From Pseudomonas helmanticensis (GTDB taxonomy: Bacteria; Pseudomonadota; Gammaproteobacteria; Pseudomonadales; Pseudomonadaceae), in NCBI RefSeq assembly GCF_900182985.1, contig NZ_FXUY01000001.1, positions 1,488,001-1,552,000 on the forward strand: a stretch of DNA of 64,000 bases, given 5' to 3'. The notes beneath the pieces were generated by a model, which worked only from the letters and a program-made list of their open reading frames with translations, made no database searches and was not told the DNA's origin. This document shows positions 1 through 64,000 of this stretch, one piece after another. How positions within the stretch are numbered: position 1 is the first letter of the stretch; each line of letters opens with the position of its first letter. The position numbers were made by a program, and so were the translations under genes.

Positions 1-591
1 ATTCAAATCACTGACGCCGCCGCGATGCAGGCCGACATCCAGTTCGATGTTGATGCGCATCCGCGTACCCAGGCCCTGCGCGAGTTGCAGGTATTGCTGC
101 AAACGTTCGGGGCCGTCGAGCAACCATTGCAGTTGCTTCGCGGGATCGAACGGGCCTTTGTGGGATTGATAAAACAGCTCTGCCGAACGCACCGGCAACG
201 GCTTGCCGAGCAGAATGTCAGACTGGGGGAACGTGACAGCATCGTGATTGAGAAACGGCTGATGGAACGACATCAATTTTTGCGTCCCGGCACGTTGGGC
301 GATGTAGCTCAACAGTCCCGGTGACGGCAGCGACTTCTCCACCAGGCGCAGTTGCTTGCCGCCGCGCTTGACCGACTGCATCACCACATCGATGTTGTGA
401 TCGAGACGATTCAGATCGATCAACAGTACCGGGCGCATCGGGCCTTTGTCCTTCAGCTCCTTGTTCAAAGCACGGAAATACTCGGTATACGGCCCGCCAC
501 GATCACCCGGCCGCAGCCACGCCCCGGCACCCACCAGCAACACGCCTGCACCGAATGTACCGAGGAGGAAATTACGTCGATTGACCGCCAT
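1..591 (-). CDS. DSD1-family PLP-dependent enzyme (alanine racemase-like fold), Tat-exported, partial
   Basis: This is the N-terminal 197 codons of a gene that runs off the left edge of the window. The start is MAVNRRNFLLGTFGAG: a twin-arginine pair followed by a hydrophobic stretch (about residues 5-24), so Tat export or membrane anchoring is likely. The next part reads like a fold-type III PLP enzyme of the D-threonine aldolase/D-serine dehydratase (DSD1) group. It has the first beta strand PVLLIDLNRLDHNI, then Lys86 in LVEKSLPSPG, the position expected for the Schiff-base lysine. The ATG overlaps the stop codon of the upstream lactone oxidase gene by one base (TGATG), so translation is probably coupled. 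The substrate cannot be told from this fragment. The family call is fairly secure; export is inferred from the signal sequence. Confidence 0.75.
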   Translation of the reverse strand, partial: MAVNRRNFLLGTFGAGVLLVGAGAWLRPGDRGGPYTEYFRALNKELKDKGPMRPVLLIDLNRLDHNIDVVMQSVKRGGKQLRLVEKSLPSPGLLSYIAQRAGTQKLMSFHQPFLNHDAVTFPQSDILLGKPLPVRSAELFYQSHKGPFDPAKQLQWLLDGPERLQQYLQLAQGLGTRMRINIELDVGLHRGGVSDLN

Positions 592-1985
592 CAGCTCACC
601 CCCAGAATCGACGACAGATGCGCGTTGAGAAAGCGCCCGCTCGGATCAAGCGCCTGGCGCACCTCGACAAACTCGCGCCAGCGCGGGTACAGCGGCTGCA
701 GACTCTTCGCGTTGAGCGTGTGCAACTTGCCCCAGTGCGGCCGGCCGTTGTACTTCCAGAAGATCGGCTCGACGGCGGCAAAGAAGTTGTGATGGTCCAT
801 CTGGTAATGCTGGTGCACCGAGATCGAACAGCTGTCGCGCCCCTCGAACATGCTCAATGGAATGTCATCGGCTTTGACGTAGCGGTACTCGATGGGAAAC
901 CAGGTGCGCAGGTCCTTGTCCTGAATCAGCTTGAGAATCTCGCGCAGGCAGGCCGGGCCGTGTTCGGCCGGCACTGAATATTCCATCTCGTTGAAGCGCA
1001 CGGTGCGCACGTTGGCGTAGATGTCGAACGAGTCGCCGACGCGGTCATCGAAATTCGCCAGATGGCGCAGGCTGTTGAGCATCGTGCGGCGCAGCTCGGG
1101 GAAGTCGCTGCCGTACTTGTCGATCTTTTCGATGAGGGTGACGAACTCGTTGCCGCCCTCCTCTTCGGGCGGGATCGGCGGCGTGGCCGGGTCGTCGGTT
1201 TCGTTGAGGGCGATGGACAAGGCGTAGTCGGAATGGGTGACGACGAGCATTTCCCAGTGCTGGTTTTCAGCGGTGTTCTTGTCGACGTCTTCGAGCAATT
1301 CTTCAGTCTTGGCGATCCATTGACGCTCGCGCAGGCGATAGGCCGGGCGATTTTGCAGGCGGATTTTCGTCGCCACGCCAAGGGCGCCGAGGGATACGCG
1401 AGCAGCGCTGAACACGTCCGCATGGCGCTGACTGTCGCAGTCGAGCACCTCGCCACTGGCGGTCACCAGTTGCATGCCGCAGACGTGCGCCGAGTAGGAC
1501 TGGAAGGTTTTACCGGTGCCGTGAGTGGACGTCGAGATCGCCCCGGCGAGGGTCTGGTAATCGATGTCGGCCATGTTTTGCAGGGCCTGGCCGATGTCTT
1601 TCAACGGCGTGCCCATGCGTGACATCGGTGTGCCGGCGGCGAATTCGGCTTGCAGGGTTTTCGCGTCGTGGTCGAGCAGACCGTTGAAGTAGCTCAGCGA
1701 CAACAGCGTGCCGTCGGTAGGCACCAGTGCGCTGAAGGAATGCGCCGAACCGACTGGGCGGATGTTGCCTTGTGCCTGCTTTATCACAGTTGTCAGTTCA
1801 TCGAGATTCTTCGGTGCCAGCCGCGCTGCTGGCAGGCAACTCTGTGCGCCCGACCAGTTGCGCCATGGGATCAGCCGTGGCGCGCGCATCAATTGGCCCA
1901 ATGCCGGATTGCTCGCCAACGCGCTGAATGCGCCGACGATGCTTGCCCGTTGCAACAACTGACGCCGTGTCAGATCCATGGTCAT
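591..1985 (-). CDS. D-arabinono-1,4-lactone oxidase family FAD oxidoreductase, Tat signal
   Basis: About 464 residues, a usual length for aldonolactone oxidases, which oxidise sugar-acid lactones with FAD as cofactor. The N-terminus has LTRRQLLQRAS and then a hydrophobic stretch, a Tat-type signal. The FAD-binding PCMH domain follows, with IRPVGSAHSFSALVP near residue 75 and GAISTSTHGTGK near residue 150. The C-terminal ALO domain ends with the family's HWGKLH motif (about residue 415). The ATG at 1985 is preceded by AAGG at a suitable distance. A GTG at 1994 and an ATG at 1979 are alternatives. The gene lies between a lipoprotein cytochrome c and an exported PLP enzyme. I infer that electrons from lactone oxidation may pass to the cytochrome. 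The physiological substrate is not shown by the sequence. Confidence 0.88.
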   Translation of the reverse strand: MTMDLTRRQLLQRASIVGAFSALASNPALGQLMRAPRLIPWRNWSGAQSCLPAARLAPKNLDELTTVIKQAQGNIRPVGSAHSFSALVPTDGTLLSLSYFNGLLDHDAKTLQAEFAAGTPMSRMGTPLKDIGQALQNMADIDYQTLAGAISTSTHGTGKTFQSYSAHVCGMQLVTASGEVLDCDSQRHADVFSAARVSLGALGVATKIRLQNRPAYRLRERQWIAKTEELLEDVDKNTAENQHWEMLVVTHSDYALSIALNETDDPATPPIPPEEEGGNEFVTLIEKIDKYGSDFPELRRTMLNSLRHLANFDDRVGDSFDIYANVRTVRFNEMEYSVPAEHGPACLREILKLIQDKDLRTWFPIEYRYVKADDIPLSMFEGRDSCSISVHQHYQMDHHNFFAAVEPIFWKYNGRPHWGKLHTLNAKSLQPLYPRWREFVEVRQALDPSGRFLNAHLSSILGVS

Positions 1986-1995
1986 GCCAGGCACC

Positions 1996-2352
1996 TTATT
2001 GAGGGAGAGGCTGGTCGGCCATGAAGCCGATCAATTGCAGGAACTGCTCTTGCGAGCACTCGACGCATTGGCCCATCGGCGGCATGCCGTTATAGCCGTT
2101 GATGGCATGGTCGAGCAGTGTGTCGCTGCCCTGCTGGATGCGCGGCTCCCAGGCTTTGCGGTCACCGGTGAGCGGCGCGTTGGCGGCCGGGTTGGCGTGG
2201 CAGAGCTGGCAGCTGTTGGCGTAGATCTGCGCCAGGGCCGGGTCTTTGGGCATGGCGTTGCTGTTGGCGCTGGCCGGGGGTTTGGGGTCTTCGCCGCAGC
2301 CGAACAGCGCCGTGGACAGTGCCAGCAGTAAAGTGAGTGGGAGTACCCGCAT
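1996..2352 (-). CDS. Cytochrome c5-like lipoprotein
   Basis: 118 residues. The start is MRVLPLTLLLALSTALFGCG, a signal peptide with an LFGC lipobox, so the mature protein should be a lipid-anchored periplasmic cytochrome. One haem-binding motif, CQLCH, lies near residue 50. The likely methionine ligand is in NGYNGMPPMG near residue 85. A second cysteine pair (CVEC) follows, as in cytochrome c5-type proteins. GAGGA five bases before the ATG at 2352 fixes the start. The longer open frame to 2373 is not needed. It is the first gene of the operon with the lactone oxidase and is a natural electron acceptor for it, which is an inference from position. Confidence 0.87.
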   Translation of the reverse strand: MRVLPLTLLLALSTALFGCGEDPKPPASANSNAMPKDPALAQIYANSCQLCHANPAANAPLTGDRKAWEPRIQQGSDTLLDHAINGYNGMPPMGQCVECSQEQFLQLIGFMADQPLPQ

Positions 2353-2471
2353 AACGATCCTCAAGGGTGGCATCGCTTATTGTTGTGAGCACACCATAAA
2401 ACAGCGGCTTCAGCGGGTTGAGGGCATTGCGGGACAACGAGGGGGGCAAACGGGGCCAGCCCTCTCTCCGA

Positions 2472-2579
2472 TGATCGTTCCCACGCTCTGCGTGGGAACG
2501 CCTCAAGGGACGCTCCGCGTTCCAATGGGACGCAGAGCGTCCCGGGCTACATTCCCACGCGGAGCGTGGGAACGATCAA
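2472..2579. repeat. Composite palindromic repeat, copy 1 (108 bp)
   Basis: The element begins TGATCGTTCCCACGC and ends GCGTGGGAACGATCA, a long terminal inverted repeat. Between the ends lie shorter hairpins built from GGACGCTCCGCG and ACGCAGAGCGTCC. A second copy with the same plan is at 62031-62136. The gene-free stretch 2374-2773 consists mainly of this element and the adjoining REP-like sequence. The rest of that stretch shows only the leader of the dehydrogenase gene. Confidence 0.85.
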
Positions 2580-2632
2580 CGCTCTGCGTGGGAGCGATCA
2601 AGATCGCAGCCTGCGGCAGCTCCTACACAGGG
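2580..2632. repeat. REP-like sequence with the atcgcagcctgcggcagc core
   Basis: Directly after the composite repeat comes another partial arm (acgctctgcgtgggagcga) and then gatcgcagcctgcggcagct. The same core recurs at 48555-48626 and 62004-62030. It matches the look of Pseudomonas intergenic REP elements. Confidence 0.6.
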
Positions 2633-2773
2633 GTTCGGTGTATAGGCCCGCTCTGCTTTGCGCCTTTGCGTGACATTCGGGTGACATTTGCGGGTTTAAA
2701 TTTCGGCGTATTCAGGCGTATAACCTGTAGAGACTTTTTGATCTGCATGCGGACATCAACACGGGGTAGCGAC

Positions 2774-4399
2774 ATGACCACAGCAAACATCCTTGGCAAT
2801 CTGTTCCCTTCTGTCAGCGACATCCCGGAAAAATACCGCCTCGACGCTCAGGTCGAGCAACGCGAATATCTGGTCGACGGCCAGTTGCGCCGCTGGGACG
2901 GCCCGCTCGCTACCGTGCGCAGTCCGGTGTATCTCACGGGCGCCAACGGCGACGAACAAGTGATTCTCGGCAGCACGCCGCTGCTCGATGCCGACACTGC
3001 CCTCACTGCCCTCGACGCCGCCGTGCGCGCCTACGACCGGGGCCAGGGCCTGTGGCCGACCATGCGCGTGGCCGAACGCATCCAGCACGTCGAAGCCTTC
3101 CTCGGGCGCATGCGCCAGCAGCGCGATGCCGTGGTCAAGCTGTTGATGTGGGAAATCGGCAAGAACCTCAAGGACTCGGAAAAAGAGTTCGACCGCACCT
3201 GCGATTACATCGTCGACACCATCAATGCGCTCAAGGAACTCGACCGTCGCTCCAGCCGTTTCGAGCTGGAACAGGACACCCTCGGGCAGATCCGTCGCGT
3301 GCCTTTGGGTGTGGCGCTGTGCATGGGCCCTTACAACTATCCGCTGAACGAGACTTTCACCACGCTGATCCCGGCGCTGATCATGGGCAACACCGTGGTG
3401 TTCAAACCGGCCAAGCTCGGCGTGCTGCTGATTCGTCCGTTGCTGGAAGCGTTCCGCGACAGCTTCCCCACCGGTGTGATCAACGTGATCTACGGTAGCG
3501 GCCGCGAAACCGTCAGCGCGCTGATGGCCAGCGGCAAGATCGATATCTTCGCCTTCATCGGCACCAACAAAGCTGCCAGCGACCTGAAGAAGCTGCACCC
3601 GAAACCGCACCGTTTGCGCGCCGCGCTCGGTCTGGACGCGAAAAACCCCGGCATCGTCCTGCCGGAAGTCGACCTCGACAACGCCGTCAGCGAGGCCGTG
3701 ACCGGTTCGCTGTCGTTCAACGGTCAGCGCTGCACCGCACTGAAAATTCTCTTCGTGCATGAAGACGTCGTCGACAGCTTCATCGAGAAATTCAACGCTC
3801 GACTGGCCACACTGAAACCGGGCATGCCGTGGGACAGCGGCGTTTCGCTGACGCCGTTGCCCGAGTCGGGCAAGGTCGATTACCTGCATGGTCTGGTAGC
3901 AGACGCGCAAAGCAAAGGCGCACAAGTGGTCAATCCGAATGGCGGCGAATCCCGCGAATCGTTCTTCTATCCGGCAGTGCTGTACCCGGTGAACCCGCAG
4001 ATGCGCGTCTATCAGGAAGAGCAGTTCGGCCCGGTGGTGCCGATCGTGCCGTACCGTCATCTGGATACGGTGATCGACTACGTGCTGGAGTCGGACTTCG
4101 GCCAGCAGTTGAGCATTTTCGGCACCAATCCGGTGGCGGTCGGCCGTCTGGTCGACACCTTTGCCAACCAGGTCGGGCGGATCAATCTCAACGCGCAGTG
4201 CCAGCGCGGGCCGGACACTTACCCGTTCAACGGCCGCAAAAATTCCGCCGAAGGGACGCTGTCGGTGCACGATGCGCTGCGGGTGTTTTCGATCCGTACG
4301 CTGGTGGCGACCAAGTTCCAGGACAGCAACAAGGAGCTGATCAGCGAGATCATTCGCGGCCGCGATTCGAGCTTCCTGACCACCGATTACATTTTCTGA
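2774..4399 (+). CDS. NADP-dependent glyceraldehyde-3-phosphate dehydrogenase-like aldehyde dehydrogenase
   Basis: 541 residues of the aldehyde dehydrogenase superfamily, most like the non-phosphorylating GAPDH (GapN) group, which oxidises glyceraldehyde-3-phosphate to 3-phosphoglycerate. Visible motifs are PYNYPLNE (about 186-193, with the oxyanion Asn188), VFKPAK (Lys211), the Rossmann segment FIGTNKAA (261-268), and the catalytic Cys320 in FNGQRCTALK. The usual ELGGK block reads LGLDAK, so the general-base glutamate is replaced by Gly286. The chosen ATG at 2774 lies after GACGGGGTAGCG-type sequence. The frame stays open 500 bases further upstream, but that part is repeat DNA and not protein-like. 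It is a single gene followed by a short gap. Substrate specificity is inferred from overall resemblance. Confidence 0.85.
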   Translation: MTTANILGNLFPSVSDIPEKYRLDAQVEQREYLVDGQLRRWDGPLATVRSPVYLTGANGDEQVILGSTPLLDADTALTALDAAVRAYDRGQGLWPTMRVAERIQHVEAFLGRMRQQRDAVVKLLMWEIGKNLKDSEKEFDRTCDYIVDTINALKELDRRSSRFELEQDTLGQIRRVPLGVALCMGPYNYPLNETFTTLIPALIMGNTVVFKPAKLGVLLIRPLLEAFRDSFPTGVINVIYGSGRETVSALMASGKIDIFAFIGTNKAASDLKKLHPKPHRLRAALGLDAKNPGIVLPEVDLDNAVSEAVTGSLSFNGQRCTALKILFVHEDVVDSFIEKFNARLATLKPGMPWDSGVSLTPLPESGKVDYLHGLVADAQSKGAQVVNPNGGESRESFFYPAVLYPVNPQMRVYQEEQFGPVVPIVPYRHLDTVIDYVLESDFGQQLSIFGTNPVAVGRLVDTFANQVGRINLNAQCQRGPDTYPFNGRKNSAEGTLSVHDALRVFSIRTLVATKFQDSNKELISEIIRGRDSSFLTTDYIF

Positions 4400-4527
4400 C
4401 CTGTGCGCAGAGCGCTTGGCGATAAACGCAGGAGAAGTCATCAGCTTCGGGTCTAAGGCCACGACCCTCCCGGCCATTCAGTGTCTACACTGTTCCCAGC
4501 GCTGCGCTGGATGCCGGGAGGTGAATC

Positions 4528-4893
4528 ATGCTTGATTACTTCGCGTTGGGACTGTTGGTGTTCGTCGGTCTCGTGCTGTTCTACGGGATCATCGTGTTGC
4601 ATGACATACCGTATGAGATTGCCGTTCATCGCAACCACCCGCATCAGGATGCGATCCACGCCACCGGCTGGGTCAGTCTGTTTACCCTGCACGCGCTCTG
4701 GCCATTCCTGTGGATCTGGGCGATGGCGTACCGAGAGGATCGCGGCTGGGGATTCGGCGATGGCAAATCGGTGCAAAGCCATGTCACCCGCCTCGAACAA
4801 CAAGTGATCCAGTTGCAAACCCGCCTCGAACAACTCGAAGCCCGCACGCCCAGCGCTGCGCCGCCCTCCAGTCATCCTGGCGAGGGCATTTGA
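4528..4893 (+). CDS. DUF3302 inner-membrane protein (YiaW-like)
   Basis: 121 residues. Hydrophobic segments lie at about 5-28 (LGLLVFVGLVLFYGIIVLHD) and 47-70. A charged coiled-coil tail (about 85-110, LEQQVIQLQTRLEQLEAR) ends the protein. This matches the small DUF3302 proteins, which are often encoded just before an HlyD-type adaptor, as E. coli yiaW and yiaV are. GGGAGGTGAATC before the ATG is a clear ribosome binding site. The next gene starts four bases after the stop. It is probably an accessory part of the efflux system encoded by the next two genes. Its exact role is unknown. Confidence 0.85.
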   Translation: MLDYFALGLLVFVGLVLFYGIIVLHDIPYEIAVHRNHPHQDAIHATGWVSLFTLHALWPFLWIWAMAYREDRGWGFGDGKSVQSHVTRLEQQVIQLQTRLEQLEARTPSAAPPSSHPGEGI

Positions 4894-4896
4894 GCA

Positions 4897-5856
4897 ATGG
4901 ATCTTCTCCTCGTTCTGACTTATGCCGCCATCTGCGTTGCGATCTTCAAGATCTTCCGCATTCCATTGAACAAATGGACAGTGCCCACGGCAGTTCTCGG
5001 CGGGATCGCGCTGGTCGGCGCGCTGATTTTCACCATGAATTACAACCATCCCTACTCTGAAGTGGCGCGTTCCTATTTCGTCTCGGTACCGGTGATTCCG
5101 ATTGTCAGTGGCCAGGTCATCGAGGTGCCGGTACACGGCAACGAACCGCTGGAAAAAGGCGATGTGCTGTTTCGCATTGATCCCACGCCTTTCGAAAACC
5201 GCTTGAAATCGCTCAAGGCGCAACTGGTTGCCGCCAAGGGTGATCGCTATCGCATCACCGAACTGATCCGCCGCAATTTCGGCACCCAACGCGAACTAGA
5301 TGCGGCAATTGCCCGCACCGATGACCTGCAGGCACAACTGGATAACGCCCAGTTCGAACTGGACAACACCACCGTTCGCGCACCGAGCAAAGGCTTCGTG
5401 ACCCACGTTTCGTTGCGCCCGGGGATGATGGCGAGCAAGTTGCCGTTGCGCCCTTCCATGGTGTTCATTCCCGAAGAGGGCCAGTATTTTGCCGCGTGGA
5501 TGCGCCAGAACAGCCTGTTGCGGCTGACTGTCGGCGATGAGGCGGAAGTGGCGTTCGACGGCATCCCGGGCAAGGTATTCGAAGGTCGGGTGAAGAACGT
5601 CATCGGGGTGATTGCCGAAGGCCAGGTACAACCGTCCGGCACACTGATCGGCTATACCGGTTCGCCGCCGGCCGGACGGGTGCCGGTGATCATCGAAATC
5701 ACCGATCCCGACTTCGCCCAGTACAGCAAGCTGATGCCCGGCGGCGCTTACGGTCAGGCGGCGTTGTACAGCCAGCACTTCCATCACATCGGCGCGATGC
5801 GCAAAATCCTTCTGCGCATGTCAGCGTGGATGAATTACATTTTTCCTTTCCACTAG
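4897..5856 (+). CDS. HlyD/EmrA-type membrane fusion protein (YiaV/YibH-like)
   Basis: 319 residues. Two N-terminal hydrophobic segments (about 1-18 and 28-46) are followed by the barrel-sandwich/lipoyl half-motif IVSGQVIEVPVHGNEPLEKGDVLF split over residues 70-92. A short helical hairpin lies at about 105-150. The second half-motif is NTTVRAPSKGFV, followed by a beta-barrel domain. Such adaptors bridge an inner-membrane pump and the outer membrane. The double N-terminal membrane segment and the DUF3302 partner place it in the YiaV/YibH group. It overlaps the next gene, which encodes the putative pump. Confidence 0.9.
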   Translation: MDLLLVLTYAAICVAIFKIFRIPLNKWTVPTAVLGGIALVGALIFTMNYNHPYSEVARSYFVSVPVIPIVSGQVIEVPVHGNEPLEKGDVLFRIDPTPFENRLKSLKAQLVAAKGDRYRITELIRRNFGTQRELDAAIARTDDLQAQLDNAQFELDNTTVRAPSKGFVTHVSLRPGMMASKLPLRPSMVFIPEEGQYFAAWMRQNSLLRLTVGDEAEVAFDGIPGKVFEGRVKNVIGVIAEGQVQPSGTLIGYTGSPPAGRVPVIIEITDPDFAQYSKLMPGGAYGQAALYSQHFHHIGAMRKILLRMSAWMNYIFPFH

Positions 5857-6953
5857 GAATTGATTACGAGAGGCCCGCACTGAGTACTTACAGCACCCAT
5901 CGACTTCCGCCCTTGCTGCGCCGTGTCTTGCGTCCGTTGCTTGATCCCTATCGACGTTACCGGCATGCGCGGCTGATCCATGCGGTACGCGTTGCCCTCG
6001 GATTGTTGGCGACCATCCTGCTGACCACCGGCATCAACCTGCCTCACGGTGAATGGGCTTCGGTGACCATGCTGGTGGTGATCGGCGGTTTGCAGCATCA
6101 CGGCAACATCGGCAAGAAAGCCGCCGAACGCGCCACCGGCACGCTGATCGGCGCCGGCGTCGGTTTGTTATTGGTGGCACAGCAGGCCTGGCTCGGCATG
6201 CCATGGCTGACCTATTTTGCGATGGCGGTGGTCTGCGGATTTTTCTCCTATCACGCCATCGGCAAGGGCGGCTACACCGCCCTGCTCTCGGCCATCACCG
6301 TGTTCATCGTCGCCGGGCATGGCGACAATCCGATCACCGACGGCTTGTGGCGCGGTGTCGACATTCTGATCGGCATCGCCCTCGCCCTGGCCTTCTCGTT
6401 CGCCCTGCCGCTGTACGCCGTGTACTCGTGGCGCTACAACCTGGCCGACGCCTTGCGCGATTGCGCCACGGTGTACGGGCGCATCATCAGCGGCCAGGCG
6501 GTGAGCGCCGATGAGCACCTGAAACTGATGAGCCGCCTCGGTGCGGTGATGGTGCAACTGCGTTCGCTGATGCCATCGGTGTCCAAGGAAGTGAAGATTT
6601 CCATGACCGAACTCGATGCCATCCAGCGCAACCTGCGAATGTGCATCAGCACCCTGGAGATCCTCGGCAATACCCGGCCGGACAGCAACGATCCGCAGGC
6701 CATGGCCCATCTGCAAACCGCACTGAAGGCTGAACACCGGCAGATTCGTGTGCAACTGATCGGCATGGCGCGGGCCTTGAAAACCGGCGCTTCGCAACGA
6801 CTGGAGCGACCGCTGGAGTTGCCGGACGCCAGCCTCGACACAGCGGTCTACAGCGCACTGGACGGCTATCGCCTGTTGACCCGGCAACTGGCCGCGAACA
6901 TCGGCGAGATGCGCCAGCGCCTGGCGAAGACCGCACCGCGCTGGAACATCTGA
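5826..6953 (+). CDS. FUSC-family inner-membrane transporter (aromatic acid exporter-like)
   Basis: Up to 375 residues. Several hydrophobic segments between about 45 and 210 (ALGLLATILLTTGINL, WASVTMLVVIGGL, GAGVGLLLVAQQAWLG, GVDILIGIALALAFSF) are followed by a long helical cytoplasmic C-terminus. This is the FUSC/AaeB-type layout of transporters exporting aromatic acids or fusaric acid. With the HlyD protein it should form an export pump. The start is uncertain. The GTG at 5826 overlaps the HlyD gene by 31 bases. A CTG at 5880 has GAGAGG six bases upstream and would give LSTYSTHRLPPL, a more natural N-terminus. The substrate is unknown. Confidence 0.88.
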   Translation: MDELHFSFPLGIDYERPALSTYSTHRLPPLLRRVLRPLLDPYRRYRHARLIHAVRVALGLLATILLTTGINLPHGEWASVTMLVVIGGLQHHGNIGKKAAERATGTLIGAGVGLLLVAQQAWLGMPWLTYFAMAVVCGFFSYHAIGKGGYTALLSAITVFIVAGHGDNPITDGLWRGVDILIGIALALAFSFALPLYAVYSWRYNLADALRDCATVYGRIISGQAVSADEHLKLMSRLGAVMVQLRSLMPSVSKEVKISMTELDAIQRNLRMCISTLEILGNTRPDSNDPQAMAHLQTALKAEHRQIRVQLIGMARALKTGASQRLERPLELPDASLDTAVYSALDGYRLLTRQLAANIGEMRQRLAKTAPRWNI

Positions 6954-7036
6954 ACAGCGCCGGAGAATTTACATGTAACAAAACCGACAGGATCATTACA
7001 ATGCGCCATCACAGTGGACGTGTCATGGGCGCATAA

Positions 7037-8938
7037 ATGCAATTCAGGAAGAATATCAATGCTTTACGAGCGCTAGCCGTCCTCGCGGTGGTGCTTTTTC
7101 ACTTCCGGATTCCGGGCTTTGACGGCGGTTTTGTCGGCGTTGACATATTCTTCGTGATCTCCGGCTTTCTGATGACCGGGATCATTGTCAGCGGTCTGCA
7201 GCAACAAAAGTTCTCCCTTCTCGGCTTCTATGCCTCCCGTGCCCGACGGATCATTCCGGCGCTACTGACCCTGTGTGTGGCGCTGCTGATCTTCGGCTAC
7301 GTGTACCTGCCGCTGGATGATTTCCGCGAGGCGATCCGCACGATCAAAAGCAGCCTGCTGTTCAGCTCCAATTTCCTCTTTGCCAAAGACGGCAATTACT
7401 TCGACGCGCCGCTGCACGAAAACTGGTTGCTGCACACCTGGTCGCTGTCGGTGGAATGGCAGTTCTACCTGCTTTACCCCTTGCTGCTGATGGGCCTGTT
7501 CAAATATCTCGGCGCCCGCGCAAGCAAAATCGCCCTGATCGTGCTGGCGGCAATCTCGCTCGGTGCTTCGGTTTACTTGAGCATAACCCAGCCGGTTTTC
7601 GCCTTTTACATGCTGCCCACACGCGCCTGGGAGATGATCGCCGGCGGCCTGGCCTTTGTCTTCCCGTTGGCACTCAGCCGACGCAACAGTGCGCTGTTTG
7701 AGGGTGCCGGACTGCTGGCGATCGCACTCAGCGTGGCGTTTTTCTCGGAGGAAGACCTCTGGCCGGGTTATCTCGCTTTGCTACCGGTGATCGGTACTCT
7801 GCTGGTGATCTACAGCAATCGTCAGTCGCTCTTTAGCCGCAATGAAATCCTGCAGTTTACCGGCAGCATTTCCTACTCCGTCTATCTCTGGCACTGGCCG
7901 CTGGTGGTACTGCTGTATCTCTGCGGCCTGTTGACTAGTTGGCCGCACGTGCTGGGTGCAATCGCTTTTTCGTTGTTGCTGGGAGCGGTCTCCTACTACT
8001 GCGTCGAATCGAAAGTCAGCAGGGTAACCACCGCGCCACGCACGCTGTTCAAGTTTGCCGCGCTGGTGGTTGGTGTCATCGGTCTGTCAGCCGCAACCTC
8101 CTCGCTGGTGAAGAAATACCCCGACGCCCGCCTGGCTTTTGTCGATCTCGGGCAGCCTGAATACACCAGCAAACTCTATCCGCAAGAGTGCTACCCCAAT
8201 CGTTTCGCAGCGGCTGACTGCAAACTGGGCACCGGCAAGATCTCGGTAATTTTGTTCGGTGACAGTCACGCGCAATCCACCGCTGCTGCCGTGCAGATGA
8301 GTAATCCACAAGCCGCATTGTCCTGGTCGCGCGGCGGTTGCCCGCCGTTGCTGAACTTCGAAATGCGCGACAAGGATCTGCAAGACAAATGTCGCGCTTT
8401 CAACGAGGAAAAACTGCAAGTACTGAAGACTGACTTCCCCGGCGTTCCCGTAGTGCTGTTCAGCCGCGCCGCGCTGTACGCCGATCCCGGCAGAAGCAAC
8501 AATTACCGCATTCACTTTCCGGGCAGCCCACATGCTGGCGACGCGGCATTTGTCGATGCTTACATCGCCGAATACAGCAAAACCGTTTGCTCGATTGCCG
8601 AAAACCACCCGGTGTACATCGTCCGGCCGATCCCGGAAATGCCGTTCAGCGTCTATAAGGGCCTGAATCTGAATCAACGCCTGTTCCAGCAGACCGCCGA
8701 TATATCGATCCCGTTGAGCGAGTATGAAAAGCGCAACCGGATTGCCAACTACACGATTGAAGCGGCCGCCAAACGCTGCCATGCGACGGTTATCGATCCG
8801 ACGCCGTACCTTTGCCCGGCGGGTACTTGCATGGGTTCCAAGGACGGCGTGGCGTTGTACTTCGATGACAACCATCTGGTCGATGCCGGTAACCAGCGGT
8901 TGAAAGACCTGTTCAAGGATCTGCTCAAGCCAATCTAG
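7037..8938 (+). CDS. Membrane acyltransferase (OafA/YrhL family) with C-terminal SGNH domain
   Basis: 633 residues. The N-terminus INALRALAVLAVVLFHF and GGFVGVDIFFVISGFLMTG is the acyltransferase-3 signature. About ten membrane segments run to residue 370. The rest is a soluble domain with ILFGDSHAQSTAA (about residue 410, the GDS block of SGNH hydrolases) and DDNHLVDAGNQRL near the C-terminus, supplying the Asp/His pair. Such two-domain proteins O-acetylate lipopolysaccharide or other surface glycans. The stop codon shares a CTAG palindrome with the stop of the convergent EamA gene, so the coding regions overlap by four bases. The gene stands alone on this strand. The acceptor glycan cannot be told. 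Confidence 0.92.
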   Translation: MQFRKNINALRALAVLAVVLFHFRIPGFDGGFVGVDIFFVISGFLMTGIIVSGLQQQKFSLLGFYASRARRIIPALLTLCVALLIFGYVYLPLDDFREAIRTIKSSLLFSSNFLFAKDGNYFDAPLHENWLLHTWSLSVEWQFYLLYPLLLMGLFKYLGARASKIALIVLAAISLGASVYLSITQPVFAFYMLPTRAWEMIAGGLAFVFPLALSRRNSALFEGAGLLAIALSVAFFSEEDLWPGYLALLPVIGTLLVIYSNRQSLFSRNEILQFTGSISYSVYLWHWPLVVLLYLCGLLTSWPHVLGAIAFSLLLGAVSYYCVESKVSRVTTAPRTLFKFAALVVGVIGLSAATSSLVKKYPDARLAFVDLGQPEYTSKLYPQECYPNRFAAADCKLGTGKISVILFGDSHAQSTAAAVQMSNPQAALSWSRGGCPPLLNFEMRDKDLQDKCRAFNEEKLQVLKTDFPGVPVVLFSRAALYADPGRSNNYRIHFPGSPHAGDAAFVDAYIAEYSKTVCSIAENHPVYIVRPIPEMPFSVYKGLNLNQRLFQQTADISIPLSEYEKRNRIANYTIEAAAKRCHATVIDPTPYLCPAGTCMGSKDGVALYFDDNHLVDAGNQRLKDLFKDLLKPI

Positions 8939-9834
8939 GGCCGCGCCGCCACGCCGGCCCTGGATTTCACCCCCCAACCCTGTTGCATGCCGGCGGCCGC
9001 CAGCAGGATCGCTGCCACCCCGAGCCATTGCAGGATTTGCAGACGATGGCCAAAGGCAAACCAGTCGACGAAGATCGCCGCGATCGGGTAGATAAACGAC
9101 AGCGCGCCGGTCAATGCCGTCGGCAGTTTCTGGATCGCTCCATACAGCAGCACATACATCAGGCCGGTGTGGACGATGCCCAGTGTCACCAGGCTGGCCC
9201 AGGCACCGGGTGCTTGCGGCAGCGCCGAAAAGTGCGCGAACGGTGCCAGCAACAGTACACCGGTGCACACCTGAATCAGTGCGATCAAATGCGGTGGCGT
9301 GCCGGACAGGCGCTTGATGATCAGCGCCGCAATCGCATAGAGAAACGCCGCGCCCAAGGCCAGGCCGATGCCCAGCAAGTAGTCGTTGCCGCCCTCGCCT
9401 TGCGTACCGTGAGCACTGACAATCGCCAGCATGCCGATGAACGAAACCGCCAGCCAGAGCAGCTTCTGCAGGGTGATTTTCTCGCCAAGAAACAGCGCCG
9501 CCAGACCGACCAGCATGAACGGCTGCACGTTGTACACGGCCGTGCCGATGGCAATCGAAGCCCGCGAGTAAGAGGCAAACAACAGCAGCCAATTGCCGAC
9601 AATCGCGACCCCGCTGAGCACCGCCAGCAGGAACGTCGTGCGCGTGAGAATGCCCGGACGCAAGAAGCCGAAGGCCGCGCAGATCAGCAGCAAGGTGCCG
9701 GCGCCGAACACACAGCGCCAGAACACTACATCGAGTACCGGTTGCCCGGACATCAGTACGAACCAGCCGATCGTCCCGGAAATCAGCATGGCCGCGGTCA
9801 TTTCAAATGAGCCGCGCCGGATTGGGTTGTCCAT
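8935..9834 (-). CDS. EamA/DMT-family transporter
   Basis: About 299 residues with ten hydrophobic segments in two similar halves, the EamA (drug/metabolite transporter) pattern. Conserved pieces include FWRCVFGAGTLLL in the first half and LSFIYPIAAIFVDWFAFG near the end. Two adjacent ATGs (9837 and 9834) follow AGGAGATTG. The second has the better spacing. It is divergent from an Lrp/AsnC regulator gene 150 bases away, so amino-acid or related metabolite export under that regulator is a reasonable inference. Confidence 0.88.
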   Translation of the reverse strand: MDNPIRRGSFEMTAAMLISGTIGWFVLMSGQPVLDVVFWRCVFGAGTLLLICAAFGFLRPGILTRTTFLLAVLSGVAIVGNWLLLFASYSRASIAIGTAVYNVQPFMLVGLAALFLGEKITLQKLLWLAVSFIGMLAIVSAHGTQGEGGNDYLLGIGLALGAAFLYAIAALIIKRLSGTPPHLIALIQVCTGVLLLAPFAHFSALPQAPGAWASLVTLGIVHTGLMYVLLYGAIQKLPTALTGALSFIYPIAAIFVDWFAFGHRLQILQWLGVAAILLAAAGMQQGWGVKSRAGVAARP

Positions 9835-9983
9835 CATCAATCTCCTGAGCAGTTGGCGAAAACCTGACAAAAGTATGCCAATCCCGGCCGGGTGTTCTCC
9901 ATAGTAAAAAGCAGGCTAAACTCGATTTACGCCTTTTTTATCGCGGGTTATTTCCCTCGATTGCCTAATCCCGGAGTGAGCTC

Positions 9984-10421
9984 ATGACCGACGATATCGA
10001 CCAGATTCTCATCAGTGCCTTGATGGAAGATTCGCGGCGCTCGCTGAAGGCGCTGGCACAGCTCAGCGGGCTGTCGTCGCCGAGCGTGGCCGAACGTTTG
10101 CGCCGGCTGGAGGAGCGCGGTGTGCTTCAGGGTTATACCGTCGAAATCGACCCGAAATGCTTCGGTTACCAGTTGCAGGCCATCGTGCGCGTACGGCCGC
10201 TGCCGGGGCAGTTGCAGGAAGTGGAGCGGCAGATTATGGCGATTCCCGAGTTTACCGAGTGTGACAAGGTCACCGGCGAAGACTGCTTTATCGCCCGTCT
10301 GCACGTGCGCTCGATGGAGCAACTGGACACCCTCCTCGACCGCCTCAACACCCTGGCGGAAACCAATACCGCGATCGTCAAGAAGACCCCGGTCAAGCGC
10401 CGACTGCCGCCAATGGCGTGA
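9984..10421 (+). CDS. Lrp/AsnC-family transcriptional regulator
   Basis: 145 residues. The N-terminal HTH (ILISALMEDSRRSLKALAQ, then GLSSPSVAERLRRLEERGVL) is typical of the family. The C-terminal ligand-binding alpha/beta domain (from about residue 68) has the usual ECDKVTGEDCFIARLHV stretch. It senses a small molecule, often an amino acid. The divergent EamA transporter gene is the obvious target. The ATG follows CCGGAGTGAGCTC, a fair ribosome binding site. Confidence 0.92.
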   Translation: MTDDIDQILISALMEDSRRSLKALAQLSGLSSPSVAERLRRLEERGVLQGYTVEIDPKCFGYQLQAIVRVRPLPGQLQEVERQIMAIPEFTECDKVTGEDCFIARLHVRSMEQLDTLLDRLNTLAETNTAIVKKTPVKRRLPPMA

Positions 10422-10479
10422 GTGCTTTTTTTGCGCGCTCGGCGTAGATTGAGGTTTTTCCGGCGAAGGATTGGCGGTA

Positions 10480-10809
10480 ATGAGAATTCAGGCAATAGTG
10501 CTCGCGGCGGTGATACTCGGCGGTTGCGGGACAGTACAGACCGTGGTTCGCGATGATCAGGTCGCGGTGGACGGCCTCAAGAAGCAGAAGAGTTATTGCG
10601 GGGCGGTGCCAAGAATCTACAGCGGCCTCGCCTACGACTTTTGCAGTTTGCATGCTCCTCTGGGCGAAGGCGTGGATGCCGACGACTACAAAAACGCCGC
10701 AATTCCTGTGGTGTTGATCGATGCCGTGGTGTCCGGGGCACTCGATACGCTTTTGCTGCCCTACACCGTCTACAAACAGCAGACTGACGGCAGCATCGTG
10801 ATCAACTAG
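10480..10809 (+). CDS. YceK/YidQ-family lipoprotein
   Basis: 109 residues. The start is MRIQAIVLAAVILGGCGTV, a signal peptide with an LGGC lipobox. The body has YCGAVPRIYSGLAYDF and the hydrophobic VVLIDAVVSGALDTLLLPYT, as in YceK/YidQ proteins. AAGGA lies nine bases before the ATG at 10480. A TTG at 10471 would add three residues but is too close to that site. The function of the family is unknown. A smaller relative is encoded at 12086-12292. Confidence 0.82.
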   Translation: MRIQAIVLAAVILGGCGTVQTVVRDDQVAVDGLKKQKSYCGAVPRIYSGLAYDFCSLHAPLGEGVDADDYKNAAIPVVLIDAVVSGALDTLLLPYTVYKQQTDGSIVIN

Positions 10810-10845
10810 CCGCGAGCATGGCTTCAACACTTTCACACAGACAAC

Positions 10846-10870
10846 AAAAAACCCGCCTAGGCGGGTTTTT
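10846..10870. terminator. Bidirectional Rho-independent terminator
   Basis: The stem AAAAACCCGCC/GGCGGGTTTTT with a short loop has A and T runs on both sides. It sits between the convergent YceK-like and Bax-inhibitor genes and can end both transcripts. Confidence 0.85.
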
Positions 10871-10890
10871 CGTTATTTCACAGACTGTGA

Positions 10891-11562
10891 TCAGTCGTCG
10901 CGGCTCATGATGCCGAAGATCTGCAACAAGCTGATGAACAGGTTGTAGATCGATACATACAGGCTGATGGTCGCCATGATGTAGTTACGCTCGCCGCCCT
11001 GGATGATGGCGCTGGTCTGGAACAGGATGCACACCGACGAGAACAGCACGAAACCTGCGCTGATCGCCAATTGCAGGCCGCTGATCTGGAAGAAGAAGCT
11101 CGCCAGCGTTGCACCCAGCAGGACGAAGAAACCGGCGGTGATGAAACCACCGAGGAAGCTCATGTCCTTGCGGGTAATCAGCACGTAAGCCGACAGACCA
11201 CCAAACACCAGTGCGGTCATGGCGAAAGCCGAGCTGACCACTTCAGCGCCGCCCTGCATGCCCAGGTAACGGTTGAGGATCGGGCCAAGCAGGAACCCCA
11301 TGAAACCGGTCAGCGCAAAAGCGGACACCAGGCCCCACGCGGAATCACGCAGCTTGTTGGTAAGGAAGAACAACCCGTAGAAGCCGATCAGCACCACGAA
11401 AATATTCGGGTAGCCAACACGCATCTGCTGGGCAACGAAAGCCATCACGCCGCTGAATGCAAGGGTGAGAGCCAGTAGGCCGTAAGTGTTGCGCAGGACG
11501 CGGCTAACCTCTAGCTGCTCAGCCTGCACGCCGTTATTAACTGCGTAATCCTGTTCGCGCAT
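10891..11562 (-). CDS. Bax inhibitor-1/YccA family membrane protein
   Basis: 223 residues with seven hydrophobic segments after a short hydrophilic N-terminus. The sequence NTYGLLALTLAFSGVMAF, the FALTGFMGFLLGPILN stretch and the C-terminal SLYVSIYNLFISLLQIFG are characteristic of the BI-1 (TMBIM) family, as in E. coli YccA and YbhL. YccA interacts with the FtsH protease, and other members act as calcium leak channels. Which applies here is not visible. AGGAG lies before the ATG at 11562. It is a monocistronic gene ending at a shared terminator. Confidence 0.93.
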   Translation of the reverse strand: MREQDYAVNNGVQAEQLEVSRVLRNTYGLLALTLAFSGVMAFVAQQMRVGYPNIFVVLIGFYGLFFLTNKLRDSAWGLVSAFALTGFMGFLLGPILNRYLGMQGGAEVVSSAFAMTALVFGGLSAYVLITRKDMSFLGGFITAGFFVLLGATLASFFFQISGLQLAISAGFVLFSSVCILFQTSAIIQGGERNYIMATISLYVSIYNLFISLLQIFGIMSRDD

Positions 11563-11639
11563 GGCGACACTCCTGTTGGTTTGAAACGTTCAGTCGCAAA
11601 GATCATAACAGACGCTCTGTAACAAGCCATGCAGAGAGT

Positions 11640-11667
11640 TTGACAGTGTGTTTCATTCAGGTATTAT
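11640..11667 (+). promoter_or_regulatory. Sigma-70 promoter of the tRNA-Ser gene
   Basis: A perfect -35 TTGACA (11640-11645) is separated by 16 bases from a -10 TATTAT (11662-11667). A GC-rich discriminator (GGCGCCCGC) follows, as is common for stringently controlled stable-RNA promoters. The tRNA begins 17 bases after the -10. Confidence 0.8.
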
Positions 11668-11684
11668 GGCGCCCGCAACGCAAC

Positions 11685-11772
11685 GGAGGTGTGGCCGAGT
11701 GGTTTAAGGCAACGGTCTTGAAAACCGTCGACTGTAACAGGTCCATGAGTTCGAATCCCATCGCCTCCGCCA
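11685..11772 (+). tRNA. tRNA-Ser (anticodon UGA)
   Basis: 88 bases including an encoded CCA. The acceptor stem GGAGGTG pairs with CGCCTCC. The D-arm has GGCCGAGTGGTTTAAGGC. The anticodon loop CTTGAAA gives TGA. A long variable arm and the T-loop GTTCGAATC follow. The long variable arm is expected of class II serine tRNAs. The gene has its own promoter and terminator. Confidence 0.97.
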
Positions 11773-11780
11773 TCTTATGT

Positions 11781-11814
11781 ACGACAAAGCCCTGATTATT
11801 CAGGGCTTTGTCGT
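11781..11814 (+). terminator. Rho-independent terminator after the tRNA
   Basis: A 15-bp stem, acgacaaagccctga paired with tcagggctttgtcgt around a four-base loop, lies eight bases after the tRNA CCA. Only a weak T tract follows. The stem is long enough to end the transcript. Confidence 0.7.
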
Positions 11815-11933
11815 TTCTGGGGTTCGCGGAAATACCAGCCCTCACGAATGTGTTCCATGACTTTTATGGACGCGTTCCATGACTCGACCTGTTTGCACCC
11901 TTCCCCGGCGTCCTGCCGAACCTGAAACACTCT

Positions 11934-12038
11934 TCATGTAACACGGTGCCACGCCGGGTTCTTCCACGCAGAAAACCCGATGCAGAACTCAGATCTGCTC
12001 CCGTCCCTCAGGGCCAGCAGAATCGTTTTTCGAACCAC
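11934..12038 (-). pseudogene. Remnant of a YceK-like small lipoprotein gene
   Basis: A GTG at 12038 is preceded by GGATGTTAC and followed by codons for VVRKTILLAL, closely matching the start of the intact gene at 12292 (GGAAGTTAC, then a GTG start and MLRKLILILA). After ten codons the resemblance is lost (RDGSRSEFC), and the frame ends after 34 codons without a lipobox. I read this as a decayed paralogue. It occupies part of the otherwise empty 11815-12085 stretch, in which nothing else was recognised. Confidence 0.4.
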
Positions 12039-12085
12039 GTAACATCCTATTGAATGGTCGCATTCATGCCAGCGTTTGGCGCAGA

Positions 12086-12292
12086 TCAGTACCAGCAAAA
12101 AGGCAGTGACGCCGTATCAGCCACGAAAGTGAATGGTAAGTCGATGATCACAAGCGGACCGAGAAATTGCGCGAGTACATATTCACCCTTGACGCCGTCA
12201 TAGCAATCATAGGGAGGGTTCGTTACGGCCCCAAGCCAAGCACAACCACCGAGTTGAGCTATGGCCAAAATCAAGATGAGCTTCCGTAGCAC
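12086..12292 (-). CDS. Small YceK-like lipoprotein
   Basis: 68 residues from a GTG start with AAGGAAG upstream. The sequence MLRKLILILAIAQLGGCAWL is a lipoprotein signal peptide with an LGGC lipobox. The mature part contains NPPYDCYDGVKGEY and a hydrophobic GPLVIIDLPFTFVADTA segment, which together resemble YceK/YidQ proteins. It lies in an AT-richer patch downstream of the tRNA-Ser, flanked by what look like decayed relatives of itself. The function is unknown. Confidence 0.68.
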   Translation of the reverse strand: MLRKLILILAIAQLGGCAWLGAVTNPPYDCYDGVKGEYVLAQFLGPLVIIDLPFTFVADTASLPFCWY

Positions 12293-12301
12293 GTAACTTC
12301 C

Positions 12302-12638
12302 TTATTTTTTCCATTGTGCGATCTGTAGACGCTGTCGCGAAGAGTTAGTTACTTTTCCGACACAACCCGAATGCACTCCCCTCCGCGCCCAAGGGCAACC
12401 AGCGGCGCGGAGGGGTGAAGATCTGTGGTGGAACTGCCAGGGTTGAATCCACCCCCTAAGGTGGACACGATGATGGCAATTGGATAGTGTCCGGCGTTCT
12501 GCCTGCGACATCAGCGAACAGCAGATTCCGCCTTCGTCCGTGCAGCGATTTTCCCAAAACAACACCGCGTTCGTCGCAATCACCTTTGAGCCAACGGCGA
12601 GCCAGGACAACAGATAACGTTGCACGACACAACATCAC
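12302..12638 (-). other. AT-richer stretch with a possible third degenerate lipoprotein start
   Basis: No convincing gene is present in 12293-12675. A GTG at 12638 is preceded by GGATGTTAT, the same context as the two related starts at 12292 and 12038. The following codons are only weakly like the lipoprotein signal and shift frame. Overlapping open frames on this strand lack any recognisable protein features. A decayed third copy is the simplest reading, held with low confidence. Confidence 0.25.
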
Positions 12639-12675
12639 ATAACATCCAATATCAGTTAGAACTCAGGAGATCTCC

Positions 12676-13065
12676 TTGAACAAGGTTGTTTACGTACCAG
12701 CAAAATTCAAACCAGTCGGAAAAGAAGTCACTGTGAAAGTCCCAACAGGAGAAACCAAAAAGGGTTTTTTTGGTGGCTTGAAGGACGTGACCGTCAAAGA
12801 AAAGGAATGGCAACAAACCGGTTGGTCTGACTGTGAAATTGATGGGGAAGTTCTTTCTCAGGATATAGCGTCAGCCGTTGCGGAGCTTAATGCTGAAGGT
12901 TACGAAGTCGTTGCCATCCAACCCATCACTTCCGGGGCATATGATTACAAATGGGATAAATACAGCTCGGCTGACACCGGAGCCTCTACCTGCTACAGCT
13001 ATGGATATGGCTACAGCTATACGGAAGGCACAACCATCATTGCAAAAAAAACCAGCAGCAACTAA
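12676..13065 (+). CDS. Hypothetical protein with Tyr/Ser/Gly-rich C-terminus
   Basis: 129 residues from a TTG start with a strong AGGAGA five bases upstream. The N-terminal half is basic and beta-like (VVYVPAKFKPVGKEVTVKV, with GETKKGFFGGLKDVTVKEKEW). The middle has an acidic helix (DIASAVAELNAEGYEVVAIQP). The end is an aromatic low-complexity run, TCYSYGYGYSYTEGT, followed by TTIIAKK. There is no signal peptide or membrane segment. Base composition is clearly more AT-rich than the neighbours, suggesting an accessory gene. I do not recognise the family. Confidence 0.6.
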   Translation: MNKVVYVPAKFKPVGKEVTVKVPTGETKKGFFGGLKDVTVKEKEWQQTGWSDCEIDGEVLSQDIASAVAELNAEGYEVVAIQPITSGAYDYKWDKYSSADTGASTCYSYGYGYSYTEGTTIIAKKTSSN

Positions 13066-13171
13066 GCGTGGTTGCAATGGGACCTGACAGACGGTCCAAG
13101 GTTGCTGCGGATGGGCGATGCGAAACCTGATACCAAATCTGCGCGCACCTCGCCGCCATCACTTCACCTAC

Positions 13172-13201
13172 AAAAAAGCCCCGATCACTCGGGGCTTTGT
13201 T
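13172..13201 (+). terminator. Rho-independent terminator
   Basis: The stem AAAGCCCCGA/TCGGGGCTTT with a short loop is flanked by an A run and a TTTGTT tail. It lies 106 bases after the stop of the hypothetical gene at 12676-13065. Confidence 0.75.
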
Positions 13202-13259
13202 CTATCCAGGATTTGCAAATACACTCAACAACCTCAACCCTCTGAACAAGGACAGGTTC

Positions 13260-13391
13260 ATGAAGAAGATTTTCCTGCTGTTCACGCTCATCAGCGTGCT
13301 GGCCGGCTGCAACACCTACTCTGACGGACACCCGCGCAGCTCCGAAGATCCCGGCTGCAAAACCGCTCAGAAGCAGGCGGGATGCCTTTGA
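13260..13391 (+). CDS. Small lipoprotein, 43 residues
   Basis: The sequence MKKIFLLFTLISVLAGCNTY is a textbook lipoprotein signal peptide (LAGC lipobox), followed by a mature peptide of only 27 residues that ends KTAQKQAGCL. AAGGACAGG precedes the ATG. Such entericidin-like mini-lipoproteins are common and often missed. The function is unknown. The next possible frame begins ten bases before its stop. Confidence 0.6.
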   Translation: MKKIFLLFTLISVLAGCNTYSDGHPRSSEDPGCKTAQKQAGCL

Positions 13392-13573
13392 ATCAGCGTT
13401 CGTCGATGGGCGCGATAAAATTTTGCCTGGGCATTCTGTTGCTGTTTTGCAATGCCGACTTTAGCTACCGAAAGCCTCGGAGGGTCTTCACTACGGGTTT
13501 CGTCTGTTTCTGCATGGTAGTCGCCGTGACTGAGCTGTTGATCCTGACCATGATTTATTACCCACCCCGGTGA
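13382..13573 (+). CDS. Possible small membrane protein
   Basis: 63 residues starting inside the end of the mini-lipoprotein gene (ATGCCTTTGA). Two hydrophobic segments (AIKFCLGILLLFCNADF and TTGFVCFCMVVAVTELLILT) surround a short basic loop. There is no clear ribosome binding site beyond GGCGGG. Translational coupling to the upstream gene would be needed. It may not be a real gene. Confidence 0.3.
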   Translation: MPLNQRSSMGAIKFCLGILLLFCNADFSYRKPRRVFTTGFVCFCMVVAVTELLILTMIYYPPR

Positions 13574-13728
13574 AGCCTCGACCAACAACGGCAGCGAACG
13601 CGGCTTTTCTTCTATTGGGCCACGATCGCCGCTGATTCCAGTGAACAGTTTGCTAGTCGCCGCAGTATCCGCCCGGCGTACATGCAAGGCGCAAAAATTC
13701 TTTCGCCTGACTCAACATCGGAAGATGC

Positions 13729-14292
13729 CTAGTTCTGCAACGCAACCTGTTTGGCCTCGATTTTCAGTTCACTGAGGCGCTTGAGCATCGCGATGATGTT
13801 GACGCGAGCAGAGCCTTCATTAGCCAGGCGCAGGCGCTTGACGCCAATCACGGAGTCACCGAAACCCGCGGTAAAAGGCGTACGGATGACTTCACGCAGA
13901 ACGACCTTGTTGGTCTTGGCTTCCACCAGCGTGTATTCCACTTCGCTGGTGACCTCGAAATTCAGTCCGAACAGAGGCTGGTCAACGCGCAGCAAATTCG
14001 CCCGCAGAGCATAAGTGGCTGATTTTTCGTCGCCAAGCAAATCAGCGTTAGCGAGCGATTGCTTGAGTGCTGCGCCGAAGTCAGGGCTGTCGATTTCCGA
14101 AGTCCACAGAGGGTTGGTTGTATCCCCGCCATTCACTTCGGAAACTCGTACATTTTTCTTCAGCTGTGCGTCGTAAGAGCTTGCCTTGTCTTGATCGGCC
14201 GCGACGGTCATGCCGGAAACTTGTGCGGAGGAGGCACAGCCAGTGCAGAGAGCGATGAAGGCAGAAGCTAAAAGCAGGCGCAGATAGATCAT
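13729..14292 (-). CDS. Lipoprotein of unknown function
   Basis: 187 residues. The sequence MIYLRLLLASAFIALCTGCAS is a signal peptide with a CTGC lipobox. The mature domain is a mixed alpha/beta protein with VNGGDTTNPLWTSEID, ALKQSLANADLL and YALRANLLRVDQPLFGL segments. AAGGATTTTCAA precedes the ATG at 14292, which is preferred to an upstream frame extension to 14406. It is probably a periplasmic outer-membrane-anchored protein. I do not recognise a named family. Confidence 0.78.
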   Translation of the reverse strand: MIYLRLLLASAFIALCTGCASSAQVSGMTVAADQDKASSYDAQLKKNVRVSEVNGGDTTNPLWTSEIDSPDFGAALKQSLANADLLGDEKSATYALRANLLRVDQPLFGLNFEVTSEVEYTLVEAKTNKVVLREVIRTPFTAGFGDSVIGVKRLRLANEGSARVNIIAMLKRLSELKIEAKQVALQN

Positions 14293-14555
14293 TTGAAAAT
14301 CCTTGAGAGTGTAAATTCCAACGAGATTGCAAATGCTAGCACTTGGCCACTTTTTCAACCACCCAGCAATTCGCCCCGACAACTCAGTGGGTCCCTCCGC
14401 CGCCATTCTCGTGTTCTTTCAAGGACTGCACGACTGGCTTCGGCAGGTTGCAACACGCTCAGGAACAGTTGTGTCTTTTCCCAGAAAAATTGAATTAGCC
14501 AGTCATCCACCCGGTCAAGAATCATGAACGCAGTAAATCTGACGAGGTAACAGCG

Positions 14556-14690
14556 ATGACTATCGAAGCAGAGACACTCGTAGAATTGACCGAAGCGCTG
14601 CAAGAGCGCGGCATGACCTTGGGTGCCGATGTAGCTTTCACACGGGCGCCGTACCGGCACAACCACCGCTGGATCTGTACATTGGAATAA
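14556..14690 (+). CDS. Small hypothetical protein, 44 residues
   Basis: GAGG lies eight bases before an ATG that opens a 44-codon frame (MTIEAETLVELTEALQERGM, ending HRWICTLE). The acidic N-terminal helix and basic C-terminus look protein-like. The frame lies alone in the 14293-14834 gap. No homologue is recognised. It could be a short unannotated gene or the start of a truncated one. Confidence 0.4.
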   Translation: MTIEAETLVELTEALQERGMTLGADVAFTRAPYRHNHRWICTLE

Positions 14691-14834
14691 CCCTGCGCTA
14701 TGCCGACGGCGCGACGTTAACGCCCGCCGCCGGCTCCATCCTGCCGCGCCACGCGTGTTCGCGCTCGACAGCAACCAGCCAAAGCCGCCGATAAATGGCA
14801 GAATCCCCTCATCCTGATCATTTCGGAGACCACA

Positions 14835-16694
14835 ATGCTTCGCGTGTTTGAACAACGGCTCGACCCATTCCCGCCCGACGAGGCGCCGCCTCCGCCAGTC
14901 GGTCTGATGCGGTTTCTGTGGGCCTGCATGCGCGGTGCGCGCGGTTATGTGCTGGTGCTGGCGCTGCTCAGCGCCAGCGTGTCGATCTATGAAGCGTGGC
15001 TGTTTTCGTTTCTCGGCCAGGTCGTCGATCTGCTGTCGACATGGCAGGCCGGCGGCGAGGCGAATGGCCAGGAAACCCGAGTGCTTTGGGGGATCGGCAT
15101 CGTGTTGCTCACCAGCATTGGCCTGGTGGCGCTGCGAACCATGGTCCAGCACCAGATATTGGCGATCAATTTGCCGCTGCGCCTGCGCTGGGATTTCCAC
15201 CGACTGATGTTGCGCCAAAGCCTTTCATTCTTCTCCGACGAGTTTTCCGGGCGGGTCACGACCAAGGTCATGCAGACCGCATTGGCGGTGCGCGAAGTGC
15301 TGTTTACCCTGATCGAGATCCTCCCCGGCATCGGCGTTTATTTCATCGCCATCATTGCCTTGGCCGGCGGTTTCGCGCTGAAACTGATGCTGCCTTTCAT
15401 TATCTGGGTCGCATTGTTCGCAGTAGCGATGCTGTACTTTGTCCCGCGCCTGGGTGAGGTCGGGCAGGAGCAGGCGCATGCGCGCTCGTCGATGACCGGG
15501 CGGATTTCCGACGCCTATACCAACATCACCACGGTGAAACTGTTCTCCCACTCCAAACGTGAAGCGCATTTCGCCCGTGCGGCGATGGAGGACTTCAAGC
15601 AGACCGGTTTTCGCCAGATGCGTCTGGTCAGCCAGTTCGAGATCGTCAATCAGGCGCTGGTGGTCGCGTTGATCATGGGCGCCGGCGGCTATGCGTTGTG
15701 GCTATGGCACCAGGGCGAAGTCGGCACGGGCGCCGTCGCGGCGATTACCGCCATGGCGTTGCGCATCAACGGCATGTCGCACTGGATCATGTGGCAAATG
15801 ACCTCGCTGTTCGAAAACATCGGCACCGTTCAGGACGGCATGGCCACCCTCACCCGTGGCCCCAAGGTGCAGGACGCGCCGAACGCCACCGCGCTGGTGC
15901 CATCGGGCGGCGCGGTGAGTTTCGACAACGTCAGTTTCAACTACAACGGTGAACGCCAGGTGCTCGACAGCTTGAGCCTGAACATTCGTCCGGGTGAGAA
16001 AATCGGTCTGGTGGGCCGCTCCGGCGCGGGCAAATCGACGCTGATCAACCTGCTGCTGCGCTTCTATGACGTAGAAAGCGGCGAGATTCGCATCGACGGG
16101 CAAAACATCGCGAAGGTGACACAAGACAGCCTGCGCAGCACGATTGGCATGGTCACTCAGGATACGTCCCTGCTGCACCGCTCGATTCGCGACAACATCG
16201 CCTATGGCCGGCCGGACGCAACCGACGCGCAAATCCATCGCGCCGCAGCCAATGCTCAGGCCGACGGTTTCATCAGCCAACTGAGCGACAAACAAGGTCA
16301 CAACGGCTACGACACGCTGGTCGGCGAGCGCGGCATCAAGCTGTCGGGCGGCCAGCGCCAACGCATCGCCATCGCTCGGGTGATGCTCAAGAACGCGCCG
16401 ATCCTGTTGCTTGACGAAGCGACAAGCGCTCTGGATTCGGAAGTCGAAGTGGCGATCCAGGAAAGCCTCGATGAAATGATGAAGGGCAAGACCGTCATCG
16501 CCATCGCTCATCGGCTGTCGACGATTGCCGCGATGGATCGGCTTATCGTCATGGATGAGGGGCGCATCGTCGAACAAGGCACTCACGCCGAACTGCTGGA
16601 GAAAAACGGCATCTACGCGCGACTCTGGCAGCATCAGAGTGGTGGATTTCTGGGTGAGGATCAGGGCGTGAGTGCGGCGCTGGATCAGGCGTAA
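14835..16694 (+). CDS. ABC exporter, fused permease and ATPase
   Basis: 619 residues in the half-transporter layout. Six membrane segments span about 35-330, and the ATPase domain runs from about 355. Motifs are Walker A GRSGAGKSTL, Q-loop VTQDTS, signature LSGGQRQR, Walker B ILLLDEATSALDSE and switch His in AIAHRLST. A homodimeric type I exporter of the MsbA/YwjA group is expected. The substrate is unknown. The ATG follows CGGAGACCACA. The preceding 144 bases carry no other gene. Confidence 0.93.
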   Translation: MLRVFEQRLDPFPPDEAPPPPVGLMRFLWACMRGARGYVLVLALLSASVSIYEAWLFSFLGQVVDLLSTWQAGGEANGQETRVLWGIGIVLLTSIGLVALRTMVQHQILAINLPLRLRWDFHRLMLRQSLSFFSDEFSGRVTTKVMQTALAVREVLFTLIEILPGIGVYFIAIIALAGGFALKLMLPFIIWVALFAVAMLYFVPRLGEVGQEQAHARSSMTGRISDAYTNITTVKLFSHSKREAHFARAAMEDFKQTGFRQMRLVSQFEIVNQALVVALIMGAGGYALWLWHQGEVGTGAVAAITAMALRINGMSHWIMWQMTSLFENIGTVQDGMATLTRGPKVQDAPNATALVPSGGAVSFDNVSFNYNGERQVLDSLSLNIRPGEKIGLVGRSGAGKSTLINLLLRFYDVESGEIRIDGQNIAKVTQDSLRSTIGMVTQDTSLLHRSIRDNIAYGRPDATDAQIHRAAANAQADGFISQLSDKQGHNGYDTLVGERGIKLSGGQRQRIAIARVMLKNAPILLLDEATSALDSEVEVAIQESLDEMMKGKTVIAIAHRLSTIAAMDRLIVMDEGRIVEQGTHAELLEKNGIYARLWQHQSGGFLGEDQGVSAALDQA

Positions 16695-16797
16695 ACGCGT
16701 GCCCAAGGACCGTCGCTCGCCGTCGTGCGGTCCTTGTCCCACAGCGCCAGCGGCCCGCCAAACGGGCCAAACCGATCAATGCAGGAATGATCTTCGT

Positions 16798-17007
16798 ATG
16801 CCGAAAAAACCGCCCGTTAGCCAACCAGCCGCCAGCGCCGCCGACATCGAGCGCTCGATCCAGGCCCTGAATAAAATGGCCGAGCGCCTTTGGGGCGAGG
16901 GTCGCGAAGCGGAAGCCAAAGCCCTGCTCGATGCCCTCGACGCGTTGAACCGGGCGCTCGATCGAATCCGCATTGGCGAGAGCCGCAGGGCCGCGACCCT
17001 GCATTGA
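16798..17007 (+). CDS. Small helical hypothetical protein
   Basis: 69 residues. After a short basic, Pro/Ala-rich N-terminus (MPKKPPVSQPAASAAD), the rest is two amphipathic helices (IERSIQALNKMAERLWGEG and EAEAKALLDALDALNRALDR) with heptad-like leucines. It is cytoplasmic and probably oligomeric. The gene starts 103 bases after the ABC exporter and may share its transcript. The function is unknown. Confidence 0.6.
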   Translation: MPKKPPVSQPAASAADIERSIQALNKMAERLWGEGREAEAKALLDALDALNRALDRIRIGESRRAATLH

Positions 17008-17016
17008 GCCTCGCGC

Positions 17017-17430
17017 TTACGGCTTGAGAATCAGCAAGGGCTCAGCTTTCCTGACGATGTAGGTTGCCAGCTCCGAACCCTTGTCCGCGCCGACATTCCT
17101 GGCGATATGCGCCACGCCCTCAGGAATGAACAGCGAATCCCCCGCCTGCAACGTCACTGGCGCCCTGCCCTCCAGTTGATATTCAAAAGTGCCGCTGATC
17201 ACGTATGCCACCTCGACACCGGGGTGCGCATGTTTCGGTGACGTCACGCCGGGGGCGAAATCGACCCGTGCCTGAATCACTTCGCGATCCGCCGCTCCGA
17301 GATCCTCGCGGACCAGATCGGTACGGCTCAAGCCTTGTTGCCAGCTCTTCGGTTGAGCGTCTGCCGCGTGGGCGATACCGATCATTGAGACGAGTACTGC
17401 AGCGGTGGTCAGAAACAGGGGACGGCGCAT
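17017..17430 (-). CDS. Periplasmic cupin-domain protein
   Basis: 137 residues. An N-terminal signal peptide (FLTTAAVLVSMIGIAHA) is followed by one cupin barrel. The two cupin motifs are visible as TSPKHAHPGVEVAYVISG (His pair and Glu) and GDSLFIPEGVAHIARN (second His). It is therefore a metal-binding beta-barrel, exported to the periplasm. Small secreted cupins of this type have no settled function. It is a lone gene converging on the small helical gene. Confidence 0.85.
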   Translation of the reverse strand: MRRPLFLTTAAVLVSMIGIAHAADAQPKSWQQGLSRTDLVREDLGAADREVIQARVDFAPGVTSPKHAHPGVEVAYVISGTFEYQLEGRAPVTLQAGDSLFIPEGVAHIARNVGADKGSELATYIVRKAEPLLILKP

Positions 17431-17553
17431 GGTGTTGCCCTCTCAAACGTAGTGGTGTGGAGGGCTTTACTCTGAATGCGGCATGTCGGCGGAATGTGTC
17501 GCCAGCCTGGGGTTTGTTATGCGCGTGTGTACGCGCACGGGATGGATACACGC

Positions 17554-18480
17554 TTATACAAAGGAGGCTTCTTTTTGCAGCAGCGCCAACAGCCAGGTTC
17601 GGAAAGCGACGATCTTTTTCGAGTCAGCCGTTTCGTGCGGCGTGACCAGATAGAAGCCCAGATCATCTTTCAGGCGCAGATCAAAGGGCGCCACCAGCCG
17701 CCCCGCGCGCAAATCATCGTCGACATAACTTGAGCGCCCGATGCACACGCCCTGCCCGTCAATCGCCGCCTGCACCGCCATCATCGCCAGGTCAAAGGTC
17801 AACCGTGAACCTTTGGCCAATGCTTGCGGCTGACCGGCAGCATCGAGCCAGGTGTTCCAGTCGTTGGCGGTCATGCCGCTGACCTGCAGCATCGTCTGTC
17901 CGGCCAGATCGGCCGGCGTCCGCAAGGCCTGCGTTCCGGCAAGCAACGCCGGGCTGCACACCGGAAAAATTTCGTCGGACATCAGCCAGTCCGCGCGCAA
18001 ACCCTTCCATTCGCCGCGTCCATAACGGATCGCCGCATCGATACCACCGTGGCGAAAATCCACCAGTTCGGTCGAAGCACTGACCCGCACATCGATATCG
18101 GCAAATGCCTGCTGGAAGACCGGCAAACGCGGCAGCAACCACTTCGACGCCAGCGAGACCAAGGTGCTGATGGTCAACACGCTGTGGCTGCCTGATTCGA
18201 GCAGTCTTTGCGTCGAGTAGCGCAGTTCATGAAACGCCGCGCGCACACCGGGCAGATACTCTTGCCCTGCTTCGCTCAGCGTCAGGCCGTCCTTGCGCCG
18301 CAGAAACAGGACAACGCCAAGTTCTTCTTCAAGCCTGCGAATCTGATGACTGATAGCGGTTTGCGTGACATTCAACTCAGCGCCCGCCTGGGTAAAATTC
18401 ATGTGCCGCGCGGCGCATTCGAAAGCGCGCAAGCCATTTAGCGAAGGGAGTCTGGCGACCATATGACAATTCATACCCAT
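17554..18480 (-). CDS. LysR-family regulator, GcvA-like
   Basis: Up to 308 residues. The winged HTH is at the N-terminus (LPSLNGLRAFECAARHMNF, FTQAGAELNVTQTAISHQIR), and the effector-binding domain follows from about residue 95. The LPSLNGLRAFE start is typical of the GcvA subgroup. Internal ATGs at 18474 and 18462 are equally possible starts, since none has a good ribosome binding site. It is divergent from a glutathione S-transferase gene 92 bases away, its likely target. Confidence 0.9.
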   Translation of the reverse strand: MGMNCHMVARLPSLNGLRAFECAARHMNFTQAGAELNVTQTAISHQIRRLEEELGVVLFLRRKDGLTLSEAGQEYLPGVRAAFHELRYSTQRLLESGSHSVLTISTLVSLASKWLLPRLPVFQQAFADIDVRVSASTELVDFRHGGIDAAIRYGRGEWKGLRADWLMSDEIFPVCSPALLAGTQALRTPADLAGQTMLQVSGMTANDWNTWLDAAGQPQALAKGSRLTFDLAMMAVQAAIDGQGVCIGRSSYVDDDLRAGRLVAPFDLRLKDDLGFYLVTPHETADSKKIVAFRTWLLALLQKEASFV

Positions 18481-18572
18481 GAGATTTTGTCATACGCTAG
18501 CATCCAAAATGACCTTTGCGAAAGCCTTGTTGAAAGTCGATTCTGACGCCCTTTCACCGTCAGGAAAATGCC

Positions 18573-19187
18573 ATGAAACTGTACTTCGCCCCGATGACCT
18601 GTTCGCTCTCCCCGCACATCGTACTGCGAGAATTGGGTCTGCCTTTCGAACTGATTCGCGTCAATAACCAGACCAAGCGCACTGCCGACGGCCGTGATTT
18701 TCTCGAGATAAATCCCAAGGGTTATGTCGCCGCGCTGGTGCTGGATAACGCTGAAGTGCTGACGGAAGGCCCGGCGATCCTGCAATACCTTGTCGACCTC
18801 GTACCGGGCCATCGACTGGCGCCCGCACCTGCAACCTGGGCGCGCACGCGCTTGCAGGAACAGCTGAATTTCATCAGCACGGAAATCCATGGCGGCAGCG
18901 CGCCGCTGTTCAGCGCGGACATTCCCGAATCGGTCAAAAATATCTTCAAGAAGAAGCTGTGCAAGCGCCTGGACTATCTGAACCAAACAATCGCCAATCA
19001 GGACTGGCTGATCGGCGACAACTTCAGTGTCGCCGATGCCTATCTGTTTACCGTGCTCAGATGGCTGCCGACCTTCAACATCGACATCGCCGACTGGCCA
19101 GCCCTCGGTGCTTACATGCGCCGCATCGGCGCGCGTCCCTGCGTGCTGGCGGCTATCGCCGCAGAAGCGGCGACGCAACCAGTCTGA
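18573..19187 (+). CDS. Beta-class glutathione S-transferase
   Basis: 204 residues. The thioredoxin-fold N-terminus has MTCSLSPHIVLRELGLPFEL with Cys10, the mixed-disulfide cysteine of bacterial beta-class GSTs. NPKGYVAALV (cis-Pro region) and LTEGPAILQYLVD (glutathione-binding Glu) follow. The all-helical C-terminal domain includes the N-capping motif SVADAYLF. It conjugates glutathione to electrophiles or acts in disulfide exchange. It is likely controlled by the divergent LysR gene. Its stop abuts the stop of the convergent hydrolase gene. Confidence 0.93.
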   Translation: MKLYFAPMTCSLSPHIVLRELGLPFELIRVNNQTKRTADGRDFLEINPKGYVAALVLDNAEVLTEGPAILQYLVDLVPGHRLAPAPATWARTRLQEQLNFISTEIHGGSAPLFSADIPESVKNIFKKKLCKRLDYLNQTIANQDWLIGDNFSVADAYLFTVLRWLPTFNIDIADWPALGAYMRRIGARPCVLAAIAAEAATQPV

Positions 19188-19886
19188 TCAGGGCGTGACG
19201 GCAGCCGTCGCGGCCTCATCGATGAACGCCGCCACCTCGTTAGCCCGGGAGGCCAGCGAGGCATGGCTGGCGTCCAGCGTGATGATCTTTTTCGCGCCCA
19301 GCCTTGCCGACATCTGCCGCTGGTTATCCGGGTGAATCATGTGATCTTCAGTGGAGATCTGATACCAGGACGGTTTGTTCTTCCAGGCCGGATTGCTGAT
19401 CGTGTCGCCGAACGTGCTGGCCACCGGCGCCTTCTGAGTGACGGCCATGACCAGAGCCTCATCCGCCGTCAGGTCCTGACAAAAGCTTTGGTGGAATTTG
19501 TCTGCCTTGAGCCACAGAAAACCATCGCTGTCTGGCGCAAGGTTCGGCGCTGCGGCCGGCAGATGTTGTTGCGTCAGACCGCCGGGACTTTCCCCGGCGT
19601 CCGGCGCAAACGCAGCGATATACACCAGCCCGACGACATTCGGTTGGTTGCCCGCCTCGGTAATCACCGCGCCGCCGTAGGAGTGCCCGACCAACAACAC
19701 CGGGCCGCTCTGTTGCGCGATCATTTTGCGCGTGCGCTCGGCGTCGTCGGCCAGCGACGTCAGCGGCATCTCCACGGCGTGAATATTCGTGTAGCCCTTG
19801 CGCGTCAGTTCGACAATGACTTTGCCCCAATGCGCGGCGCCGCCCCAGAACCCGTGTACCAGCACAATCGTTGGTTTGTTGCTCAT
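19188..19886 (-). CDS. Alpha/beta hydrolase (EstC-like)
   Basis: 232 residues with no signal peptide. The oxyanion motif HGFWGGAAHW is near residue 9, the nucleophile elbow VGHSYGG near 80, and a C-terminal histidine lies in LDASHASLAS. This matches the small esterase/hydroxynitrile-lyase-like alpha/beta hydrolases common in Pseudomonas. The ATG at 19886 follows GGGAGCAGGGCC. The frame extends further upstream but without support. It is divergent from a RidA gene. The substrate is unknown. Confidence 0.88.
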   Translation of the reverse strand: MSNKPTIVLVHGFWGGAAHWGKVIVELTRKGYTNIHAVEMPLTSLADDAERTRKMIAQQSGPVLLVGHSYGGAVITEAGNQPNVVGLVYIAAFAPDAGESPGGLTQQHLPAAAPNLAPDSDGFLWLKADKFHQSFCQDLTADEALVMAVTQKAPVASTFGDTISNPAWKNKPSWYQISTEDHMIHPDNQRQMSARLGAKKIITLDASHASLASRANEVAAFIDEAATAAVTP

Positions 19887-20023
19887 GGCCCTGCTCCCGT
19901 GTGTGAAGAGAAGATGGTTTGCCAATTACGCGCAGAAGTATGGTGCCGATCGCCCGAACGGGCCATGTCGACAACGAATCTGTAAACTGGCGCGATGTTC
20001 ACTCGCTCAAACAAGAGAACCCC

Positions 20024-20404
20024 ATGGCCAATCAAGACATCATCTTCACCCCCGATCCGGACGCCGATTCGATTTCCTCTGACGTCACCACGTTCAACGG
20101 CATCATGGTCTCCACGCAGATCCCGACCCGGGCCGATGGCAGCCTGGAACTGGGTGGCATCACCGAGCAGAGCGAATGCACGCTGCAAGCGCTGAAAGTC
20201 GCACTGGAACGCGCCGGCAGTTCGATGGATCGCGTCATGCACCTGACCATCTACCTCACCGACATGGCTGATCGCGCCGCGTTCAACGAAGTCTACCAAC
20301 GCTTCTTCGCCAAACCGTGGCCGGTGCGTGCGGCGGTGGGCGTGGCGTCGCTGGCGGTTGCAGGGATGCGCGTGGAAGTTACGGCGATGGCGGCCAAGGC
20401 CTGA
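20024..20404 (+). CDS. RidA-family protein (YjgF/YER057c/UK114)
   Basis: 126 residues. The characteristic elements are GIMVSTQIPTRADGS, TLQALKVALERAGSSMDRV, THLTIYLTD-like MHLTIYLTDMADRAAF and the C-terminal VASLAVAGMRVEVTAMA. RidA proteins hydrolyse reactive enamine/imine intermediates made by PLP enzymes. The conserved arginine usual for deaminase activity is placed in WPVRAAVGV, so activity is plausible. It is a single gene, and a second family member is at 30076-30477. Confidence 0.9.
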   Translation: MANQDIIFTPDPDADSISSDVTTFNGIMVSTQIPTRADGSLELGGITEQSECTLQALKVALERAGSSMDRVMHLTIYLTDMADRAAFNEVYQRFFAKPWPVRAAVGVASLAVAGMRVEVTAMAAKA

Positions 20405-20651
20405 TTCAAGATTGCTCGCGATGGCGTTTGATCTGCGCGCATTGAAATTGAATGTGCCGACGCTTTTGCGAGCAGGCTCGCCCACTCAGGGTTGTGTATC
20501 GCAGTGTGTACGAAGCTGCTGGCGATACAGCGACTTGCAACTGCAGCCTTCTTCGACACAGACCGGATACGTCTGCACGCTCCAATGCACTCAAGGTTTC
20601 AGGGGTTCATTCAGCACCCTTGGCCAACAGGCTCGCACAGGAGACGTCAGC

Positions 20652-21680
20652 ATGAAGAAGGCCCTGCTCACCCGCACAAGCGCATTTGGTTTGTCGATTC
20701 TGGCGTTGGCATTGTCCGGCACGCTTGCCACCGCTCAAGCGCAAACGGCTGAACCTGCCGCTGTCAGTTACTCCGCGCCCTCGCCTTTTGGCCCACTCAA
20801 GCATGTAAAGGCCGGTGTACTCGACGTGGCCTACGCCGAAACCGGTCCGGCCGATGGCCCGGTGGTGATCCTGCTGCACGGCTGGCCCTACGACATTCAC
20901 AGCTATGACGAAGTCGCACCATTGCTCGCGGCCAAGGGCTATCGGGTGTTGATGCCGTATGCGCGCGGTTATGGCGATACGCAGTTCCTCGCCAAAGACA
21001 CATTGCGCAACGGCCAGCCAGCGGCACTGGCCAGCGACGTCATAGATTTCATGGATGCGCTGAAGATCAAGCAAGCAGTGCTCGGCGGCTATGACTGGGG
21101 CGCGCGCTCGGCGGACATTGTTTCGGCGCTGTGGCCGGAACGCGTGAAGGCGCTGGTGTCGGTCAGCGGCTACCTGATCGGCAATCAGGCGGCCGGGCAA
21201 AACCCGCTGCCACCCAAGGCGGAATTGCAATGGTGGTATCAGTTCTACTTCGCCACCGAGCGTGGTCGCGCCGGTTACGAGAAAAACACCCATGACTTCG
21301 CCAAGCTGATCTGGCAGACCGCCTCGCCACAGTGGAAGTTTGACGACGCCACCTTCGAGCGCAGTGCCAAAGCGCTGGAGAACCCCGATCACGTCGCCAT
21401 CACCGTGTTCAACTACCGCTGGCGTCTAGGTCTGGTGCAGGGCGAAGCGCGCTACGCTGCGCTGGAACAGAAACTCGCCATCGCGCCGTCGATCAGCGTG
21501 CCGACCATCACCCTTGAAGGCGACGCCAACGGTGCCCCGCACCCGGCGCCGGAGGATTACGCCAAGCGCTTCAGCGGCAAGTATCAGTTCCGTTTGATCA
21601 ACGGTGGCATCGGCCACAACCTGCCGCAGGAAGACCCGCAGGCGTTTGCCAAAGCGCTGATCGATGCTGATCACCTCTGA
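20652..21680 (+). CDS. Exported alpha/beta hydrolase, epoxide hydrolase-like
   Basis: 342 residues. A signal peptide (FGLSILALALSGTLATAQAQ) is followed by an alpha/beta hydrolase fold. It has the HGWPYD oxyanion motif and the nucleophile elbow GGYDWGAR, where an aspartate replaces serine as in epoxide hydrolases and haloalkane dehalogenases. A C-terminal His lies in NGGIGHNLPQE. CAGGAGACGTCAGC precedes the ATG. The upstream 250 bases (20405-20651) contain only degenerate REP-like gcgagcaggctcgc sequence. The substrate is unknown. Confidence 0.9.
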   Translation: MKKALLTRTSAFGLSILALALSGTLATAQAQTAEPAAVSYSAPSPFGPLKHVKAGVLDVAYAETGPADGPVVILLHGWPYDIHSYDEVAPLLAAKGYRVLMPYARGYGDTQFLAKDTLRNGQPAALASDVIDFMDALKIKQAVLGGYDWGARSADIVSALWPERVKALVSVSGYLIGNQAAGQNPLPPKAELQWWYQFYFATERGRAGYEKNTHDFAKLIWQTASPQWKFDDATFERSAKALENPDHVAITVFNYRWRLGLVQGEARYAALEQKLAIAPSISVPTITLEGDANGAPHPAPEDYAKRFSGKYQFRLINGGIGHNLPQEDPQAFAKALIDADHL

Positions 21681-21690
21681 GCAAACCTGA

Positions 21691-21725
21691 AAAAAACGGC
21701 TGGTGCTATTTGACCAGCCGTTTTT
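21691..21725. terminator. Bidirectional Rho-independent terminator
   Basis: Stem AAAAAACGGCTGGT/ACCAGCCGTTTTT with an eight-base loop. It lies between the convergent hydrolase gene and the GlxA-type regulator gene, overlapping the last codons of the latter. Confidence 0.85.
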
Positions 21726-22731
21726 CTTTCGACGGCCGATAGCCGAAATACGCGCTGTAGCATTTGCTGAAGTGGCTCGGCGAAACGAAACCGCACGCCA
21801 CCAGCACTTCCACTTGCGACAGCTCGGTGTGCTGCAACAACCGTCGCGCTTCGGTGATGCGCAGCTCCAGGTAATAGCGCTGCGGCGTGGTGCCCAGTTG
21901 TTCCTTGAAAAGACGTTCCAACTGTCGACGCGAGCGCCCGGCGTACACCGCCAGTTGTTCCAGCTCCAGCGGCTCTTCCAGGTTGGCGTCCATCAGTTTC
22001 ACCACTTCCCGCAGCGGCGCACTGACGCAGATGTTCTCGTCCGGTTTGATGCGCCGGTAGCGCGACTCTTCGAAAGCCAGAATATCTTCGATGCCCTCGA
22101 CCAGCGCTTTGCCGTGCAGGCTTTTGATCCAGTCCAGCGCCATGTGGAAAGCCCCGGACGGACTTGAGGCCGTGAGCCGGTCGCGATCAATCACGTAGGG
22201 TTCGCTGCTGACGTGGGTGTTCTTGGCGATTTCGGTCAGCGCCGGACGATGTTCCGGGTGGATCGCGCAGCGGTAGCCATCGAGCAATCCGGCGCGGCCG
22301 AGAAACCACGAGCCGTTCCACAATCCGGCGAGGCTGATACCGCGCTCTGCGGCAGCCTTGAGCAAATGAATGAACTCGTCACTGGCGCGCAGCTCGGTGC
22401 GGTAACCGCCGCACACCACCAGCAGATCCAGTTCCTGCAACGCGGCTGAATCAATACGCGCATCAGGCCGGATCACCAGGCCCAGATCACTGATCACCTC
22501 GCCATCTCCCAAACCGAACGTGCGTGAAGAAAACAGCCCCGGCCGCAACAGGTTGGTGGTGACCACCGTATCCAGTGCCTGGGTGAAGGCCGGCAGTGAA
22601 AAGTGCTCGAGCAGCAAGAAACCGGTGCGAGTCACGCGCGTGCTGTCAGCAGATTGCTCATTCAGATAGCGGAGGTTTTTGCCTTTCATGCCTCCGCTGA
22701 ATTGGCGTCGTTCGATCAAGTTGTGGTCCAT
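21706..22731 (-). CDS. GlxA-type transcriptional regulator (DJ-1/PfpI domain plus AraC HTH)
   Basis: 341 residues. The N-terminal DJ-1/PfpI-like domain (about 30-220) has LDLLVVCGGYRT and the amidotransferase-like elbow ISLAGLWNGSWFL, where the nucleophile cysteine is replaced. The C-terminal AraC domain has two HTH motifs, LEQLAVYAGRSRRQLERLF and VEVLVACGFVSPSHFSKCY. Regulators of this type in Pseudomonas control arginine, choline/carnitine and related amine catabolism. The gene directly follows the agmatine operon on the same strand, 50 bases downstream, so control of that operon is plausible. The start is uncertain (an ATG at 22689 is possible). Confidence 0.88.
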   Translation of the reverse strand: MDHNLIERRQFSGGMKGKNLRYLNEQSADSTRVTRTGFLLLEHFSLPAFTQALDTVVTTNLLRPGLFSSRTFGLGDGEVISDLGLVIRPDARIDSAALQELDLLVVCGGYRTELRASDEFIHLLKAAAERGISLAGLWNGSWFLGRAGLLDGYRCAIHPEHRPALTEIAKNTHVSSEPYVIDRDRLTASSPSGAFHMALDWIKSLHGKALVEGIEDILAFEESRYRRIKPDENICVSAPLREVVKLMDANLEEPLELEQLAVYAGRSRRQLERLFKEQLGTTPQRYYLELRITEARRLLQHTELSQVEVLVACGFVSPSHFSKCYSAYFGYRPSKEKRLVK

Positions 22732-22781
22732 CGGTCATGTTGTTATGCGCCGATAGTTGGCTTGATCCGCGTCAGAGTCAA

Positions 22782-23903
22782 TCACGCCTGTGGTTGATGG
22801 CTCGTCACACAGTGAATCCCGCCGCCACCGGCAGCAACCGCATCGATGTCGAGCTGGACGATTTCACGATCCGGGTACAGCTGCGACAACAGGTCAAAGG
22901 CCTTCTGGTCGGCGGCTTTATCGCCGAACTGCGGGGCGATGATCGCGCCGTTGATCACGAAGTAGTTGATGTAGCCGGCGGCGAAGTCCGGGTTGTTCTT
23001 GTTGAACTTGCTCTTGCGTGGATTCAGCGGCGGCGAAATCGTGTGGACCTGCAATTTGCGGCCATCGGCATCGGTGGCGTTCTTGAGGATTTCCAGGTGT
23101 GCCAAAGTGACCTTGTGATCGTAGGATTCAGGGTCGGTGTCGAGGTTGGCAATCACCACACCGGGTTTGATGAAGCGCGCGTAGAAATCGACATGGGCGT
23201 CGGTGATGTCCTTGTTCTTGATTCCCGGCAGCCAGATGATTTTGCGCAGGCCGAGGCGCTCTTTCAGTTCGGCTTCGACGTCAGCTTTGCTCCAGTCCGG
23301 ATTGCGATTGCTGTTGATCCAGCTGCTCTCGGTCATGATCCCGGTGCCGTGGCCGTCGACCTCGATGCCCCCGCCCTCGCCCACCAGATCGGTGCGGATG
23401 TATGTGGCTTGTGCGTCGTCGGCGACCAGTTCAGCGATCTTCGAGTCTTTACTGTGCTGCTGTTTGCCACCCCAACCGTTGAAGTTGAAGTCCACCGCGC
23501 CGAGACCACCCTTGTCGTCGATGACGAAATTGGCGCCGATGTCGCGCATCCAGATGTCATCCAGCCCGGCAGTGACGTAAGTGATATTGCGCGTGCCGCA
23601 GAATTCTTCGGCGATGCTGCGCTCGTTCTTGCGGCAGAATACGGTGACGGGTTCAAACCGGGCGATGGCGCGGGCAATGCGGCCTAGAGCTTCCTGGACG
23701 TCTTCGGTGAAGTCTTCCCAGATCGCATCCTGCGCGCCGAAAGCGATGTAGGCGCGCTCATGTTTATCGCCCTCGTCGGGCATGAACCAGCGGCCTTGCG
23801 CAGCAGCCAGGACTTTGCCCGGCGAAAGGCCCAGGCCTGTCACCGCAGCGCTGACAGCGGCGACCACCGAGGCTTGTTTGATGAAATCGCGACGAGTCGT
23901 CAT
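22782..23903 (-). CDS. Agmatine deiminase family protein with Tat signal (agu2A' type)
   Basis: 373 residues. The start MTTRRDFIKQASVVAAVSAA is a twin-arginine signal, and the rest is a complete agmatine deiminase fold. Active-site pieces are DDIWMRDIGANFV, GEGGGIEVDGHGTG, DAHVDFYARF and the C-terminal AGGGGIHCVT with the catalytic Cys. The enzyme family converts agmatine to N-carbamoylputrescine. Export would place the activity in the periplasm. It is the last gene of the agu2A-agu2B-agu2C-agu2A' arrangement known from Pseudomonas aeruginosa. A hairpin separates it from the preceding binding-protein gene. Confidence 0.9.
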   Translation of the reverse strand: MTTRRDFIKQASVVAAVSAAVTGLGLSPGKVLAAAQGRWFMPDEGDKHERAYIAFGAQDAIWEDFTEDVQEALGRIARAIARFEPVTVFCRKNERSIAEEFCGTRNITYVTAGLDDIWMRDIGANFVIDDKGGLGAVDFNFNGWGGKQQHSKDSKIAELVADDAQATYIRTDLVGEGGGIEVDGHGTGIMTESSWINSNRNPDWSKADVEAELKERLGLRKIIWLPGIKNKDITDAHVDFYARFIKPGVVIANLDTDPESYDHKVTLAHLEILKNATDADGRKLQVHTISPPLNPRKSKFNKNNPDFAAGYINYFVINGAIIAPQFGDKAADQKAFDLLSQLYPDREIVQLDIDAVAAGGGGIHCVTSHQPQA

Positions 23904-23919
23904 GTTGCTTTTCCTGTAG

Positions 23920-23947
23920 AAAAAAGGGCCGGCGCAATACGCCGGCC
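23920..23947 (-). terminator. Intra-operon terminator-like hairpin
   Basis: On the minus strand GGCCGGCG-TATTG-CGCCGGCC is followed by CTTTTTT, a full intrinsic-terminator shape. It lies between the binding-protein gene and the exported deiminase gene. Partial termination or protection of the upstream mRNA would raise the amount of binding protein. Confidence 0.7.
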
Positions 23948-23952
23948 GTGGA

Positions 23953-25056
23953 TCATTTGCCAGTGGCGGTCTTGAACTTGGTCCAGGTACGCATGCGTGC
24001 GCGCATGTCCGCCTGGGGAATATCCTTGCCCGGGATCAAACGAGCATAGGTCGCTTCGTCGAGGTAGATGTCCGGGTTGTCACGCATGCTCGCATCGACA
24101 CTCGCCCGCGCCTTGGCGTTGGAGGTCGGGTAACCGGTGAAATTGCTGATCGCCGCCATGTTCTGCGGGCGCATGACGAAGTTGATGAACGCATAGGCGT
24201 ATTCCGGGTGTTTGGCGTCGACCGCAATGGCCATGGTGTCCATCCATACCGTGGTGCCTTCACGCGGCACGCGATATTCGAAGCGTGTGTGTTTGCCGGC
24301 GCTGTCGGAGGTGCGTTGCGCCTGGGTCATGTCGCCGCTGTAACCGAGCGAAAGGCACAGGTTGCCGTTGACCAGATCGGTCACCGGTTGCGACTGGAAC
24401 TTGCGGATGTACGGCCGCAGCTTCATCAGCAAATCACTCGCCGCCGCCAGATCCGCAGGCTTGGCGCTGCGCGGATCGCGACCGAGATAATTGAGCACCA
24501 CCGCCAGCACTTCGTCCGGTGAGTCGATCATCGAGATCCCGCAGTCGGCGAATTTCGCCGCCAGTTCCGGCTTGAACAGCATGTCCAGGCTGTTGACCGG
24601 TGCGTCGGCCATGCGCTTTTTGATCTGTTCTTCGTTGTAAGTCAGGCCGATGGTGCCCCAGGTGTAGGGCACCGTGGCTTTGTTGGAGTGCTCGTAATGG
24701 CTGCGCAGTTTCTGTAACCCGGGTTCGATGTCCGCTGTTTCAGTCAGCTTCGCCTGGTCCAGTGGCATCAGGCTGCCGGCGCGCATCAGCCGTTCGGCCA
24801 CGGTGTCGCCGGGGAAGATCAAGTCATAGCCGCTGCCGCCGGAGAGCATCTTCGCTTCAAGGGTTTCGCTGCCATCCATGACGTCGTAGATCACCTTGAT
24901 CCCGGTTTCGGCAGTGAAGCGGCTCAGGGTGTCTTCGGCAAAATAATCGGCCCAGTTGTACAGGCGCAGGGTTTTGTCCTCGGCATGCAATGACGGGATA
25001 ACGCAGGTCAGCGCCAGGCCCATCGCGCCGAGCAACCGCTTGTGGTTCATAGCCAT
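23953..25056 (-). CDS. Polyamine-type periplasmic binding protein (agu2C)
   Basis: 367 residues. A signal peptide (LLGAMGLALTCVIPSLHA) is followed by a PotF/SpuD-type fold. The sequence KTLRLYNWADYFAEDTL opens the first lobe, YDLIFPGDTVAERLM and VPYTWGTIGLTYNE follow, and MDTMAIAVDAKHPEYAYAFI is near the end. These proteins bind putrescine, spermidine or agmatine. No ABC permease or ATPase is encoded beside it, so it must work with a transporter encoded elsewhere or act in sensing. AAGGGG lies before the ATG at 25056. The ATG is one base beyond the amidohydrolase stop. Confidence 0.9.
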   Translation of the reverse strand: MAMNHKRLLGAMGLALTCVIPSLHAEDKTLRLYNWADYFAEDTLSRFTAETGIKVIYDVMDGSETLEAKMLSGGSGYDLIFPGDTVAERLMRAGSLMPLDQAKLTETADIEPGLQKLRSHYEHSNKATVPYTWGTIGLTYNEEQIKKRMADAPVNSLDMLFKPELAAKFADCGISMIDSPDEVLAVVLNYLGRDPRSAKPADLAAASDLLMKLRPYIRKFQSQPVTDLVNGNLCLSLGYSGDMTQAQRTSDSAGKHTRFEYRVPREGTTVWMDTMAIAVDAKHPEYAYAFINFVMRPQNMAAISNFTGYPTSNAKARASVDASMRDNPDIYLDEATYARLIPGKDIPQADMRARMRTWTKFKTATGK

Positions 25057-25057
25057 G

Positions 25058-25966
25058 TCAGACCCCTTGAGTGTTCCAGCGTGCATGAAGGTGGCGGCCA
25101 TCCTGGCTGAGCAGTGCGCCGTACATCTCCGGACGGCGATCGCGGTAGATGCCCCAGATCAAACGTTCTTCGCGCATCGCCGCCAGATCGAGGCTTTGCA
25201 GGAGCACGCCAGTGCTGTCGCGGTCGGCTGTGGCGAGCAACTGGCCCTTGTGATCGCTGATGAACGATGAACCGTAGAAGCTCATTTGCAGCGCTGGATC
25301 GGTGGTCGCCACTTCGCGCCCGACACGGTTCGAGGCCACCACCGGCAGCAGATTGGCCGCGGCGTGACCGCGCATGGTCATCTGCCAGTGATCGCGAGAA
25401 TCCAGCGCCGCGCAGCCCGGCTCCGAACCGATGGCGGTCGGGTACAGCAGCACTTCGGCGCCCATCAAGGCCAGGCAGCGCGCGGTTTCCGGGAACCACT
25501 GATCCCAGCAGATACCCACGCCGAGACGGCCGAACGCGGTGTCCCAGACTTTGAAACCGGTGTCGCCGGGGCTGAAATATTCCTTTTCCTGATAGCCGAT
25601 GGCATTGGGGATGTGAGTCTTGCGATACACCCCCAGCAGGCGCCCGTCGGCATCGGCCACGGCCAACGAATTGAAGTAGGCGTTGCCGGCCTTCTCGAAC
25701 CAGCTCAACGGCAACACCACGCCCAACTCGCGGGCCAATGCGGCGAAGCGTTCCAGCACACGGCTGTCGCGATATTCTTCGGCCAGGGCCATGTGCTTAT
25801 GGCTTTGTTCGATGCAGAAATATGGCGTGGCGAACAGCTCCTGCAACAGGATCACTTGCGCGCCCTGCTGCGCCGCATCGCGGACGAGTTGCTCGGCACG
25901 ATCGAGGTTGCCCGACAGATCCCAGGTGCACGGCATCTGGGTGGTAGCGATGGTCAGCGTTGTCAT
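25058..25966 (-). CDS. aguB: N-carbamoylputrescine amidase
   Basis: 302 residues of the nitrilase/CN-hydrolase superfamily. The Glu-Lys-Cys triad is visible in ILLQELFATPYF (Glu), YRKTHIPN (Lys) and LGVGICWDQWFPE (Cys). It splits N-carbamoylputrescine to putrescine, CO2 and ammonia, the second step of agmatine use. Length and the SHKHMALAEEY stretch fit AguB. It starts four bases after the agmatine deiminase stop, so the two enzymes are co-translated. By order and neighbours it corresponds to agu2B. Confidence 0.95.
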   Translation of the reverse strand: MTTLTIATTQMPCTWDLSGNLDRAEQLVRDAAQQGAQVILLQELFATPYFCIEQSHKHMALAEEYRDSRVLERFAALARELGVVLPLSWFEKAGNAYFNSLAVADADGRLLGVYRKTHIPNAIGYQEKEYFSPGDTGFKVWDTAFGRLGVGICWDQWFPETARCLALMGAEVLLYPTAIGSEPGCAALDSRDHWQMTMRGHAAANLLPVVASNRVGREVATTDPALQMSFYGSSFISDHKGQLLATADRDSTGVLLQSLDLAAMREERLIWGIYRDRRPEMYGALLSQDGRHLHARWNTQGV

Positions 25967-25970
25967 GATT

Positions 25971-27023
25971 TCAACCCTTCACCGGCCAGGCTGGCTGCTG
26001 CTGGGTGATGCAGTGCACCCCGCCGCCGCCATGCGCCAGATGATTGATGCGCACCGGCACCACTTCGCGTCCGGGGAAGGCTTGCGCCAATACCTTGGCT
26101 GCAACGTCGTCGGCCTCGATGCCATACGCCGGCATGATGATCGCGCCGTTGGCAATATAGAAATTGGTGTACGAGGCGCAAAACACTTCGGCTTCGGTAT
26201 CGACCGCGTCGCTGGCTTCGAACAGTTCGATCAGCTCGAATTTGCGCCCCTGTGCATCGGTGGCGAGTTCCAGCGCTCGACGGTTTTCGCGTGCCACTTC
26301 GGCGTACACCGACGATTGCTCGTGAGTCGCATCCACCAGTAAAACGCCGGGCCGGGCAAATGCGCAGACGCCATCGACGTGGCCGTCAGTCATGTCGCCG
26401 GTGACGTAATCCGGATCGCCCGGCAGCCAGATGGTCTTCTTCACGCCGAGCAAACGGCTGAAGATCTCTTCCATCTCGGCCTTGCTCATGCCCGGGTTGC
26501 GGTTCGGGTTGAGCAGCACCGATTCGGTGGTGATCAGTGTGCCTTCGCCGTCAACGTGAATCGCCCCGCCCTCGTTGCTCAGCGGTGTGCCGAAACATTC
26601 CAGGCCGAGATGATTGAGCGCACGGCGCGCCAAGCTTTCGTCGAGATCGTGGGCCGACTTGCCACCCCACGCATTGAAGCGCCAGCTCACGCCAGCCAGC
26701 CCTTGTTGCGGGTGGCAGACAAACGTCGGGCCGGAGTCGCGACACCAGCTGTCGTTGACCGTCAATGGAATCAATTCAACGTTGGCGCCGCACAGTGCTT
26801 TCGCGCTGGCAATGGCCGAAGGATCGACCACCAGTTTCACCGGTTCGAACCGGGCGATGGCGTTGGCCACACGGGCGAAATCTTCCTGCACCTGCGCCAG
26901 GGTCACGCCCCAACCTGACTCCCACAAAGCCTTGTTGTGCGGCCAGACCATCCACGTCGCAGCATGCGTGACCCATTCTGCCGGCATCATCCAGGCGCTG
27001 TTTTTATTGTCGTTGTGCTGCAT
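25971..27023 (-). CDS. aguA: Agmatine deiminase
   Basis: 350 residues with no signal peptide, a normal length for the cytoplasmic enzyme. Motifs include TWMVWPHNKALW, VNDSWCRDSGPTFV, SNEGGAIHVDGEG, TDGHVDGVCAF and the C-terminal catalytic HGGGGVHCITQQ. It hydrolyses agmatine to N-carbamoylputrescine and ammonia. It is the first gene of the operon aguA-aguB-binding protein-exported paralogue, and it is divergent from a LysR gene 111 bases away. The position suggests agu2A rather than the housekeeping copy. Confidence 0.95.
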   Translation of the reverse strand: MQHNDNKNSAWMMPAEWVTHAATWMVWPHNKALWESGWGVTLAQVQEDFARVANAIARFEPVKLVVDPSAIASAKALCGANVELIPLTVNDSWCRDSGPTFVCHPQQGLAGVSWRFNAWGGKSAHDLDESLARRALNHLGLECFGTPLSNEGGAIHVDGEGTLITTESVLLNPNRNPGMSKAEMEEIFSRLLGVKKTIWLPGDPDYVTGDMTDGHVDGVCAFARPGVLLVDATHEQSSVYAEVARENRRALELATDAQGRKFELIELFEASDAVDTEAEVFCASYTNFYIANGAIIMPAYGIEADDVAAKVLAQAFPGREVVPVRINHLAHGGGGVHCITQQQPAWPVKG

Positions 27024-27134
27024 GATATGCCTCGTTAGTTAAGCCAATGTGTTCACGACGCCAATGCTACGTAGGCGCAAACAGGCAAACAAACGATGGA
27101 TTTTGCGGATAACTGATTAGAGGAACTTATCGAT

Positions 27135-28043
27135 ATGCTCAAGCACTGGCCACCGCTCAGCTCGCTGCGCGGCTTTGAAGCGGCTGCCCGACTTGGCAGT
27201 TTTCACAAGGCGGCTGAAGAGCTGAGCCTCACTCAATCAGCGATCAGCCAGCAGATCCGCAGCCTTGAGGCGTATCTGGAACAGCCGCTGTTTTTCCGCA
27301 GCGGGCGCAGCGTCGCGCTCACCGATGCCGGGCATGATTTGCTCAGCACCACGCAGGCGATGCTGCAGCAATTGTCAGTCGGCATTCGTCGCCTGGGGCA
27401 ATATCAGAAACCCAATCAATTGGTGCTCAACACCACGCCGGCGTTCGCCCGACATTGGTTGCTGCCGCGTCTGGCGGACTTTCGCGCGCAACATCCAGAG
27501 GTCGATCTGTGGATCTACAGCACCGATGAAGTGCCGGACATGGCCACGCAAACCATCGACATCGCGGTGCGCGACGACATCAGCTCGCAGGCCGAATGCA
27601 GTTTCAAGGTGCTGCACGCCGACCGACTCTATCCCGCCTGCCATCCGAGCCTGTTGACCCAGCCAGCAGCCGGACGCACCACGTTGCATGGTGAGCGGGA
27701 AATGGACTGGAGTCATTGGGCAGTCGAAGCCGGGATCGACGTCGGCCAGCAGGATCAGGGGCTGAACTTTTCCGATCCGGGATTGCTGCTCGACGCCGCC
27801 TGTGCGGGGCTTGGCATCGCTCTGGTCAGTCAGTTGCTCAGCCGTCAGGCGCAAGCTGACGGCTTGTTGCAAGCGCTGGTCGAGGACACCATTCGCGGAC
27901 CGAACTGGGCCTTGTTGACCCATCGCGACAGTGAGCATGACCCGCTGGCGAAAAGCTTCATCGCCTGGTTGTCAGCCAATCTCAGCGCTGATCAGATCAC
28001 CGAGAAAACACCGGCGCCGAGTCTTCCTTCCAAGCGGCCATAA
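27135..28043 (+). CDS. LysR-family regulator, probable regulator of the agmatine operon
   Basis: 302 residues of the GcvA-like LysR subgroup (WPPLSSLRGFEAAARLGSF, then EELSLTQSAISQQIRSLE). The effector domain begins near residue 93. It is divergent from aguA, and the 111-base shared gap is the natural place for its binding sites. AGAGGAACTTATCGAT precedes the ATG. Its last 52 bases overlap the 3' end of the convergent radical SAM remnant. The C-terminal tail (QITEKTPAPSLPSKRP) lies in that overlap and may be an altered end. Confidence 0.9.
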   Translation: MLKHWPPLSSLRGFEAAARLGSFHKAAEELSLTQSAISQQIRSLEAYLEQPLFFRSGRSVALTDAGHDLLSTTQAMLQQLSVGIRRLGQYQKPNQLVLNTTPAFARHWLLPRLADFRAQHPEVDLWIYSTDEVPDMATQTIDIAVRDDISSQAECSFKVLHADRLYPACHPSLLTQPAAGRTTLHGEREMDWSHWAVEAGIDVGQQDQGLNFSDPGLLLDAACAGLGIALVSQLLSRQAQADGLLQALVEDTIRGPNWALLTHRDSEHDPLAKSFIAWLSANLSADQITEKTPAPSLPSKRP

Positions 28044-29047
28044 AGCACATAGTGCTGATAGCCATTCTTCAATTCACCGGTAGACACTGCGCGCCTGACG
28101 TCTTCGTTCAATTGCAGATACTGGGCCTCATCGAAATTTTCCGCACTGACTTCGCCAGCACGTCCCAGCATCTCGCTGTCCACCGGAAGTCCCATGCTGG
28201 CGAGATTCTCGAAATCAATGATGCGACTGACCGCGTGTCGCTCCAGTACCCCTTGGTTGGGGAACATCGAGTAGACATGCATGCCCTTTTTCGCGCAGCG
28301 GCTGCACATGTCGACGCAGTTTTTTTGCGTGTTTTTGCGCTGCATCAGTTCCGCCACCGGCATGTCGAGGTACTTGCCGACCTGATATTCGTTCTGATTG
28401 AAGATCGTGCAGCACAAAATCGTATTGCCATTGCAGTCGATCACCAGCCAGTCATCCTTGAGCAGGCAGTCTTGCTGATGATGCTGCTGGGCTACATTGA
28501 CAATATCGTCGTAGGGCGGCAGCGCCAGTCTTTTCAGGGTTTCGTAATCGGTATCGGTGACTGAAGGATCGCGGTCGATAATGGCCAGCGTTTTCTCCAG
28601 CGGCATCATCACTGTATACCCGGTAGTGAAATTGAAGCCAAGGCGCTCGCTGAATTCACGCATCAGCGCTTCCTCCTCGATGTTATCGAGGTAGCGGTGA
28701 TAGTAGACGTCGGTCCGGGTTCTCAAACCCAAGCGCTGCTTGATCTCGTGCAGCGCAATCATGTTCTGTTTTACAACTTCGATATCACCACCTACATGGC
28801 CCTTTTTGTAGGTTTCCTGATAAAAGCCTGACAGCGAAATACGGAAGTAACCCGGTTCGGCCAACAAGGCTTTTTCCATGTTCTTGGCAAGATTGAGGTT
28901 GGTGCTGATACCGCTGCCCATACCGGCGGCATTGATGACTTCGATGAATTCACCAATTTTTTGATGAACCAGAGGCTCGGTCCAGTTGTACAGATAGATC
29001 GCCTTGACGCCTTCAGTTTGGGCTTTCTCGACGATCTGCTTGAACAT
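27992..29047 (-). pseudogene. 5'-truncated radical SAM/SPASM protein gene
   Basis: The 351-residue frame starts in the middle of a radical SAM barrel (LDMFKQIVEKAQ, then VKAIYLYNWTEPLVH). The segment that should hold the CxxxCxxC iron-sulfur motif is absent, because a LysR gene ends 19 bases upstream. The SPASM cysteines remain (DCNGNTILCC, CVDMCSRCAKKG). The C-terminus has a separate small motif (DEAQYLQLNEDVRRA and HYVLYGRLEGR) seen in some glycan-related proteins. Base composition is more AT-rich than the flanks. Without the cluster-binding loop it cannot work as a radical SAM enzyme. Confidence 0.8.
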
Positions 29048-29066
29048 GTCGAGTTGCCCAATTTGC

Positions 29067-29960
29067 CTACGCCATCAAGGCCACAACCCAGTCGATGAAG
29101 ACCCGCAACTTCAGGCTGACATGCCGGTTTGGCGGGTACGCCACGTAGAGCGGCATGGGCTCGAGTTGCCAGTCTTCAAACAAGGGCACCAGTTCACCTC
29201 GGGCAACGTGGGCATCGGACATATACTTCGGTAACCAGAGCACGCCCATTCCGGCGAGTCCGGCAGCCAGATAGGCATTACCGTCATCGACCGCCAACAC
29301 ATGCCGCCCCTTGATTTGCAGGTGTTCATCGGCGTTGTGCAAGGCATACGGCAGCGGTTTTCCGGTGCGCGCCCAGAGAAAACCGACCACCCGATGCCGG
29401 GAATCTTCCAGTTCCCTTGGGTGCCTGGGCGTGCCTTCGCGAGCCAGATACGCGGGTGCGGCGAATACGCCCAATTGCAGATCAGCGATCCGCCGCGCCA
29501 TCAGCGATTGATCGAGCAGCTCACCGCCGCGCACCACGCAATCGACGTTCTCATCGATGATGTCGACCATGCGATCGCTGACGCCCATGTCGATCTGGAT
29601 GTCGGGGTAGCGTCGGTGAAAGTCCGGCAGCGCCGGCATCAGAATGTGCCGGGCGAAAGGACTCGGCACATCGACCCGCAATCGGCCCGAGGGCACTGCG
29701 GCAACCCCGGGCAGGCTGGTTTCGGCGTCTTCCATGTCGGCCAGCAATTTGATCACGCGCTCGTAGTAAGCGGCGCCATCAGCGGTGACGTTGACCTTGC
29801 GCGTGGTGCGATTGAGCAGTTTGACTCGCAAGCGTGCCTCCAACTGCTGAACCAGTTGCGTCACCGTGGTTTTGCTCATGTGCAGGGTTTCTGCCGCCTT
29901 GGTGAAACTCCCCGCCTCGACCACCCGCGCGAAAGCCTGCATTGCATCGAAACGGTCCAA
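29067..29960 (-). CDS. LysR-family regulator
   Basis: 297 residues from a TTG start with AAGGGG seven bases upstream (LDRFDAMQAFARVVEAGSF). The HTH segment is FTKAAETLHMSKTTVTQLVQQLE. It belongs to the large AaeR/DntR-like group in which a MQAFARVVE start is typical. The effector domain contains SGRLRVDVPSPFARHILMP. It is divergent from a RidA gene 115 bases away. The final ALMA codons seem complete, so the neighbouring truncation has not damaged it. Confidence 0.9.
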   Translation of the reverse strand: MDRFDAMQAFARVVEAGSFTKAAETLHMSKTTVTQLVQQLEARLRVKLLNRTTRKVNVTADGAAYYERVIKLLADMEDAETSLPGVAAVPSGRLRVDVPSPFARHILMPALPDFHRRYPDIQIDMGVSDRMVDIIDENVDCVVRGGELLDQSLMARRIADLQLGVFAAPAYLAREGTPRHPRELEDSRHRVVGFLWARTGKPLPYALHNADEHLQIKGRHVLAVDDGNAYLAAGLAGMGVLWLPKYMSDAHVARGELVPLFEDWQLEPMPLYVAYPPNRHVSLKLRVFIDWVVALMA

Positions 29961-30075
29961 GATTCGCCCCTTGATTGTTTGGGATTCACAAACAGTGAAG
30001 GCCAAGCTTGCGCGTTTATCGCTGCCCTGCAAATACCTAAAGTGGCGTCATCCACTCAACTGCAGGAGACACCCC

Positions 30076-30477
30076 ATGACGCAGCGCGATGTAGTTTTTC
30101 CGCCGGCACGCCGCACGCTTTACGAGCGCAACCGCTACTCCCCGGCGCTTCGCTCGAACGGTTTTCTGTTTGTCTCGGGGCAAGTTGGCAGCGGCGAAGA
30201 CGGCAAGCCTGAAGCGGATCTGCAGAACCAGGTGCGCCAGGCGTTCCACAACCTCAATGCGATTCTCGACGAGGCCGGTTGCAGCTTCGACGACGTGGTC
30301 GACGTCACGGTGTTCATCGTCGATCCGCAGATGAAGTTCGAGACGATCTGGAATGTTGTGCTGACAGAGTTCTGGGGCGATGCGCCGCATCCGACCGTGA
30401 CGGCGGTTGGCGTGACCTGGCTGTACGGTTTCGATTTCGAGATCAAGGTGATTGCCAGGCTGCCCGAAGCAGCCTGA
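30076..30477 (+). CDS. RidA-family protein
   Basis: 133 residues. LRSNGFLFVSGQVGSGEDG, VRQAFHNLNAILDEAGCSFDD, VDVTVFIVDPQM and HPTVTAVGVTWLYGFDFEIKVIA cover the family core. The usual catalytic Arg before TAVGV is Thr in PHPTVTAVGV, so this is probably a Rid subgroup lacking imine deaminase activity. AGGAGACACCCC precedes the ATG. The divergent LysR gene is its likely regulator. Confidence 0.9.
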   Translation: MTQRDVVFPPARRTLYERNRYSPALRSNGFLFVSGQVGSGEDGKPEADLQNQVRQAFHNLNAILDEAGCSFDDVVDVTVFIVDPQMKFETIWNVVLTEFWGDAPHPTVTAVGVTWLYGFDFEIKVIARLPEAA

Positions 30478-30550
30478 TCGTCAGATCGATTTGCAGCATG
30501 GGTCGCCAGTCTTCAGACTGTCGACCCTTTCGACTTTTCCACCATCACTC

Positions 30551-31108
30551 ATGTCAGTTTCATTGCTCAAACCTGCCCTCCCCGGCATCGCCATGCGTCG
30601 TTGGCGCTTGTTGCATCGCGTCAAGCAAAGCCACGCCGCGCAGATGTTCAATGTCACCCAATCGACTATTTCCCGCTGGGAAAGCGGCGTGCTGGCGATG
30701 GATCCGGCGGCACACTTACAGCTTGAGCAACTGTTGGCCGCGCGTCTCGACACGGCTGCCGACCAGGCCCTCGCCCGGCTGGTCTGCGAAAGCGCACGCC
30801 CGGTGCACCTGGTCTGCGACCTGACCCACCGTTTGCTGGCCTGCTCTGCGTCCCGCGCCGCACAGTTCGCCAGTCCGCTGAGCGAATTGCTCGGGCAATC
30901 GCTGTGGCGTTTCGTCACGCCAGAAATCGCCAGCAACGAACTGGCGCTCGACGCGCTGGGCTGGCGCGAACTGCAGGCACCACCGGCGCTGCAATTCATC
31001 ACCGGCAGCAACGACTCCGACCTCGTGCCAATTCGCCAGAGCCTGTGCCGCTGGACACGCATTCCCCTGTCTGACGGTACGGCGGCGCGGCTGGTCGAGA
31101 CACTCTGA
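30551..31108 (+). CDS. XRE-family HTH regulator
   Basis: 185 residues. The helix-turn-helix (about 15-62) reads MRRWRLLHRVKQSHAAQMF and VTQSTISRWESGVLAMDP. The rest is a soluble domain of unknown fold with VHLVCDLTHRLLACSA and SLWRFVTPEIASNELAL, resembling a degenerate PAS-type sensor. It starts 73 bases after the RidA gene, so they may be co-transcribed. The ligand and targets are unknown. Confidence 0.75.
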   Translation: MSVSLLKPALPGIAMRRWRLLHRVKQSHAAQMFNVTQSTISRWESGVLAMDPAAHLQLEQLLAARLDTAADQALARLVCESARPVHLVCDLTHRLLACSASRAAQFASPLSELLGQSLWRFVTPEIASNELALDALGWRELQAPPALQFITGSNDSDLVPIRQSLCRWTRIPLSDGTAARLVETL

Positions 31109-31183
31109 ACGCATATTTTATGCGTGGACGCTCACCACCATCGGCTCTAGGCTTGCTTCTCGGCTCCACCACCGGGCAAGCTC

Positions 31184-32251
31184 ATGAACCTCGAAAAACT
31201 CAGTGGACGCCTCGAGTTCCTGCGTGAAGCGGAAAAACTCAAGGATGTCCTCAGAAGCGCACACACTTCCAGCGGTCGCACCGAAAGCACCGCCGAACAC
31301 AGCTGGCGCCTGTGCCTGATGGCGATCGTCTTCGCCGATGAACTGGCCGGTCTCGACCTGCTTAAAGTGCTCAAGATGTGTGTCATTCACGACTTGGGCG
31401 AGGCGATCAACGGCGACATCCCGGCGGTCGATCAAGCCGCATTCCCCGCCAAGGCCGAGCAGGAGCGTAACGACCTCCTGCTACTGACTCGCTCACTCGA
31501 CGAGACGGTGAGAAACGAAATCCTCGCGTTGTGGGACGACTACGAAAATGCCCTGTCTGCCGAGGCCAAAGCAGTCAAGGCGCTGGACAAACTCGAGACC
31601 CTGCTGCAACACACTCAAGGGCAGAACCCGGCCGATTTCGACTACCGCTTCAATCTGACTTACGGCATCAAACACACCAGTACCGAACCGGTGTTCGCAG
31701 CGCTGCGAGCGCTTATCGACCAGAACACCCGAAAAAGGATGAACATGAACCTGACTATTCGCAACGAACAACCCGACGACATCGACACCATCGCCCAGCT
31801 GACTGCAGCGGCATTTCAGAACGAAGAACACTCAAGCCACACCGAACAGCTCATCGTCAAAGCATTGCGCGAGGCCGACCAACTGAGCGTTTCGCAGGTT
31901 GCCGTGGAGAATGGCAAGATCATCGGCCATGTGGCGATCTCACCGGTGACAATTTCGTCTGGCGCCACCGGTTGGTACGGTCTTGGTCCGATCTCGGTAT
32001 GGCCTGAACGTCAGCATCAGGGCATCGGTTCGGCATTGATGAAAGCCGCATTGGCGCAATTGCAAAATCGGCACGGCGCTGGCTGCGTGGTCTTGGGCAA
32101 TCCAGGTTATTACGGGCGTTTCGGCTTCAAGAATCATCCTGAGCTGACGTTGCCCGGTGTGCCGCAGGAATACTTTCAAGTGCTGTCATTCGGCGCTGAG
32201 CTGCCTGTCGGAGAAGTGAAATACCACGATGCATTTGAGGCTACCGAATAA
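31184..32251 (+). CDS. HD-domain phosphohydrolase fused in frame to a GNAT acetyltransferase
   Basis: A single 355-codon frame. Residues 1-184 form a YfbR-like HD domain (His39 in STAEHSW, His69-Asp70 in VIHDLGEAINGD), expected to act on 5'-deoxynucleotides. Residues 187-355 form a complete GNAT domain (LTIRNEQPDDIDTIAQLT, acetyl-CoA loop QHQGIGSALMKAAL, GNPGYYGRFGF). No stop codon separates them. An internal AAAAAGG followed by ATG at 31739 and 31745 looks like a start site for a separate GNAT gene. The product may be a fusion, two proteins, or both. Confidence 0.85.
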   Translation: MNLEKLSGRLEFLREAEKLKDVLRSAHTSSGRTESTAEHSWRLCLMAIVFADELAGLDLLKVLKMCVIHDLGEAINGDIPAVDQAAFPAKAEQERNDLLLLTRSLDETVRNEILALWDDYENALSAEAKAVKALDKLETLLQHTQGQNPADFDYRFNLTYGIKHTSTEPVFAALRALIDQNTRKRMNMNLTIRNEQPDDIDTIAQLTAAAFQNEEHSSHTEQLIVKALREADQLSVSQVAVENGKIIGHVAISPVTISSGATGWYGLGPISVWPERQHQGIGSALMKAALAQLQNRHGAGCVVLGNPGYYGRFGFKNHPELTLPGVPQEYFQVLSFGAELPVGEVKYHDAFEATE

Positions 32252-32509
32252 GTCTCTGGCTGGCGCGAACCACCCGTAAATATTCGGACACACCCATTCG
32301 TTTGCCATTTCAGAGGTCGTCTGTTTGCATGCCATCCCACATCAGCAGGCAGATCAGCGAGGCGCGGGATGACCCACTACGCACTCCAGCACTTATGGCG
32401 CTGGCCTTTGCGCGCGGGAATACGTATAACCTCGCCGTTTCGTCTACCCTGAGCTTGCGCCTTACCTCGCCACTTCAGCTTTTTTGACGCTCACGAAACG
32501 GAGAATTCC

Positions 32510-33373
32510 ATGCTCAAACGAACCCTGGCACTGACCGCCGGCCTGGCCCTGTCCTTCAATGCGCTGGTGGCGCAGGCCGCTGACGTTTTGCGGGTCAGCG
32601 CGATTCCTGATGAAGCCCCGACTGAACTGCTGCGCAAATTCGAGCCGCTGGGTGCTTATCTGGAGCAGCAGTTGGGCATGAAGGTGCAGTTCGTGCCGGT
32701 GGCCGATTATCCGGCAGTGGTTGAAGCCCTGGCGACCGACCGTCTCGACATGGCCTGGCTGGGCGGTTTCACCTTTGTGCAGGCGCGTCTGAAGACCGAT
32801 GCCACGACGCCGGTGATCCCGTTGGTGCAGCGTGAACAGGATGCGCAATTCACCAGCAAATTCATCACCGCCGACCCGAATGTGCACAGCCTTGCCGACC
32901 TCAAGGGCAAGACCTTCGCCTTCGGTTCGGTGTCGTCCACTTCCGGCAGCCTGATGCCGCGCTATTTCATGCTGAAAAACGACGGCATCAAGCCCGAAGC
33001 CTATTTCAGCCGAGTCGCCTACTCCGGCGCGCACGACGCCACTGTCGCCTGGGTTCAGGCCGGCAAGGTCGATGCCGGCGTGTTGAACGCCAGCGTCTGG
33101 CAAAAACTGGTCGACAGCGGCAAGGTCGACACCAACAAGGTCAAAGTCTTCGCCACCACCCCGACTTACTTCGATTACAACTGGACCGTGCGCGGCACGC
33201 TTGATCCGGCACTCGCGGCGAAGATCAAAAAAGCCTTCCTCGACCTCGACCCGGCCAACCCCGAGCAGAAGAAGATTCTTGATCTGCAGGCAGCCAGCCG
33301 CTTCATCGACACCAAGCCCGAGAACTACAAGGGCATCGAGGAAGCCGCCCGCGCCGCCGAACTGCTGAAATGA
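32510..33373 (+). CDS. PhnD-like ABC substrate-binding protein (putative phosphonate/selenate type)
   Basis: 287 residues. A signal peptide ([18 protein letters not shown]) is followed by a PhnD/PtxB-type periplasmic domain with [34 protein letters not shown] and [15 protein letters not shown]. This group binds oxyanions. In many Pseudomonas genomes such a protein is annotated as a putative selenate binder, which I cannot confirm. GGAGAATTCC precedes the ATG. It is the first gene of a tight four-gene operon. The 258 bases upstream show no gene, and I could not place a convincing promoter there. Confidence 0.9.
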
Positions 33374-34167
33374 CCCTGAGCCTCAACCAGGGCAGCCTGC
33401 GCCACGCCAACGGAGTCGAGGCCCTGCGCGGCATCGATTTGCACATTGGTGTTGGCGAACAGGTGGCGATCATCGGTCCGTCCGGGGCCGGCAAATCGAG
33501 TTTGCTCAATCTGCTGGCCACCGCGTTGCGACCGAGCAGCGGCGAGATCGAAGTGCTTGGCGAACGCGCCTGGCACTTGTCCGCCGGCCAACGCCAACGT
33601 CTGCGTGCGCGTATCGGCCTGGTGCATCAGGCGCCGCCGCTGCCGCCGCGCCAGCGTGTGGTGACCGCCGTGCTCGCCGGTAAACTCGGCCAGTGGAGCC
33701 TGGGCAAAAGCCTGCTGAACCTGATGCATCCGCTGGACGTCGCCGGTGCTCGCGCGGTATTGGCGCGACTGGATCTCGGCGACAAACTGTTCGCCCATTG
33801 CCAGCAACTGTCCGGCGGCCAATTGCAGCGCGTCGGCATCGCCCGGGTGCTGTATCAGGCCCCACAAATCCTGCTCGCCGATGAACCAGTGTCGGCGATG
33901 GACCCGGTGATGGCCGGGCACACCCTGTCGATCCTGTCGCGGCATGCCCGCGAGCACAACGTCACGCTGGTGGCGAGCCTGCATGCTGTCGATCTGGCGT
34001 TGTCGCACTTTCCACGCATCATCGGTTTGCGCGACGGCCAGATCTTTTTCGACAGCCCTTCCGGGCAAGTCAGCGCGGACATGCTCGACGCCTTGTACGC
34101 CAACGAAAAACTGCAGTCGCCGACCGCTGCGGTCGCGCCGCTGACTGTGCAGATTCCACGATGCTGA
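33370..34167 (+). CDS. phnC: PhnC-like ABC transporter ATPase
   Basis: 265 residues. Walker A is [15 protein letters not shown] (about residue 37), the signature is [15 protein letters not shown], Walker B is [14 protein letters not shown], and the switch His lies in [11 protein letters not shown]. It matches PhnC-type ATPases of phosphonate/phosphate importers. The ATG overlaps the stop of the binding-protein gene (ATGA), so the two are translationally coupled. It energises uptake through the two permeases encoded next. Confidence 0.9.
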
Positions 34168-34988
34168 GCGCCGATTCACGCGATCCCGCCGCATGGCCGC
34201 GACTGTTGCTGAGCGTTTTGGCGATCGCCTTGTTGTGGCCGGGGATCCAGCTCAGTGAACTGAACCTCGGCGTGTTGCTGCAAGATGACAGCCGCAGCGA
34301 GATGGGCCGCTTCGTGTCGGCGTTCTGGCCACCGGCGCACGATCAAGCGTTCTTGCAACTGTTGCTCAAAGCCACGTTGCAAACCCTCGCCATCGCCACT
34401 GCCGGCATGGCCTTGGCCCTGCTGCTGGCGGTGCCGGCCGGGCTGCTGGCGAGTCGCGCGCTGTCGTTGTCCGCCGCCTCGCGCGGTGGCGTGCCGAGCG
34501 CCATGGGCCGGTTGTTGCGCTGGCCGATTCGCGGCTTGCTGATCTTCCTGCGCAGCGTGCCGGAGATTGTCTGGGCGCTGTTGTTTGTCCGCGCGGTCGG
34601 TCTTGGTCCGGCGGCGGGCGTGCTAGCCATCGCCATCACCTACAGCGGCATGCTCGGCAAGGTCTACGCGGAGATTTTCGAATCCACCGATCAGCGCCCG
34701 GCCCACGCCTTGCTGCAATCGGGCAGCGGCCGGCTGGCGAGTTTTGCCTACGGCATCGTGCCCAATGTCGCGGCGGAATTGCTCTCGTACACGGTCTATC
34801 GCTGGGAATGCGCAATCCGCGCTTCCGTGGTGATGGGTTTTGTCGGTGCGGGTGGGCTCGGCCAGCAGATCGATCTGTCGATCCGCATGTTTGCCGGCGG
34901 TGAAGTCGCCAGCATGCTGCTGACCTTCCTGGTATTGGTGTTGGCCGCCGACCAGCTCAGTCGCTTGTTGCGCTGGAGGCTGGCATGA
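34161..34988 (+). CDS. PhnE-like ABC permease 1
   Basis: 275 residues with about six hydrophobic segments. The permease (EAA-like) loop is visible as [20 protein letters not shown] with the following glycine-rich [20 protein letters not shown], as in PhnE. It overlaps the ATPase gene by seven bases and the next permease gene by four. Two different permeases suggest a heterodimeric channel. Confidence 0.9.
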
Positions 34989-35752
34989 ACCGGCTGATCA
35001 ATCTGGCGCTGATCATCGGCATCGTCGCGGCGGTGATTGCCTCGTTCAGCTATCTGGGCCTCGATCTCGGCGAGCTGAGCAGCGCCAACAGCCTGAAGCA
35101 GATGGGCGCTTACGTGCAGCGCTTTCTCAGCCCGGACTTGAGCGGCGGTTACCTGCAAGCGATTGTTCACGGCTCGCTGGAAACCCTCGCCATGTCGGCC
35201 CTCGGCACCCTGCTCGCGGCAGTGTTGGGGATCATCCTCGCCCTGCCCGCTGCCGGCCGTTTCGGCTGGCCGCTGCAAAGCGTTTCGCGGCTGTTGCTCA
35301 ATGGTTTGCGGGCGATTCCGGAACTGGTCTGGGCGGCATTAATGGTGCTCGCTGCCGGGCTCGGGCCGAATGCCGGCACCCTCGCTCTCGCCCTGCACAC
35401 CACGGGCGTGCTCGGCCGTCTGTTTGCCGAGGCACTGGAAAACACCCCGCCGCAACCTGCCGAAGCAATCCGTTTGCAAGGCGGCAATCCGCTTCTGGCG
35501 TTCTGCTACGGCACCTTGCCGAACCTGACGCCACAACTGCTCGCCTACATTCTGTACCGCTGGGAAAACAACATCCGCATGGCCAGCGTGCTGGGTTTTG
35601 TCGGCGCAGGCGGATTGGGGCAGATGCTCTATGTGAGCCTCAGCCTGTTTCAGGAGGCGCAAGCCAGCACGGTGATCCTGGCGATGCTGTTGCTGGTATT
35701 GGCAGTGGATTCGCTGAGTGCCTGGAGCCGGCAACGCTGGGTCAAGGCGTAA
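34985..35752 (+). CDS. phnE: PhnE-like ABC permease 2
   Basis: 255 residues. It is similar in plan to the preceding permease: N-terminal membrane segment, LRAIPELVWAALMVLAAGLG, the coupling loop AIRLQGGNPLLAFCYGTLPN, then [19 protein letters not shown]. The ATGA overlap with the first permease gene indicates coupled translation. It is the last gene of the importer operon, and a strong hairpin without a T tract follows. Confidence 0.9.
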   Translation: MNRLINLALIIGIVAAVIASFSYLGLDLGELSSANSLKQMGAYVQRFLSPDLSGGYLQAIVHGSLETLAMSALGTLLAAVLGIILALPAAGRFGWPLQSVSRLLLNGLRAIPELVWAALMVLAAGLGPNAGTLALALHTTGVLGRLFAEALENTPPQPAEAIRLQGGNPLLAFCYGTLPNLTPQLLAYILYRWENNIRMASVLGFVGAGGLGQMLYVSLSLFQEAQASTVILAMLLLVLAVDSLSAWSRQRWVKA

Positions 35753-35791
35753 AACACCCCGCCTCGATCATTCGTGCAATCCGCTTAACGT

Positions 35792-35825
35792 CGGCAAGCG
35801 CGCTACCCGGGCAGCGCGCTTGCCG
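35792..35825. terminator. Strong hairpin between convergent genes
   Basis: A perfect 13-bp stem, CGGCAAGCGCGCT paired with AGCGCGCTTGCCG, encloses an eight-base loop. There is no T tract on either strand. It lies between the permease gene and the convergent rlhA gene, and probably protects or ends transcripts. Confidence 0.5.
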
Positions 35826-35830
35826 GTCGC

Positions 35831-37819
35831 TTAGTGCGGTGCGCGCGGGATGGTTTTCATCAGGTCTTCAGGGCTGATGTGGCCGACCACGCTACCCGGT
35901 TGCGGCAGGTTGAGGATGTGCCCCTTCATTTTGCCGATGATGTGCATCTCGCACGGTTTGCAGTCGAATTTCAGCGTCAGCACTTCATCGCCGTGAATCA
36001 ACTGCATCGGCGCGACTTTGGTGCGCACGCCGGTCACGCCTTTGGCCTGTTTCGGGCACAGGTTGAAGGAGAAGCGCAGACAATGCTTGGTGATCATCAC
36101 CGGCACTTCGCCCGCCTCTTCGTGAGCTTCGTAAGCAGCGTCGATCAGCTTCACGCCGTGACGGTGATAGAAGTCGCGAGCCTTCTGGTTGTAGACGTTG
36201 GCAAGGAACGTCAGGTGCGAATCCGGGTACACCGGCGGCGGGCTGGTTTCGGCTTTGCGGCTGCCACGCGGGTGAGCGGCAACACGGGCAGCGGTGAGGT
36301 TCTCGATCACTTCACGGCGCAGGGCTTTGAGCTGCGAGTTGGGGATGAAGAACGCCTCTGGCGCATCCAGCTTGATGTCGGTGGCGTGGTACTGCGTGGT
36401 GCCGAGCTGGCCGAGCAGATCGCGCAGCTGTTCCAGCGCCTGTTCAGGCTTGTTGGCTACACCGAACGGCCCGTCGAGGGTGACGCTGGCGCTGATGCCT
36501 TCCTCGCTGGTGGCGGTCACTTCCAGCTGTTGTTCACGCAGACGCGCAACCCAGCTGAGGGCCACGCGACGCTCCGAAGAAGTCTTTTGCAGCGCCTGTT
36601 GCCAGTTGTGATCGAGGTTGCGATTCAACGGGTGATTCGGGCGCAGCTTGTACAGGCCTTCGGGCATTTCGTTCGGCTCGACGCGGTAGCGGTAACGCTT
36701 CTCGCCGTCTTCCTCGAACTCGCCTTTGGCCTCGGCGATGTTGGCGCGGAAACCGACCACTTCGCGTTTGACCAAGACGTTCAGGCCATCACCGTTGGAC
36801 AGCGGCTCGTGGGTCACCACCTGCATGTCACGCTTGGCGACTTTCTCGACGATGCCGACCGGCAGCCCGGTGAAGGTCGGCGAATCGAAGGCGCCGATGT
36901 CGATCTTGCGGTCGGTGACGAAGTAATCGGTGCTGCCACGGTGGAAGGTCTTTTCCGGGTCGGGCAGGAAGAAATGCGCGGTGCGGCCGCTGGAAGCGCG
37001 GGCCAGATCCGGACGGTCTTCAAGGACGTCGTCGAGGCGCTGGCGGTAATAGGCGGTGATGTTCTTCACATAGCCCATGTCCTTGTAGCGACCTTCGATC
37101 TTGAACGAACGCACACCGGCTTCGACCAGCGCGCGGATGTTGGCGCTCTGGTTGTTGTCCTTCATCGACAGCAGGTGTTTTTCGTAGGCGATTACCCCGC
37201 CCTTTTCGTCTTTCAGGGTGTACGGCAAGCGGCAGGCCTGCGAGCAGTCGCCACGGTTGGCGCTGCGCCCGGTCTGCGCGTGGGAAATGTTGCACTGGCC
37301 GGAGAAGGCCACGCACAACGCGCCGTGGATGAAGAACTCGACGGCGGCATCGGTTTCATCGGCGATCGCGCGGATTTCCTGCAGGTTCAGCTCACGGGCC
37401 AACACCAATTGCGAGAAACCGGCCTGATCGAGGAACTTCGCCCGCTCAAGGGTGCGAATGTCGGTCTGGGTCGAGGCATGCAGCTCGATCGGCGGAATGT
37501 CCAGTTCCATCACGCCCAGATCCTGGACGATCAACGCATCGACACCGGCGTCGTACAGCTGGTGGATCAGCTTGCGGGCCGGCTCCAGTTCGTTGTCGTG
37601 CAGGATCGTGTTGATCGTGGTGAAGATGCGCGCGTGGTAACGGCGGGCGAATTCGACCAGTTCGGCGATCTCGCCGACTTCGTTGCAGGCGTTGTGGCGT
37701 GCACCGAAGCTCGGGCCGCCGATGTACACGGCGTCGGCGCCGTGGAGGATCGCCTCGCGGGCGATGGCGACATCGCGTGCAGGGCTGAGCAATTCCAGAT
37801 GATGCTTGGGCAAGGACAT
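35831..37819 (-). CDS. rlhA: U32-family protein RlhA, 23S rRNA C2501 hydroxylation
   Basis: 662 residues, close to E. coli RlhA (YdcP). The U32 core begins LELLSPARDVAIAREAILHG and includes GADAVYIGGPSFGAR. Four conserved cysteines, thought to hold an iron-sulfur cluster, are visible in HGALCVAFSGQC, GDCSQACRLP. The C-terminal domain has further cysteines (ITKHCLRFSFNLCPKQ, FDCKPCEMH). RlhA is needed for 5-hydroxycytidine at position 2501 of 23S rRNA, using prephenate-derived chemistry in E. coli. The ATG at 37819 gives the standard MSLPKHHLELLSPA start. Longer upstream frames are not protein-like. Confidence 0.9.
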   Translation of the reverse strand: MSLPKHHLELLSPARDVAIAREAILHGADAVYIGGPSFGARHNACNEVGEIAELVEFARRYHARIFTTINTILHDNELEPARKLIHQLYDAGVDALIVQDLGVMELDIPPIELHASTQTDIRTLERAKFLDQAGFSQLVLARELNLQEIRAIADETDAAVEFFIHGALCVAFSGQCNISHAQTGRSANRGDCSQACRLPYTLKDEKGGVIAYEKHLLSMKDNNQSANIRALVEAGVRSFKIEGRYKDMGYVKNITAYYRQRLDDVLEDRPDLARASSGRTAHFFLPDPEKTFHRGSTDYFVTDRKIDIGAFDSPTFTGLPVGIVEKVAKRDMQVVTHEPLSNGDGLNVLVKREVVGFRANIAEAKGEFEEDGEKRYRYRVEPNEMPEGLYKLRPNHPLNRNLDHNWQQALQKTSSERRVALSWVARLREQQLEVTATSEEGISASVTLDGPFGVANKPEQALEQLRDLLGQLGTTQYHATDIKLDAPEAFFIPNSQLKALRREVIENLTAARVAAHPRGSRKAETSPPPVYPDSHLTFLANVYNQKARDFYHRHGVKLIDAAYEAHEEAGEVPVMITKHCLRFSFNLCPKQAKGVTGVRTKVAPMQLIHGDEVLTLKFDCKPCEMHIIGKMKGHILNLPQPGSVVGHISPEDLMKTIPRAPH

Positions 37820-37994
37820 AGTTTTTTTAGTCAGGCTGTCACGGTAGGCGCGCATTCTACCCCTGAAACGCGCGCCCGGCACGCCTCTGCTGCCCGATGG
37901 CTGGCGTCGCGCCACAGATGCCCGCCCACTATCGACGATGACGCGCCGGCGAAGCTGCACTTACAATGCGCGGACCTTTTGCCTCGGCCCGCCC

Positions 37995-38858
37995 ATGGAC
38001 ATCGACCTCGCTCGCACCTTCCTCGAAATCGTCCGCCACGGCAGCCTCGCCGCCGCCGCGCAGAAGCTCTTCGTCACGCAAACGGCGATCACCGCGCGGG
38101 TACAGAAACTCGAAAGCCAGTTGGGCAGCACGTTGTTCGTGCGCAACCGCGCCGGGGCGAAACTGACGCCCAATGGCGAGGCTTTCGTCGTCTACGCCAA
38201 TCAACTGGTGCAGACCTGGGAAGCGGCGCGCCGCGATCTGCCGCTGCCCGAGGGCTATCACAACGTGCTGCACATCGGCGGCGAAGTCAGCCTGTGCAAC
38301 CCGCTGATGCTCAGTTGGGCTGCCGAACTGCGCGAGAAAATCCCCGGGCATGCCCTGCGCATGGAAATCCGCGACGGCGAAAACCTCCTGCGCCAGCTCG
38401 AACTCGGCGTACTCGATGCGGCGCTGGTCTATCAGCCGGAATACTGGCCGGGCCTGCAGGTCGAGCAAGTGCTGGAGGAAAAACTGATTCTGGTGCGTGC
38501 GCCCGAGCGCCCGGATCCTTACGTCTATATCGATTGGGGCCCGGATTTCCGTCGTCAGCACGACGCCGCCCTGCCGGAAAAAGCCAAGGCTGCGCTGAGT
38601 TTCAACCTCGGCCCGCTGGCCCTGCAATACATTCTCGAACACGGCGGCAGCGGCTATTTCCGCACCCGCGTCGTGCGCACCTACCTGGAGAGCGGCGCCC
38701 TCGAAGCCGTGACCAAAGCCCCGGAATTCAGCTATCCGACTTACCTGGTGTACTCACGCGACCGCGACTCGGCGATCCTGCAACAAGCCTTTGACCTGCT
38801 GCGCGAAGTGATCAAGGCCGATGACGACTGGTCGCAGCGCTGGAACCCGTTGAGTTGA
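37995..38858 (+). CDS. LysR-family regulator
   Basis: 287 residues. The start MDIDLARTFLEIVRHGSLAA and the HTH AQKLFVTQTAITARVQKLE are standard. The effector domain is short and has the odd aromatic pieces VYQPEYWPGLQVEQ and VYIDWGPDFRRQHDA. It is divergent from rlhA, with a 175-base gap. It is related to regulators of unknown target such as HdfR-like proteins. The ATG at 37995 is chosen over an upstream frame extension of 19 codons. Confidence 0.9.
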   Translation: MDIDLARTFLEIVRHGSLAAAAQKLFVTQTAITARVQKLESQLGSTLFVRNRAGAKLTPNGEAFVVYANQLVQTWEAARRDLPLPEGYHNVLHIGGEVSLCNPLMLSWAAELREKIPGHALRMEIRDGENLLRQLELGVLDAALVYQPEYWPGLQVEQVLEEKLILVRAPERPDPYVYIDWGPDFRRQHDAALPEKAKAALSFNLGPLALQYILEHGGSGYFRTRVVRTYLESGALEAVTKAPEFSYPTYLVYSRDRDSAILQQAFDLLREVIKADDDWSQRWNPLS

Positions 38859-38970
38859 GGCGGCTGCTTTACACCGGAACATGGCGTATGTGACCTCAAG
38901 GTCCGGCCTGCACAAACGGCCGGATCGGCTAATCTGCCGGGTATAACCACAATACCGACAGGTGATTGCA

Positions 38971-40116
38971 GTGAGGCAGACCACCGAGGCATTTCGCAGC
39001 CGCTACCGCGCGGCCATTCATCCGCTGTACAACCCGTGGCTGCATGGCGCTTTTGTGCTGCTGTTCGGTGTGTTGGCCATCGGCGCGTTCTGGAGCAGCG
39101 TGCACCAGGTCAACTGGCTGGAATGGCTGACAGTGCCGCTGACGCTGTTGTTCTTCAACTTCGGCGTGTACACGGTGCATCGCCATCTCGGCCATCACAA
39201 AAAAGCCTTTGCCAAACTGTTCTACGCACGCCACGCCGGCGACCATCACAGCTTTTTCACCCCCGGCCACATGACTTACGACAGCGCTCGCGACTGGCGG
39301 GTGATTTTGTTTCCGGCATGGCTGATCGTCGTCCACACGCTGCTGATCACTTTGCCGTTGTGGTGGCTGTTCGCGCAGTTCAACGGCAACGTCGCCGGGC
39401 TGTTTGGCGGTTGCATGGTGCTCGGTTACCTGACTTATGAAGTGTTTCATGCCGGCGAACACCTGCCGCCGAGCAACCCGCTGACGCGCCTGCCGTGGAT
39501 CCGTCAGATGCGCCGCCTGCACGAACTGCATCACCGTCGCGAGCGCATGCAGGAGCGCAATTTCAATATCGTCCTGCCGTTGATGGACTACCTGTTCGGC
39601 ACCCTGTACTGGGAACCGGAGCCCGCCCCTTTGAGCTATTCGAGAATGCCCATGACCCGCATGCAGCACCAGATCGATATCGCCGGCGAACCGGTTGCCG
39701 TGCTCGCCTACGCGGCCAGCGTCAGTCGCTGGCCGGAATGGCACCCGTCGTCCTTGCGAATCGTCGGCGCACAAGGTCCGCTGCACGCCGGAGCGCATTT
39801 CGAAGAGGACATCAATGCTGGCGGACGCGAAGGTCATTTGCGCTGGGAAGTCACGGAGTACCTGCCCGGCCGACGCTGGTGCGCGCGGGCTCAGGGCGAT
39901 CATGGTTTGTCGTTGCTGCTGACTTACGAGTGCGCGGCCGAGGCTGGCGGTACGCGGTTTGTGCGCACGCTGGATTACCGCTTTGACGGCCTCGGCATGC
40001 GCATTGCCAATCAGTTGTTGCTGAAGCGGCGCATCGATCGCGAATCGGCCGCCTCGATGCTGGCGCTGCGCGACATGGCCACGCAATACCTGGCTGCGGC
40101 GAGGGCCAGCGCGTGA
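38971..40116 (+). CDS. Fatty acid hydroxylase-superfamily protein fused to an SRPBCC domain
   Basis: 381 residues. Residues 20-200 form a membrane-bound di-iron oxygenase domain with histidine clusters HRHLGHHKKAF, HAGDHHSFF and HELHHRRER. Residues 225-375 form an SRPBCC (START/polyketide cyclase-like) lipid-binding domain with AYAASVSRWPEWHPSSL and AGAHFEEDI. The GTG at 38971 has ACAGGTGA seven bases upstream. A GTG at 38962 would lie inside that site. Linking an oxygenase to a hydrophobic-ligand carrier suggests hydroxylation of a bound lipid or terpenoid. It overlaps the next gene. Confidence 0.88.
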   Translation: MRQTTEAFRSRYRAAIHPLYNPWLHGAFVLLFGVLAIGAFWSSVHQVNWLEWLTVPLTLLFFNFGVYTVHRHLGHHKKAFAKLFYARHAGDHHSFFTPGHMTYDSARDWRVILFPAWLIVVHTLLITLPLWWLFAQFNGNVAGLFGGCMVLGYLTYEVFHAGEHLPPSNPLTRLPWIRQMRRLHELHHRRERMQERNFNIVLPLMDYLFGTLYWEPEPAPLSYSRMPMTRMQHQIDIAGEPVAVLAYAASVSRWPEWHPSSLRIVGAQGPLHAGAHFEEDINAGGREGHLRWEVTEYLPGRRWCARAQGDHGLSLLLTYECAAEAGGTRFVRTLDYRFDGLGMRIANQLLLKRRIDRESAASMLALRDMATQYLAAARASA

Positions 40117-41189
40117 GGCTGCGGCATGTTTTTTTGCTGCTGATCATTATCGTCATCGCGTTTTTACTGTTGATGCCGACCAGAGTCGAACCGGTGGCCT
40201 GGACGCCGCAGCCGGCACCTTCGTTGACGGCGGGTGTCTACGCCGAAAACCAGCGCCTCAAAGCCGTGGCGCAGGTCGGGCCGGGCGATATCGAAGGCCC
40301 GGAAGCGTTGTTGCTGGAAGAGGACTTCCTGATCACCGGCCTGCATGACGGCCGACTGATTCGCACCAGCCTCGACGGCACGCAGCGCAAGGTGCTGGCC
40401 GATACCGGCGGGCGGCCGCTCGGTCTCGCGCGCCATCCCAACGGGTTGCTGGTGATTGCCGATGGCGTCAAAGGTTTGCTGTCTCTGGATGCTCAGGGAC
40501 AGTTGATAGCGCTGACCAAGAGTGCCAATGGCGTCGACTTCGGTTTTACCGATGACGTCGCCATCGATAAATCCGGGCATTACGCCTATTTCAGCGATGC
40601 TTCCAGCCGCTGGGGCTACGGTCATGACGGCGAGGCCATCATCGAGCATGGCGGCGACGGGCGCCTGCTGCGCTATGACTTTCAGAGCGGTAAAACCAGC
40701 GTGTTGCTGGACAAGCTGGAGTTCGCCAACGGCGTGACCCTCGGCCCGGATGACGCCTATGTGCTGGTCAATGAAACCGGCGCCTATCGCATCAGCCGTT
40801 ACTGGCTGAGCGGGCCGAAAGCCGGCACCCATGATCTGTTTATCGACAACCTGCCCGGGTTGCCGGACAACCTCGCGTTCAATGGCAGCAACCGTTTTTG
40901 GGTGGCGTTGTATGCGCCGCGCAACGCCCTGCTCGATGCCACTGCCGGGCACCCCTTCGTGCGCAAGATGATTGTGCGGGCGTTGAGCGTGCTGCCGAAA
41001 CCGGTGGAGAAGCGCGGGTTTGCGCTGGGGCTGGATCTGAACGGCAAGGTGATTGCCAATCTGCAGGATGCGAGCAGCGGCAATTACTCGCCGATTACCA
41101 CGGTGCGCGAGTATGGGCAGTGGTTGTATTTCGGCTCGCTGAAGGCGACGCATATGGCGCGGATGCCGTTGGATGCGGCCCTTGAGTGA
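40113..41189 (+). CDS. Strictosidine synthase/SMP-30-like beta-propeller protein
   Basis: 358 residues. One N-terminal membrane anchor (FLLLIIIVIAFLLLM) is followed by a six-bladed propeller with GRPLGLARHPNGLLVIADG, TDDVAIDKSGHYAYFSDASS and LEFANGVTLGPDDAYVLVNE. This is the strictosidine-synthase-like/gluconolactonase group, which often has esterase or lactonase activity with a bound calcium. It starts GTGA over the stop of the oxygenase gene, so both act in one pathway. The membrane anchor would place the propeller in the periplasm. Confidence 0.88.
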   Translation: MRLRHVFLLLIIIVIAFLLLMPTRVEPVAWTPQPAPSLTAGVYAENQRLKAVAQVGPGDIEGPEALLLEEDFLITGLHDGRLIRTSLDGTQRKVLADTGGRPLGLARHPNGLLVIADGVKGLLSLDAQGQLIALTKSANGVDFGFTDDVAIDKSGHYAYFSDASSRWGYGHDGEAIIEHGGDGRLLRYDFQSGKTSVLLDKLEFANGVTLGPDDAYVLVNETGAYRISRYWLSGPKAGTHDLFIDNLPGLPDNLAFNGSNRFWVALYAPRNALLDATAGHPFVRKMIVRALSVLPKPVEKRGFALGLDLNGKVIANLQDASSGNYSPITTVREYGQWLYFGSLKATHMARMPLDAALE

Positions 41190-41222
41190 GCCAACGGATT
41201 TTATGTTGCATGGGCGGATGCC

Positions 41223-41287
41223 ATCGCGAGCAGGCTCACTCCTACAATTGAAATGCGATCCCCTGTAGGAGTGAGCCTGCTCGCGAT
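41223..41287. repeat. REP-type inverted repeat
   Basis: Perfect 24-bp arms (atcgcgagcaggctcactcc plus taca, and its complement) flank a 17-base centre. The gcgagcaggctc core is the common REP motif of fluorescent pseudomonads. It lies between two convergent genes. Confidence 0.9.
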
Positions 41288-41296
41288 AGCGGTCTG

Positions 41297-41461
41297 TCAG
41301 TTGCTGGACTTGTCAAACTTGTCCGGATCTTCGTCTTCCGGCAATTCCTCATCCCGCTCTTCAGGATTGGCCGTGGTATGCGCCGGGCTGTTGGGTTCGG
41401 AATGGGTGGGAACCGGGTCGAATGCGCCCTGCTCTTCACTGGGGAATTTGGGATCGTTCAT
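41297..41461 (-). CDS. Small acidic disordered protein
   Basis: 54 residues starting MNDPKFPSEEQGAFDPVPTH and ending in an acidic run (EERDEELPEDEDPDKFDK). It has no hydrophobic segments and is probably intrinsically disordered. GCGAGGTGCC precedes the ATG. The composition is like that of the protein encoded at 42603-42872, and both lie beside stress-type genes. The function is unknown. Confidence 0.6.
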   Translation of the reverse strand: MNDPKFPSEEQGAFDPVPTHSEPNSPAHTTANPEERDEELPEDEDPDKFDKSSN

Positions 41462-41481
41462 GAGGCACCTCGCAAAGAGCC

Positions 41482-41488
41482 AGTATAG
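41482..41488 (-). promoter_or_regulatory. Possible RpoS-type -10 element
   Basis: On the minus strand the sequence CTATACT lies 21 bases before the ATG of the small acidic protein gene. It equals the core of the sigma-38 extended -10 consensus. The predicted leader would be only about 14 bases long, which makes this uncertain. Confidence 0.3.
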
Positions 41489-41570
41489 GAAGACTCTGTA
41501 CATTCGAGGTGCCGGTCGTGGGCGTCGTTCCAGTCAATTCACCACCGGGAGTCGGTGGCGCGACTGGCGG

Positions 41571-41813
41571 TCAGGTACGGGCCTGCAGTTGCTCGACGAT
41601 CTTGTCTTTGACTTGCAAGCGCTTCTCTTTGAGTTTTTTCAGCGTGTCGTCGCTGGGCGCATCCGAAGTCGCCGTCTCGGCCTTGACGACGTCGGCGTCT
41701 GCCTGGGAATACTTGTTGATCAGTGCGTCCAGATGTGGATCCGCGGTGCGTTTTTGCTGGATCTCTTCCTTCGTCAGTTTCAAATCCTGTAACAAATCAT
41801 GGGTCACCGGCAT
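41571..41813 (-). CDS. DUF465/YdcH-type small helical protein
   Basis: 80 residues, almost all helical. HDLLQDLKLTKEEIQQKRTA and the segment DPHLDALINKYSQADADVV are followed by LKKLKEKRLQVKDKIVEQL, the charged helical-hairpin pattern of YdcH (DUF465) proteins. GGAGGTGTTCC precedes the ATG. It is cytoplasmic and of unknown function, found here next to a stress-type cluster. Confidence 0.7.
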   Translation of the reverse strand: MPVTHDLLQDLKLTKEEIQQKRTADPHLDALINKYSQADADVVKAETATSDAPSDDTLKKLKEKRLQVKDKIVEQLQART

Positions 41814-42017
41814 GGAACACCTCCGTCAGTTGATCGGCAGCCAACGCGACCGATGCGCTGGCCAGTTATCAGAATGGCCTCGGTTGCCCGGTTCTGTCGA
41901 CCACCTGTCAGACCAGCGGTGTCCGTTCGTCGCCCTGTCGCAAATGCGATAAAACCTTTGTTCGCGCAATTCCCTCCATTGCATAACACCCATAAAAACC
42001 TGCGTGGAGATACACCA

Positions 42018-42539
42018 ATGGACGGATTCAAACTGCGTCATCTGGTTCTGGCTGTCGCTTTGAGCAGCGGCATGGGCAGTGCTTTCGCCGCCACTGACAA
42101 CGATTTTGTCGATAACGCCGCCGCCGGCGGGATTGCCGAGATCGAAGCGAGCCGTCTGGCCCTGGAAAAAAGTTCGTCAGCCGACATCAAGGCTTTCGCC
42201 AACATGATGATCACCGACCATGGCAAGGCCAACGACGAGCTGGCCAGCATTGCCAAGGCCAACGACATCGAAGTCCCGGACAGCACGACGCTGGTCAAGC
42301 AGGCCAAGGAAAAGATCCTCGACATGCGCGATGAATCCTTCGATGCGGCCTACGCCAACAACCAGGTCAAGGCCCACGAAGAAACCATCGAGTTGTTCAA
42401 GAAACAAGCCAACACCGTGACCGACGACAAGGTCAAAGGCGCCACCGAACTCAAGGGCTTCGCGCAGAAAATGCTCCCGGGGCTGGAAAAACACCTGGCG
42501 GCAGCGAAAGAGCTGCAAGCCAAACATCCGAGCAAATAA
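42018..42539 (+). CDS. DUF4142 periplasmic protein
   Basis: 173 residues. A signal peptide (HLVLAVALSSGMGSAFA) is followed by a ferritin-like helical bundle domain. The sequence AAAGGIAEIEASRLALEKSS, FANMMITDHGKANDELASIA and the later AHEETIELFKKQA are characteristic of DUF4142. Proteins of this family are often stress-induced in soil bacteria. The ATG at 42018 gives the natural signal peptide, although the frame is open further upstream. A terminator follows. Confidence 0.88.
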   Translation: MDGFKLRHLVLAVALSSGMGSAFAATDNDFVDNAAAGGIAEIEASRLALEKSSSADIKAFANMMITDHGKANDELASIAKANDIEVPDSTTLVKQAKEKILDMRDESFDAAYANNQVKAHEETIELFKKQANTVTDDKVKGATELKGFAQKMLPGLEKHLAAAKELQAKHPSK

Positions 42540-42556
42540 TCCCTCTGTTTCGTCAC

Positions 42557-42591
42557 AAAAAAGGCCGCATCCTCGGATGCGGCCTTTGTTT
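42557..42591. terminator. Rho-independent terminator
   Basis: Stem GGCCGCATCC/GGATGCGGCC with a two-base gap at the loop, A run before it and TTTGTTT after it. It ends the DUF4142 gene and can also serve the convergent gene at 42603. Confidence 0.85.
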
Positions 42592-42602
42592 ATCTGCGCA
42601 AA

Positions 42603-42872
42603 TCAACCGCCATCGGTATCGATATCCGCATCCGTCTCCTCATCCGGGCTGGCCCGGTCAGGCTGCGGCTTGAAGCCCGGACTGAACTCGTTGTCGTTGT
42701 CCGTGTGCCGGTTCTTCTGATCCACCGCCGGATCGGCGCTTTGCACCTGATCGTCTTCGCCCTGTGGCAGGGTCGGCGCGGGTTGCCCCGGAACCTGCGG
42801 GTCAATCGCCGGATCATTGCGATTGATCGGCTCGGCGGATTGATTTTGCGGATTTTTCGATTGCTCGTTCAT
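42603..42872 (-). CDS. Small disordered acidic protein
   Basis: 89 residues rich in Asn, Asp, Pro and Gln (MNEQSKNPQNQSAEPINRND, ending DEETDADIDTDGG). There are no hydrophobic segments and no cysteine, so it is probably intrinsically disordered. CGAGGTGGCC precedes the ATG, a context very like the acidic gene at 41297-41461. The divergent neighbour is the stressosome operon 251 bases away, so a stress role is a guess from position. Confidence 0.6.
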   Translation of the reverse strand: MNEQSKNPQNQSAEPINRNDPAIDPQVPGQPAPTLPQGEDDQVQSADPAVDQKNRHTDNDNEFSPGFKPQPDRASPDEETDADIDTDGG

Positions 42873-43123
42873 GGCCACCTCGTTCGTCAAAGCCAGCGCG
42901 ACTGCAACCAGCCGGGCCTTGAAGATTCGAAGCCTGTATCGCGCCAACGTTCAAAACATCGCCGCTCGCCTTCTCGCCGACTAGAGTTAGCAAAGTCTTT
43001 CTTGCGCCAAATCAAAAATATCCGCGCCGGAAGGAACAACTATTTCAAACGGCAAATGTCATTGAATTCGCGCCGCTCATATTTTATCGATCGGCCCCCC
43101 ATTCGCTACGGAGCAACAAGCAC

Positions 43124-43975
43124 ATGGCAGCACTGCAGAACAGCACCCTCGACGCGCTGAAAAAACAACAAACGCAACTGCTGAACGAATGGATCAGCGG
43201 CCTCGAAGCCAGCGGCGCCACGCGCAACCTCAAGGATCACGACATCCAGCAACAGACTACCGAGTTCCTGCAGCTGGTGGTCAGTGGCATCGAGAACGAC
43301 AATGGCACCAACATCGGCGCACCGGGATGGGAAAGCACCCGCCAGTTTCTCGAAAAGCTCTCGCACAGTCGCGCCCTGCTCGGCCAGGACTCGCAACAGA
43401 CCGCGAGCTTCATCTTTGCCCTCAAAGGCCCGCTGTTCAATCTGCTGCAAGCGCACTACAAAGAACAACCGGCGTTGCTCGCTGAACAACTCTGGGAAGT
43501 CTCGGAGCTGCTCGATGCATTCGGCCTGCACACCATCCGTACTTTCCAGAAATCCCGCGAGGCGGTGATCAAGCGTCAGCAGGAAGAACTGCTGGAACTG
43601 TCGACCCCGGTGGTCAAACTGTGGGACGGCGTGCTGGCGCTGCCGATGATCGGCACCCTCGACTCACAACGCACGCAAGTGGTGATGGAGTCGTTGCTGC
43701 AACGTATCGTCGACACCGGTTCGGAAATCGCCATCATCGATATCACCGGCGTGCCGACCGTTGATACCCTCGTCGCCCAGCACCTGCTGAAAACCGTCAC
43801 CGCGATCCGCCTGATGGGCGCTGACTGCATCATCAGCGGCGTGCGCCCGCAAATCGCGCAGACCATCGTCCACCTCGGCCTCGACCTGCAAGGCGTGGTG
43901 ACCAAGGCCAATCTGGCCGACGCGCTGAAACTGGCGTTGACCCGCCTGGGTATCAGCCTCGTCAAGACGGTTTAA
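43124..43975 (+). CDS. rsbR: Stressosome protein RsbR (RsbRD-type N-domain plus STAS)
   Basis: 283 residues. The N-terminal sensor half (about 10-145, ATRNLKDHDIQQQTTEFLQL and RQFLEKLSHSRALLGQDSQQ) resembles the RsbRD_N domain rather than a globin. A linker helix ends EELLELSTPVVKLWDGV. The STAS domain has LPMIGTLDSQRTQVVMESLL, DITGVPTVDTLVAQHLL and SGVRPQIAQTIVHLGLDL. Aligned with Bacillus RsbRA, the two phospho-sites fall at Ser181 (Thr171 there) and Thr215 (Thr205 there), both phosphorylatable. It forms the stressosome shell with RsbS. First gene of the operon; the stop lies two bases before rsbS. Confidence 0.93.
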   Translation: MAALQNSTLDALKKQQTQLLNEWISGLEASGATRNLKDHDIQQQTTEFLQLVVSGIENDNGTNIGAPGWESTRQFLEKLSHSRALLGQDSQQTASFIFALKGPLFNLLQAHYKEQPALLAEQLWEVSELLDAFGLHTIRTFQKSREAVIKRQQEELLELSTPVVKLWDGVLALPMIGTLDSQRTQVVMESLLQRIVDTGSEIAIIDITGVPTVDTLVAQHLLKTVTAIRLMGADCIISGVRPQIAQTIVHLGLDLQGVVTKANLADALKLALTRLGISLVKTV

Positions 43976-43977
43976 GC

Positions 43978-44340
43978 ATGGAACGTATCCCGATTCTTCA
44001 AATGGGCGACTTCCTGCTGGTGACCATCCAGGTCGACATGCATGACCAACTCGCCCTGACCCTGCAGGACGACTTGTCCGAACGCATCAGCAAAACCTCG
44101 GCGCGCGGGGTGTTGATCGACATCTCGGCGCTGGACATGGTCGACTCGTTCATCGGCCGGATGATCGGCACGATTTCCGGCCTGTCGAAAATCATGGACG
44201 CCGAGACTGTATTGGTCGGTATGCAACCAGCGGTCGCGATCACCCTGGTTGAACTCGGTATGACCCTGCCCGGCGTCAGCACCGCCCTTAACGTCGAGCG
44301 CGGGATGAAACTGCTGCGGGAACGAGTATTGCAACAATGA
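43978..44340 (+). CDS. rsbS: Stressosome scaffold RsbS (STAS)
   Basis: 120 residues, a single STAS domain. The expected phospho-serine is Ser57 in DISALDMVDSFIGRM, matching Ser59 of Bacillus RsbS. VLVGMQPAVAITLVELGM is the family's second motif. With RsbR it builds the icosahedral stressosome that holds RsbT until stress triggers phosphorylation. The last bases overlap rsbT by ATGA. Confidence 0.94.
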   Translation: MERIPILQMGDFLLVTIQVDMHDQLALTLQDDLSERISKTSARGVLIDISALDMVDSFIGRMIGTISGLSKIMDAETVLVGMQPAVAITLVELGMTLPGVSTALNVERGMKLLRERVLQQ

Positions 44341-44741
44341 CCGTGCGCAGTAGCGGTACTCAACCCATTCATATCGAGCAAGACGTGGTGCTGGCGCGCC
44401 AGACTGCGCGCAAGCTGGCCACCGAATGCGGCATGCGCCTGATCGACTTGACCAAAATGGTCACGGCCGTCAGCGAACTGGCGCGCAACACCATGGTTTA
44501 CGGTGGTGGCGGCGACATGGACTGGCAAATTCTCGATGAGGACCACAAAGTCGGTCTGCGCCTGACGTTTCGCGATGAAGGCCCGGGCATTGCCGATATC
44601 AAACTGGCGATGACCGACGGCTGGACGTCCGGCAGCGGCATGGGGCTGGGCCTGACCGGTGCGAAACGGCTGGTCGAAGAGTTCGAACTCGACACCGAGC
44701 CCGGCAAAGGCACGCGCATAACGATCACCCGATGGACATGA
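44337..44741 (+). CDS. rsbT: Switch kinase RsbT
   Basis: 134 residues of the GHKL ATPase/anti-sigma kinase type. The N-box is SELARNTMVYGGGG, the G1 box DEGPGIADI and the G2 box SGMGLGLTGAKR. RsbT phosphorylates RsbR and RsbS, leaves the complex, and then activates a downstream partner (RsbU in Bacillus). No RsbU-type gene with an RsbT-binding domain follows here. The next gene overlaps by ten bases, and its product is the first candidate partner. Confidence 0.94.
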   Translation: MTVRSSGTQPIHIEQDVVLARQTARKLATECGMRLIDLTKMVTAVSELARNTMVYGGGGDMDWQILDEDHKVGLRLTFRDEGPGIADIKLAMTDGWTSGSGMGLGLTGAKRLVEEFELDTEPGKGTRITITRWT

Positions 44742-45748
44742 ATATCGTTGGGTCGCTGACCCAGGTTCTGCCGATCGAAGACAGCAGCCAGATCGGTCAT
44801 GCCCGCCGCACCGCGCAGCAACTCGCCGAACAGCATGGCTTTGATGAGCGTGATGCCGGGCGTGTCGCTTTGGTCGCCACTGAACTGGCGAGCAACGTGC
44901 TCAAACACGCCACGCACGGCGAACTGCATCTACGCGCATTACCTCGGCCCGCCGGTTTCGGCATCGAAATGCTCGCAGTCGATCGTGCGCAGGGTTTTGA
45001 TCTGCAGGCGTGCCTGGCCGACGGGTTTTCCACCGGCGGCACACAAGGCATCGGCCTCGGCGCGATATCGCGGCTGACCGAGGTGTTCGATGTCTACGCC
45101 GATGCCCGTGGCGCGGTGTTGTTGGCACGCCTTTACCCGCGCACCGACCGCGAACCGGACATCCGCTATGGCGTCAGTCAGCATTCGTTGCACGACGATC
45201 CGGCGTGCGGTGACGTCTGGTACCTGGCGTATGAAGGCGCCAGCATCAGCGCCCTGGTGATCGACGGCCTCGGTCATGGCGAGGAAGCCGAGCGCGCCGG
45301 TCGCGCCGGGGCGAAAGCCTTTGCCCTGACGCCGTTTGCCGATCCGGTGATGTTGATGGAAGACATGCACCGCGACATGATCGGCACCCGTGGCGGCGCC
45401 GTTGCGTTCACCCAGTTCGACGGCCGGCGCGATAGCCTGACGTTCGCCGGTGTCGGCAACATTGGCGCCAGCCTGATTGCCGCCGACAAATCGCGCGGGC
45501 TGGCCTCGCATCCAGGTATCGTCGGCGTGCAATACCGAAAAGCCCGGCCCTTTGACTATGCTCACGTGAACGGACATCTATTGATCATGTACAGCGACGG
45601 CTTGCAGTCCCGTTGGAATCTACAAGACTACCCCGGCCTGGTGCACCGCCATCCCGCCGTGATAGCCAGCGTCCTGCACCGCGATTTCAGTCGCGGGCGT
45701 GACGATGCAACGGTGCTGGTCGTTGCCCTGGAGGCCGCCCATGGCTGA
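44732..45748 (+). CDS. HATPase-SpoIIE fusion: anti-sigma-type kinase plus PP2C phosphatase (RsbX-like)
   Basis: 338 residues in two parts. Residues 1-135 form a GHKL ATPase (VATELASNVLKHATHGEL, then GGTQGIGLGAISRLTEVF). Residues 145-338 form a SpoIIE/PP2C phosphatase with metal motifs DPACGDVWYL and LVIDGLGHGEEAERAG, the YSDGLQSRW turn and GRDDATVLVV. Bacillus RsbX resets the stressosome by dephosphorylating RsbR/RsbS, and the phosphatase half fits that role. The added kinase half is extra compared with RsbX. It overlaps rsbT by ten bases and the histidine kinase gene by eight. Confidence 0.92.
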   Translation: MDMNIVGSLTQVLPIEDSSQIGHARRTAQQLAEQHGFDERDAGRVALVATELASNVLKHATHGELHLRALPRPAGFGIEMLAVDRAQGFDLQACLADGFSTGGTQGIGLGAISRLTEVFDVYADARGAVLLARLYPRTDREPDIRYGVSQHSLHDDPACGDVWYLAYEGASISALVIDGLGHGEEAERAGRAGAKAFALTPFADPVMLMEDMHRDMIGTRGGAVAFTQFDGRRDSLTFAGVGNIGASLIAADKSRGLASHPGIVGVQYRKARPFDYAHVNGHLLIMYSDGLQSRWNLQDYPGLVHRHPAVIASVLHRDFSRGRDDATVLVVALEAAHG

Positions 45749-46616
45749 GTCGCCCATTTTGAGCAGCGCTGAACAGACCGCGCTGATTGCGCAGTTGCAG
45801 AGCGAAACTGCGGCCCTGCGCGAAGAACTCGATGAGACCAATCAGGGCGTGCTGGCCCTGTACGCCGAACTCGACATACAGGCCGAAGAGCTGCGCCAGG
45901 CTTCGGACTTGAAGAGCCGTTTCCTGTCGTACATGAGCCATGAATTCCGCACGCCACTGGGTTCGATCCTGAGCATCAACAGCCTGCTCGCCGATGAACT
46001 CGACGGCCCGCTCAGCCCGGAACAGCACAAGCAGGTGGCGTTCGTCAGCACGGCGGCGCGCGAGCTCAGCGACATGGTCGATGACTTGCTCGATCTGGCC
46101 AAGATCGAGGCCGGGCGCATCACCATCTCACCGGCATGGTTCGACATGTTCGACCTGTTTTCCGCGTTGCGCGGGATGTTCCGGCCGATTGTCGATGCGA
46201 GCGCCGTCGACCTGATTTTCGAAGAGCCGATCGGCCTGCCGCGTCTGTACACCGACGACAAGAAACTCGCGCAGATCCTGCGTAATTTCATTTCCAACTC
46301 GCTGAAGTTCACCACCCGTGGCGAAGTGCGGGTCTCCGCACAGCTTGAAGGTGCGGATAAAGTGCGCTTTGCCGTCAGCGACACAGGAATCGGTATCGCG
46401 CCGGAGCTGCATGGCGCATTGTTCGAAGACTTTTCCCAGGTCGACTCGCCGTTGCAGAAACGTCTGCGCGGCACCGGCCTGGGCTTGTCCCTGTGTAAAC
46501 GCTTTGCCGCCCTGCTCGGTGGTGAAGTCGGGCTGGAAAGCACGCCGGGGGTCGGTTCGACCTTTTTCGTGATCATTCCGCTGGCGATCGCTCTGGAGAA
46601 CGTCGATGAAACGTGA
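45741..46616 (+). CDS. Soluble histidine kinase in the stressosome operon
   Basis: 291 residues. An N-terminal coiled coil (LIAQLQSETAALREELDETN, on to about residue 55) leads to a HisKA domain with His67 in LSYMSHEFRTPL. The HATPase domain has N box NFISNSLKFTT, DTGIGIAPELH and RGTGLGLSLCKRFAALLGG. There is no membrane segment or sensor domain, so the input must come from protein contact, presumably RsbT or the HATPase-PP2C protein. GGAGGCCGCCC precedes the ATG. It overlaps genes on both sides. Confidence 0.92.
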   Translation: MAESPILSSAEQTALIAQLQSETAALREELDETNQGVLALYAELDIQAEELRQASDLKSRFLSYMSHEFRTPLGSILSINSLLADELDGPLSPEQHKQVAFVSTAARELSDMVDDLLDLAKIEAGRITISPAWFDMFDLFSALRGMFRPIVDASAVDLIFEEPIGLPRLYTDDKKLAQILRNFISNSLKFTTRGEVRVSAQLEGADKVRFAVSDTGIGIAPELHGALFEDFSQVDSPLQKRLRGTGLGLSLCKRFAALLGGEVGLESTPGVGSTFFVIIPLAIALENVDET

Positions 46617-48549
46617 CATCCGCCTGTTGATCGTCGATGACAACGTCGCCACCCGCTACGCCCTGCGCCGTCGTCTGGAACGCCACGACTATGAAGTACT
46701 CGAAGCCGGTACCGGCAGCGAGGGCCTGGCGCTGATCGAGAGCGAGCCGCTCGACGCGCTGATCCTCGACGTCAATCTGCCGGACATGAGCGGTTTCGAC
46801 ATCGTCCGTATCCTCCGTGCTGATATCCGTACCGCCCTGCTGCCAGTGATTCACGTTTCCGCCGCATCGATCCAGACCGGCGATATCATCACTGGCCTCG
46901 ACGCCGGCGCCGACGCGTACCTGATTCACCCGGTCGACGCCGACGTGCTGCTGGCGACCCTGCGCACCTTGTTGCGCGTGCGCGACACGGAAAACGCCCT
47001 GCGCGAGAGCGAGGCGCGCTTCCGGGAGATTTTCGCCAATGTCTCTGCGCCGATTGCGGTGCTCGATGCCAGTCTGAAAGTGCATGAATGCAACCATGCC
47101 TTCGCGCAATTGATACTGGACAACAGTGATCCGCAGATCCTCCGTGAATGCTTCGCCGACGAGCAAAGCGCAATCCTCAACGAACTGCGCCTGCGGCTGG
47201 TCGATGGCGAGCGCTGGAAAGGCACGCTGAACATGCGCCTGCAGGGCGAGATTCGCGAGACTGAATGGCAGATCTCACCGTATCGCACGCCGGAGCTGAG
47301 CCTGGTGTTCGTCGAGGATGTCACCGAACACCGCCACCGTGAGCGCTTGCATCTGGCCCGCCTCGACGACACCACCACGCAACTGGCCAAGGAAACCGCC
47401 GAGCGTGTGCGTGCCGAGGCGCAATTGCTGCAAGTGCAGAAGATGGACGCGCTGGGCAAGTTGACGGGCGGCATCGCGCACGACTTCAACAACCTGCTGA
47501 CCGGGATCATCACCAGCCTCGAACTGATCCAGAAACGCATCGCCGATCAGCGCCTGGACAAAGTGCAGTTCTATACCGAGGCGGCGCTGAATTCGGCCAT
47601 GAGTGCGGCGTCCCTCACCCATCGTCTGCTGGCGTTTGCCCGCCAGCAGCCGCTGGACACGCGACCGGTGGACATCAACGAACAGGTGCGCTCGCTGGAA
47701 GAATTGCTGATGCGCACCATCGGCGAACGCATCACTCTCAAACTCGAGCTGACCAGCAAACCGGCGATTGCGCTGGTTGACCCGGTGCAACTGGAAAGCG
47801 CGGTGTTGAACCTGGTGATCAACGCCCGCGATGCGCTGCCTGCGGGCGGCAATATCTGGGTCAATACCTACGCGGCTTACTCGCATGGCGATCCGAATCT
47901 GGCCGATGGCGCGTATGTGGCGCTGTCGGTGCGCGATGACGGCACGGGGATTGAACACAGCGTGATCGACAAGGTCTTCGACCCGTTTTTCACCACCAAA
48001 CCGCTGGGCCAGGGCACTGGCCTGGGTTTGTCGACGATTTATGGTTTTGCCCGGCAGTCCGGCGGCGATGCGCATATTCGCAGCGTCGCGCGACGCGGTA
48101 CCGAGGTGACCATCATGTTGCCGGCGACCAGCGATCCAACCGGCGCCGACATTCCGGCAGCGGCTATCGATCCGCAAGGCACCGGTGAGCATGTGTTGAT
48201 TGTCGAGGACATGGCCTCGGTGCGCATGTTCGTCACCGAAGTGCTGGAGGACGCCGGTTATCGCTGCACCCAGGCGGCAGATATCGAAACGGCGCTGGAG
48301 CGCTTGCAGAACGATGCTTCGATCAATCTGCTGCTGACCGACGTTGGTCTACCGCGCATGAGCGGGCGCGAATTGGCGGATGTGGCGCGGGGCTGGCGTG
48401 AAGGCTTGCCGATCCTGTTCATGACCGGTTACGCGGAAACCGCGATCAATCGCCAGGTGTTTCTCGGCAGCGGCATGGACATGCTGGTCAAACCGTTCCA
48501 GATCAGCGAACTGCTCGACAAGGTCCGCCGCAGCCTCGACGGTAGTTAA
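46606..48549 (+). CDS. REC-PAS-histidine kinase-REC hybrid protein
   Basis: 647 residues. The N-terminal receiver (1-125) has Asp55 in LILDVNLPDMSG, but the usual Lys-Pro is His-Pro (LIHPVDADVL). A PAS domain follows (about 135-240). The HisKA domain has His292 in GGIAHDFNNLLTG, and the HATPase domain has NLVINARDALP and GTGLGLSTIYGFAR. The C-terminal receiver has Asp579 in LLTDVGLP and Lys629 in LVKPF. The neighbouring soluble kinase probably feeds the first receiver. The operon encodes no separate DNA-binding regulator, so the final output is not encoded here. Confidence 0.92.
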   Translation: MKRDIRLLIVDDNVATRYALRRRLERHDYEVLEAGTGSEGLALIESEPLDALILDVNLPDMSGFDIVRILRADIRTALLPVIHVSAASIQTGDIITGLDAGADAYLIHPVDADVLLATLRTLLRVRDTENALRESEARFREIFANVSAPIAVLDASLKVHECNHAFAQLILDNSDPQILRECFADEQSAILNELRLRLVDGERWKGTLNMRLQGEIRETEWQISPYRTPELSLVFVEDVTEHRHRERLHLARLDDTTTQLAKETAERVRAEAQLLQVQKMDALGKLTGGIAHDFNNLLTGIITSLELIQKRIADQRLDKVQFYTEAALNSAMSAASLTHRLLAFARQQPLDTRPVDINEQVRSLEELLMRTIGERITLKLELTSKPAIALVDPVQLESAVLNLVINARDALPAGGNIWVNTYAAYSHGDPNLADGAYVALSVRDDGTGIEHSVIDKVFDPFFTTKPLGQGTGLGLSTIYGFARQSGGDAHIRSVARRGTEVTIMLPATSDPTGADIPAAAIDPQGTGEHVLIVEDMASVRMFVTEVLEDAGYRCTQAADIETALERLQNDASINLLLTDVGLPRMSGRELADVARGWREGLPILFMTGYAETAINRQVFLGSGMDMLVKPFQISELLDKVRRSLDGS

Positions 48550-48554
48550 AAGCC

Positions 48555-48626
48555 AAAGATCGCAGCCTGCGGCAGCGCCTACAGGTACTCATTCATCCCT
48601 GAGCTGCCGCAGGCTGCGATCTTTTT
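48555..48626. repeat. REP-type inverted repeat acting as terminator between convergent genes
   Basis: Perfect 22-bp arms (aaagatcgcagcctgcggca plus gc, and its complement) flank a 26-base centre. The T run at the right end and the A run at the left give intrinsic-terminator shapes on both strands. It separates the stressosome operon from the uvrA-like gene. Confidence 0.88.
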
Positions 48627-48630
48627 GCTG

Positions 48631-51261
48631 CTACCGTAACGCACGGGCCAGAAACGGCGCGGTCTTGCTCTTCTTGCTCGCCGCGACTTTCTGCGGTGTT
48701 CCCGCCACGACTATCCTGCCACCCTGATCCCCCGCACCCGGGCCGATGTCGATCACCCAGTCACTCTGTGCGACCACGCGCATTTCGTGTTCGACGACGA
48801 TCACCGTATGCCCCGCCGTCACCAGCGTATCCAGCTGTTCGAGCAACCGGTCGACATCGCGCGGATGCAGCCCGGTGGTCGGTTCATCCAGCACATACAG
48901 CGTCGCGCCGCGCTGGTTGCGCTGCAACTCGGTGGCCAGTTTGATGCGTTGCGCTTCGCCGCCGGAAAGCTCCGTGGCCGGTTGCCCGAGGCGCAGATAA
49001 CCCAGGCCGATATCGCGCAGCACCTCCAGCGAGCGACGAATCCCCGCCTGCTCGGCGAACACCGGCACCGCTTCATCGACGGTCAGTTGCAGCACCTGCG
49101 CGATGCTCAAGCCGTCCCAGAGGATCGCCAGGGTCTGCGGGTTGTAGCGCGCGCCATGGCAGGTCGGGCATGGCGCATACACGCTGGGCATGAACAACAA
49201 TTCAACGCTGACGAACCCTTCGCCCTCGCACGTGGCGCAACGACCCTTGGCGACGTTGAAGGAAAACTGCCCGGCGTCATAGCCTGCCGCCCGTGCTTCG
49301 GGCGTCGCGGCGAACAGCTTGCGCACGTTATCGAACAACCCGGTGTAAGTCGCCAGATTGGAGCGTGGCGTGCGGCCGATGGGTTTCTGATCGACCTGCA
49401 CCAGACGCTTGATCGACTCCAGCCCCGCCGTGACCTGGCCGCTGCTGACCTGCGGCGCATCGTCCTCAAGGCTGAGTTCTTCCGGTTCCGCCTCAACGGT
49501 CGGACGCCCCAATTGCGCACCGACCAGCTCCAGCAACGCCTGGCTGACCAGACTCGACTTGCCCGATCCGGAAACGCCCGTCACCGAGGTGAAACAGCCC
49601 AAGGGAAACTCGGCGCTGAGGTTATTCAGGTTATTGCGCGTGATGCCGTCGAGTTTCAGCCACGCCGTCGGTTGACGCGCTGTGCGCTTTTGCCGTGAGG
49701 TTTCGGCGAACAGATAGGCGCGGGTCTGCGATGCGTCGATCCCGGCCAGTCCCGCTGGCGGGCCGCTATACAAGACCTGACCGCCCTTCTCGCCCGCCGC
49801 CGGGCCGACGTCGATCAACCAGTCGGCACGGCGCATGGTTTCCAGATCATGCTCGACCACGAACAGCGTATTGCCGTCAGCCTTGAGCCGTTGCAACGCC
49901 TCGAACAGCGCCTCGCCATCGGCTGGATGCAAACCGGCGGAAGGTTCGTCGAGTACATAGATCACGCCAAACAGTTGCGAACCCAATTGCGTGGCCAGCC
50001 GCAGCCGTTGCAACTCACCGGACGACAGCGTCGGCGTGCTGCGCTCCAGCGCCAGATAGCCGAGGCCGAGATCGGTCAGCGTGCTGACGCGCTCGAGCAG
50101 ATCCTCGGCAATGCGCTGCGCCGCCAGGCGTTTTTCCAGCGACAGGTTGGGCGTGTGCCGCACGTCCGGGGCACTGGCGTGGCCACTGGCGCCATGGGCC
50201 AAGCGCTGCTGGCGGGCTTCGCGGGTTTGCGCGTGGCTCAGGGTTTCCCCGCTTTCTTCGGCATGCTCCAGGTAACTTTGCGCCGCTACCGGTTTCAACA
50301 CTTCAGCCACTTGCAGCAACGGCATCTGCGACAACTCGCCAATGTCGTAGCCGGCGAACGTCACTGACAACGCTTCGGGCTTCAGGCGCTTGCCATCGCA
50401 CAACGGGCACGGGCTGCCGAGCATGAACTGCGAGACGCGCTTCTTCATCAGCGCACTTTGCGAATGGCTGAAGGTGTGCAGGATGTAGCGCCGGGCGCCG
50501 CTGAAGGTGCCCTGATAGCTCGGCTCCAGCTTGCGTTTGAGCGCCTCGCGGGTTTCTTCCGGGGTCAGCCCGGCATACACCGGCACGGTCGGGGTTTCTT
50601 CGGTGAAGAGAATCCAGTCGCGCTGCTTTTTCGGCAGTTTCTTCCACGGGATGTCGACGTCAATGCCCATGGTCACGAGGATGTCGCGCAGGTTCTGGCC
50701 CTGCCAGGCCAGCGGCCAGGAGGCGACGGCGCGCTGACGGATGGTCAGGTTCGGATCCGGCACCATCAGCGCTTCGGTGACTTCGTAAACCCGACCCAGG
50801 CCATGACATTGCGGGCAGGCGCCTTGTGGCGTGTTCGGCGAAAAGTCCTCGGCGTACAGCATCGGCTGCCCCGGCGGGTAACTGCCGGCGCGGGAATAGA
50901 GCATGCGGATCAGGCTCGACAAGGTAGTAACGCTGCCTACTGATGAGCGCGTGCTCGGCGTGCCACGCTGTTGTTGCAGGGCCACGGCGGGTGGCAAGCC
51001 TTCAATGGAGTCGACATCCGGCACTCCGACCTGATCGATCAGGCGCCTGGCATACGGCGCTACTGATTCGAAATAACGCCTTTGCGCTTCGGCATACAAG
51101 GTGGAAAACGCCAGCGAGGATTTGCCCGAACCGGACACCCCGGTGAACACCACCAGCGCATCGCGGGGGATGTCGACGTCGACATTCTTCAGGTTGTGTT
51201 CACGCGCGCCCCGGACCCGGACCATGCCGGCGGGCGCTTTGGAATTACGCTTGGAAGTCAT
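48631..51261 (-). CDS. Class II UvrA-like ATPase (UvrA2)
   Basis: 876 residues, shorter than housekeeping UvrA (about 940). Two ABC modules are present: Walker [15 protein letters not shown] and [14 protein letters not shown], signatures [18 protein letters not shown] and [16 protein letters not shown], Walker [15 protein letters not shown] and [13 protein letters not shown]. Zinc-type cysteines are in [20 protein letters not shown] and CPTCHG. Proteins of this class lack the UvrB-binding region and are linked to resistance to DNA-binding drugs rather than to normal excision repair. The ATG at 51261 has AAGG upstream. A REP element separates it from the kinase gene upstream. Confidence 0.9.
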
Positions 51262-51300
51262 TGGCGGGCCTTGATCAAAAAACTGAAATCGAGCACCAAA

Positions 51301-51423
51301 CCTGTGGCGAGGGAGCTTGCTCCCGCTGGGCTGCGAAGCGGCCCCAGACTTGACTGTTGGAGTGAGGTGTCGGGTTTTACGACCGCTGCGCAGCCGAGCG
51401 GGAGCAAGCTCCCTCGCCACAGG
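51301..51423. repeat. Large REP-pair inverted repeat
   Basis: Arms of about 41 bases begin cctgtggcgagggagcttgc and pair nearly perfectly around a 41-base centre. The gagggagcttgctcccgc core is a known type of Pseudomonas REP. The element lies between the hybrid kinase gene and the uvrA-like gene, both on the minus strand. Confidence 0.9.
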
Positions 51424-51441
51424 GGATTGAGGTGCACCCAG

Positions 51442-53553
51442 TCATGCACTGAGCACCGCACGAATCATCTGCAACATCGCCTCTGGGCTGTACGGTTTGC
51501 CCAGCAGATGCGTGTCGGGACTCAACTGGTGATTGCGCGAAATGATGTCGCGGGTATGCCCGGAGGTGAACAGCACCGGCACCGGCGGCGTTTGTACTTT
51601 GGCCCAGGCAGCCAGATCGGAGCTTTTGATCAGGCCGGGCATGACCACGTCAGTGAAGATCAGATCCACCGCAACGCCTTCCAGCAACATCTGCATCGCC
51701 ATGTCGCCATTGGCGGCGGTCAACACCTGATAACCCTCTTCGCGCAGCAACTCGACTGCCGAGGCGCGCACCGCTTCGTTGTCCTCGACCACCAGAATGC
51801 TTTCGTGGCCGCCGTTCTGCTGCCTCTGCAGGTGGGGCGATTCATCCAGAACCGGGCGCAAACTGCGCGGGAAGTACAACTGCACCCGCGTGCCCTCACC
51901 AACCGTGCTGTCAATCTCGACGTGGCCGCCGCTCTGTTTGACGAAGCCGAAAACCATGCTCAAGCCCAGCCCGGTGCCCTGGCCGTCGGCCTTGGTGGTG
52001 AAGAAGGGTTCGAACACCTGCTCGAGAATCTGTGGCGCAATACCACCGCCGGTATCACTCACCGCGACCCGGACAAACTCGCCGGGGACGATGCCTTTGC
52101 CGCTGCAAAACTCGCGGTCGAGCGGCACGTTGGCGGCGCTGAGACCAATGGTGCCCTCGCCTTGCATGGCGTCGCGGGCGTTGATCGCCAGGTTGAGAAT
52201 GGCGTTTTCCAGTTGATTGCGGTCAACGTTGATGTGCCACGGCACCGGCGGCAGCTGCACATCGATCTGAATGGTTTCGCCCAGCGCGCGCTGGAGCAAT
52301 TCGCCGACGCCTTCGAAAATCTGCTGCGGATTGCACACCGCCGGCGACAGCGGTTGCCGACGGGCGAACGCAAGCAGTTGCGAAGACAGCTTGGCGCCAC
52401 GCTCGACCGCCGCCAGCGAGGCGCTGACGCGGCGCTGCACATTGGCATTTTCCGGCTCATGCCGGGCCAGTAAATGCAGATTGCCGGCAATCACTTGCAG
52501 CAGGTTATTGAAGTCGTGCGCGACGCCTCCGGTGAGACCGCCAATGGCTTCGAGCTTCTGCGACTGGCGCAGTTGCTCTTCCGCTGCCAGCCGCGCCTCG
52601 ACTTCTTCGGCGACGCGCTGTTCGAGGTTGCGGGTAAATCTGAGCAGGGATTCTTCAGCGTTCTTGCGCTCATGGATGTCGATCAGCACGCCGGGAAAAC
52701 GCAGCGGCTCGCCGTGCTCGTTGAATTCGCAACCGCCGCTGGCCAGCACCCACAGATAACTGCCATCGCTGCGCCGGACGCGGTATTCGGCGTTGTACGG
52801 CTCGCCGGTCTGCACCGAATGGGCAACGCGCTCCTGCACCCAGGCGGAGTCGTCGGGATGAATGCGCGACTCGGCGATATCTTGCCGCAGATTGCTCAAG
52901 TCCTGGTCGGGCGGATAGGAGAACGTGCGGGCGAAACGCTCGTCGGCCGACAGCGTATTGTTCTTCACGTCCCAGACGAACGAACCGAGCAAAGCCCCGG
53001 CATTCAAGGCCAGGCGCACCCGTTCGTTGTCGGCGCGATAAGCATGTTCGGCGGCTTGGCGCAGGCGTTCGGAATGCATGAATTCGGTGGTTTCGACCAC
53101 CATCGCCATGACCCCGGCGGGCATCCCGTCATCATTCGCCACCGGGCTGTAATACAGATCCATCCAGACGTCTTCAGGCACGCCATCGCGCAGCAGCACC
53201 AGCTCTTTATTGCGAAACGACAACGTGCCGCCGGCCAGACAGGTATCAACCACATGCCGGTTGAACTCGGCGACTTCCGGCCAGCCCAGTTCTACCGGTG
53301 AACCGAGCAGATACGGATGCCGACCACCGGCAAATATCGAGTAGGCGTCGTTGTAGATCATGTAGCCGGAGCGACCCCAGAGCATGACCATCGGCAGCGG
53401 CGACGCGAGCATCAATTGCACCGCACTGCACAGGCTGGCCGGCCAGCTATTGAGCGGACCGAGTTCGGTAGGACTCCAGTCGAACGCACAAATACGCCCG
53501 GCCATCTCGCCTTTCCAGCCGTCACAACCGTGGCTATCGGATAAAAACTGCAT
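51442..53553 (-). CDS. PAS-PAS hybrid histidine kinase
   Basis: 703 residues with no membrane segment. A first PAS domain (about 15-160, WKGEMAGRICAFDWSPTELG and LPMVMLWGRSGYMIYND) precedes a PAS-PAC unit (about 180-300, AEYRVRRSDGSYLWVLASGG). HisKA has His346 in TGGVAHDFNNLLQVI, HATPase has LNLAINARDAM and GTGLGLSMVFGFVKQSGG, and the C-terminal receiver has Asp635 in LIFTDVVMPG and Lys in LLGKPYS. It is a cytoplasmic sensor, possibly light- or redox-linked by analogy with similar PAS kinases. No cofactor residue (such as a NCRFLQ flavin motif) was seen. The start at 53553 lacks a good ribosome binding site. Confidence 0.9.
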   Translation of the reverse strand: MQFLSDSHGCDGWKGEMAGRICAFDWSPTELGPLNSWPASLCSAVQLMLASPLPMVMLWGRSGYMIYNDAYSIFAGGRHPYLLGSPVELGWPEVAEFNRHVVDTCLAGGTLSFRNKELVLLRDGVPEDVWMDLYYSPVANDDGMPAGVMAMVVETTEFMHSERLRQAAEHAYRADNERVRLALNAGALLGSFVWDVKNNTLSADERFARTFSYPPDQDLSNLRQDIAESRIHPDDSAWVQERVAHSVQTGEPYNAEYRVRRSDGSYLWVLASGGCEFNEHGEPLRFPGVLIDIHERKNAEESLLRFTRNLEQRVAEEVEARLAAEEQLRQSQKLEAIGGLTGGVAHDFNNLLQVIAGNLHLLARHEPENANVQRRVSASLAAVERGAKLSSQLLAFARRQPLSPAVCNPQQIFEGVGELLQRALGETIQIDVQLPPVPWHINVDRNQLENAILNLAINARDAMQGEGTIGLSAANVPLDREFCSGKGIVPGEFVRVAVSDTGGGIAPQILEQVFEPFFTTKADGQGTGLGLSMVFGFVKQSGGHVEIDSTVGEGTRVQLYFPRSLRPVLDESPHLQRQQNGGHESILVVEDNEAVRASAVELLREEGYQVLTAANGDMAMQMLLEGVAVDLIFTDVVMPGLIKSSDLAAWAKVQTPPVPVLFTSGHTRDIISRNHQLSPDTHLLGKPYSPEAMLQMIRAVLSA

Positions 53554-53687
53554 CGTCTGACTCAGTGTCCTGTGCTGATTGCCCGGTAATTTACGACGCC
53601 AATACAACACGACGCCCGTCTGTTTCGAGCGTCTTGCGTCGTATTGGTTTCATATGAGGTATAGCCGATTTCATCCCCGTCCGGGGA

Positions 53688-54377
53688 CTAGACCCCGATC
53701 AGGTGCTTGAGCGGGTGGTAGCCAGTTTTCATCTTCGCGGCGACGTCGAGAATGGCCTTCTCGATACCGTTCAGGTGCATGCAGGTCAGTTCGATGGCAG
53801 CGCTCTGATTGCCGGCCTCGATGTACTCGATCAGGCGTAAATGTTCATCGTCGCGGCAGGCTTCGTGACTGTCGTCATCCAGCGCGGCGGCATACAGCGA
53901 GGCGCGCGAAATCAGTTTCTGGAACCAGTCGAGCAACACCGGATTGTTCAGGCTGCGCGCCAGTTTGATGTGGAACTCGCCGAGCAGATGGATCAGCCGT
54001 TCGTGGTCACCGGCAGCATGCGCTTCGTCTTCGAGCAGCAGGTGTTCACGCAGATCCTGCATCGCGGCAGTGTCCTTGCGGCGACACAGTTCGGTGACGA
54101 TGCCGATCTCGATCAGCCGGCGGGTTTCGAACAGCGAACGAATCTCTTCGTTGCTCGGCAACGACACCGATGCACCTTTATTGGGCTCGGTGGTGACCAG
54201 CCCATCGGCCTCCAATTGCTTCAATGCAGCACGCACCGACGTGCGGCTGACATTAAATAATTCGGCCAACGAGGCCTCGCCCAGTTTCATTCCCGGGCGC
54301 AACGAACGCTTGCTGATCGCCTCGTAAACCCCTTGGTAGACGCGGTCGACCGTGGTTTCCAGTTTCTTCTCGGTCAT
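53688..54377 (-). CDS. GntR-family regulator (FadR/FCD subgroup)
   Basis: 229 residues. The winged HTH (about 10-78) has YEAISKRSLRPGMKLGEAS and VSRTSVRAALKQLEADGLV. The all-helical FCD domain follows, with metal-ligand-type Asp/His in LLEDEAHAAGDH, LGEFHIKLAR and DDEHLRLIEYIEAG. Regulators of this type usually repress a neighbouring catabolic operon until a carboxylate ligand binds. It is divergent from the ABC/amidohydrolase operon, and a fitting operator lies in the shared gap. CAAAGGAGTG precedes the ATG. Confidence 0.92.
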   Translation of the reverse strand: MTEKKLETTVDRVYQGVYEAISKRSLRPGMKLGEASLAELFNVSRTSVRAALKQLEADGLVTTEPNKGASVSLPSNEEIRSLFETRRLIEIGIVTELCRRKDTAAMQDLREHLLLEDEAHAAGDHERLIHLLGEFHIKLARSLNNPVLLDWFQKLISRASLYAAALDDDSHEACRDDEHLRLIEYIEAGNQSAAIELTCMHLNGIEKAILDVAAKMKTGYHPLKHLIGV

Positions 54378-54485
54378 TCAAACACTCCTTTGGCGTCAGG
54401 CAACCTGCCCCTGGCGATGCACGGCCATGGAAAAAGGGGGTTGCACACGCAGATTAATCCGGGTATTTCTAAATTGCATTCAGAT

Positions 54486-54497
54486 ATTGCATACAAT
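54486..54497. promoter_or_regulatory. Candidate GntR operator
   Basis: ATTGCATACAAT is a near-palindrome of the TTG-N4-CAA form used by many FCD-type GntR repressors. A partial second half-site (ATTGCATTCAG) lies 13 bases upstream. The site is in the gap between the GntR gene and the operon, 21 bases before the first ATG of the operon. Confidence 0.45.
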
Positions 54498-54517
54498 AAA
54501 TAGAGGATTGCACCATT

Positions 54518-55603
54518 ATGGGTCAACCAATAGCAATTGAAGTGCGCAACGTCTCAAAACGCTACTCCGAGGATCCTGGCCTCGCGCCGGCCCTCGACAA
54601 TGTCTCGGTAAACATCGCCGACAATGAATTCTTCACCCTGCTCGGCCCCTCGGGCTGCGGCAAAACCACCTTGCTGCGGACCATCGCCGGCTTCGAACAC
54701 GTCAGTGAAGGCGAGATTCGCCTGGCCGGCGAACCGGTCAACGATCTGCCGCCGTTCAAGCGTCGGGTCAACACGGTGTTCCAGAGTTACGCGCTGTTTC
54801 CGCACATGAGTGTTGCGCAGAATATCGCCTTCGGGCTCGAGATGCAGGGTCTTGATCGCAAGTTGATCCCCGAGCGCGTCAACGAGATGCTCGCGCTGGT
54901 GCAAATGGAGCACCTGGCCGCGCGCAAACCGGCCGAACTATCGGGTGGCCAACAACAGCGCGTGGCTCTGGCTCGGGCCTTGGCGCCGAAACCGAAAGTG
55001 CTGTTGCTCGACGAACCGCTGTCAGCACTCGACTTGAAGCTGCGCAAGGAAATGCAGGTCGAACTCAAGCGTGTGCAGAAAGAAGCCGGAATCACGTTTA
55101 TCTTCGTCACCCACGATCAGGAAGAAGCGCTGACCCTGTCCGACCGCATCGCCGTGATGTCGGCCGGCAAGATCCTGCAGATCGGTACGCCGACCGATAT
55201 CTACGAGCAGCCGAAACACCGCTTTGTCGCGCAGTTCATCGGCGACATCAACTTCCTCCCCGGCCAGCTCAAGCACGGCGAACACAACGAAAAACTCTTC
55301 GTGCCAAACGGCATGCCGATCGAAATCCCTTGTCAGCAACAGAGCTTCGCCGGCAGCAGCGTGCAACTGGCGTTTCGCCCGGAGCGTTCGCAACTGGTCG
55401 ATGCCAGCCAGCCGCATCACCTGCGCGGGGTGATCGAAGCGGTGCTCTATGTCGGCACCGCGACGCTGTACCAGTGCCGGTTGAACAACGACATCAAGGT
55501 CATGCTGCGCGAAAACAACGAAGGCCTGAACCGTGGTCGCGCCGTCGGTGAACGCGTCGCCGTGCACCTGCCGCCGCACGCCTGTCTGTTGATGGAGGCC
55601 TGA
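54518..55603 (+). CDS. Polyamine-type ABC transporter ATPase (PotA-like)
   Basis: 361 residues. Walker A LLGPSGCGKTTLLRTIAG, signature ELSGGQQQRVALARAL, Walker B VLLLDEPLSALDLKLR and switch TFIFVTHDQEEAL are followed by a C-terminal TOBE domain (about 275-355), as in PotA. It energises the importer encoded by the next three genes. AGAGGATTGCACC precedes the ATG. The gap to the divergent GntR gene is 140 bases. The transporter class takes up polyamines and related cations or amines. The true substrate here is unknown. Confidence 0.92.
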   Translation: MGQPIAIEVRNVSKRYSEDPGLAPALDNVSVNIADNEFFTLLGPSGCGKTTLLRTIAGFEHVSEGEIRLAGEPVNDLPPFKRRVNTVFQSYALFPHMSVAQNIAFGLEMQGLDRKLIPERVNEMLALVQMEHLAARKPAELSGGQQQRVALARALAPKPKVLLLDEPLSALDLKLRKEMQVELKRVQKEAGITFIFVTHDQEEALTLSDRIAVMSAGKILQIGTPTDIYEQPKHRFVAQFIGDINFLPGQLKHGEHNEKLFVPNGMPIEIPCQQQSFAGSSVQLAFRPERSQLVDASQPHHLRGVIEAVLYVGTATLYQCRLNNDIKVMLRENNEGLNRGRAVGERVAVHLPPHACLLMEA

Positions 55604-55604
55604 G

Positions 55605-56522
55605 ATGAGCGTCAGCAGCACTTCCCCCGCTCTCAACCGCGCGCTGTTGCTCAGCCCGGTGGTGTTGACCCTGCTCGCCCTGATCGCCATTCCGCTGGGG
55701 ATCATGGGCTACATCAGCTTGCTGCCGCGCAACACCTATGGCGGCGTCGACTGGCAAGCGCAATGGCAATTGCAGAGTTACGTGCAGCTGTTTTTCCAGG
55801 AAGGTTTCGATGGCGAACTGGAGCTGAATTGGGTCTACGCCCAGGCGCTGTTGCGCTCGGTGCTACAGGCCGGCGGCACCACCGTATTGTGCTTTCTGCT
55901 CGGTTTTCCGGTGGCGTTGTGGATGTCGAGCCTGACCCCGCGCCGGCGCAACCTGATGGTCTTGCTCATCACCATTCCGTTCTGGACCAACCTGCTGATC
56001 CGCAACTACGCGTGGCTGATCATCCTGCGCGAACACGGCTGGGTCGCGCAAAGCCTCAACGCGCTGTTCCCGAGTGCCGGCGGCATCACCCTGCTCTACA
56101 ACGATTTTGCGGTGAGTGTCGGTCTGGTCTACAGCTTCCTGCCGTTCATGATTCTGCCGATCTATTCGACGCTGGAGAAACTCGACTGGCGTCTGGTCGA
56201 AGCCGCTTACGACCTCGGCGCCAATCGCTGGCACGCGTTGCGGCGGATCATCCTGCCGCTGTCGATGCCCGGCGTAATTGCCGGCGCGTTGCTGGTGTTT
56301 GTGCCGAGCCTCGGCGCCTTCATCACCCCGGCGATTCTCGGCGGCGGCAAGACACTGATGATCGGCAACCTGATTCAGCAACAGTTCGGCACGGCGCGTA
56401 ACTGGCCGCTGGGCAGTTCGCTGTCGTTCCTGTTGCTGGCGATTCTGCTGGTGTCGCTGGTGCTTTACGCGCTGTACAGCCGCCGTGCGGCGAAGACTAT
56501 CCATCGGGGGGCGAAAGCATGA
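55605..56522 (+). CDS. ABC permease (PotB-like)
   Basis: 305 residues with six hydrophobic segments and a large first periplasmic loop. The coupling motif is EAAYDLGANRWHALRRIILPLSMPG, here split over residues about 202-226. It starts two bases after the ATPase gene. It pairs with the next gene to make the channel. Segments such as TIPFWTNLLIRNYAWLIIL are typical of PotB. Confidence 0.92.
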   Translation: MSVSSTSPALNRALLLSPVVLTLLALIAIPLGIMGYISLLPRNTYGGVDWQAQWQLQSYVQLFFQEGFDGELELNWVYAQALLRSVLQAGGTTVLCFLLGFPVALWMSSLTPRRRNLMVLLITIPFWTNLLIRNYAWLIILREHGWVAQSLNALFPSAGGITLLYNDFAVSVGLVYSFLPFMILPIYSTLEKLDWRLVEAAYDLGANRWHALRRIILPLSMPGVIAGALLVFVPSLGAFITPAILGGGKTLMIGNLIQQQFGTARNWPLGSSLSFLLLAILLVSLVLYALYSRRAAKTIHRGAKA

Positions 56523-57307
56523 TTTCCCTGCACCTGAAAAAACTCCCGGCAACCCGCGAAATCAGCCTGCTGATCCTCGCTTATCTGTACCTGCCGATTT
56601 TCGTGTTGATCGCCTACAGCTTCAACGCCAACCGTTCGGCGACGGTGTGGACCGAGTTCTCGTTTGCCTGGTACGGGCGGATTCTGGCCAATCCGTCGAT
56701 TCAGACGGCGGCGCTGAATTCGATCATCGTCGCGACCCTCGCCATGGCCTGCGCCACAGCGATTGCGCTGCTCGCGGCGCTGGCCACTTACCGGCCGTTC
56801 TACGGGCAGAAAATGGTCGAGGGCGGGATCAACCTGCCGCTGATCCTGCCGGAGATCGTCACCGCTGTGGCCACTCTGCTGCTGTTCATGGCGCTGGGCA
56901 TCAAGCTCGGTTTGCTCACGGTGATCGTCGCGCATATCGGCTTCTGCATTCCTTTTGCCTACTTGCCGATTCGCGCGCGCCTCAACGATCTCGACAAGAG
57001 CCTGCTGGAAGCGGCGAACGATCTCTATGCCAATCCATGGCAGGTGTTCCGTCGCGTGACCTTGCCGCTGTTGTGGCCGGCGGTGCTGTCCGGTGCGGTG
57101 CTGGCGTTCGTGGTCAGCCTCGACGATTTCATCATGACCTTCTTCGTCGCCGGCCCCGGTTCGACAACGTTGCCGGTGTACATCTTCTCGGCGATCAAGG
57201 CTGGCGTGACCCCGGAAATCAACGCGATCTCGACGTTGATGCTGGTGATCTCGATTGTTCTGGTGGTGCTGGCCTTCTGGCTGGGCCAACGCGGTAAACA
57301 ACCATAA
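56519..57307 (+). CDS. ABC permease (PotC-like)
   Basis: 262 residues with six hydrophobic segments. The coupling loop is LLEAANDLYANPWQVFRRV, and VVSLDDFIMTFFVAGPGSTT is the PotC signature near residue 200. The ATG overlaps the stop of the first permease gene by four bases. Together they form the heterodimeric membrane part of the importer. Confidence 0.92.
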   Translation: MISLHLKKLPATREISLLILAYLYLPIFVLIAYSFNANRSATVWTEFSFAWYGRILANPSIQTAALNSIIVATLAMACATAIALLAALATYRPFYGQKMVEGGINLPLILPEIVTAVATLLLFMALGIKLGLLTVIVAHIGFCIPFAYLPIRARLNDLDKSLLEAANDLYANPWQVFRRVTLPLLWPAVLSGAVLAFVVSLDDFIMTFFVAGPGSTTLPVYIFSAIKAGVTPEINAISTLMLVISIVLVVLAFWLGQRGKQP

Positions 57308-57322
57308 ATCTGGAGCGCTCTC

Positions 57323-58375
57323 ATGAAAGTCAAAAGCCTGCGTTTGGCAGTATCCGGTCTGGCCCTGAGTTGTTTCACCGCGTTCGGCGCTTACGCCGTC
57401 GAGCCGAAAGAGCTGTTTTTCTACAACTGGACCGACTACTACCCGGTCGATCTGCTGGCCAAGTTCGAGAAGGAAACCGGGATCAAGGTGACCATGGACG
57501 GCTACGACAGCAACGAAACCCTGCTCGCCAAATTGCAGGCCGGCGGCGCCGCGTATGACGTGATCGTGCCGTCGCAATCGATCATGCAGACGCTGATCAA
57601 GCAGGACTTGCTGATGGAAATCGACACGCCGACCCTGAGCAATTTCCAGTACGTGAAGGGACCGTTCCGTGATCCGAGTTTCGACCCTGGCCGCAAGTTC
57701 TCGGCGCCGTATCTGTGGGGCACCACCGGGTTTTCCTACGACAGCGCGCGGGTGCCGGGCGGCAAACTGGATGACTCGTGGAAGGAGTTCTTCGAACCGC
57801 GCAAGGAGCTGCAAGGCCAGCTCGCCGCGCTGGATACGTCGAGCAGCGTGATCAACGCCGCCAGCCATTACCTGAACGTCGACGAATGCAGCGAAAACCC
57901 GCAGGACGCCAAGCGCATTCTGGAGTTGCTGCAAAAGCAGAAGCCGTTTTTGAAGATGTACAGCTCCGACAACACCGTCGACCGCATGGCCTCGGGCGAG
58001 GTGATCATGATGCAGAACTGGAACGGCTCGACGGCGCGGGCGACGTTGCAGAAGAGCACGATCAAGTATGTCTATCCGCGTGAAGGCCTGGCGATGTTCC
58101 AGGACAACTTTGCCGTGCCGAAAAGCGCGCCGCATCCGGGCAACGCGAAGATCTTTATCGACTGGATGATGAAGCCGGAGAACGCCGCAGCGGTGTCCAA
58201 CGCGATTGCTTACGCCAACGGGATTCAGAGCGATTCGTTGCTTGATCCGAAGTGGAAAGTGATGGACGCAATCAACATGCCCGACGAATACGCCTCGCGT
58301 TTGCGGCCGGAGAAGGAGTGCAGCAACAAGGCGCGGGAGCTGCAGGACCGGATCTGGTCGAAGCTCAAGGGTTGA
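57323..58375 (+). CDS. Polyamine-type substrate-binding protein (PotD-like)
   Basis: 350 residues. A signal peptide (RLAVSGLALSCFTAFGAYA) is followed by ELFFYNWTDYYPVDLLAKFE, typical of the PotD/PotF fold. Other pieces are AAYDVIVPSQSIMQTLIKQ, APYLWGTTGFSYDS, MMQNWNGSTARATLQ and PHPGNAKIFIDWMMKPE. It delivers the ligand to the two permeases. GGAGCGCTCTC precedes the ATG. The ligand is probably an amine or a nitrogen heterocycle, given the amidohydrolases encoded downstream. Confidence 0.92.
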   Translation: MKVKSLRLAVSGLALSCFTAFGAYAVEPKELFFYNWTDYYPVDLLAKFEKETGIKVTMDGYDSNETLLAKLQAGGAAYDVIVPSQSIMQTLIKQDLLMEIDTPTLSNFQYVKGPFRDPSFDPGRKFSAPYLWGTTGFSYDSARVPGGKLDDSWKEFFEPRKELQGQLAALDTSSSVINAASHYLNVDECSENPQDAKRILELLQKQKPFLKMYSSDNTVDRMASGEVIMMQNWNGSTARATLQKSTIKYVYPREGLAMFQDNFAVPKSAPHPGNAKIFIDWMMKPENAAAVSNAIAYANGIQSDSLLDPKWKVMDAINMPDEYASRLRPEKECSNKARELQDRIWSKLKG

Positions 58376-58388
58376 TCCGAGTCCGCTG

Positions 58389-58601
58389 CCCTCACCCTAG
58401 GTAGAGGGGACTGACCGAGGTGTCTTGCGACTTACGCCGACCTGATGAACCGAGTCGATTATGGATTCACAACTGAGCTTGCAAACCAGTCAGTTTTGGA
58501 TTCACAGCCGGACGTTCAGGTCGGCGTACATCTTCAATATCCCCCATTCAGCCCCCTCTCCCTCCGGGCGGTCCGACGTTTCGGGAGGGCTAGGGTGAGG
58601 G
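58389..58601. repeat. MITE-like element with terminal and internal inverted repeats (213 bp)
   Basis: Terminal 12-bp inverted repeats CCCTCACCCTAG/CTAGGGTGAGGG bound the element. A second 13-bp inverted pair, TACGCCGACCTGA (58433) and its complement (58516), lies inside. The sequence resembles a repeat family seen in many Pseudomonas intergenic regions. It occupies the only sizeable gap (58376-58635) of the catabolic operon. No gene is present in the gap. Confidence 0.8.
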
Positions 58602-58635
58602 TGAGGGAAAAAATTCAAAGAACACAGAGGTTGAT

Positions 58636-59832
58636 ATGACCCAGCCACACTGGCTCCGCAACGTGCGCCCCTACAGCGCCGCCGCCGAAGATCTGCTGAT
58701 CGAAAACGGTCGGTTCACTCAACGCCGACCCGCTACCAACACGCCGCTGGCCGCCAGCGATATCGATGGCCAACATCAACTGCTTACCGCAGCCTTGGTC
58801 GAAAGCCACGTCCACCTCGACAAAACTCTCTACGGCCAACCCTGGCGCCCCAACAGCGCCGGGCCGACGCTCAAGGACTACATCAGTAACGAACGGCGCA
58901 TCCTCCGTGAAGTCACCGCCCCCATCGCCGAACGCGCCGGCGCCCTGCTGGAAAACTGCATCGCCCGAGGCTCGCTGACCCTGCGTTGCCACGTCGACAT
59001 CGACCCGGAATTCGGTCTGCGTCACGTCGAAGCCATGCAGCTACTGCGCGAACGCTACAAAGACCTGATCGACCTGCAACTGGTGGTCTTCCCGCAAACC
59101 GGGCTGATCAGCCGCCCCGGCACCGCCGAATTGATGCGCGAGGCGATGGCGCTGGGAGTGGAAAACGTCGGCGGGCTCGACCCGTGCGGCATCGACAACG
59201 ACCCGATCGCGCAGCTGGATTTCGTCTTCAAACTCGCGGCGGAATTTGGCCGTGGCGTTGATATTCACCTGCACGACAAAGGTGAGCTGGGCCTGTGGCA
59301 GATCGCGCTGATCGCCGACTACACCGAGCGTTTCAGCCTGCAAAACCGGGTAATGATCAGCCACGCCTACTGCCTCGGCATGTTGCCGTGGAGCCAGGTC
59401 AAACCGGTCGCCGAGCGCTTGGCGGCGTTAGGCATTTCACTGATGAGTTCAGCGCCGGCCGACACGGCAGTGCCACCGTTTCTGGCGTTGCGCGAAACTG
59501 GCGTGAATGTCTGCCTGGGTTCCGACGGCATCCGTGATGCGTGGTCGCCGATGGGCAATGGCGACATGCTTGAACGGGCGATGTTGCTGGCGTTCCGCTT
59601 TGACCTGGGCAAGGACGATGAACTCGCGGCGGCGTTCGAGGCGGCCACGGTGAATGGTGCGCGGGCGCTGGGTATTGAGGATTACGGATTCGCACTCGGC
59701 CAGCGTGCAGACTTCTTGCTGATGCCGGTCGAAACCCTTGGCGAAGCCGTCGTCGCGCGGCCATTGCGGCAGGTCTATCGCGCAGGTGTTTTGATCGCCG
59801 AAGGTGGCCGCTTGCTGAGCAGCCGTCTGTGA
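58636..59832 (+). CDS. Cytosine deaminase-like amidohydrolase
   Basis: 398 residues of the metal-dependent amidohydrolase superfamily. The metal motif is VESHVHLDKTLYG (residues about 56-68), as in the PHIHLD of cytosine deaminase CodA. RCHVDIDPEFG, VDIHLHDKGE (third His), ISHAYCLG (fourth His) and CLGSDGIRDAWSP (Asp) complete the site. The enzyme should hydrolyse or deaminate a small ring or amine. The substrate is unknown. It follows the importer genes after a MITE-like repeat and overlaps the next gene by four bases. Confidence 0.9.
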   Translation: MTQPHWLRNVRPYSAAAEDLLIENGRFTQRRPATNTPLAASDIDGQHQLLTAALVESHVHLDKTLYGQPWRPNSAGPTLKDYISNERRILREVTAPIAERAGALLENCIARGSLTLRCHVDIDPEFGLRHVEAMQLLRERYKDLIDLQLVVFPQTGLISRPGTAELMREAMALGVENVGGLDPCGIDNDPIAQLDFVFKLAAEFGRGVDIHLHDKGELGLWQIALIADYTERFSLQNRVMISHAYCLGMLPWSQVKPVAERLAALGISLMSSAPADTAVPPFLALRETGVNVCLGSDGIRDAWSPMGNGDMLERAMLLAFRFDLGKDDELAAAFEAATVNGARALGIEDYGFALGQRADFLLMPVETLGEAVVARPLRQVYRAGVLIAEGGRLLSSRL

Positions 59833-61316
59833 AACGCATCGGTCTGCGCGCCAGCTGCGTGGTTGGCTTCGACGGCACGCAACATGTGCTGTGGCGCGAC
59901 GGCGAAGTGGTCTTTGCCGGGGCGCGCATCGAGTTCGTCGGACGCGGTTACACCGGGCCGGTGGATCAGTGGATCGACTACGGCAACGCGTTGATCGGTC
60001 CCGGTTTCATCGACCTCGATGCACTCGGCGATCTCGACTCCACGGTACTGACGCTGGATAACGGCGACGAACGCGCCATGGGCCGCATGTGGTCTGCCGA
60101 GTACCTGGCGGCCGGCCCGCGCGAGACTTACAGCAGCGAAGAAGAAGTCTTCAAATACCGCTACGCCTTCACCCAGTTGATCCGCAACGGCATTACCACG
60201 GCAATGCCGATCACCTCGATGTATTACCGCGAGTGGGCGCAAACCTACGACGAATTTGCCGCCGTTGCCGAGGTGGCCGGCGAGCTCGGTTTACGCAGCT
60301 ACCTCGGCCCCTGCTACATGAGCGGCATGAGTTATTGGCGCGCCGACGGCAGCCTCGGCCATCACTGGAACGAGGCGCGCGGGCTGGCCGGACTGGATGC
60401 CGCTGAACGCTTTTTCAAGGATTTCGACGGCGCACACCACGGCTTGATTCGCGGCGCACTGTTGCCTGATCGCATCCAGACCTGCACCCCGGCGCTGCTG
60501 CAACGCACCTCGGCGCTGAGCCGCGAACTGAACGCGCCGATGCGTCTGCATTGCTGCCAGGCACTCAGCGAAGTGGCGATGGTCGAGCAGTTGCGCGGGA
60601 CTTCGCCGCTGGGCTGGTTGCAGCAACTGGATTTGCTCACCCCGCGCAGCTTGCTGCCGCACGGCATCTACACCACTGGCGATGATGACTTGCAGCGGGT
60701 GATCGACGGCGGCGCGAGCCTGGTGCATTGCCCGTTGGTGTTCGCCCGCGATGGCGAGGCGCTGAATTCATTTGGTCGCTACCGCGCCAAGGGCGTCAAC
60801 TTTGCCTTGGGCACCGACACCTGGCCGGCGGACTTGCTGGAAAACATGCGCCACGGTCTGAACATTGCGCGGTTGATGGAGGGCGGATCTGCGCTGACCA
60901 GCAGTCTCGATCTGTACAACGCCGCCACTCTCGGCGGTGCGCGGGCGCTGGGGCGCGATGACCTCGGCCGCCTGGCCCCCGGCGCCAAAGCCGACATCAC
61001 CGTGTTCAGCTTGCGCGGCCTGCATCTGGGGCCGCTGTTCGATCCTTTGAAAAACCTGCTGCTGGCCGGGCGCGGCGACGATTGCATCGCCAGTTACATC
61101 GACGGTCGTTGCGTGATGCACGACGGTCAGGTCAGCGGCGTCGACTACCCCGCCCTGCAACGCCAGGCACAACGCCAATACGAAAAACTGATGCGCAGCC
61201 ACAGCGAACGAGCCTTTGCCCGACCGGACTGGAAAAGCCTGTTCCAGCCGGCCATTCCGTTCGCCGACGACTACAGCGCCGAAGCGCCGTTGAGCGCGAT
61301 TGATCCACTTTCCTAG
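59829..61316 (+). CDS. Amidohydrolase-family protein lacking the HxH metal motif (chlorohydrolase-like)
   Basis: 495 residues with the overall amidohydrolase fold. The first metal motif, normally PGFIDxHxH, reads GPGFIDLDALGDLD, so both histidines are missing. Later positions are kept: RLHCCQALSE (His), LLPHGIYT (His) and FALGTDTWPADLLENM (Asp). The C-terminal composite domain has KADITVFSLRGLHLGP. It resembles the TrzA/ethylammeline chlorohydrolase branch. Either the metal is held differently, as may be normal for this branch, or the reaction differs. The GTG or ATG start overlaps the preceding gene by four bases. Confidence 0.88.
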   Translation: MKRIGLRASCVVGFDGTQHVLWRDGEVVFAGARIEFVGRGYTGPVDQWIDYGNALIGPGFIDLDALGDLDSTVLTLDNGDERAMGRMWSAEYLAAGPRETYSSEEEVFKYRYAFTQLIRNGITTAMPITSMYYREWAQTYDEFAAVAEVAGELGLRSYLGPCYMSGMSYWRADGSLGHHWNEARGLAGLDAAERFFKDFDGAHHGLIRGALLPDRIQTCTPALLQRTSALSRELNAPMRLHCCQALSEVAMVEQLRGTSPLGWLQQLDLLTPRSLLPHGIYTTGDDDLQRVIDGGASLVHCPLVFARDGEALNSFGRYRAKGVNFALGTDTWPADLLENMRHGLNIARLMEGGSALTSSLDLYNAATLGGARALGRDDLGRLAPGAKADITVFSLRGLHLGPLFDPLKNLLLAGRGDDCIASYIDGRCVMHDGQVSGVDYPALQRQAQRQYEKLMRSHSERAFARPDWKSLFQPAIPFADDYSAEAPLSAIDPLS

Positions 61317-61327
61317 AGAGTTCTGCC

Positions 61328-61990
61328 ATGCACAGTTTCGATTTCAGCCAGCTCAGCCCACGGGAAAAATACAAGATCCTCATCGGCAGCGTCGTGCCCC
61401 GGCCGATTGCGCTGGTGACCACCATCGATGGCGAGGGCCGGGTCAATGCCGCGCCGTTCAGTTTCTTCAATGCGCTGTCGGCGGATCCACCGATTCTGGC
61501 GCTGGGCGTCGAGAACTACGGCGACCAAAGCCCGAAAGACACCACGCGCAATATCCAGCTCAATCAGGAGTTCACCGTGAATATCGTCAGCGATGCGCTG
61601 GTGGAGGCGATGAATGTGTGTGCCGTGCCGTTCGCGCCGGGTTTCGATGAGCTGACCGCAGCAGGGCTGACGGCGATTGCCGGCACCACGGTGAAATGCC
61701 CACGCATCGGCGAAGCCCCGGTGGCGCTGGAGTGCCGACGGATGATGGCGCTGAACATCGGTCAGTCGCGCGAGATCATTTTTGGCGAGGTGCTGATGGC
61801 GCATGTGCGCGATGAGTTGATCGATCCGAAGACGCTGTACATCGATCAATTGGCGCTGGATGCGATCGGGCGCATGGGCGGCCATGGTTACGCGCGAACC
61901 CGCGATTACTTCGATTTGCCGACCCGTTCGTTGCAAGCGTGGACGGACGCACCGGGCGGTGGCGAACGCTTTTGGCCAACCCCCAAATAA
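61328..61990 (+). CDS. Flavin reductase-like domain protein (FMN-binding split barrel)
   Basis: 220 residues. [40 protein letters not shown] and [20 protein letters not shown] are the hallmarks of the flavin-reductase-like family. Such proteins bind FMN and often supply reduced flavin to a monooxygenase. None is encoded next to it here. The gene starts 11 bases after the second amidohydrolase. It is the last gene of the operon, which is followed by REP-type repeats. Confidence 0.9.
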
Positions 61991-62003
61991 ACGGCAACAG
62001 CAA

Positions 62004-62030
62004 AAGATCGCAGCCTGCGGCAGCTCCTAC
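62004..62030. repeat. REP-like sequence with the atcgcagcctgcggcagc core
   Basis: agatcgcagcctgcggcagc followed by tcctac directly precedes the composite palindromic repeat. The same two units are adjacent at 2472-2632, but in the opposite order. Confidence 0.6.
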
Positions 62031-62136
62031 TGATCGTTCCCACGCTCCGCGTGGGAATGCCGCCATGGACGCTCTGCGTCCACTGTGACGCGGAGCGTCA
62101 CGGGATGCGTTCCCACGCAGAGCGTGGGAACGATCA
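62031..62136. repeat. Composite palindromic repeat, copy 2 (106 bp)
   Basis: Ends TGATCGTTCCCACGC and GCGTGGGAACGATCA match copy 1 at 2472-2579. Inner hairpins are GGACGCTCTGCGTCC and TGACGCGGAGCGTCA. It lies between the convergent flavin reductase and DUF799 genes. Confidence 0.85.
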
Positions 62137-62145
62137 TTACCGGGT

Positions 62146-62805
62146 TTAGTCAGTGCCGTATTTCGGCGAACGCGGGCCGTATAGCAGGCCCGCCGGGTGT
62201 CCGGCCGAGAGCAGGCGATTGCTCGCCACACCGGCAATCGGATAACCGGCATCGGTGGAACTGTTGATGATCTGCTTCACTGCCGCTGTGATCAGCATGC
62301 CAACCAGACCGCCACCACCGTTATTGCCGCCCTCTTCGCTCGACGCCCGCGCCGCACCGGTCCACAGCGTGGTGCCGGTTTTCAGGTCAACCAGTTTCGC
62401 CGTCGCGGTCACTGCGGTTTCGCTGCTGATCACCATGTAACGCGTACCGTATTCGGAAACGGTGATGTACAGCGCCGCGTCCGCACCGAAGATTTCCTTC
62501 AGTTTGTTCGGCGGTGCCTGATGAATGTCATCCGGTGTGGTCAGGCCGTTCTGGCGGAAGGTCTCGTCGACCAGCGCAATCGGCAACACGTAGTAACCGG
62601 CTTCGGCCAGCGGGAACGTCACTTGCGACAACAGGCTGTACGACGCCTTCACATCCGGCGAAGTGTTCAGCGGTGGCAGCACCAGAATGGTCTTCGGCCG
62701 CGCCTGTTTGTACGCCGAATAGTCGACGGTTTTCGGCGCGACACAGCCACCGAGTACGGTCAGGGCCAACGCGCCGGCCAGCAGTTTCAATGCGCGCGAA
62801 ATCAT
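62146..62805 (-). CDS. DUF799 lipoprotein (GNA1162-like)
   Basis: 219 residues. The start [20 protein letters not shown] ends in a GGC lipobox (VLGGCVAPK). The mature part has [40 protein letters not shown] and a hydrophobic, glycine-rich stretch [20 protein letters not shown]. This matches the DUF799 family that includes neisserial GNA1162, structurally like TolB's N-domain. Overlap ATGA with the preceding DUF4810 gene suggests the three lipoproteins form one complex. Confidence 0.88.
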
Positions 62806-63170
62806 TGCACGACTCCGGCCTTGGCGTTTTTAAGGAGAAAATCCATGTACGTGCCGGACTCGGGGAACAGCGCTTTCTCGGTGTTGAACTGCTGCACCAT
62901 CTGATCGTCCTTGCCCATGCTCAGGTACAACAGGCCCAGGTGCGCGTGGTAACCCGGCGGTACGGCTTTGCCGGTGGAACGGATCTTTTGCAAATCACGT
63001 TCAAGCGCTTCGGCCTGGGCTTCTTTCGGCTCTTCGCCTTTGAAGTATTCGTAGACCTGCGGCTCGTAGCCTTCCCACTGGTACAGGGTTTTCGGGCTGC
63101 TGCAACCGGCCAGCAAGGCGCTGGCGGCCAGCGTCAGCACCAACAATGTGCGCGACATAGTCAAATTCAT
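62802..63170 (-). CDS. DUF4810 lipoprotein
   Basis: 122 residues. A signal peptide with lipobox (LVLTLAASALLAGC) is followed by YQWEGYEPQVYEYFKGEEP and a helical, TPR-like stretch with VPPGYHAHLGLLYLSMGKDD. These mark DUF4810, regularly found between a CsgG-like gene and a DUF799 gene. AAGGAGCAACACCCC precedes the ATG. It lies 29 bases after the CsgG-like gene. Confidence 0.88.
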   Translation of the reverse strand: MNLTMSRTLLVLTLAASALLAGCSSPKTLYQWEGYEPQVYEYFKGEEPKEAQAEALERDLQKIRSTGKAVPPGYHAHLGLLYLSMGKDDQMVQQFNTEKALFPESGTYMDFLLKNAKAGVVQ

Positions 63171-63199
63171 GGGGTGTTGCTCCTTGCAATGGGCGTCGA

Positions 63200-63892
63200 T
63201 CAGTTGCCCGGTTTCCAGGCACCGGCGTTCATGCCGTCCACCAGACGATTGATTGCCTCACGCATGGCCAGGTCGAGGACTTTGCCGTTGAGGGTGGAGT
63301 CGTAGGCAGCGGTGCCGCCGAAGCCGATGATTTCGCGGTTGGACAAGGCGTATTCGCCCGCGCCCTGTGTCGAATAGACCACTTCGGAAGTACTGATGTT
63401 GACGATGTTCAGGTTGACCTTGGCGTAGGCGACCTGGGTCTTGCCACGGCCGAGAATGCCGAACAACTGGTGATCGCCGGTCTCTTTGCGGCCGAACTCG
63501 GTAACGTCACCGGTGACCACATAATCAGCGCCTTTCAAGCGTTGGGCCTGGCCCTTGATCGCCGCTTCCTGCTGGATTTCACCCATGTTGTCGCGATCCA
63601 GCACGCTGAAGCGGTTGGTCTGCTGCAAGTGGGTGATGAGAATAGTCTTGGCCTGGCCACCGAGACGGTCGACGCCATCGGAGAAGATCCCGCGCATGTA
63701 GCTGGAGCGGTTGTCGAACTTGCCCACGGCCATTGGCACGCGAACGCCGGTCCAGATCTGCGAAGCGCTTTCAACCTTGGCCACCGGCAATGCGCGGGAG
63801 CTTTCAGTGGCGCAACCGGCGAGCGAGCCGGCCAGCGTGCCCAGCACCGCAATCGCCACGCCTGAGACCAACATCCGGGAGATCATTCTCAC
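63200..63892 (-). CDS. CsgG/HfaB-family outer-membrane lipoprotein
   Basis: 230 residues. A lipoprotein signal (MLVSGVAIAVLGTLAGSLAG then Cys) leads to a CsgG-like domain with AVGKFDNRSSYMRG, LITHLQQTNRFSVLDRDNMG and GADYVVTGDVTEFGRKE. CsgG forms the secretion channel of curli, but this group is linked to other envelope roles. No curlin gene is nearby. A GTG at 63892 has AAGGA seven bases upstream, and an ATG at 63886 is the alternative. It is the first gene of the three-lipoprotein operon. 63893-64000 shows no gene. Confidence 0.9.
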   Translation of the reverse strand: MRMISRMLVSGVAIAVLGTLAGSLAGCATESSRALPVAKVESASQIWTGVRVPMAVGKFDNRSSYMRGIFSDGVDRLGGQAKTILITHLQQTNRFSVLDRDNMGEIQQEAAIKGQAQRLKGADYVVTGDVTEFGRKETGDHQLFGILGRGKTQVAYAKVNLNIVNISTSEVVYSTQGAGEYALSNREIIGFGGTAAYDSTLNGKVLDLAMREAINRLVDGMNAGAWKPGN

Positions 63893-64000
63893 TGAGTATT
63901 CCTTTTTGAAAAACAGGGGTGTCCCGGCACGGCAAAGCGTTGAGGCTCGGGAAAGGGCCGGCATTATGCCAAAGTGCCATCACCGCGAACAGATTTTTTT

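Follow-up and report, generated by a model that had tools for sequence, protein, structure and literature searches.

A complete Gram-negative stressosome module in Pseudomonas helmanticensis, with a conserved kinase linker helix as a clue to its coupling

Organization of the operon

In a window of 64,000 nucleotides from Pseudomonas helmanticensis, six genes were found on one strand at positions 43124-48549 in the order rsbR-rsbS-rsbT-(HATPase-PP2C)-HK-(REC-PAS-HK-REC) (Table 1). As described in the original prediction, the genes overlapped or nearly touched, with spacings of +2, -4, -10, -8, and -11 bases. The third codon position was the richest in GC for all six open reading frames. Pfam searches identified RsbRD_N and STAS in RsbR, STAS in RsbS, HATPase_c in RsbT, HATPase_c_2 in the fourth gene product, HisKA and HATPase_c in the soluble kinase, and two REC, PAS, HisKA, and HATPase_c in the hybrid. 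When the gene order was checked across Pseudomonas, as had been suggested, all 80 loci read kept the six genes in the same order on one strand, and because of this the arrangement was far from chance. To obtain these loci, 79 genomes were picked by hand among the 155 positive ones in Pseudomonas, with G235 supplying two; the reading covered 7 of the 11 genomes in which the hybrid had no match. The resulting 81 alignment rows were divided into 74 of variant A and seven of variant B, and alignment A3 was made without P0119, which appears frame-shifted. The possible terminator was located directly past the last stop codon; this repeat was absent from the list of the terminator scan, which had a loop limit of 8. 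The promoter scan gave 2 sites against 1.5 expected, with none upstream of rsbR.

Table 1. Positions in the window of the genes and features of the operon
Feature	Position	Strand	Evidence
rsbR: N-terminal RsbRD_N sensor and STAS, presumed phospho-sites Ser181 and Thr215	43124..43975	+	Pfam, phmmer, Foldseek, residues
rsbS: single STAS domain, presumed phospho-site Ser57	43978..44340	+	Pfam STAS 2.3e-8; Ser57 in 81/81 rows
rsbT: GHKL serine kinase / switch protein	44337..44741	+	Pfam HATPase_c 3e-12; residues in 81/81 rows
HATPase-PP2C fusion: RsbT-paralogous domain and RsbX-like phosphatase (presumed reset phosphatase)	44732..45748	+	Pfam, PDB, residues
Soluble histidine kinase, phospho-acceptor His67, without RsbU_N	45741..46616	+	HisKA 6.7e-17, HATPase_c 1.3e-26
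Kinase linker helix, residues 26-57, core TNQGVLALYAEL (residues 33-44), proposed coupling element	45816..45911	+	Conservation, motif
Hybrid kinase REC1(Asp55, atypical His108)-PAS-HisKA(His292)-HATPase-REC2(Asp579)	46606..48549	+	Pfam, residues
Possible terminator: perfect 22-base inverted repeat, 26-base loop, then T residues	48555..48624	+	Read in sequence

Stressosome core and the HATPase-PP2C gene

RsbR matched PF14361 (1.1e-19) and PF01740 (4.2e-14). In the PDB, phmmer matched it to the RsbR proteins of Listeria and Vibrio, with residues 13-274 aligned to Listeria RsbR, and 7b0u was the best Foldseek match (2e-12). When RsbR was aligned with its Listeria counterpart, Ser181 and Thr215 fell opposite Thr residues of that protein; we take these positions to be the phospho-sites of RsbR, and Ser57 to be that of RsbS. 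All three residues were present in 81 of 81 rows, which agrees with the earlier claim that the presumed phospho-sites are kept. The predicted ATP site of RsbT was likewise intact in every row (N-box E47/N51 and D80/G82/G84). The N-domain of RsbR contained no invariant His, as His136 occurred in 72 of 74 variant A rows and in none of the seven variant B rows, and a globin fold was barely hinted at by Foldseek (5ohf at rank 48, E 0.024).

The PP2C half of the fourth gene product had no Pfam match at E<=0.001, and it matched the solved phosphatases SpoIIE (5.5e-13) and RsbX (9e-4) in the PDB; its residues Asp178, Asp289, Asp324, and Asp325 were present in all 81 rows. The HATPase half matched HATPase_c_2 (8.4e-11) and was placed as a paralogue of RsbT in the domain tree (X group 86/85). 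Mean entropies were 0.82 for the HATPase half, 0.90 for the PP2C half, and 0.43 for RsbT, and the first glycine of the G1 box of the HATPase half was replaced by Ala in 46 of 74 rows. Loci L188, L189, and L191 encoded the phosphatase on its own, as a protein of 194-199 aa whose gene occupied the RsbX position. The HATPase half and RsbT are equally good candidates for a partner of the kinase linker described below. An RsbR with sensor and STAS domains, a single-STAS RsbS, a GHKL RsbT, and a neighbouring RsbX-like PP2C, as in RSTX modules, were thus all recognized, and judged by gene content and residues the locus is a complete RsbRST(X)-type Gram-negative stressosome module.

Absence of a sigma-B pathway

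The prediction that RsbU, RsbV, and RsbW are missing held at the locus, but the genome contained two other PP2C/STAS loci, namely a REC-PP2C-HATPase with a STAS protein (G000:C1 near 2547-2549 kb) and a REC-PP2C with a STAS protein (near 76-77 kb). No sigma-B gene was found by Pfam at the locus, again as predicted, and no sigma factor of the genome exceeded the SigB/F/G cut-off: the best of seven TIGR02980 matches scored 136 bits where 234 were required. A sigma-B target elsewhere in the genome was rejected on this ground. In the soluble kinase only HisKA and HATPase_c were detected at E<=1, and RsbU_N had no match in the whole host genome at the same threshold.

A conserved linker helix in the soluble kinase

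The linker of the soluble kinase carried the nearly invariant motif TNxGVxALYxEL. Among the 74 rows, 21 of the 32 positions in residues 26-57 were invariant, and the mean entropy was 0.29 for this linker, 0.24 for the HisKA domain of the same kinase, and 0.71 for the linker preceding HisKA in the hybrid; the kinase linker was thus conserved to about the same degree as the catalytic core. Residue Thr33 was invariant in these rows. All 80 module kinases contained the motif, which was absent from the 4788 other open reading frames of those loci. Within the host genome the linker was unique (1.3e-23, next best 0.129). With at most 17 candidates scored per genome, the profile marked 17 of 398 genomes of the phylum. 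Each of these belonged to the 32 that carry the HATPase-PP2C gene, and the linker lay about 0.6 kb or less downstream of that gene. A weak extra match in G685 (C1:502702, 9.7e-4) was distant from the module. In the other 15 of the 32 genomes the linker was absent; the nine of these that were read had other outputs or none recognised. Databases name the kinase "sensor histidine kinase", "KdpD", "LuxQ", or "ATP-binding protein".

The seven variant-B loci of the genus had an RsbT-like domain joined to the N-terminal side of the linker, as did D. radiodurans and six more loci (L171, L174, L175, L176, L178, and L179). The fused domains formed one clade in the domain tree (14 rows, two of them from one locus, since L170 and L051 are the same locus; 100/97), and the kinase cores attached to them were of the HK, hybrid, and HisKA_2/HWE types. 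This tree excluded four CA-domain rows of HKs, the variant-A kinases, which have no such domain, the variant-B locus L055, and the L177 kinase domain, whose match covered fewer than 75 positions. The AlphaFold2 model of a fused kinase, a monomer only, predicted one continuous helix (residues 162-248) running from the RsbT-like domain to HisKA, with a linker pLDDT of about 60-75 and a pTM of 0.41. The best 50 Foldseek matches listed for this kinase were histidine kinases, none of them on its N-domain. The L177 kinase contained a clear but degenerate RsbT-like domain (65.8 bits), in which the N-box and the glycine boxes were lost and the linker was kept. Degenerate domains were also suggested in the L186 kinase (14.8 bits) and the L190 GGDEF-EAL protein (16.8 bits), with 5.6 bits as the best of 400 shuffles; the L189 output was at noise level (4.7 bits), and no such domain was found in L183, L184, L187, or L188.

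Distribution and comparison with known systems

Of 398 genomes of the genus, 155 (more than a third) carried the HATPase-PP2C gene, and this RsbR occurred in 154, each of which also had that gene; the module is therefore not special to this host. Related modules were found in other Pseudomonadota, where 20 of the 26 positive genomes outside the genus were read, and on plasmid pMP1 of Deinococcus radiodurans, and the same gene order was annotated or read on plasmid records from three other genera. Neither RsbS nor RsbT was recognised in L190, and L191 had a short RsbR and no recognised RsbS.

The RSTX modules of Vibrio vulnificus and V. brasiliensis similarly encode RsbR, RsbS, RsbT, and, in V. 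vulnificus, an RsbX-like phosphatase, directly followed by two-component-type genes, according to the available text of PMC9237108, PMC10014275, and PMC4976288; neither RsbU nor SigB belongs to them in the accessible part of PMC9237108. As these sources describe them, the sensor of the Vibrio RsbR is a haem globin and the RsbX consists of a single domain, whereas the Pseudomonas RsbR has RsbRD_N and the PP2C is fused to an RsbT-like HATPase_c_2; the downstream pair of V. vulnificus is thought to act on c-di-GMP, in contrast to the soluble kinase and REC-PAS-HK-REC hybrid found here. The rsbRSTUVW-sigB-rsbX operons of Bacillus and Listeria share the RsbR/S/T core, the RsbX-like phosphatase, and the presumed phospho-sites, but the Pseudomonas locus lacks RsbU_N, RsbV, RsbW, and SigB. 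The histidine kinases with RsbU_N reported from stressosome operons in the accessible parts of PMC12143880 and PMC9237108 are also encoded immediately downstream as presumed RsbT targets; the Pseudomonas kinase has the conserved linker instead, and those of sister lineages the fused RsbT-like domain. The pMP1 module (DRO_RS15235-RS15260) comprises, in this order, RsbR, a STAS protein, an anti-sigma regulatory factor, HATPase-PP2C, HATPase_c_2-linker-HisKA-HATPase-REC, and REC-HisKA-HATPase; its kinase combines an RsbT-like domain with REC, as in variant B, but its last protein has neither PAS nor a second REC. This module is probably the operon beside the histidine kinases DR_B0028/DR_B0029 in the available text of PMC6501615. 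DR_B0028 is reported there as elevated during recovery from vacuum, and PMC7597052 reports a higher abundance of DR_B0029 following orbit exposure.

Proposed mechanism and alternatives

Given the complete module, the tight linkage of the two-component genes, and the sister modules whose kinase carries a fused RsbT-like domain, a switch of the kinase by RsbT is the most plausible interpretation. We propose a stressosome module with a histidine-kinase cascade as its output, in which RsbT would act on the soluble kinase by docking on its conserved linker helix (probability about 0.55). Stressosome assembly, the release and docking of RsbT, the direction of regulation, the phosphate flow, and the final output are drawn here as we infer them. 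RsbR and RsbS would build the core and retain RsbT; upon a signal at the RsbR N-domain, RsbT would phosphorylate RsbS (Ser57) and RsbR (Ser181/Thr215) and be freed. Free RsbT would then dock on the kinase linker and shift the kinase/phosphatase balance. This would parallel its action on RsbU, reported in the available text of PMC12143880 to run through a coiled-coil linker, except that no RsbU_N domain is involved here. The kinase would signal to the hybrid via the atypical receiver REC1, and the hybrid would hand phosphate via His292 and Asp579 to a partner encoded outside the operon. The PP2C half of the fourth gene product would reset the STAS proteins, and its HATPase half, as a second RsbT paralogue, may compete with RsbT.

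Against docking, no positive interaction of RsbT with a downstream kinase was obtained in V. vulnificus, as stated in the available part of PMC9237108, where Heinz et al. suggest phosphorylation for kinases without RsbU_N. By this account RsbT would Ser/Thr-phosphorylate the kinase through a transient contact, and its intact predicted ATP site and the invariant Thr33 as a possible target are consistent with it. We consider this distinctly unlikely: the L177 domain has lost its nucleotide-site boxes while the linker stays, which fits docking better than catalysis. The HATPase-PP2C protein, and not RsbT, might also be the messenger, in which case its RsbT-like half would bind either the kinase linker or the stressosome, while its phosphatase half would act on a downstream target. 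Its paralogy with RsbT, its intact PP2C residues, and possible target STAS proteins encoded elsewhere in the genome speak for this role. However, the phosphatase half resembles SpoIIE and RsbX and has separate counterparts in the RsbX position, RsbX resets the stressosome in Bacillus as far as the available text of PMC9237108 reports, and the HATPase half varies more than RsbT and often lacks the first G1 glycine, which makes the role unlikely.

The stressosome and the kinases could instead be merely co-expressed, with separate targets and no direct coupling. An intact hybrid gene remained in G046 and G058 after loss of the rest of the module, and G207 carried an additional rsbR-rsbS-rsbT copy without kinases. 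Such independence is nevertheless very unlikely given the unbroken order in the genus and on the plasmids of other genera, and the confinement of the linker to module-bearing genomes among the 398 of the phylum. The docking of RsbT on the kinase remains preferred, and its new element is the helical linker, known so far from such modules only, which the conservation pattern presents as a clue to coupling. More tentatively, and with somewhat less than even confidence, the TNxGVxALYxEL helix may serve specifically to couple stressosomes to effectors in place of RsbU_N, in front of kinases of at least two kinds (and perhaps, in weaker form, of the PAS-GGDEF-EAL protein of L183) in Pseudomonadota and Deinococcota. 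It would accept free RsbT or else a fused RsbT-like domain that was acquired once, and the cascade would open with a conserved receiver that has lost the catalytic Lys. The accessible text of PMC9237108 detected no RsbU_N in most downstream proteins considered and left the signal route of RsbU-less stressosomes open. Because the linker was seen only in module-bearing genomes and is fused naturally to an RsbT-like domain, this coupling question is open to direct test, in Pseudomonas and in D. radiodurans R1, and a role would be assigned to a kinase that now bears generic database names.

Phosphate flow through the hybrid kinase

Both residues of the phosphotransfer originally predicted, His67 of the kinase and Asp55 of the hybrid, were present as stated. 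The catalytic Lys of REC1, however, was replaced by His108 in 81 of 81 rows, and eight relatives that do not belong to Pseudomonas carried His, Gln, or Ala at this position; both findings weaken a simple phosphorelay from His67 to Asp55. Of the proposal that RsbT switches a two-component relay, the tight linkage and the fused RsbT-like domain thus favor the switch, while the simple relay step appears doubtful. The hybrid may also function alone, because G046 and G058 keep only this gene of the module. In L181, a relative of the same class, a LuxR-type response regulator followed the hybrid (L181:9872-10753). The best match to this regulator among 25 in the host genome (G000:C1:5025485, 41%) was rejected as an output for its neighbourhood, since it adjoins a HATPase_c_2 match (5025142-5025285) in an 810-codon frame.

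Operon architecture and distribution

Analysis of the window bore out the six-gene set and layout of the original prediction, and the domain content agreed by Pfam. Neighbouring genes overlapped by 4 to 11 bases, except rsbR and rsbS, which were 2 bases apart. The PP2C half of gene 4 had no Pfam match at E<=0.001; its protein matched the solved SpoIIE and RsbX phosphatases. Residues 13-274 of RsbR matched the solved Listeria RsbR, and the predicted RsbR structure (mean pLDDT 80.4, built on a three-row alignment) gave the Listeria stressosome entry 7b0u as the top Foldseek match.

Features and their coordinates (window positions unless a contig is named)
Feature	Position	Strand	Description
Six-gene operon	43124-48549	+	rsbR to hybrid kinase gene
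Inverted repeat	48555-48624		22-base perfect repeat around a loop of 26 bases, following the final stop codon; T residues next
Hybrid kinase	51442-53610	-	PAS-PAS-HisKA-HATPase-REC, beyond the UvrA-like gene
Second rsbR-rsbS-rsbT copy (L139)	G207:C1:2718000-2732000		73%, 93% and about 55% identity

Among 398 genomes of the genus, taken as Pseudomonas on the basis of near-identical kinases that carry names, and with the window genome counted, the HATPase-PP2C protein was found in 155 (E<=1e-10), RsbR in 154 (1e-20) and the hybrid kinase in 146 (1e-120). Set comparison showed that all 154 RsbR-bearing genomes carried the HATPase-PP2C gene and 143 also the hybrid, with no hybrid match at 1e-120 in 11; the hybrid of G316 was broken into frames. 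The gene order held across Pseudomonas, since each of the 80 loci read from 79 module-bearing genomes had all six genes, with their order unchanged and all on a single strand. These comprised 73 window-like loci (variant A) and seven diverged loci (variant B), the latter from seven of the 11 genomes lacking a hybrid match at the cut-off. A UvrA-like gene (Pfam) lay downstream of the module in the window and near it in 28/80 loci; because the flanking genes varied, the operon was regarded as a unit sitting at different places. The operon is thus common and not peculiar to one host. Its general kind is already known: PMC9237108 (section 10) and PMC10014275 describe stressosome modules with outputs of the two-component or c-di-GMP kind, citing Pane-Farre et al. 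2005 and 2017. This particular operon was not recognised in titles or abstract beginnings of the open-licence PMC papers listed for stressosome-Pseudomonas, RsbT-two-component, RsbRST-histidine kinase and similar topics. The new and testable parts are the conserved kinase linker, the RsbT-like fusion and the atypical receiver.

Three further loci (L136-L138, in G046, G058 and G178) retained the hybrid gene and had lost most of the module. Two of these hybrids were intact at 87-88% and one was a 3' part only, joined to the rsbR start; G046 also kept a scrap of gene 4. Beside the second rsbRST copy of L139, genes 4-6 had no matches within the 14 kb read.

Conserved residues and other phosphatase pairs

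Across 81 aligned rows, one from the window and the others from the 80 loci, the phospho-sites said to be kept, Ser181 and Thr215 of RsbR and Ser57 of RsbS, were present in every row. The same was true of E47/N51 of RsbT, Asp178/Asp289/Asp324/Asp325 of the PP2C domain, His67 of the soluble kinase and Asp55 of the hybrid. The claim that RsbU and sigma-B were missing stood in that no RsbU_N was found in the genome at E<=1 and none of its sigma factors scored over the SigBFG cut-off, but SpoIIE-family phosphatases with STAS partners occurred at two other places in the genome. One pair comprised a REC-PP2C-HATPase protein (570 aa) and a STAS protein (101 aa), and the other a REC-PP2C protein (393 aa) and a STAS protein (160 aa); we take them to resemble HsbR/HsbA and RssB/RssC of P. 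aeruginosa. A third SpoIIE match was below the cut-off (22 of 25 bits).

A conserved kinase linker and an RsbT-like domain fused to it in sister lineages

No domains beyond HisKA and HATPase_c were found in the soluble kinase, even at E<=1. Directly before HisKA, a linker of residues 26-57 was almost invariant, with 21/32 positions fixed and a mean entropy of 0.29 (74 variant-A rows), compared with 1.73 for the first 22 residues and 0.24 for HisKA. For the hybrid's own linker ahead of HisKA, those genomes gave 7/39 positions fixed and an entropy of 0.71. Among 32-residue windows of the kinase the linker ranked 101/259, windows reaching into HisKA being more conserved. The linker motif TNxGVxALYxEL (residues 33-44) was present in 80/80 module kinases, in 0/4788 other ORFs (>=80 codons) of the same loci and in 11/20 loci outside the genus (L172-L191); neither 12-letter form was found in open-licence PMC papers. 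In the window genome the second-best linker match reached only E 0.129. A profile made from 11 linkers matched 17/398 phylum genomes at E<=1e-3, all among the 32 with the HATPase-PP2C gene; the remaining 366 genomes had no match. In these 17, the linker lay about 0.6 kb or less downstream of that gene, with main matches of 2.3e-19 or better; an extra weak match (9.7e-4) lay elsewhere in the genome of G685. The profile rows came from nine of the 17 genomes, and the eight that contributed none included close kin of rows.

In variant B, and in several modules from other genera, the kinase consisted of an RsbT-like HATPase_c_2 domain, the same linker and the kinase core. The domain tree placed the kinase-fused domains (14 rows, 13 different) in one clade (support 100/97), set apart from both RsbT and the HATPase-PP2C group (86/85), although many forks were weak because there were only 134 columns. 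The kinase cores joined to this domain were of the HK type, of the hybrid type (L178, L179) or, in L182, of the HisKA_2/HWE type; L182 showed no recognisable linker motif. In L177 the RsbT-like domain was degenerate and the linker retained. The AlphaFold2 model of the P. typographi fused kinase (mean pLDDT 80.1, linker about 60-75, pTM 0.41) had an unbroken helix (162-248) that joined the RsbT-like domain to HisKA by way of the linker.

PMC12143880 describes activation of Bacillus RsbU by RsbT through ordering of a coiled-coil linker. By analogy, the simplest reading is that RsbT acts on the kinase linker: RsbT would be released from the RsbR/RsbS complex and would engage the linker helix of the soluble kinase, and in sister lineages an RsbT-like domain would be built into the kinase itself. 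PMC9237108 suggests instead phosphorylation of downstream proteins by RsbT, and reports RsbU_N as undetected in the majority of those considered. Next in line was a LuxR-type response regulator in one relative (L181) and a receiver-like protein of 118 aa in L176, and GGDEF-EAL or HK-REC-REC-Hpt proteins occurred in wider-family modules.

The first receiver of the hybrid

Receivers carry a catalytic Lys at a position that in the first receiver of the hybrid was, unexpectedly, His108 in 81/81 rows. All three plasmid modules that were read also had His here, and eight relatives outside the genus had His (6), Gln (1) or Ala (1), never Lys. The second receiver appeared canonical, with Asp535 and Asp579 in 74/74 variant-A rows, Thr607 or Ser in 74/74, and Lys629 read in the window. 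Since His replaced the catalytic Lys, the phosphotransfer from His67 to Asp55 proposed earlier may not be a standard relay step, and the first receiver may serve for docking or allosteric control.

Neighbouring genes and plasmid-borne modules

A close match (>=60% over 500 aa) of the hybrid kinase beyond the UvrA-like gene was found near the module in 28/80 loci, and this kinase could be either a syntenic neighbour or an extra partner. A gene for 746-800 aa lay directly downstream of the hybrid in 6/80 loci (L059, L065, L066, L121, L128 and L132). In L121, the one locus where it was run through Pfam, it encoded a bacteriophytochrome (PAS_2-GAF-PHY-HisKA-HATPase), which makes a light link of the module possible. 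It was followed in five of the six loci by a 153-aa protein of one family, a receiver by Pfam in L065. Six-gene modules of the same order, recognised from annotation and, in part, from domain scans, were carried on plasmids of Xanthomonas vasicola (pXVH29), Variovorax paradoxus and D. radiodurans (pMP1), one of them only 29 kb, and transfer of the module among distant hosts is possible. PMC6501615 describes the D. radiodurans kinases DR_B0028 and DR_B0029 as thought to be co-regulated with an anti-sigma regulation system operon; the pMP1 module region fits this description, with a putative locus-tag correspondence.
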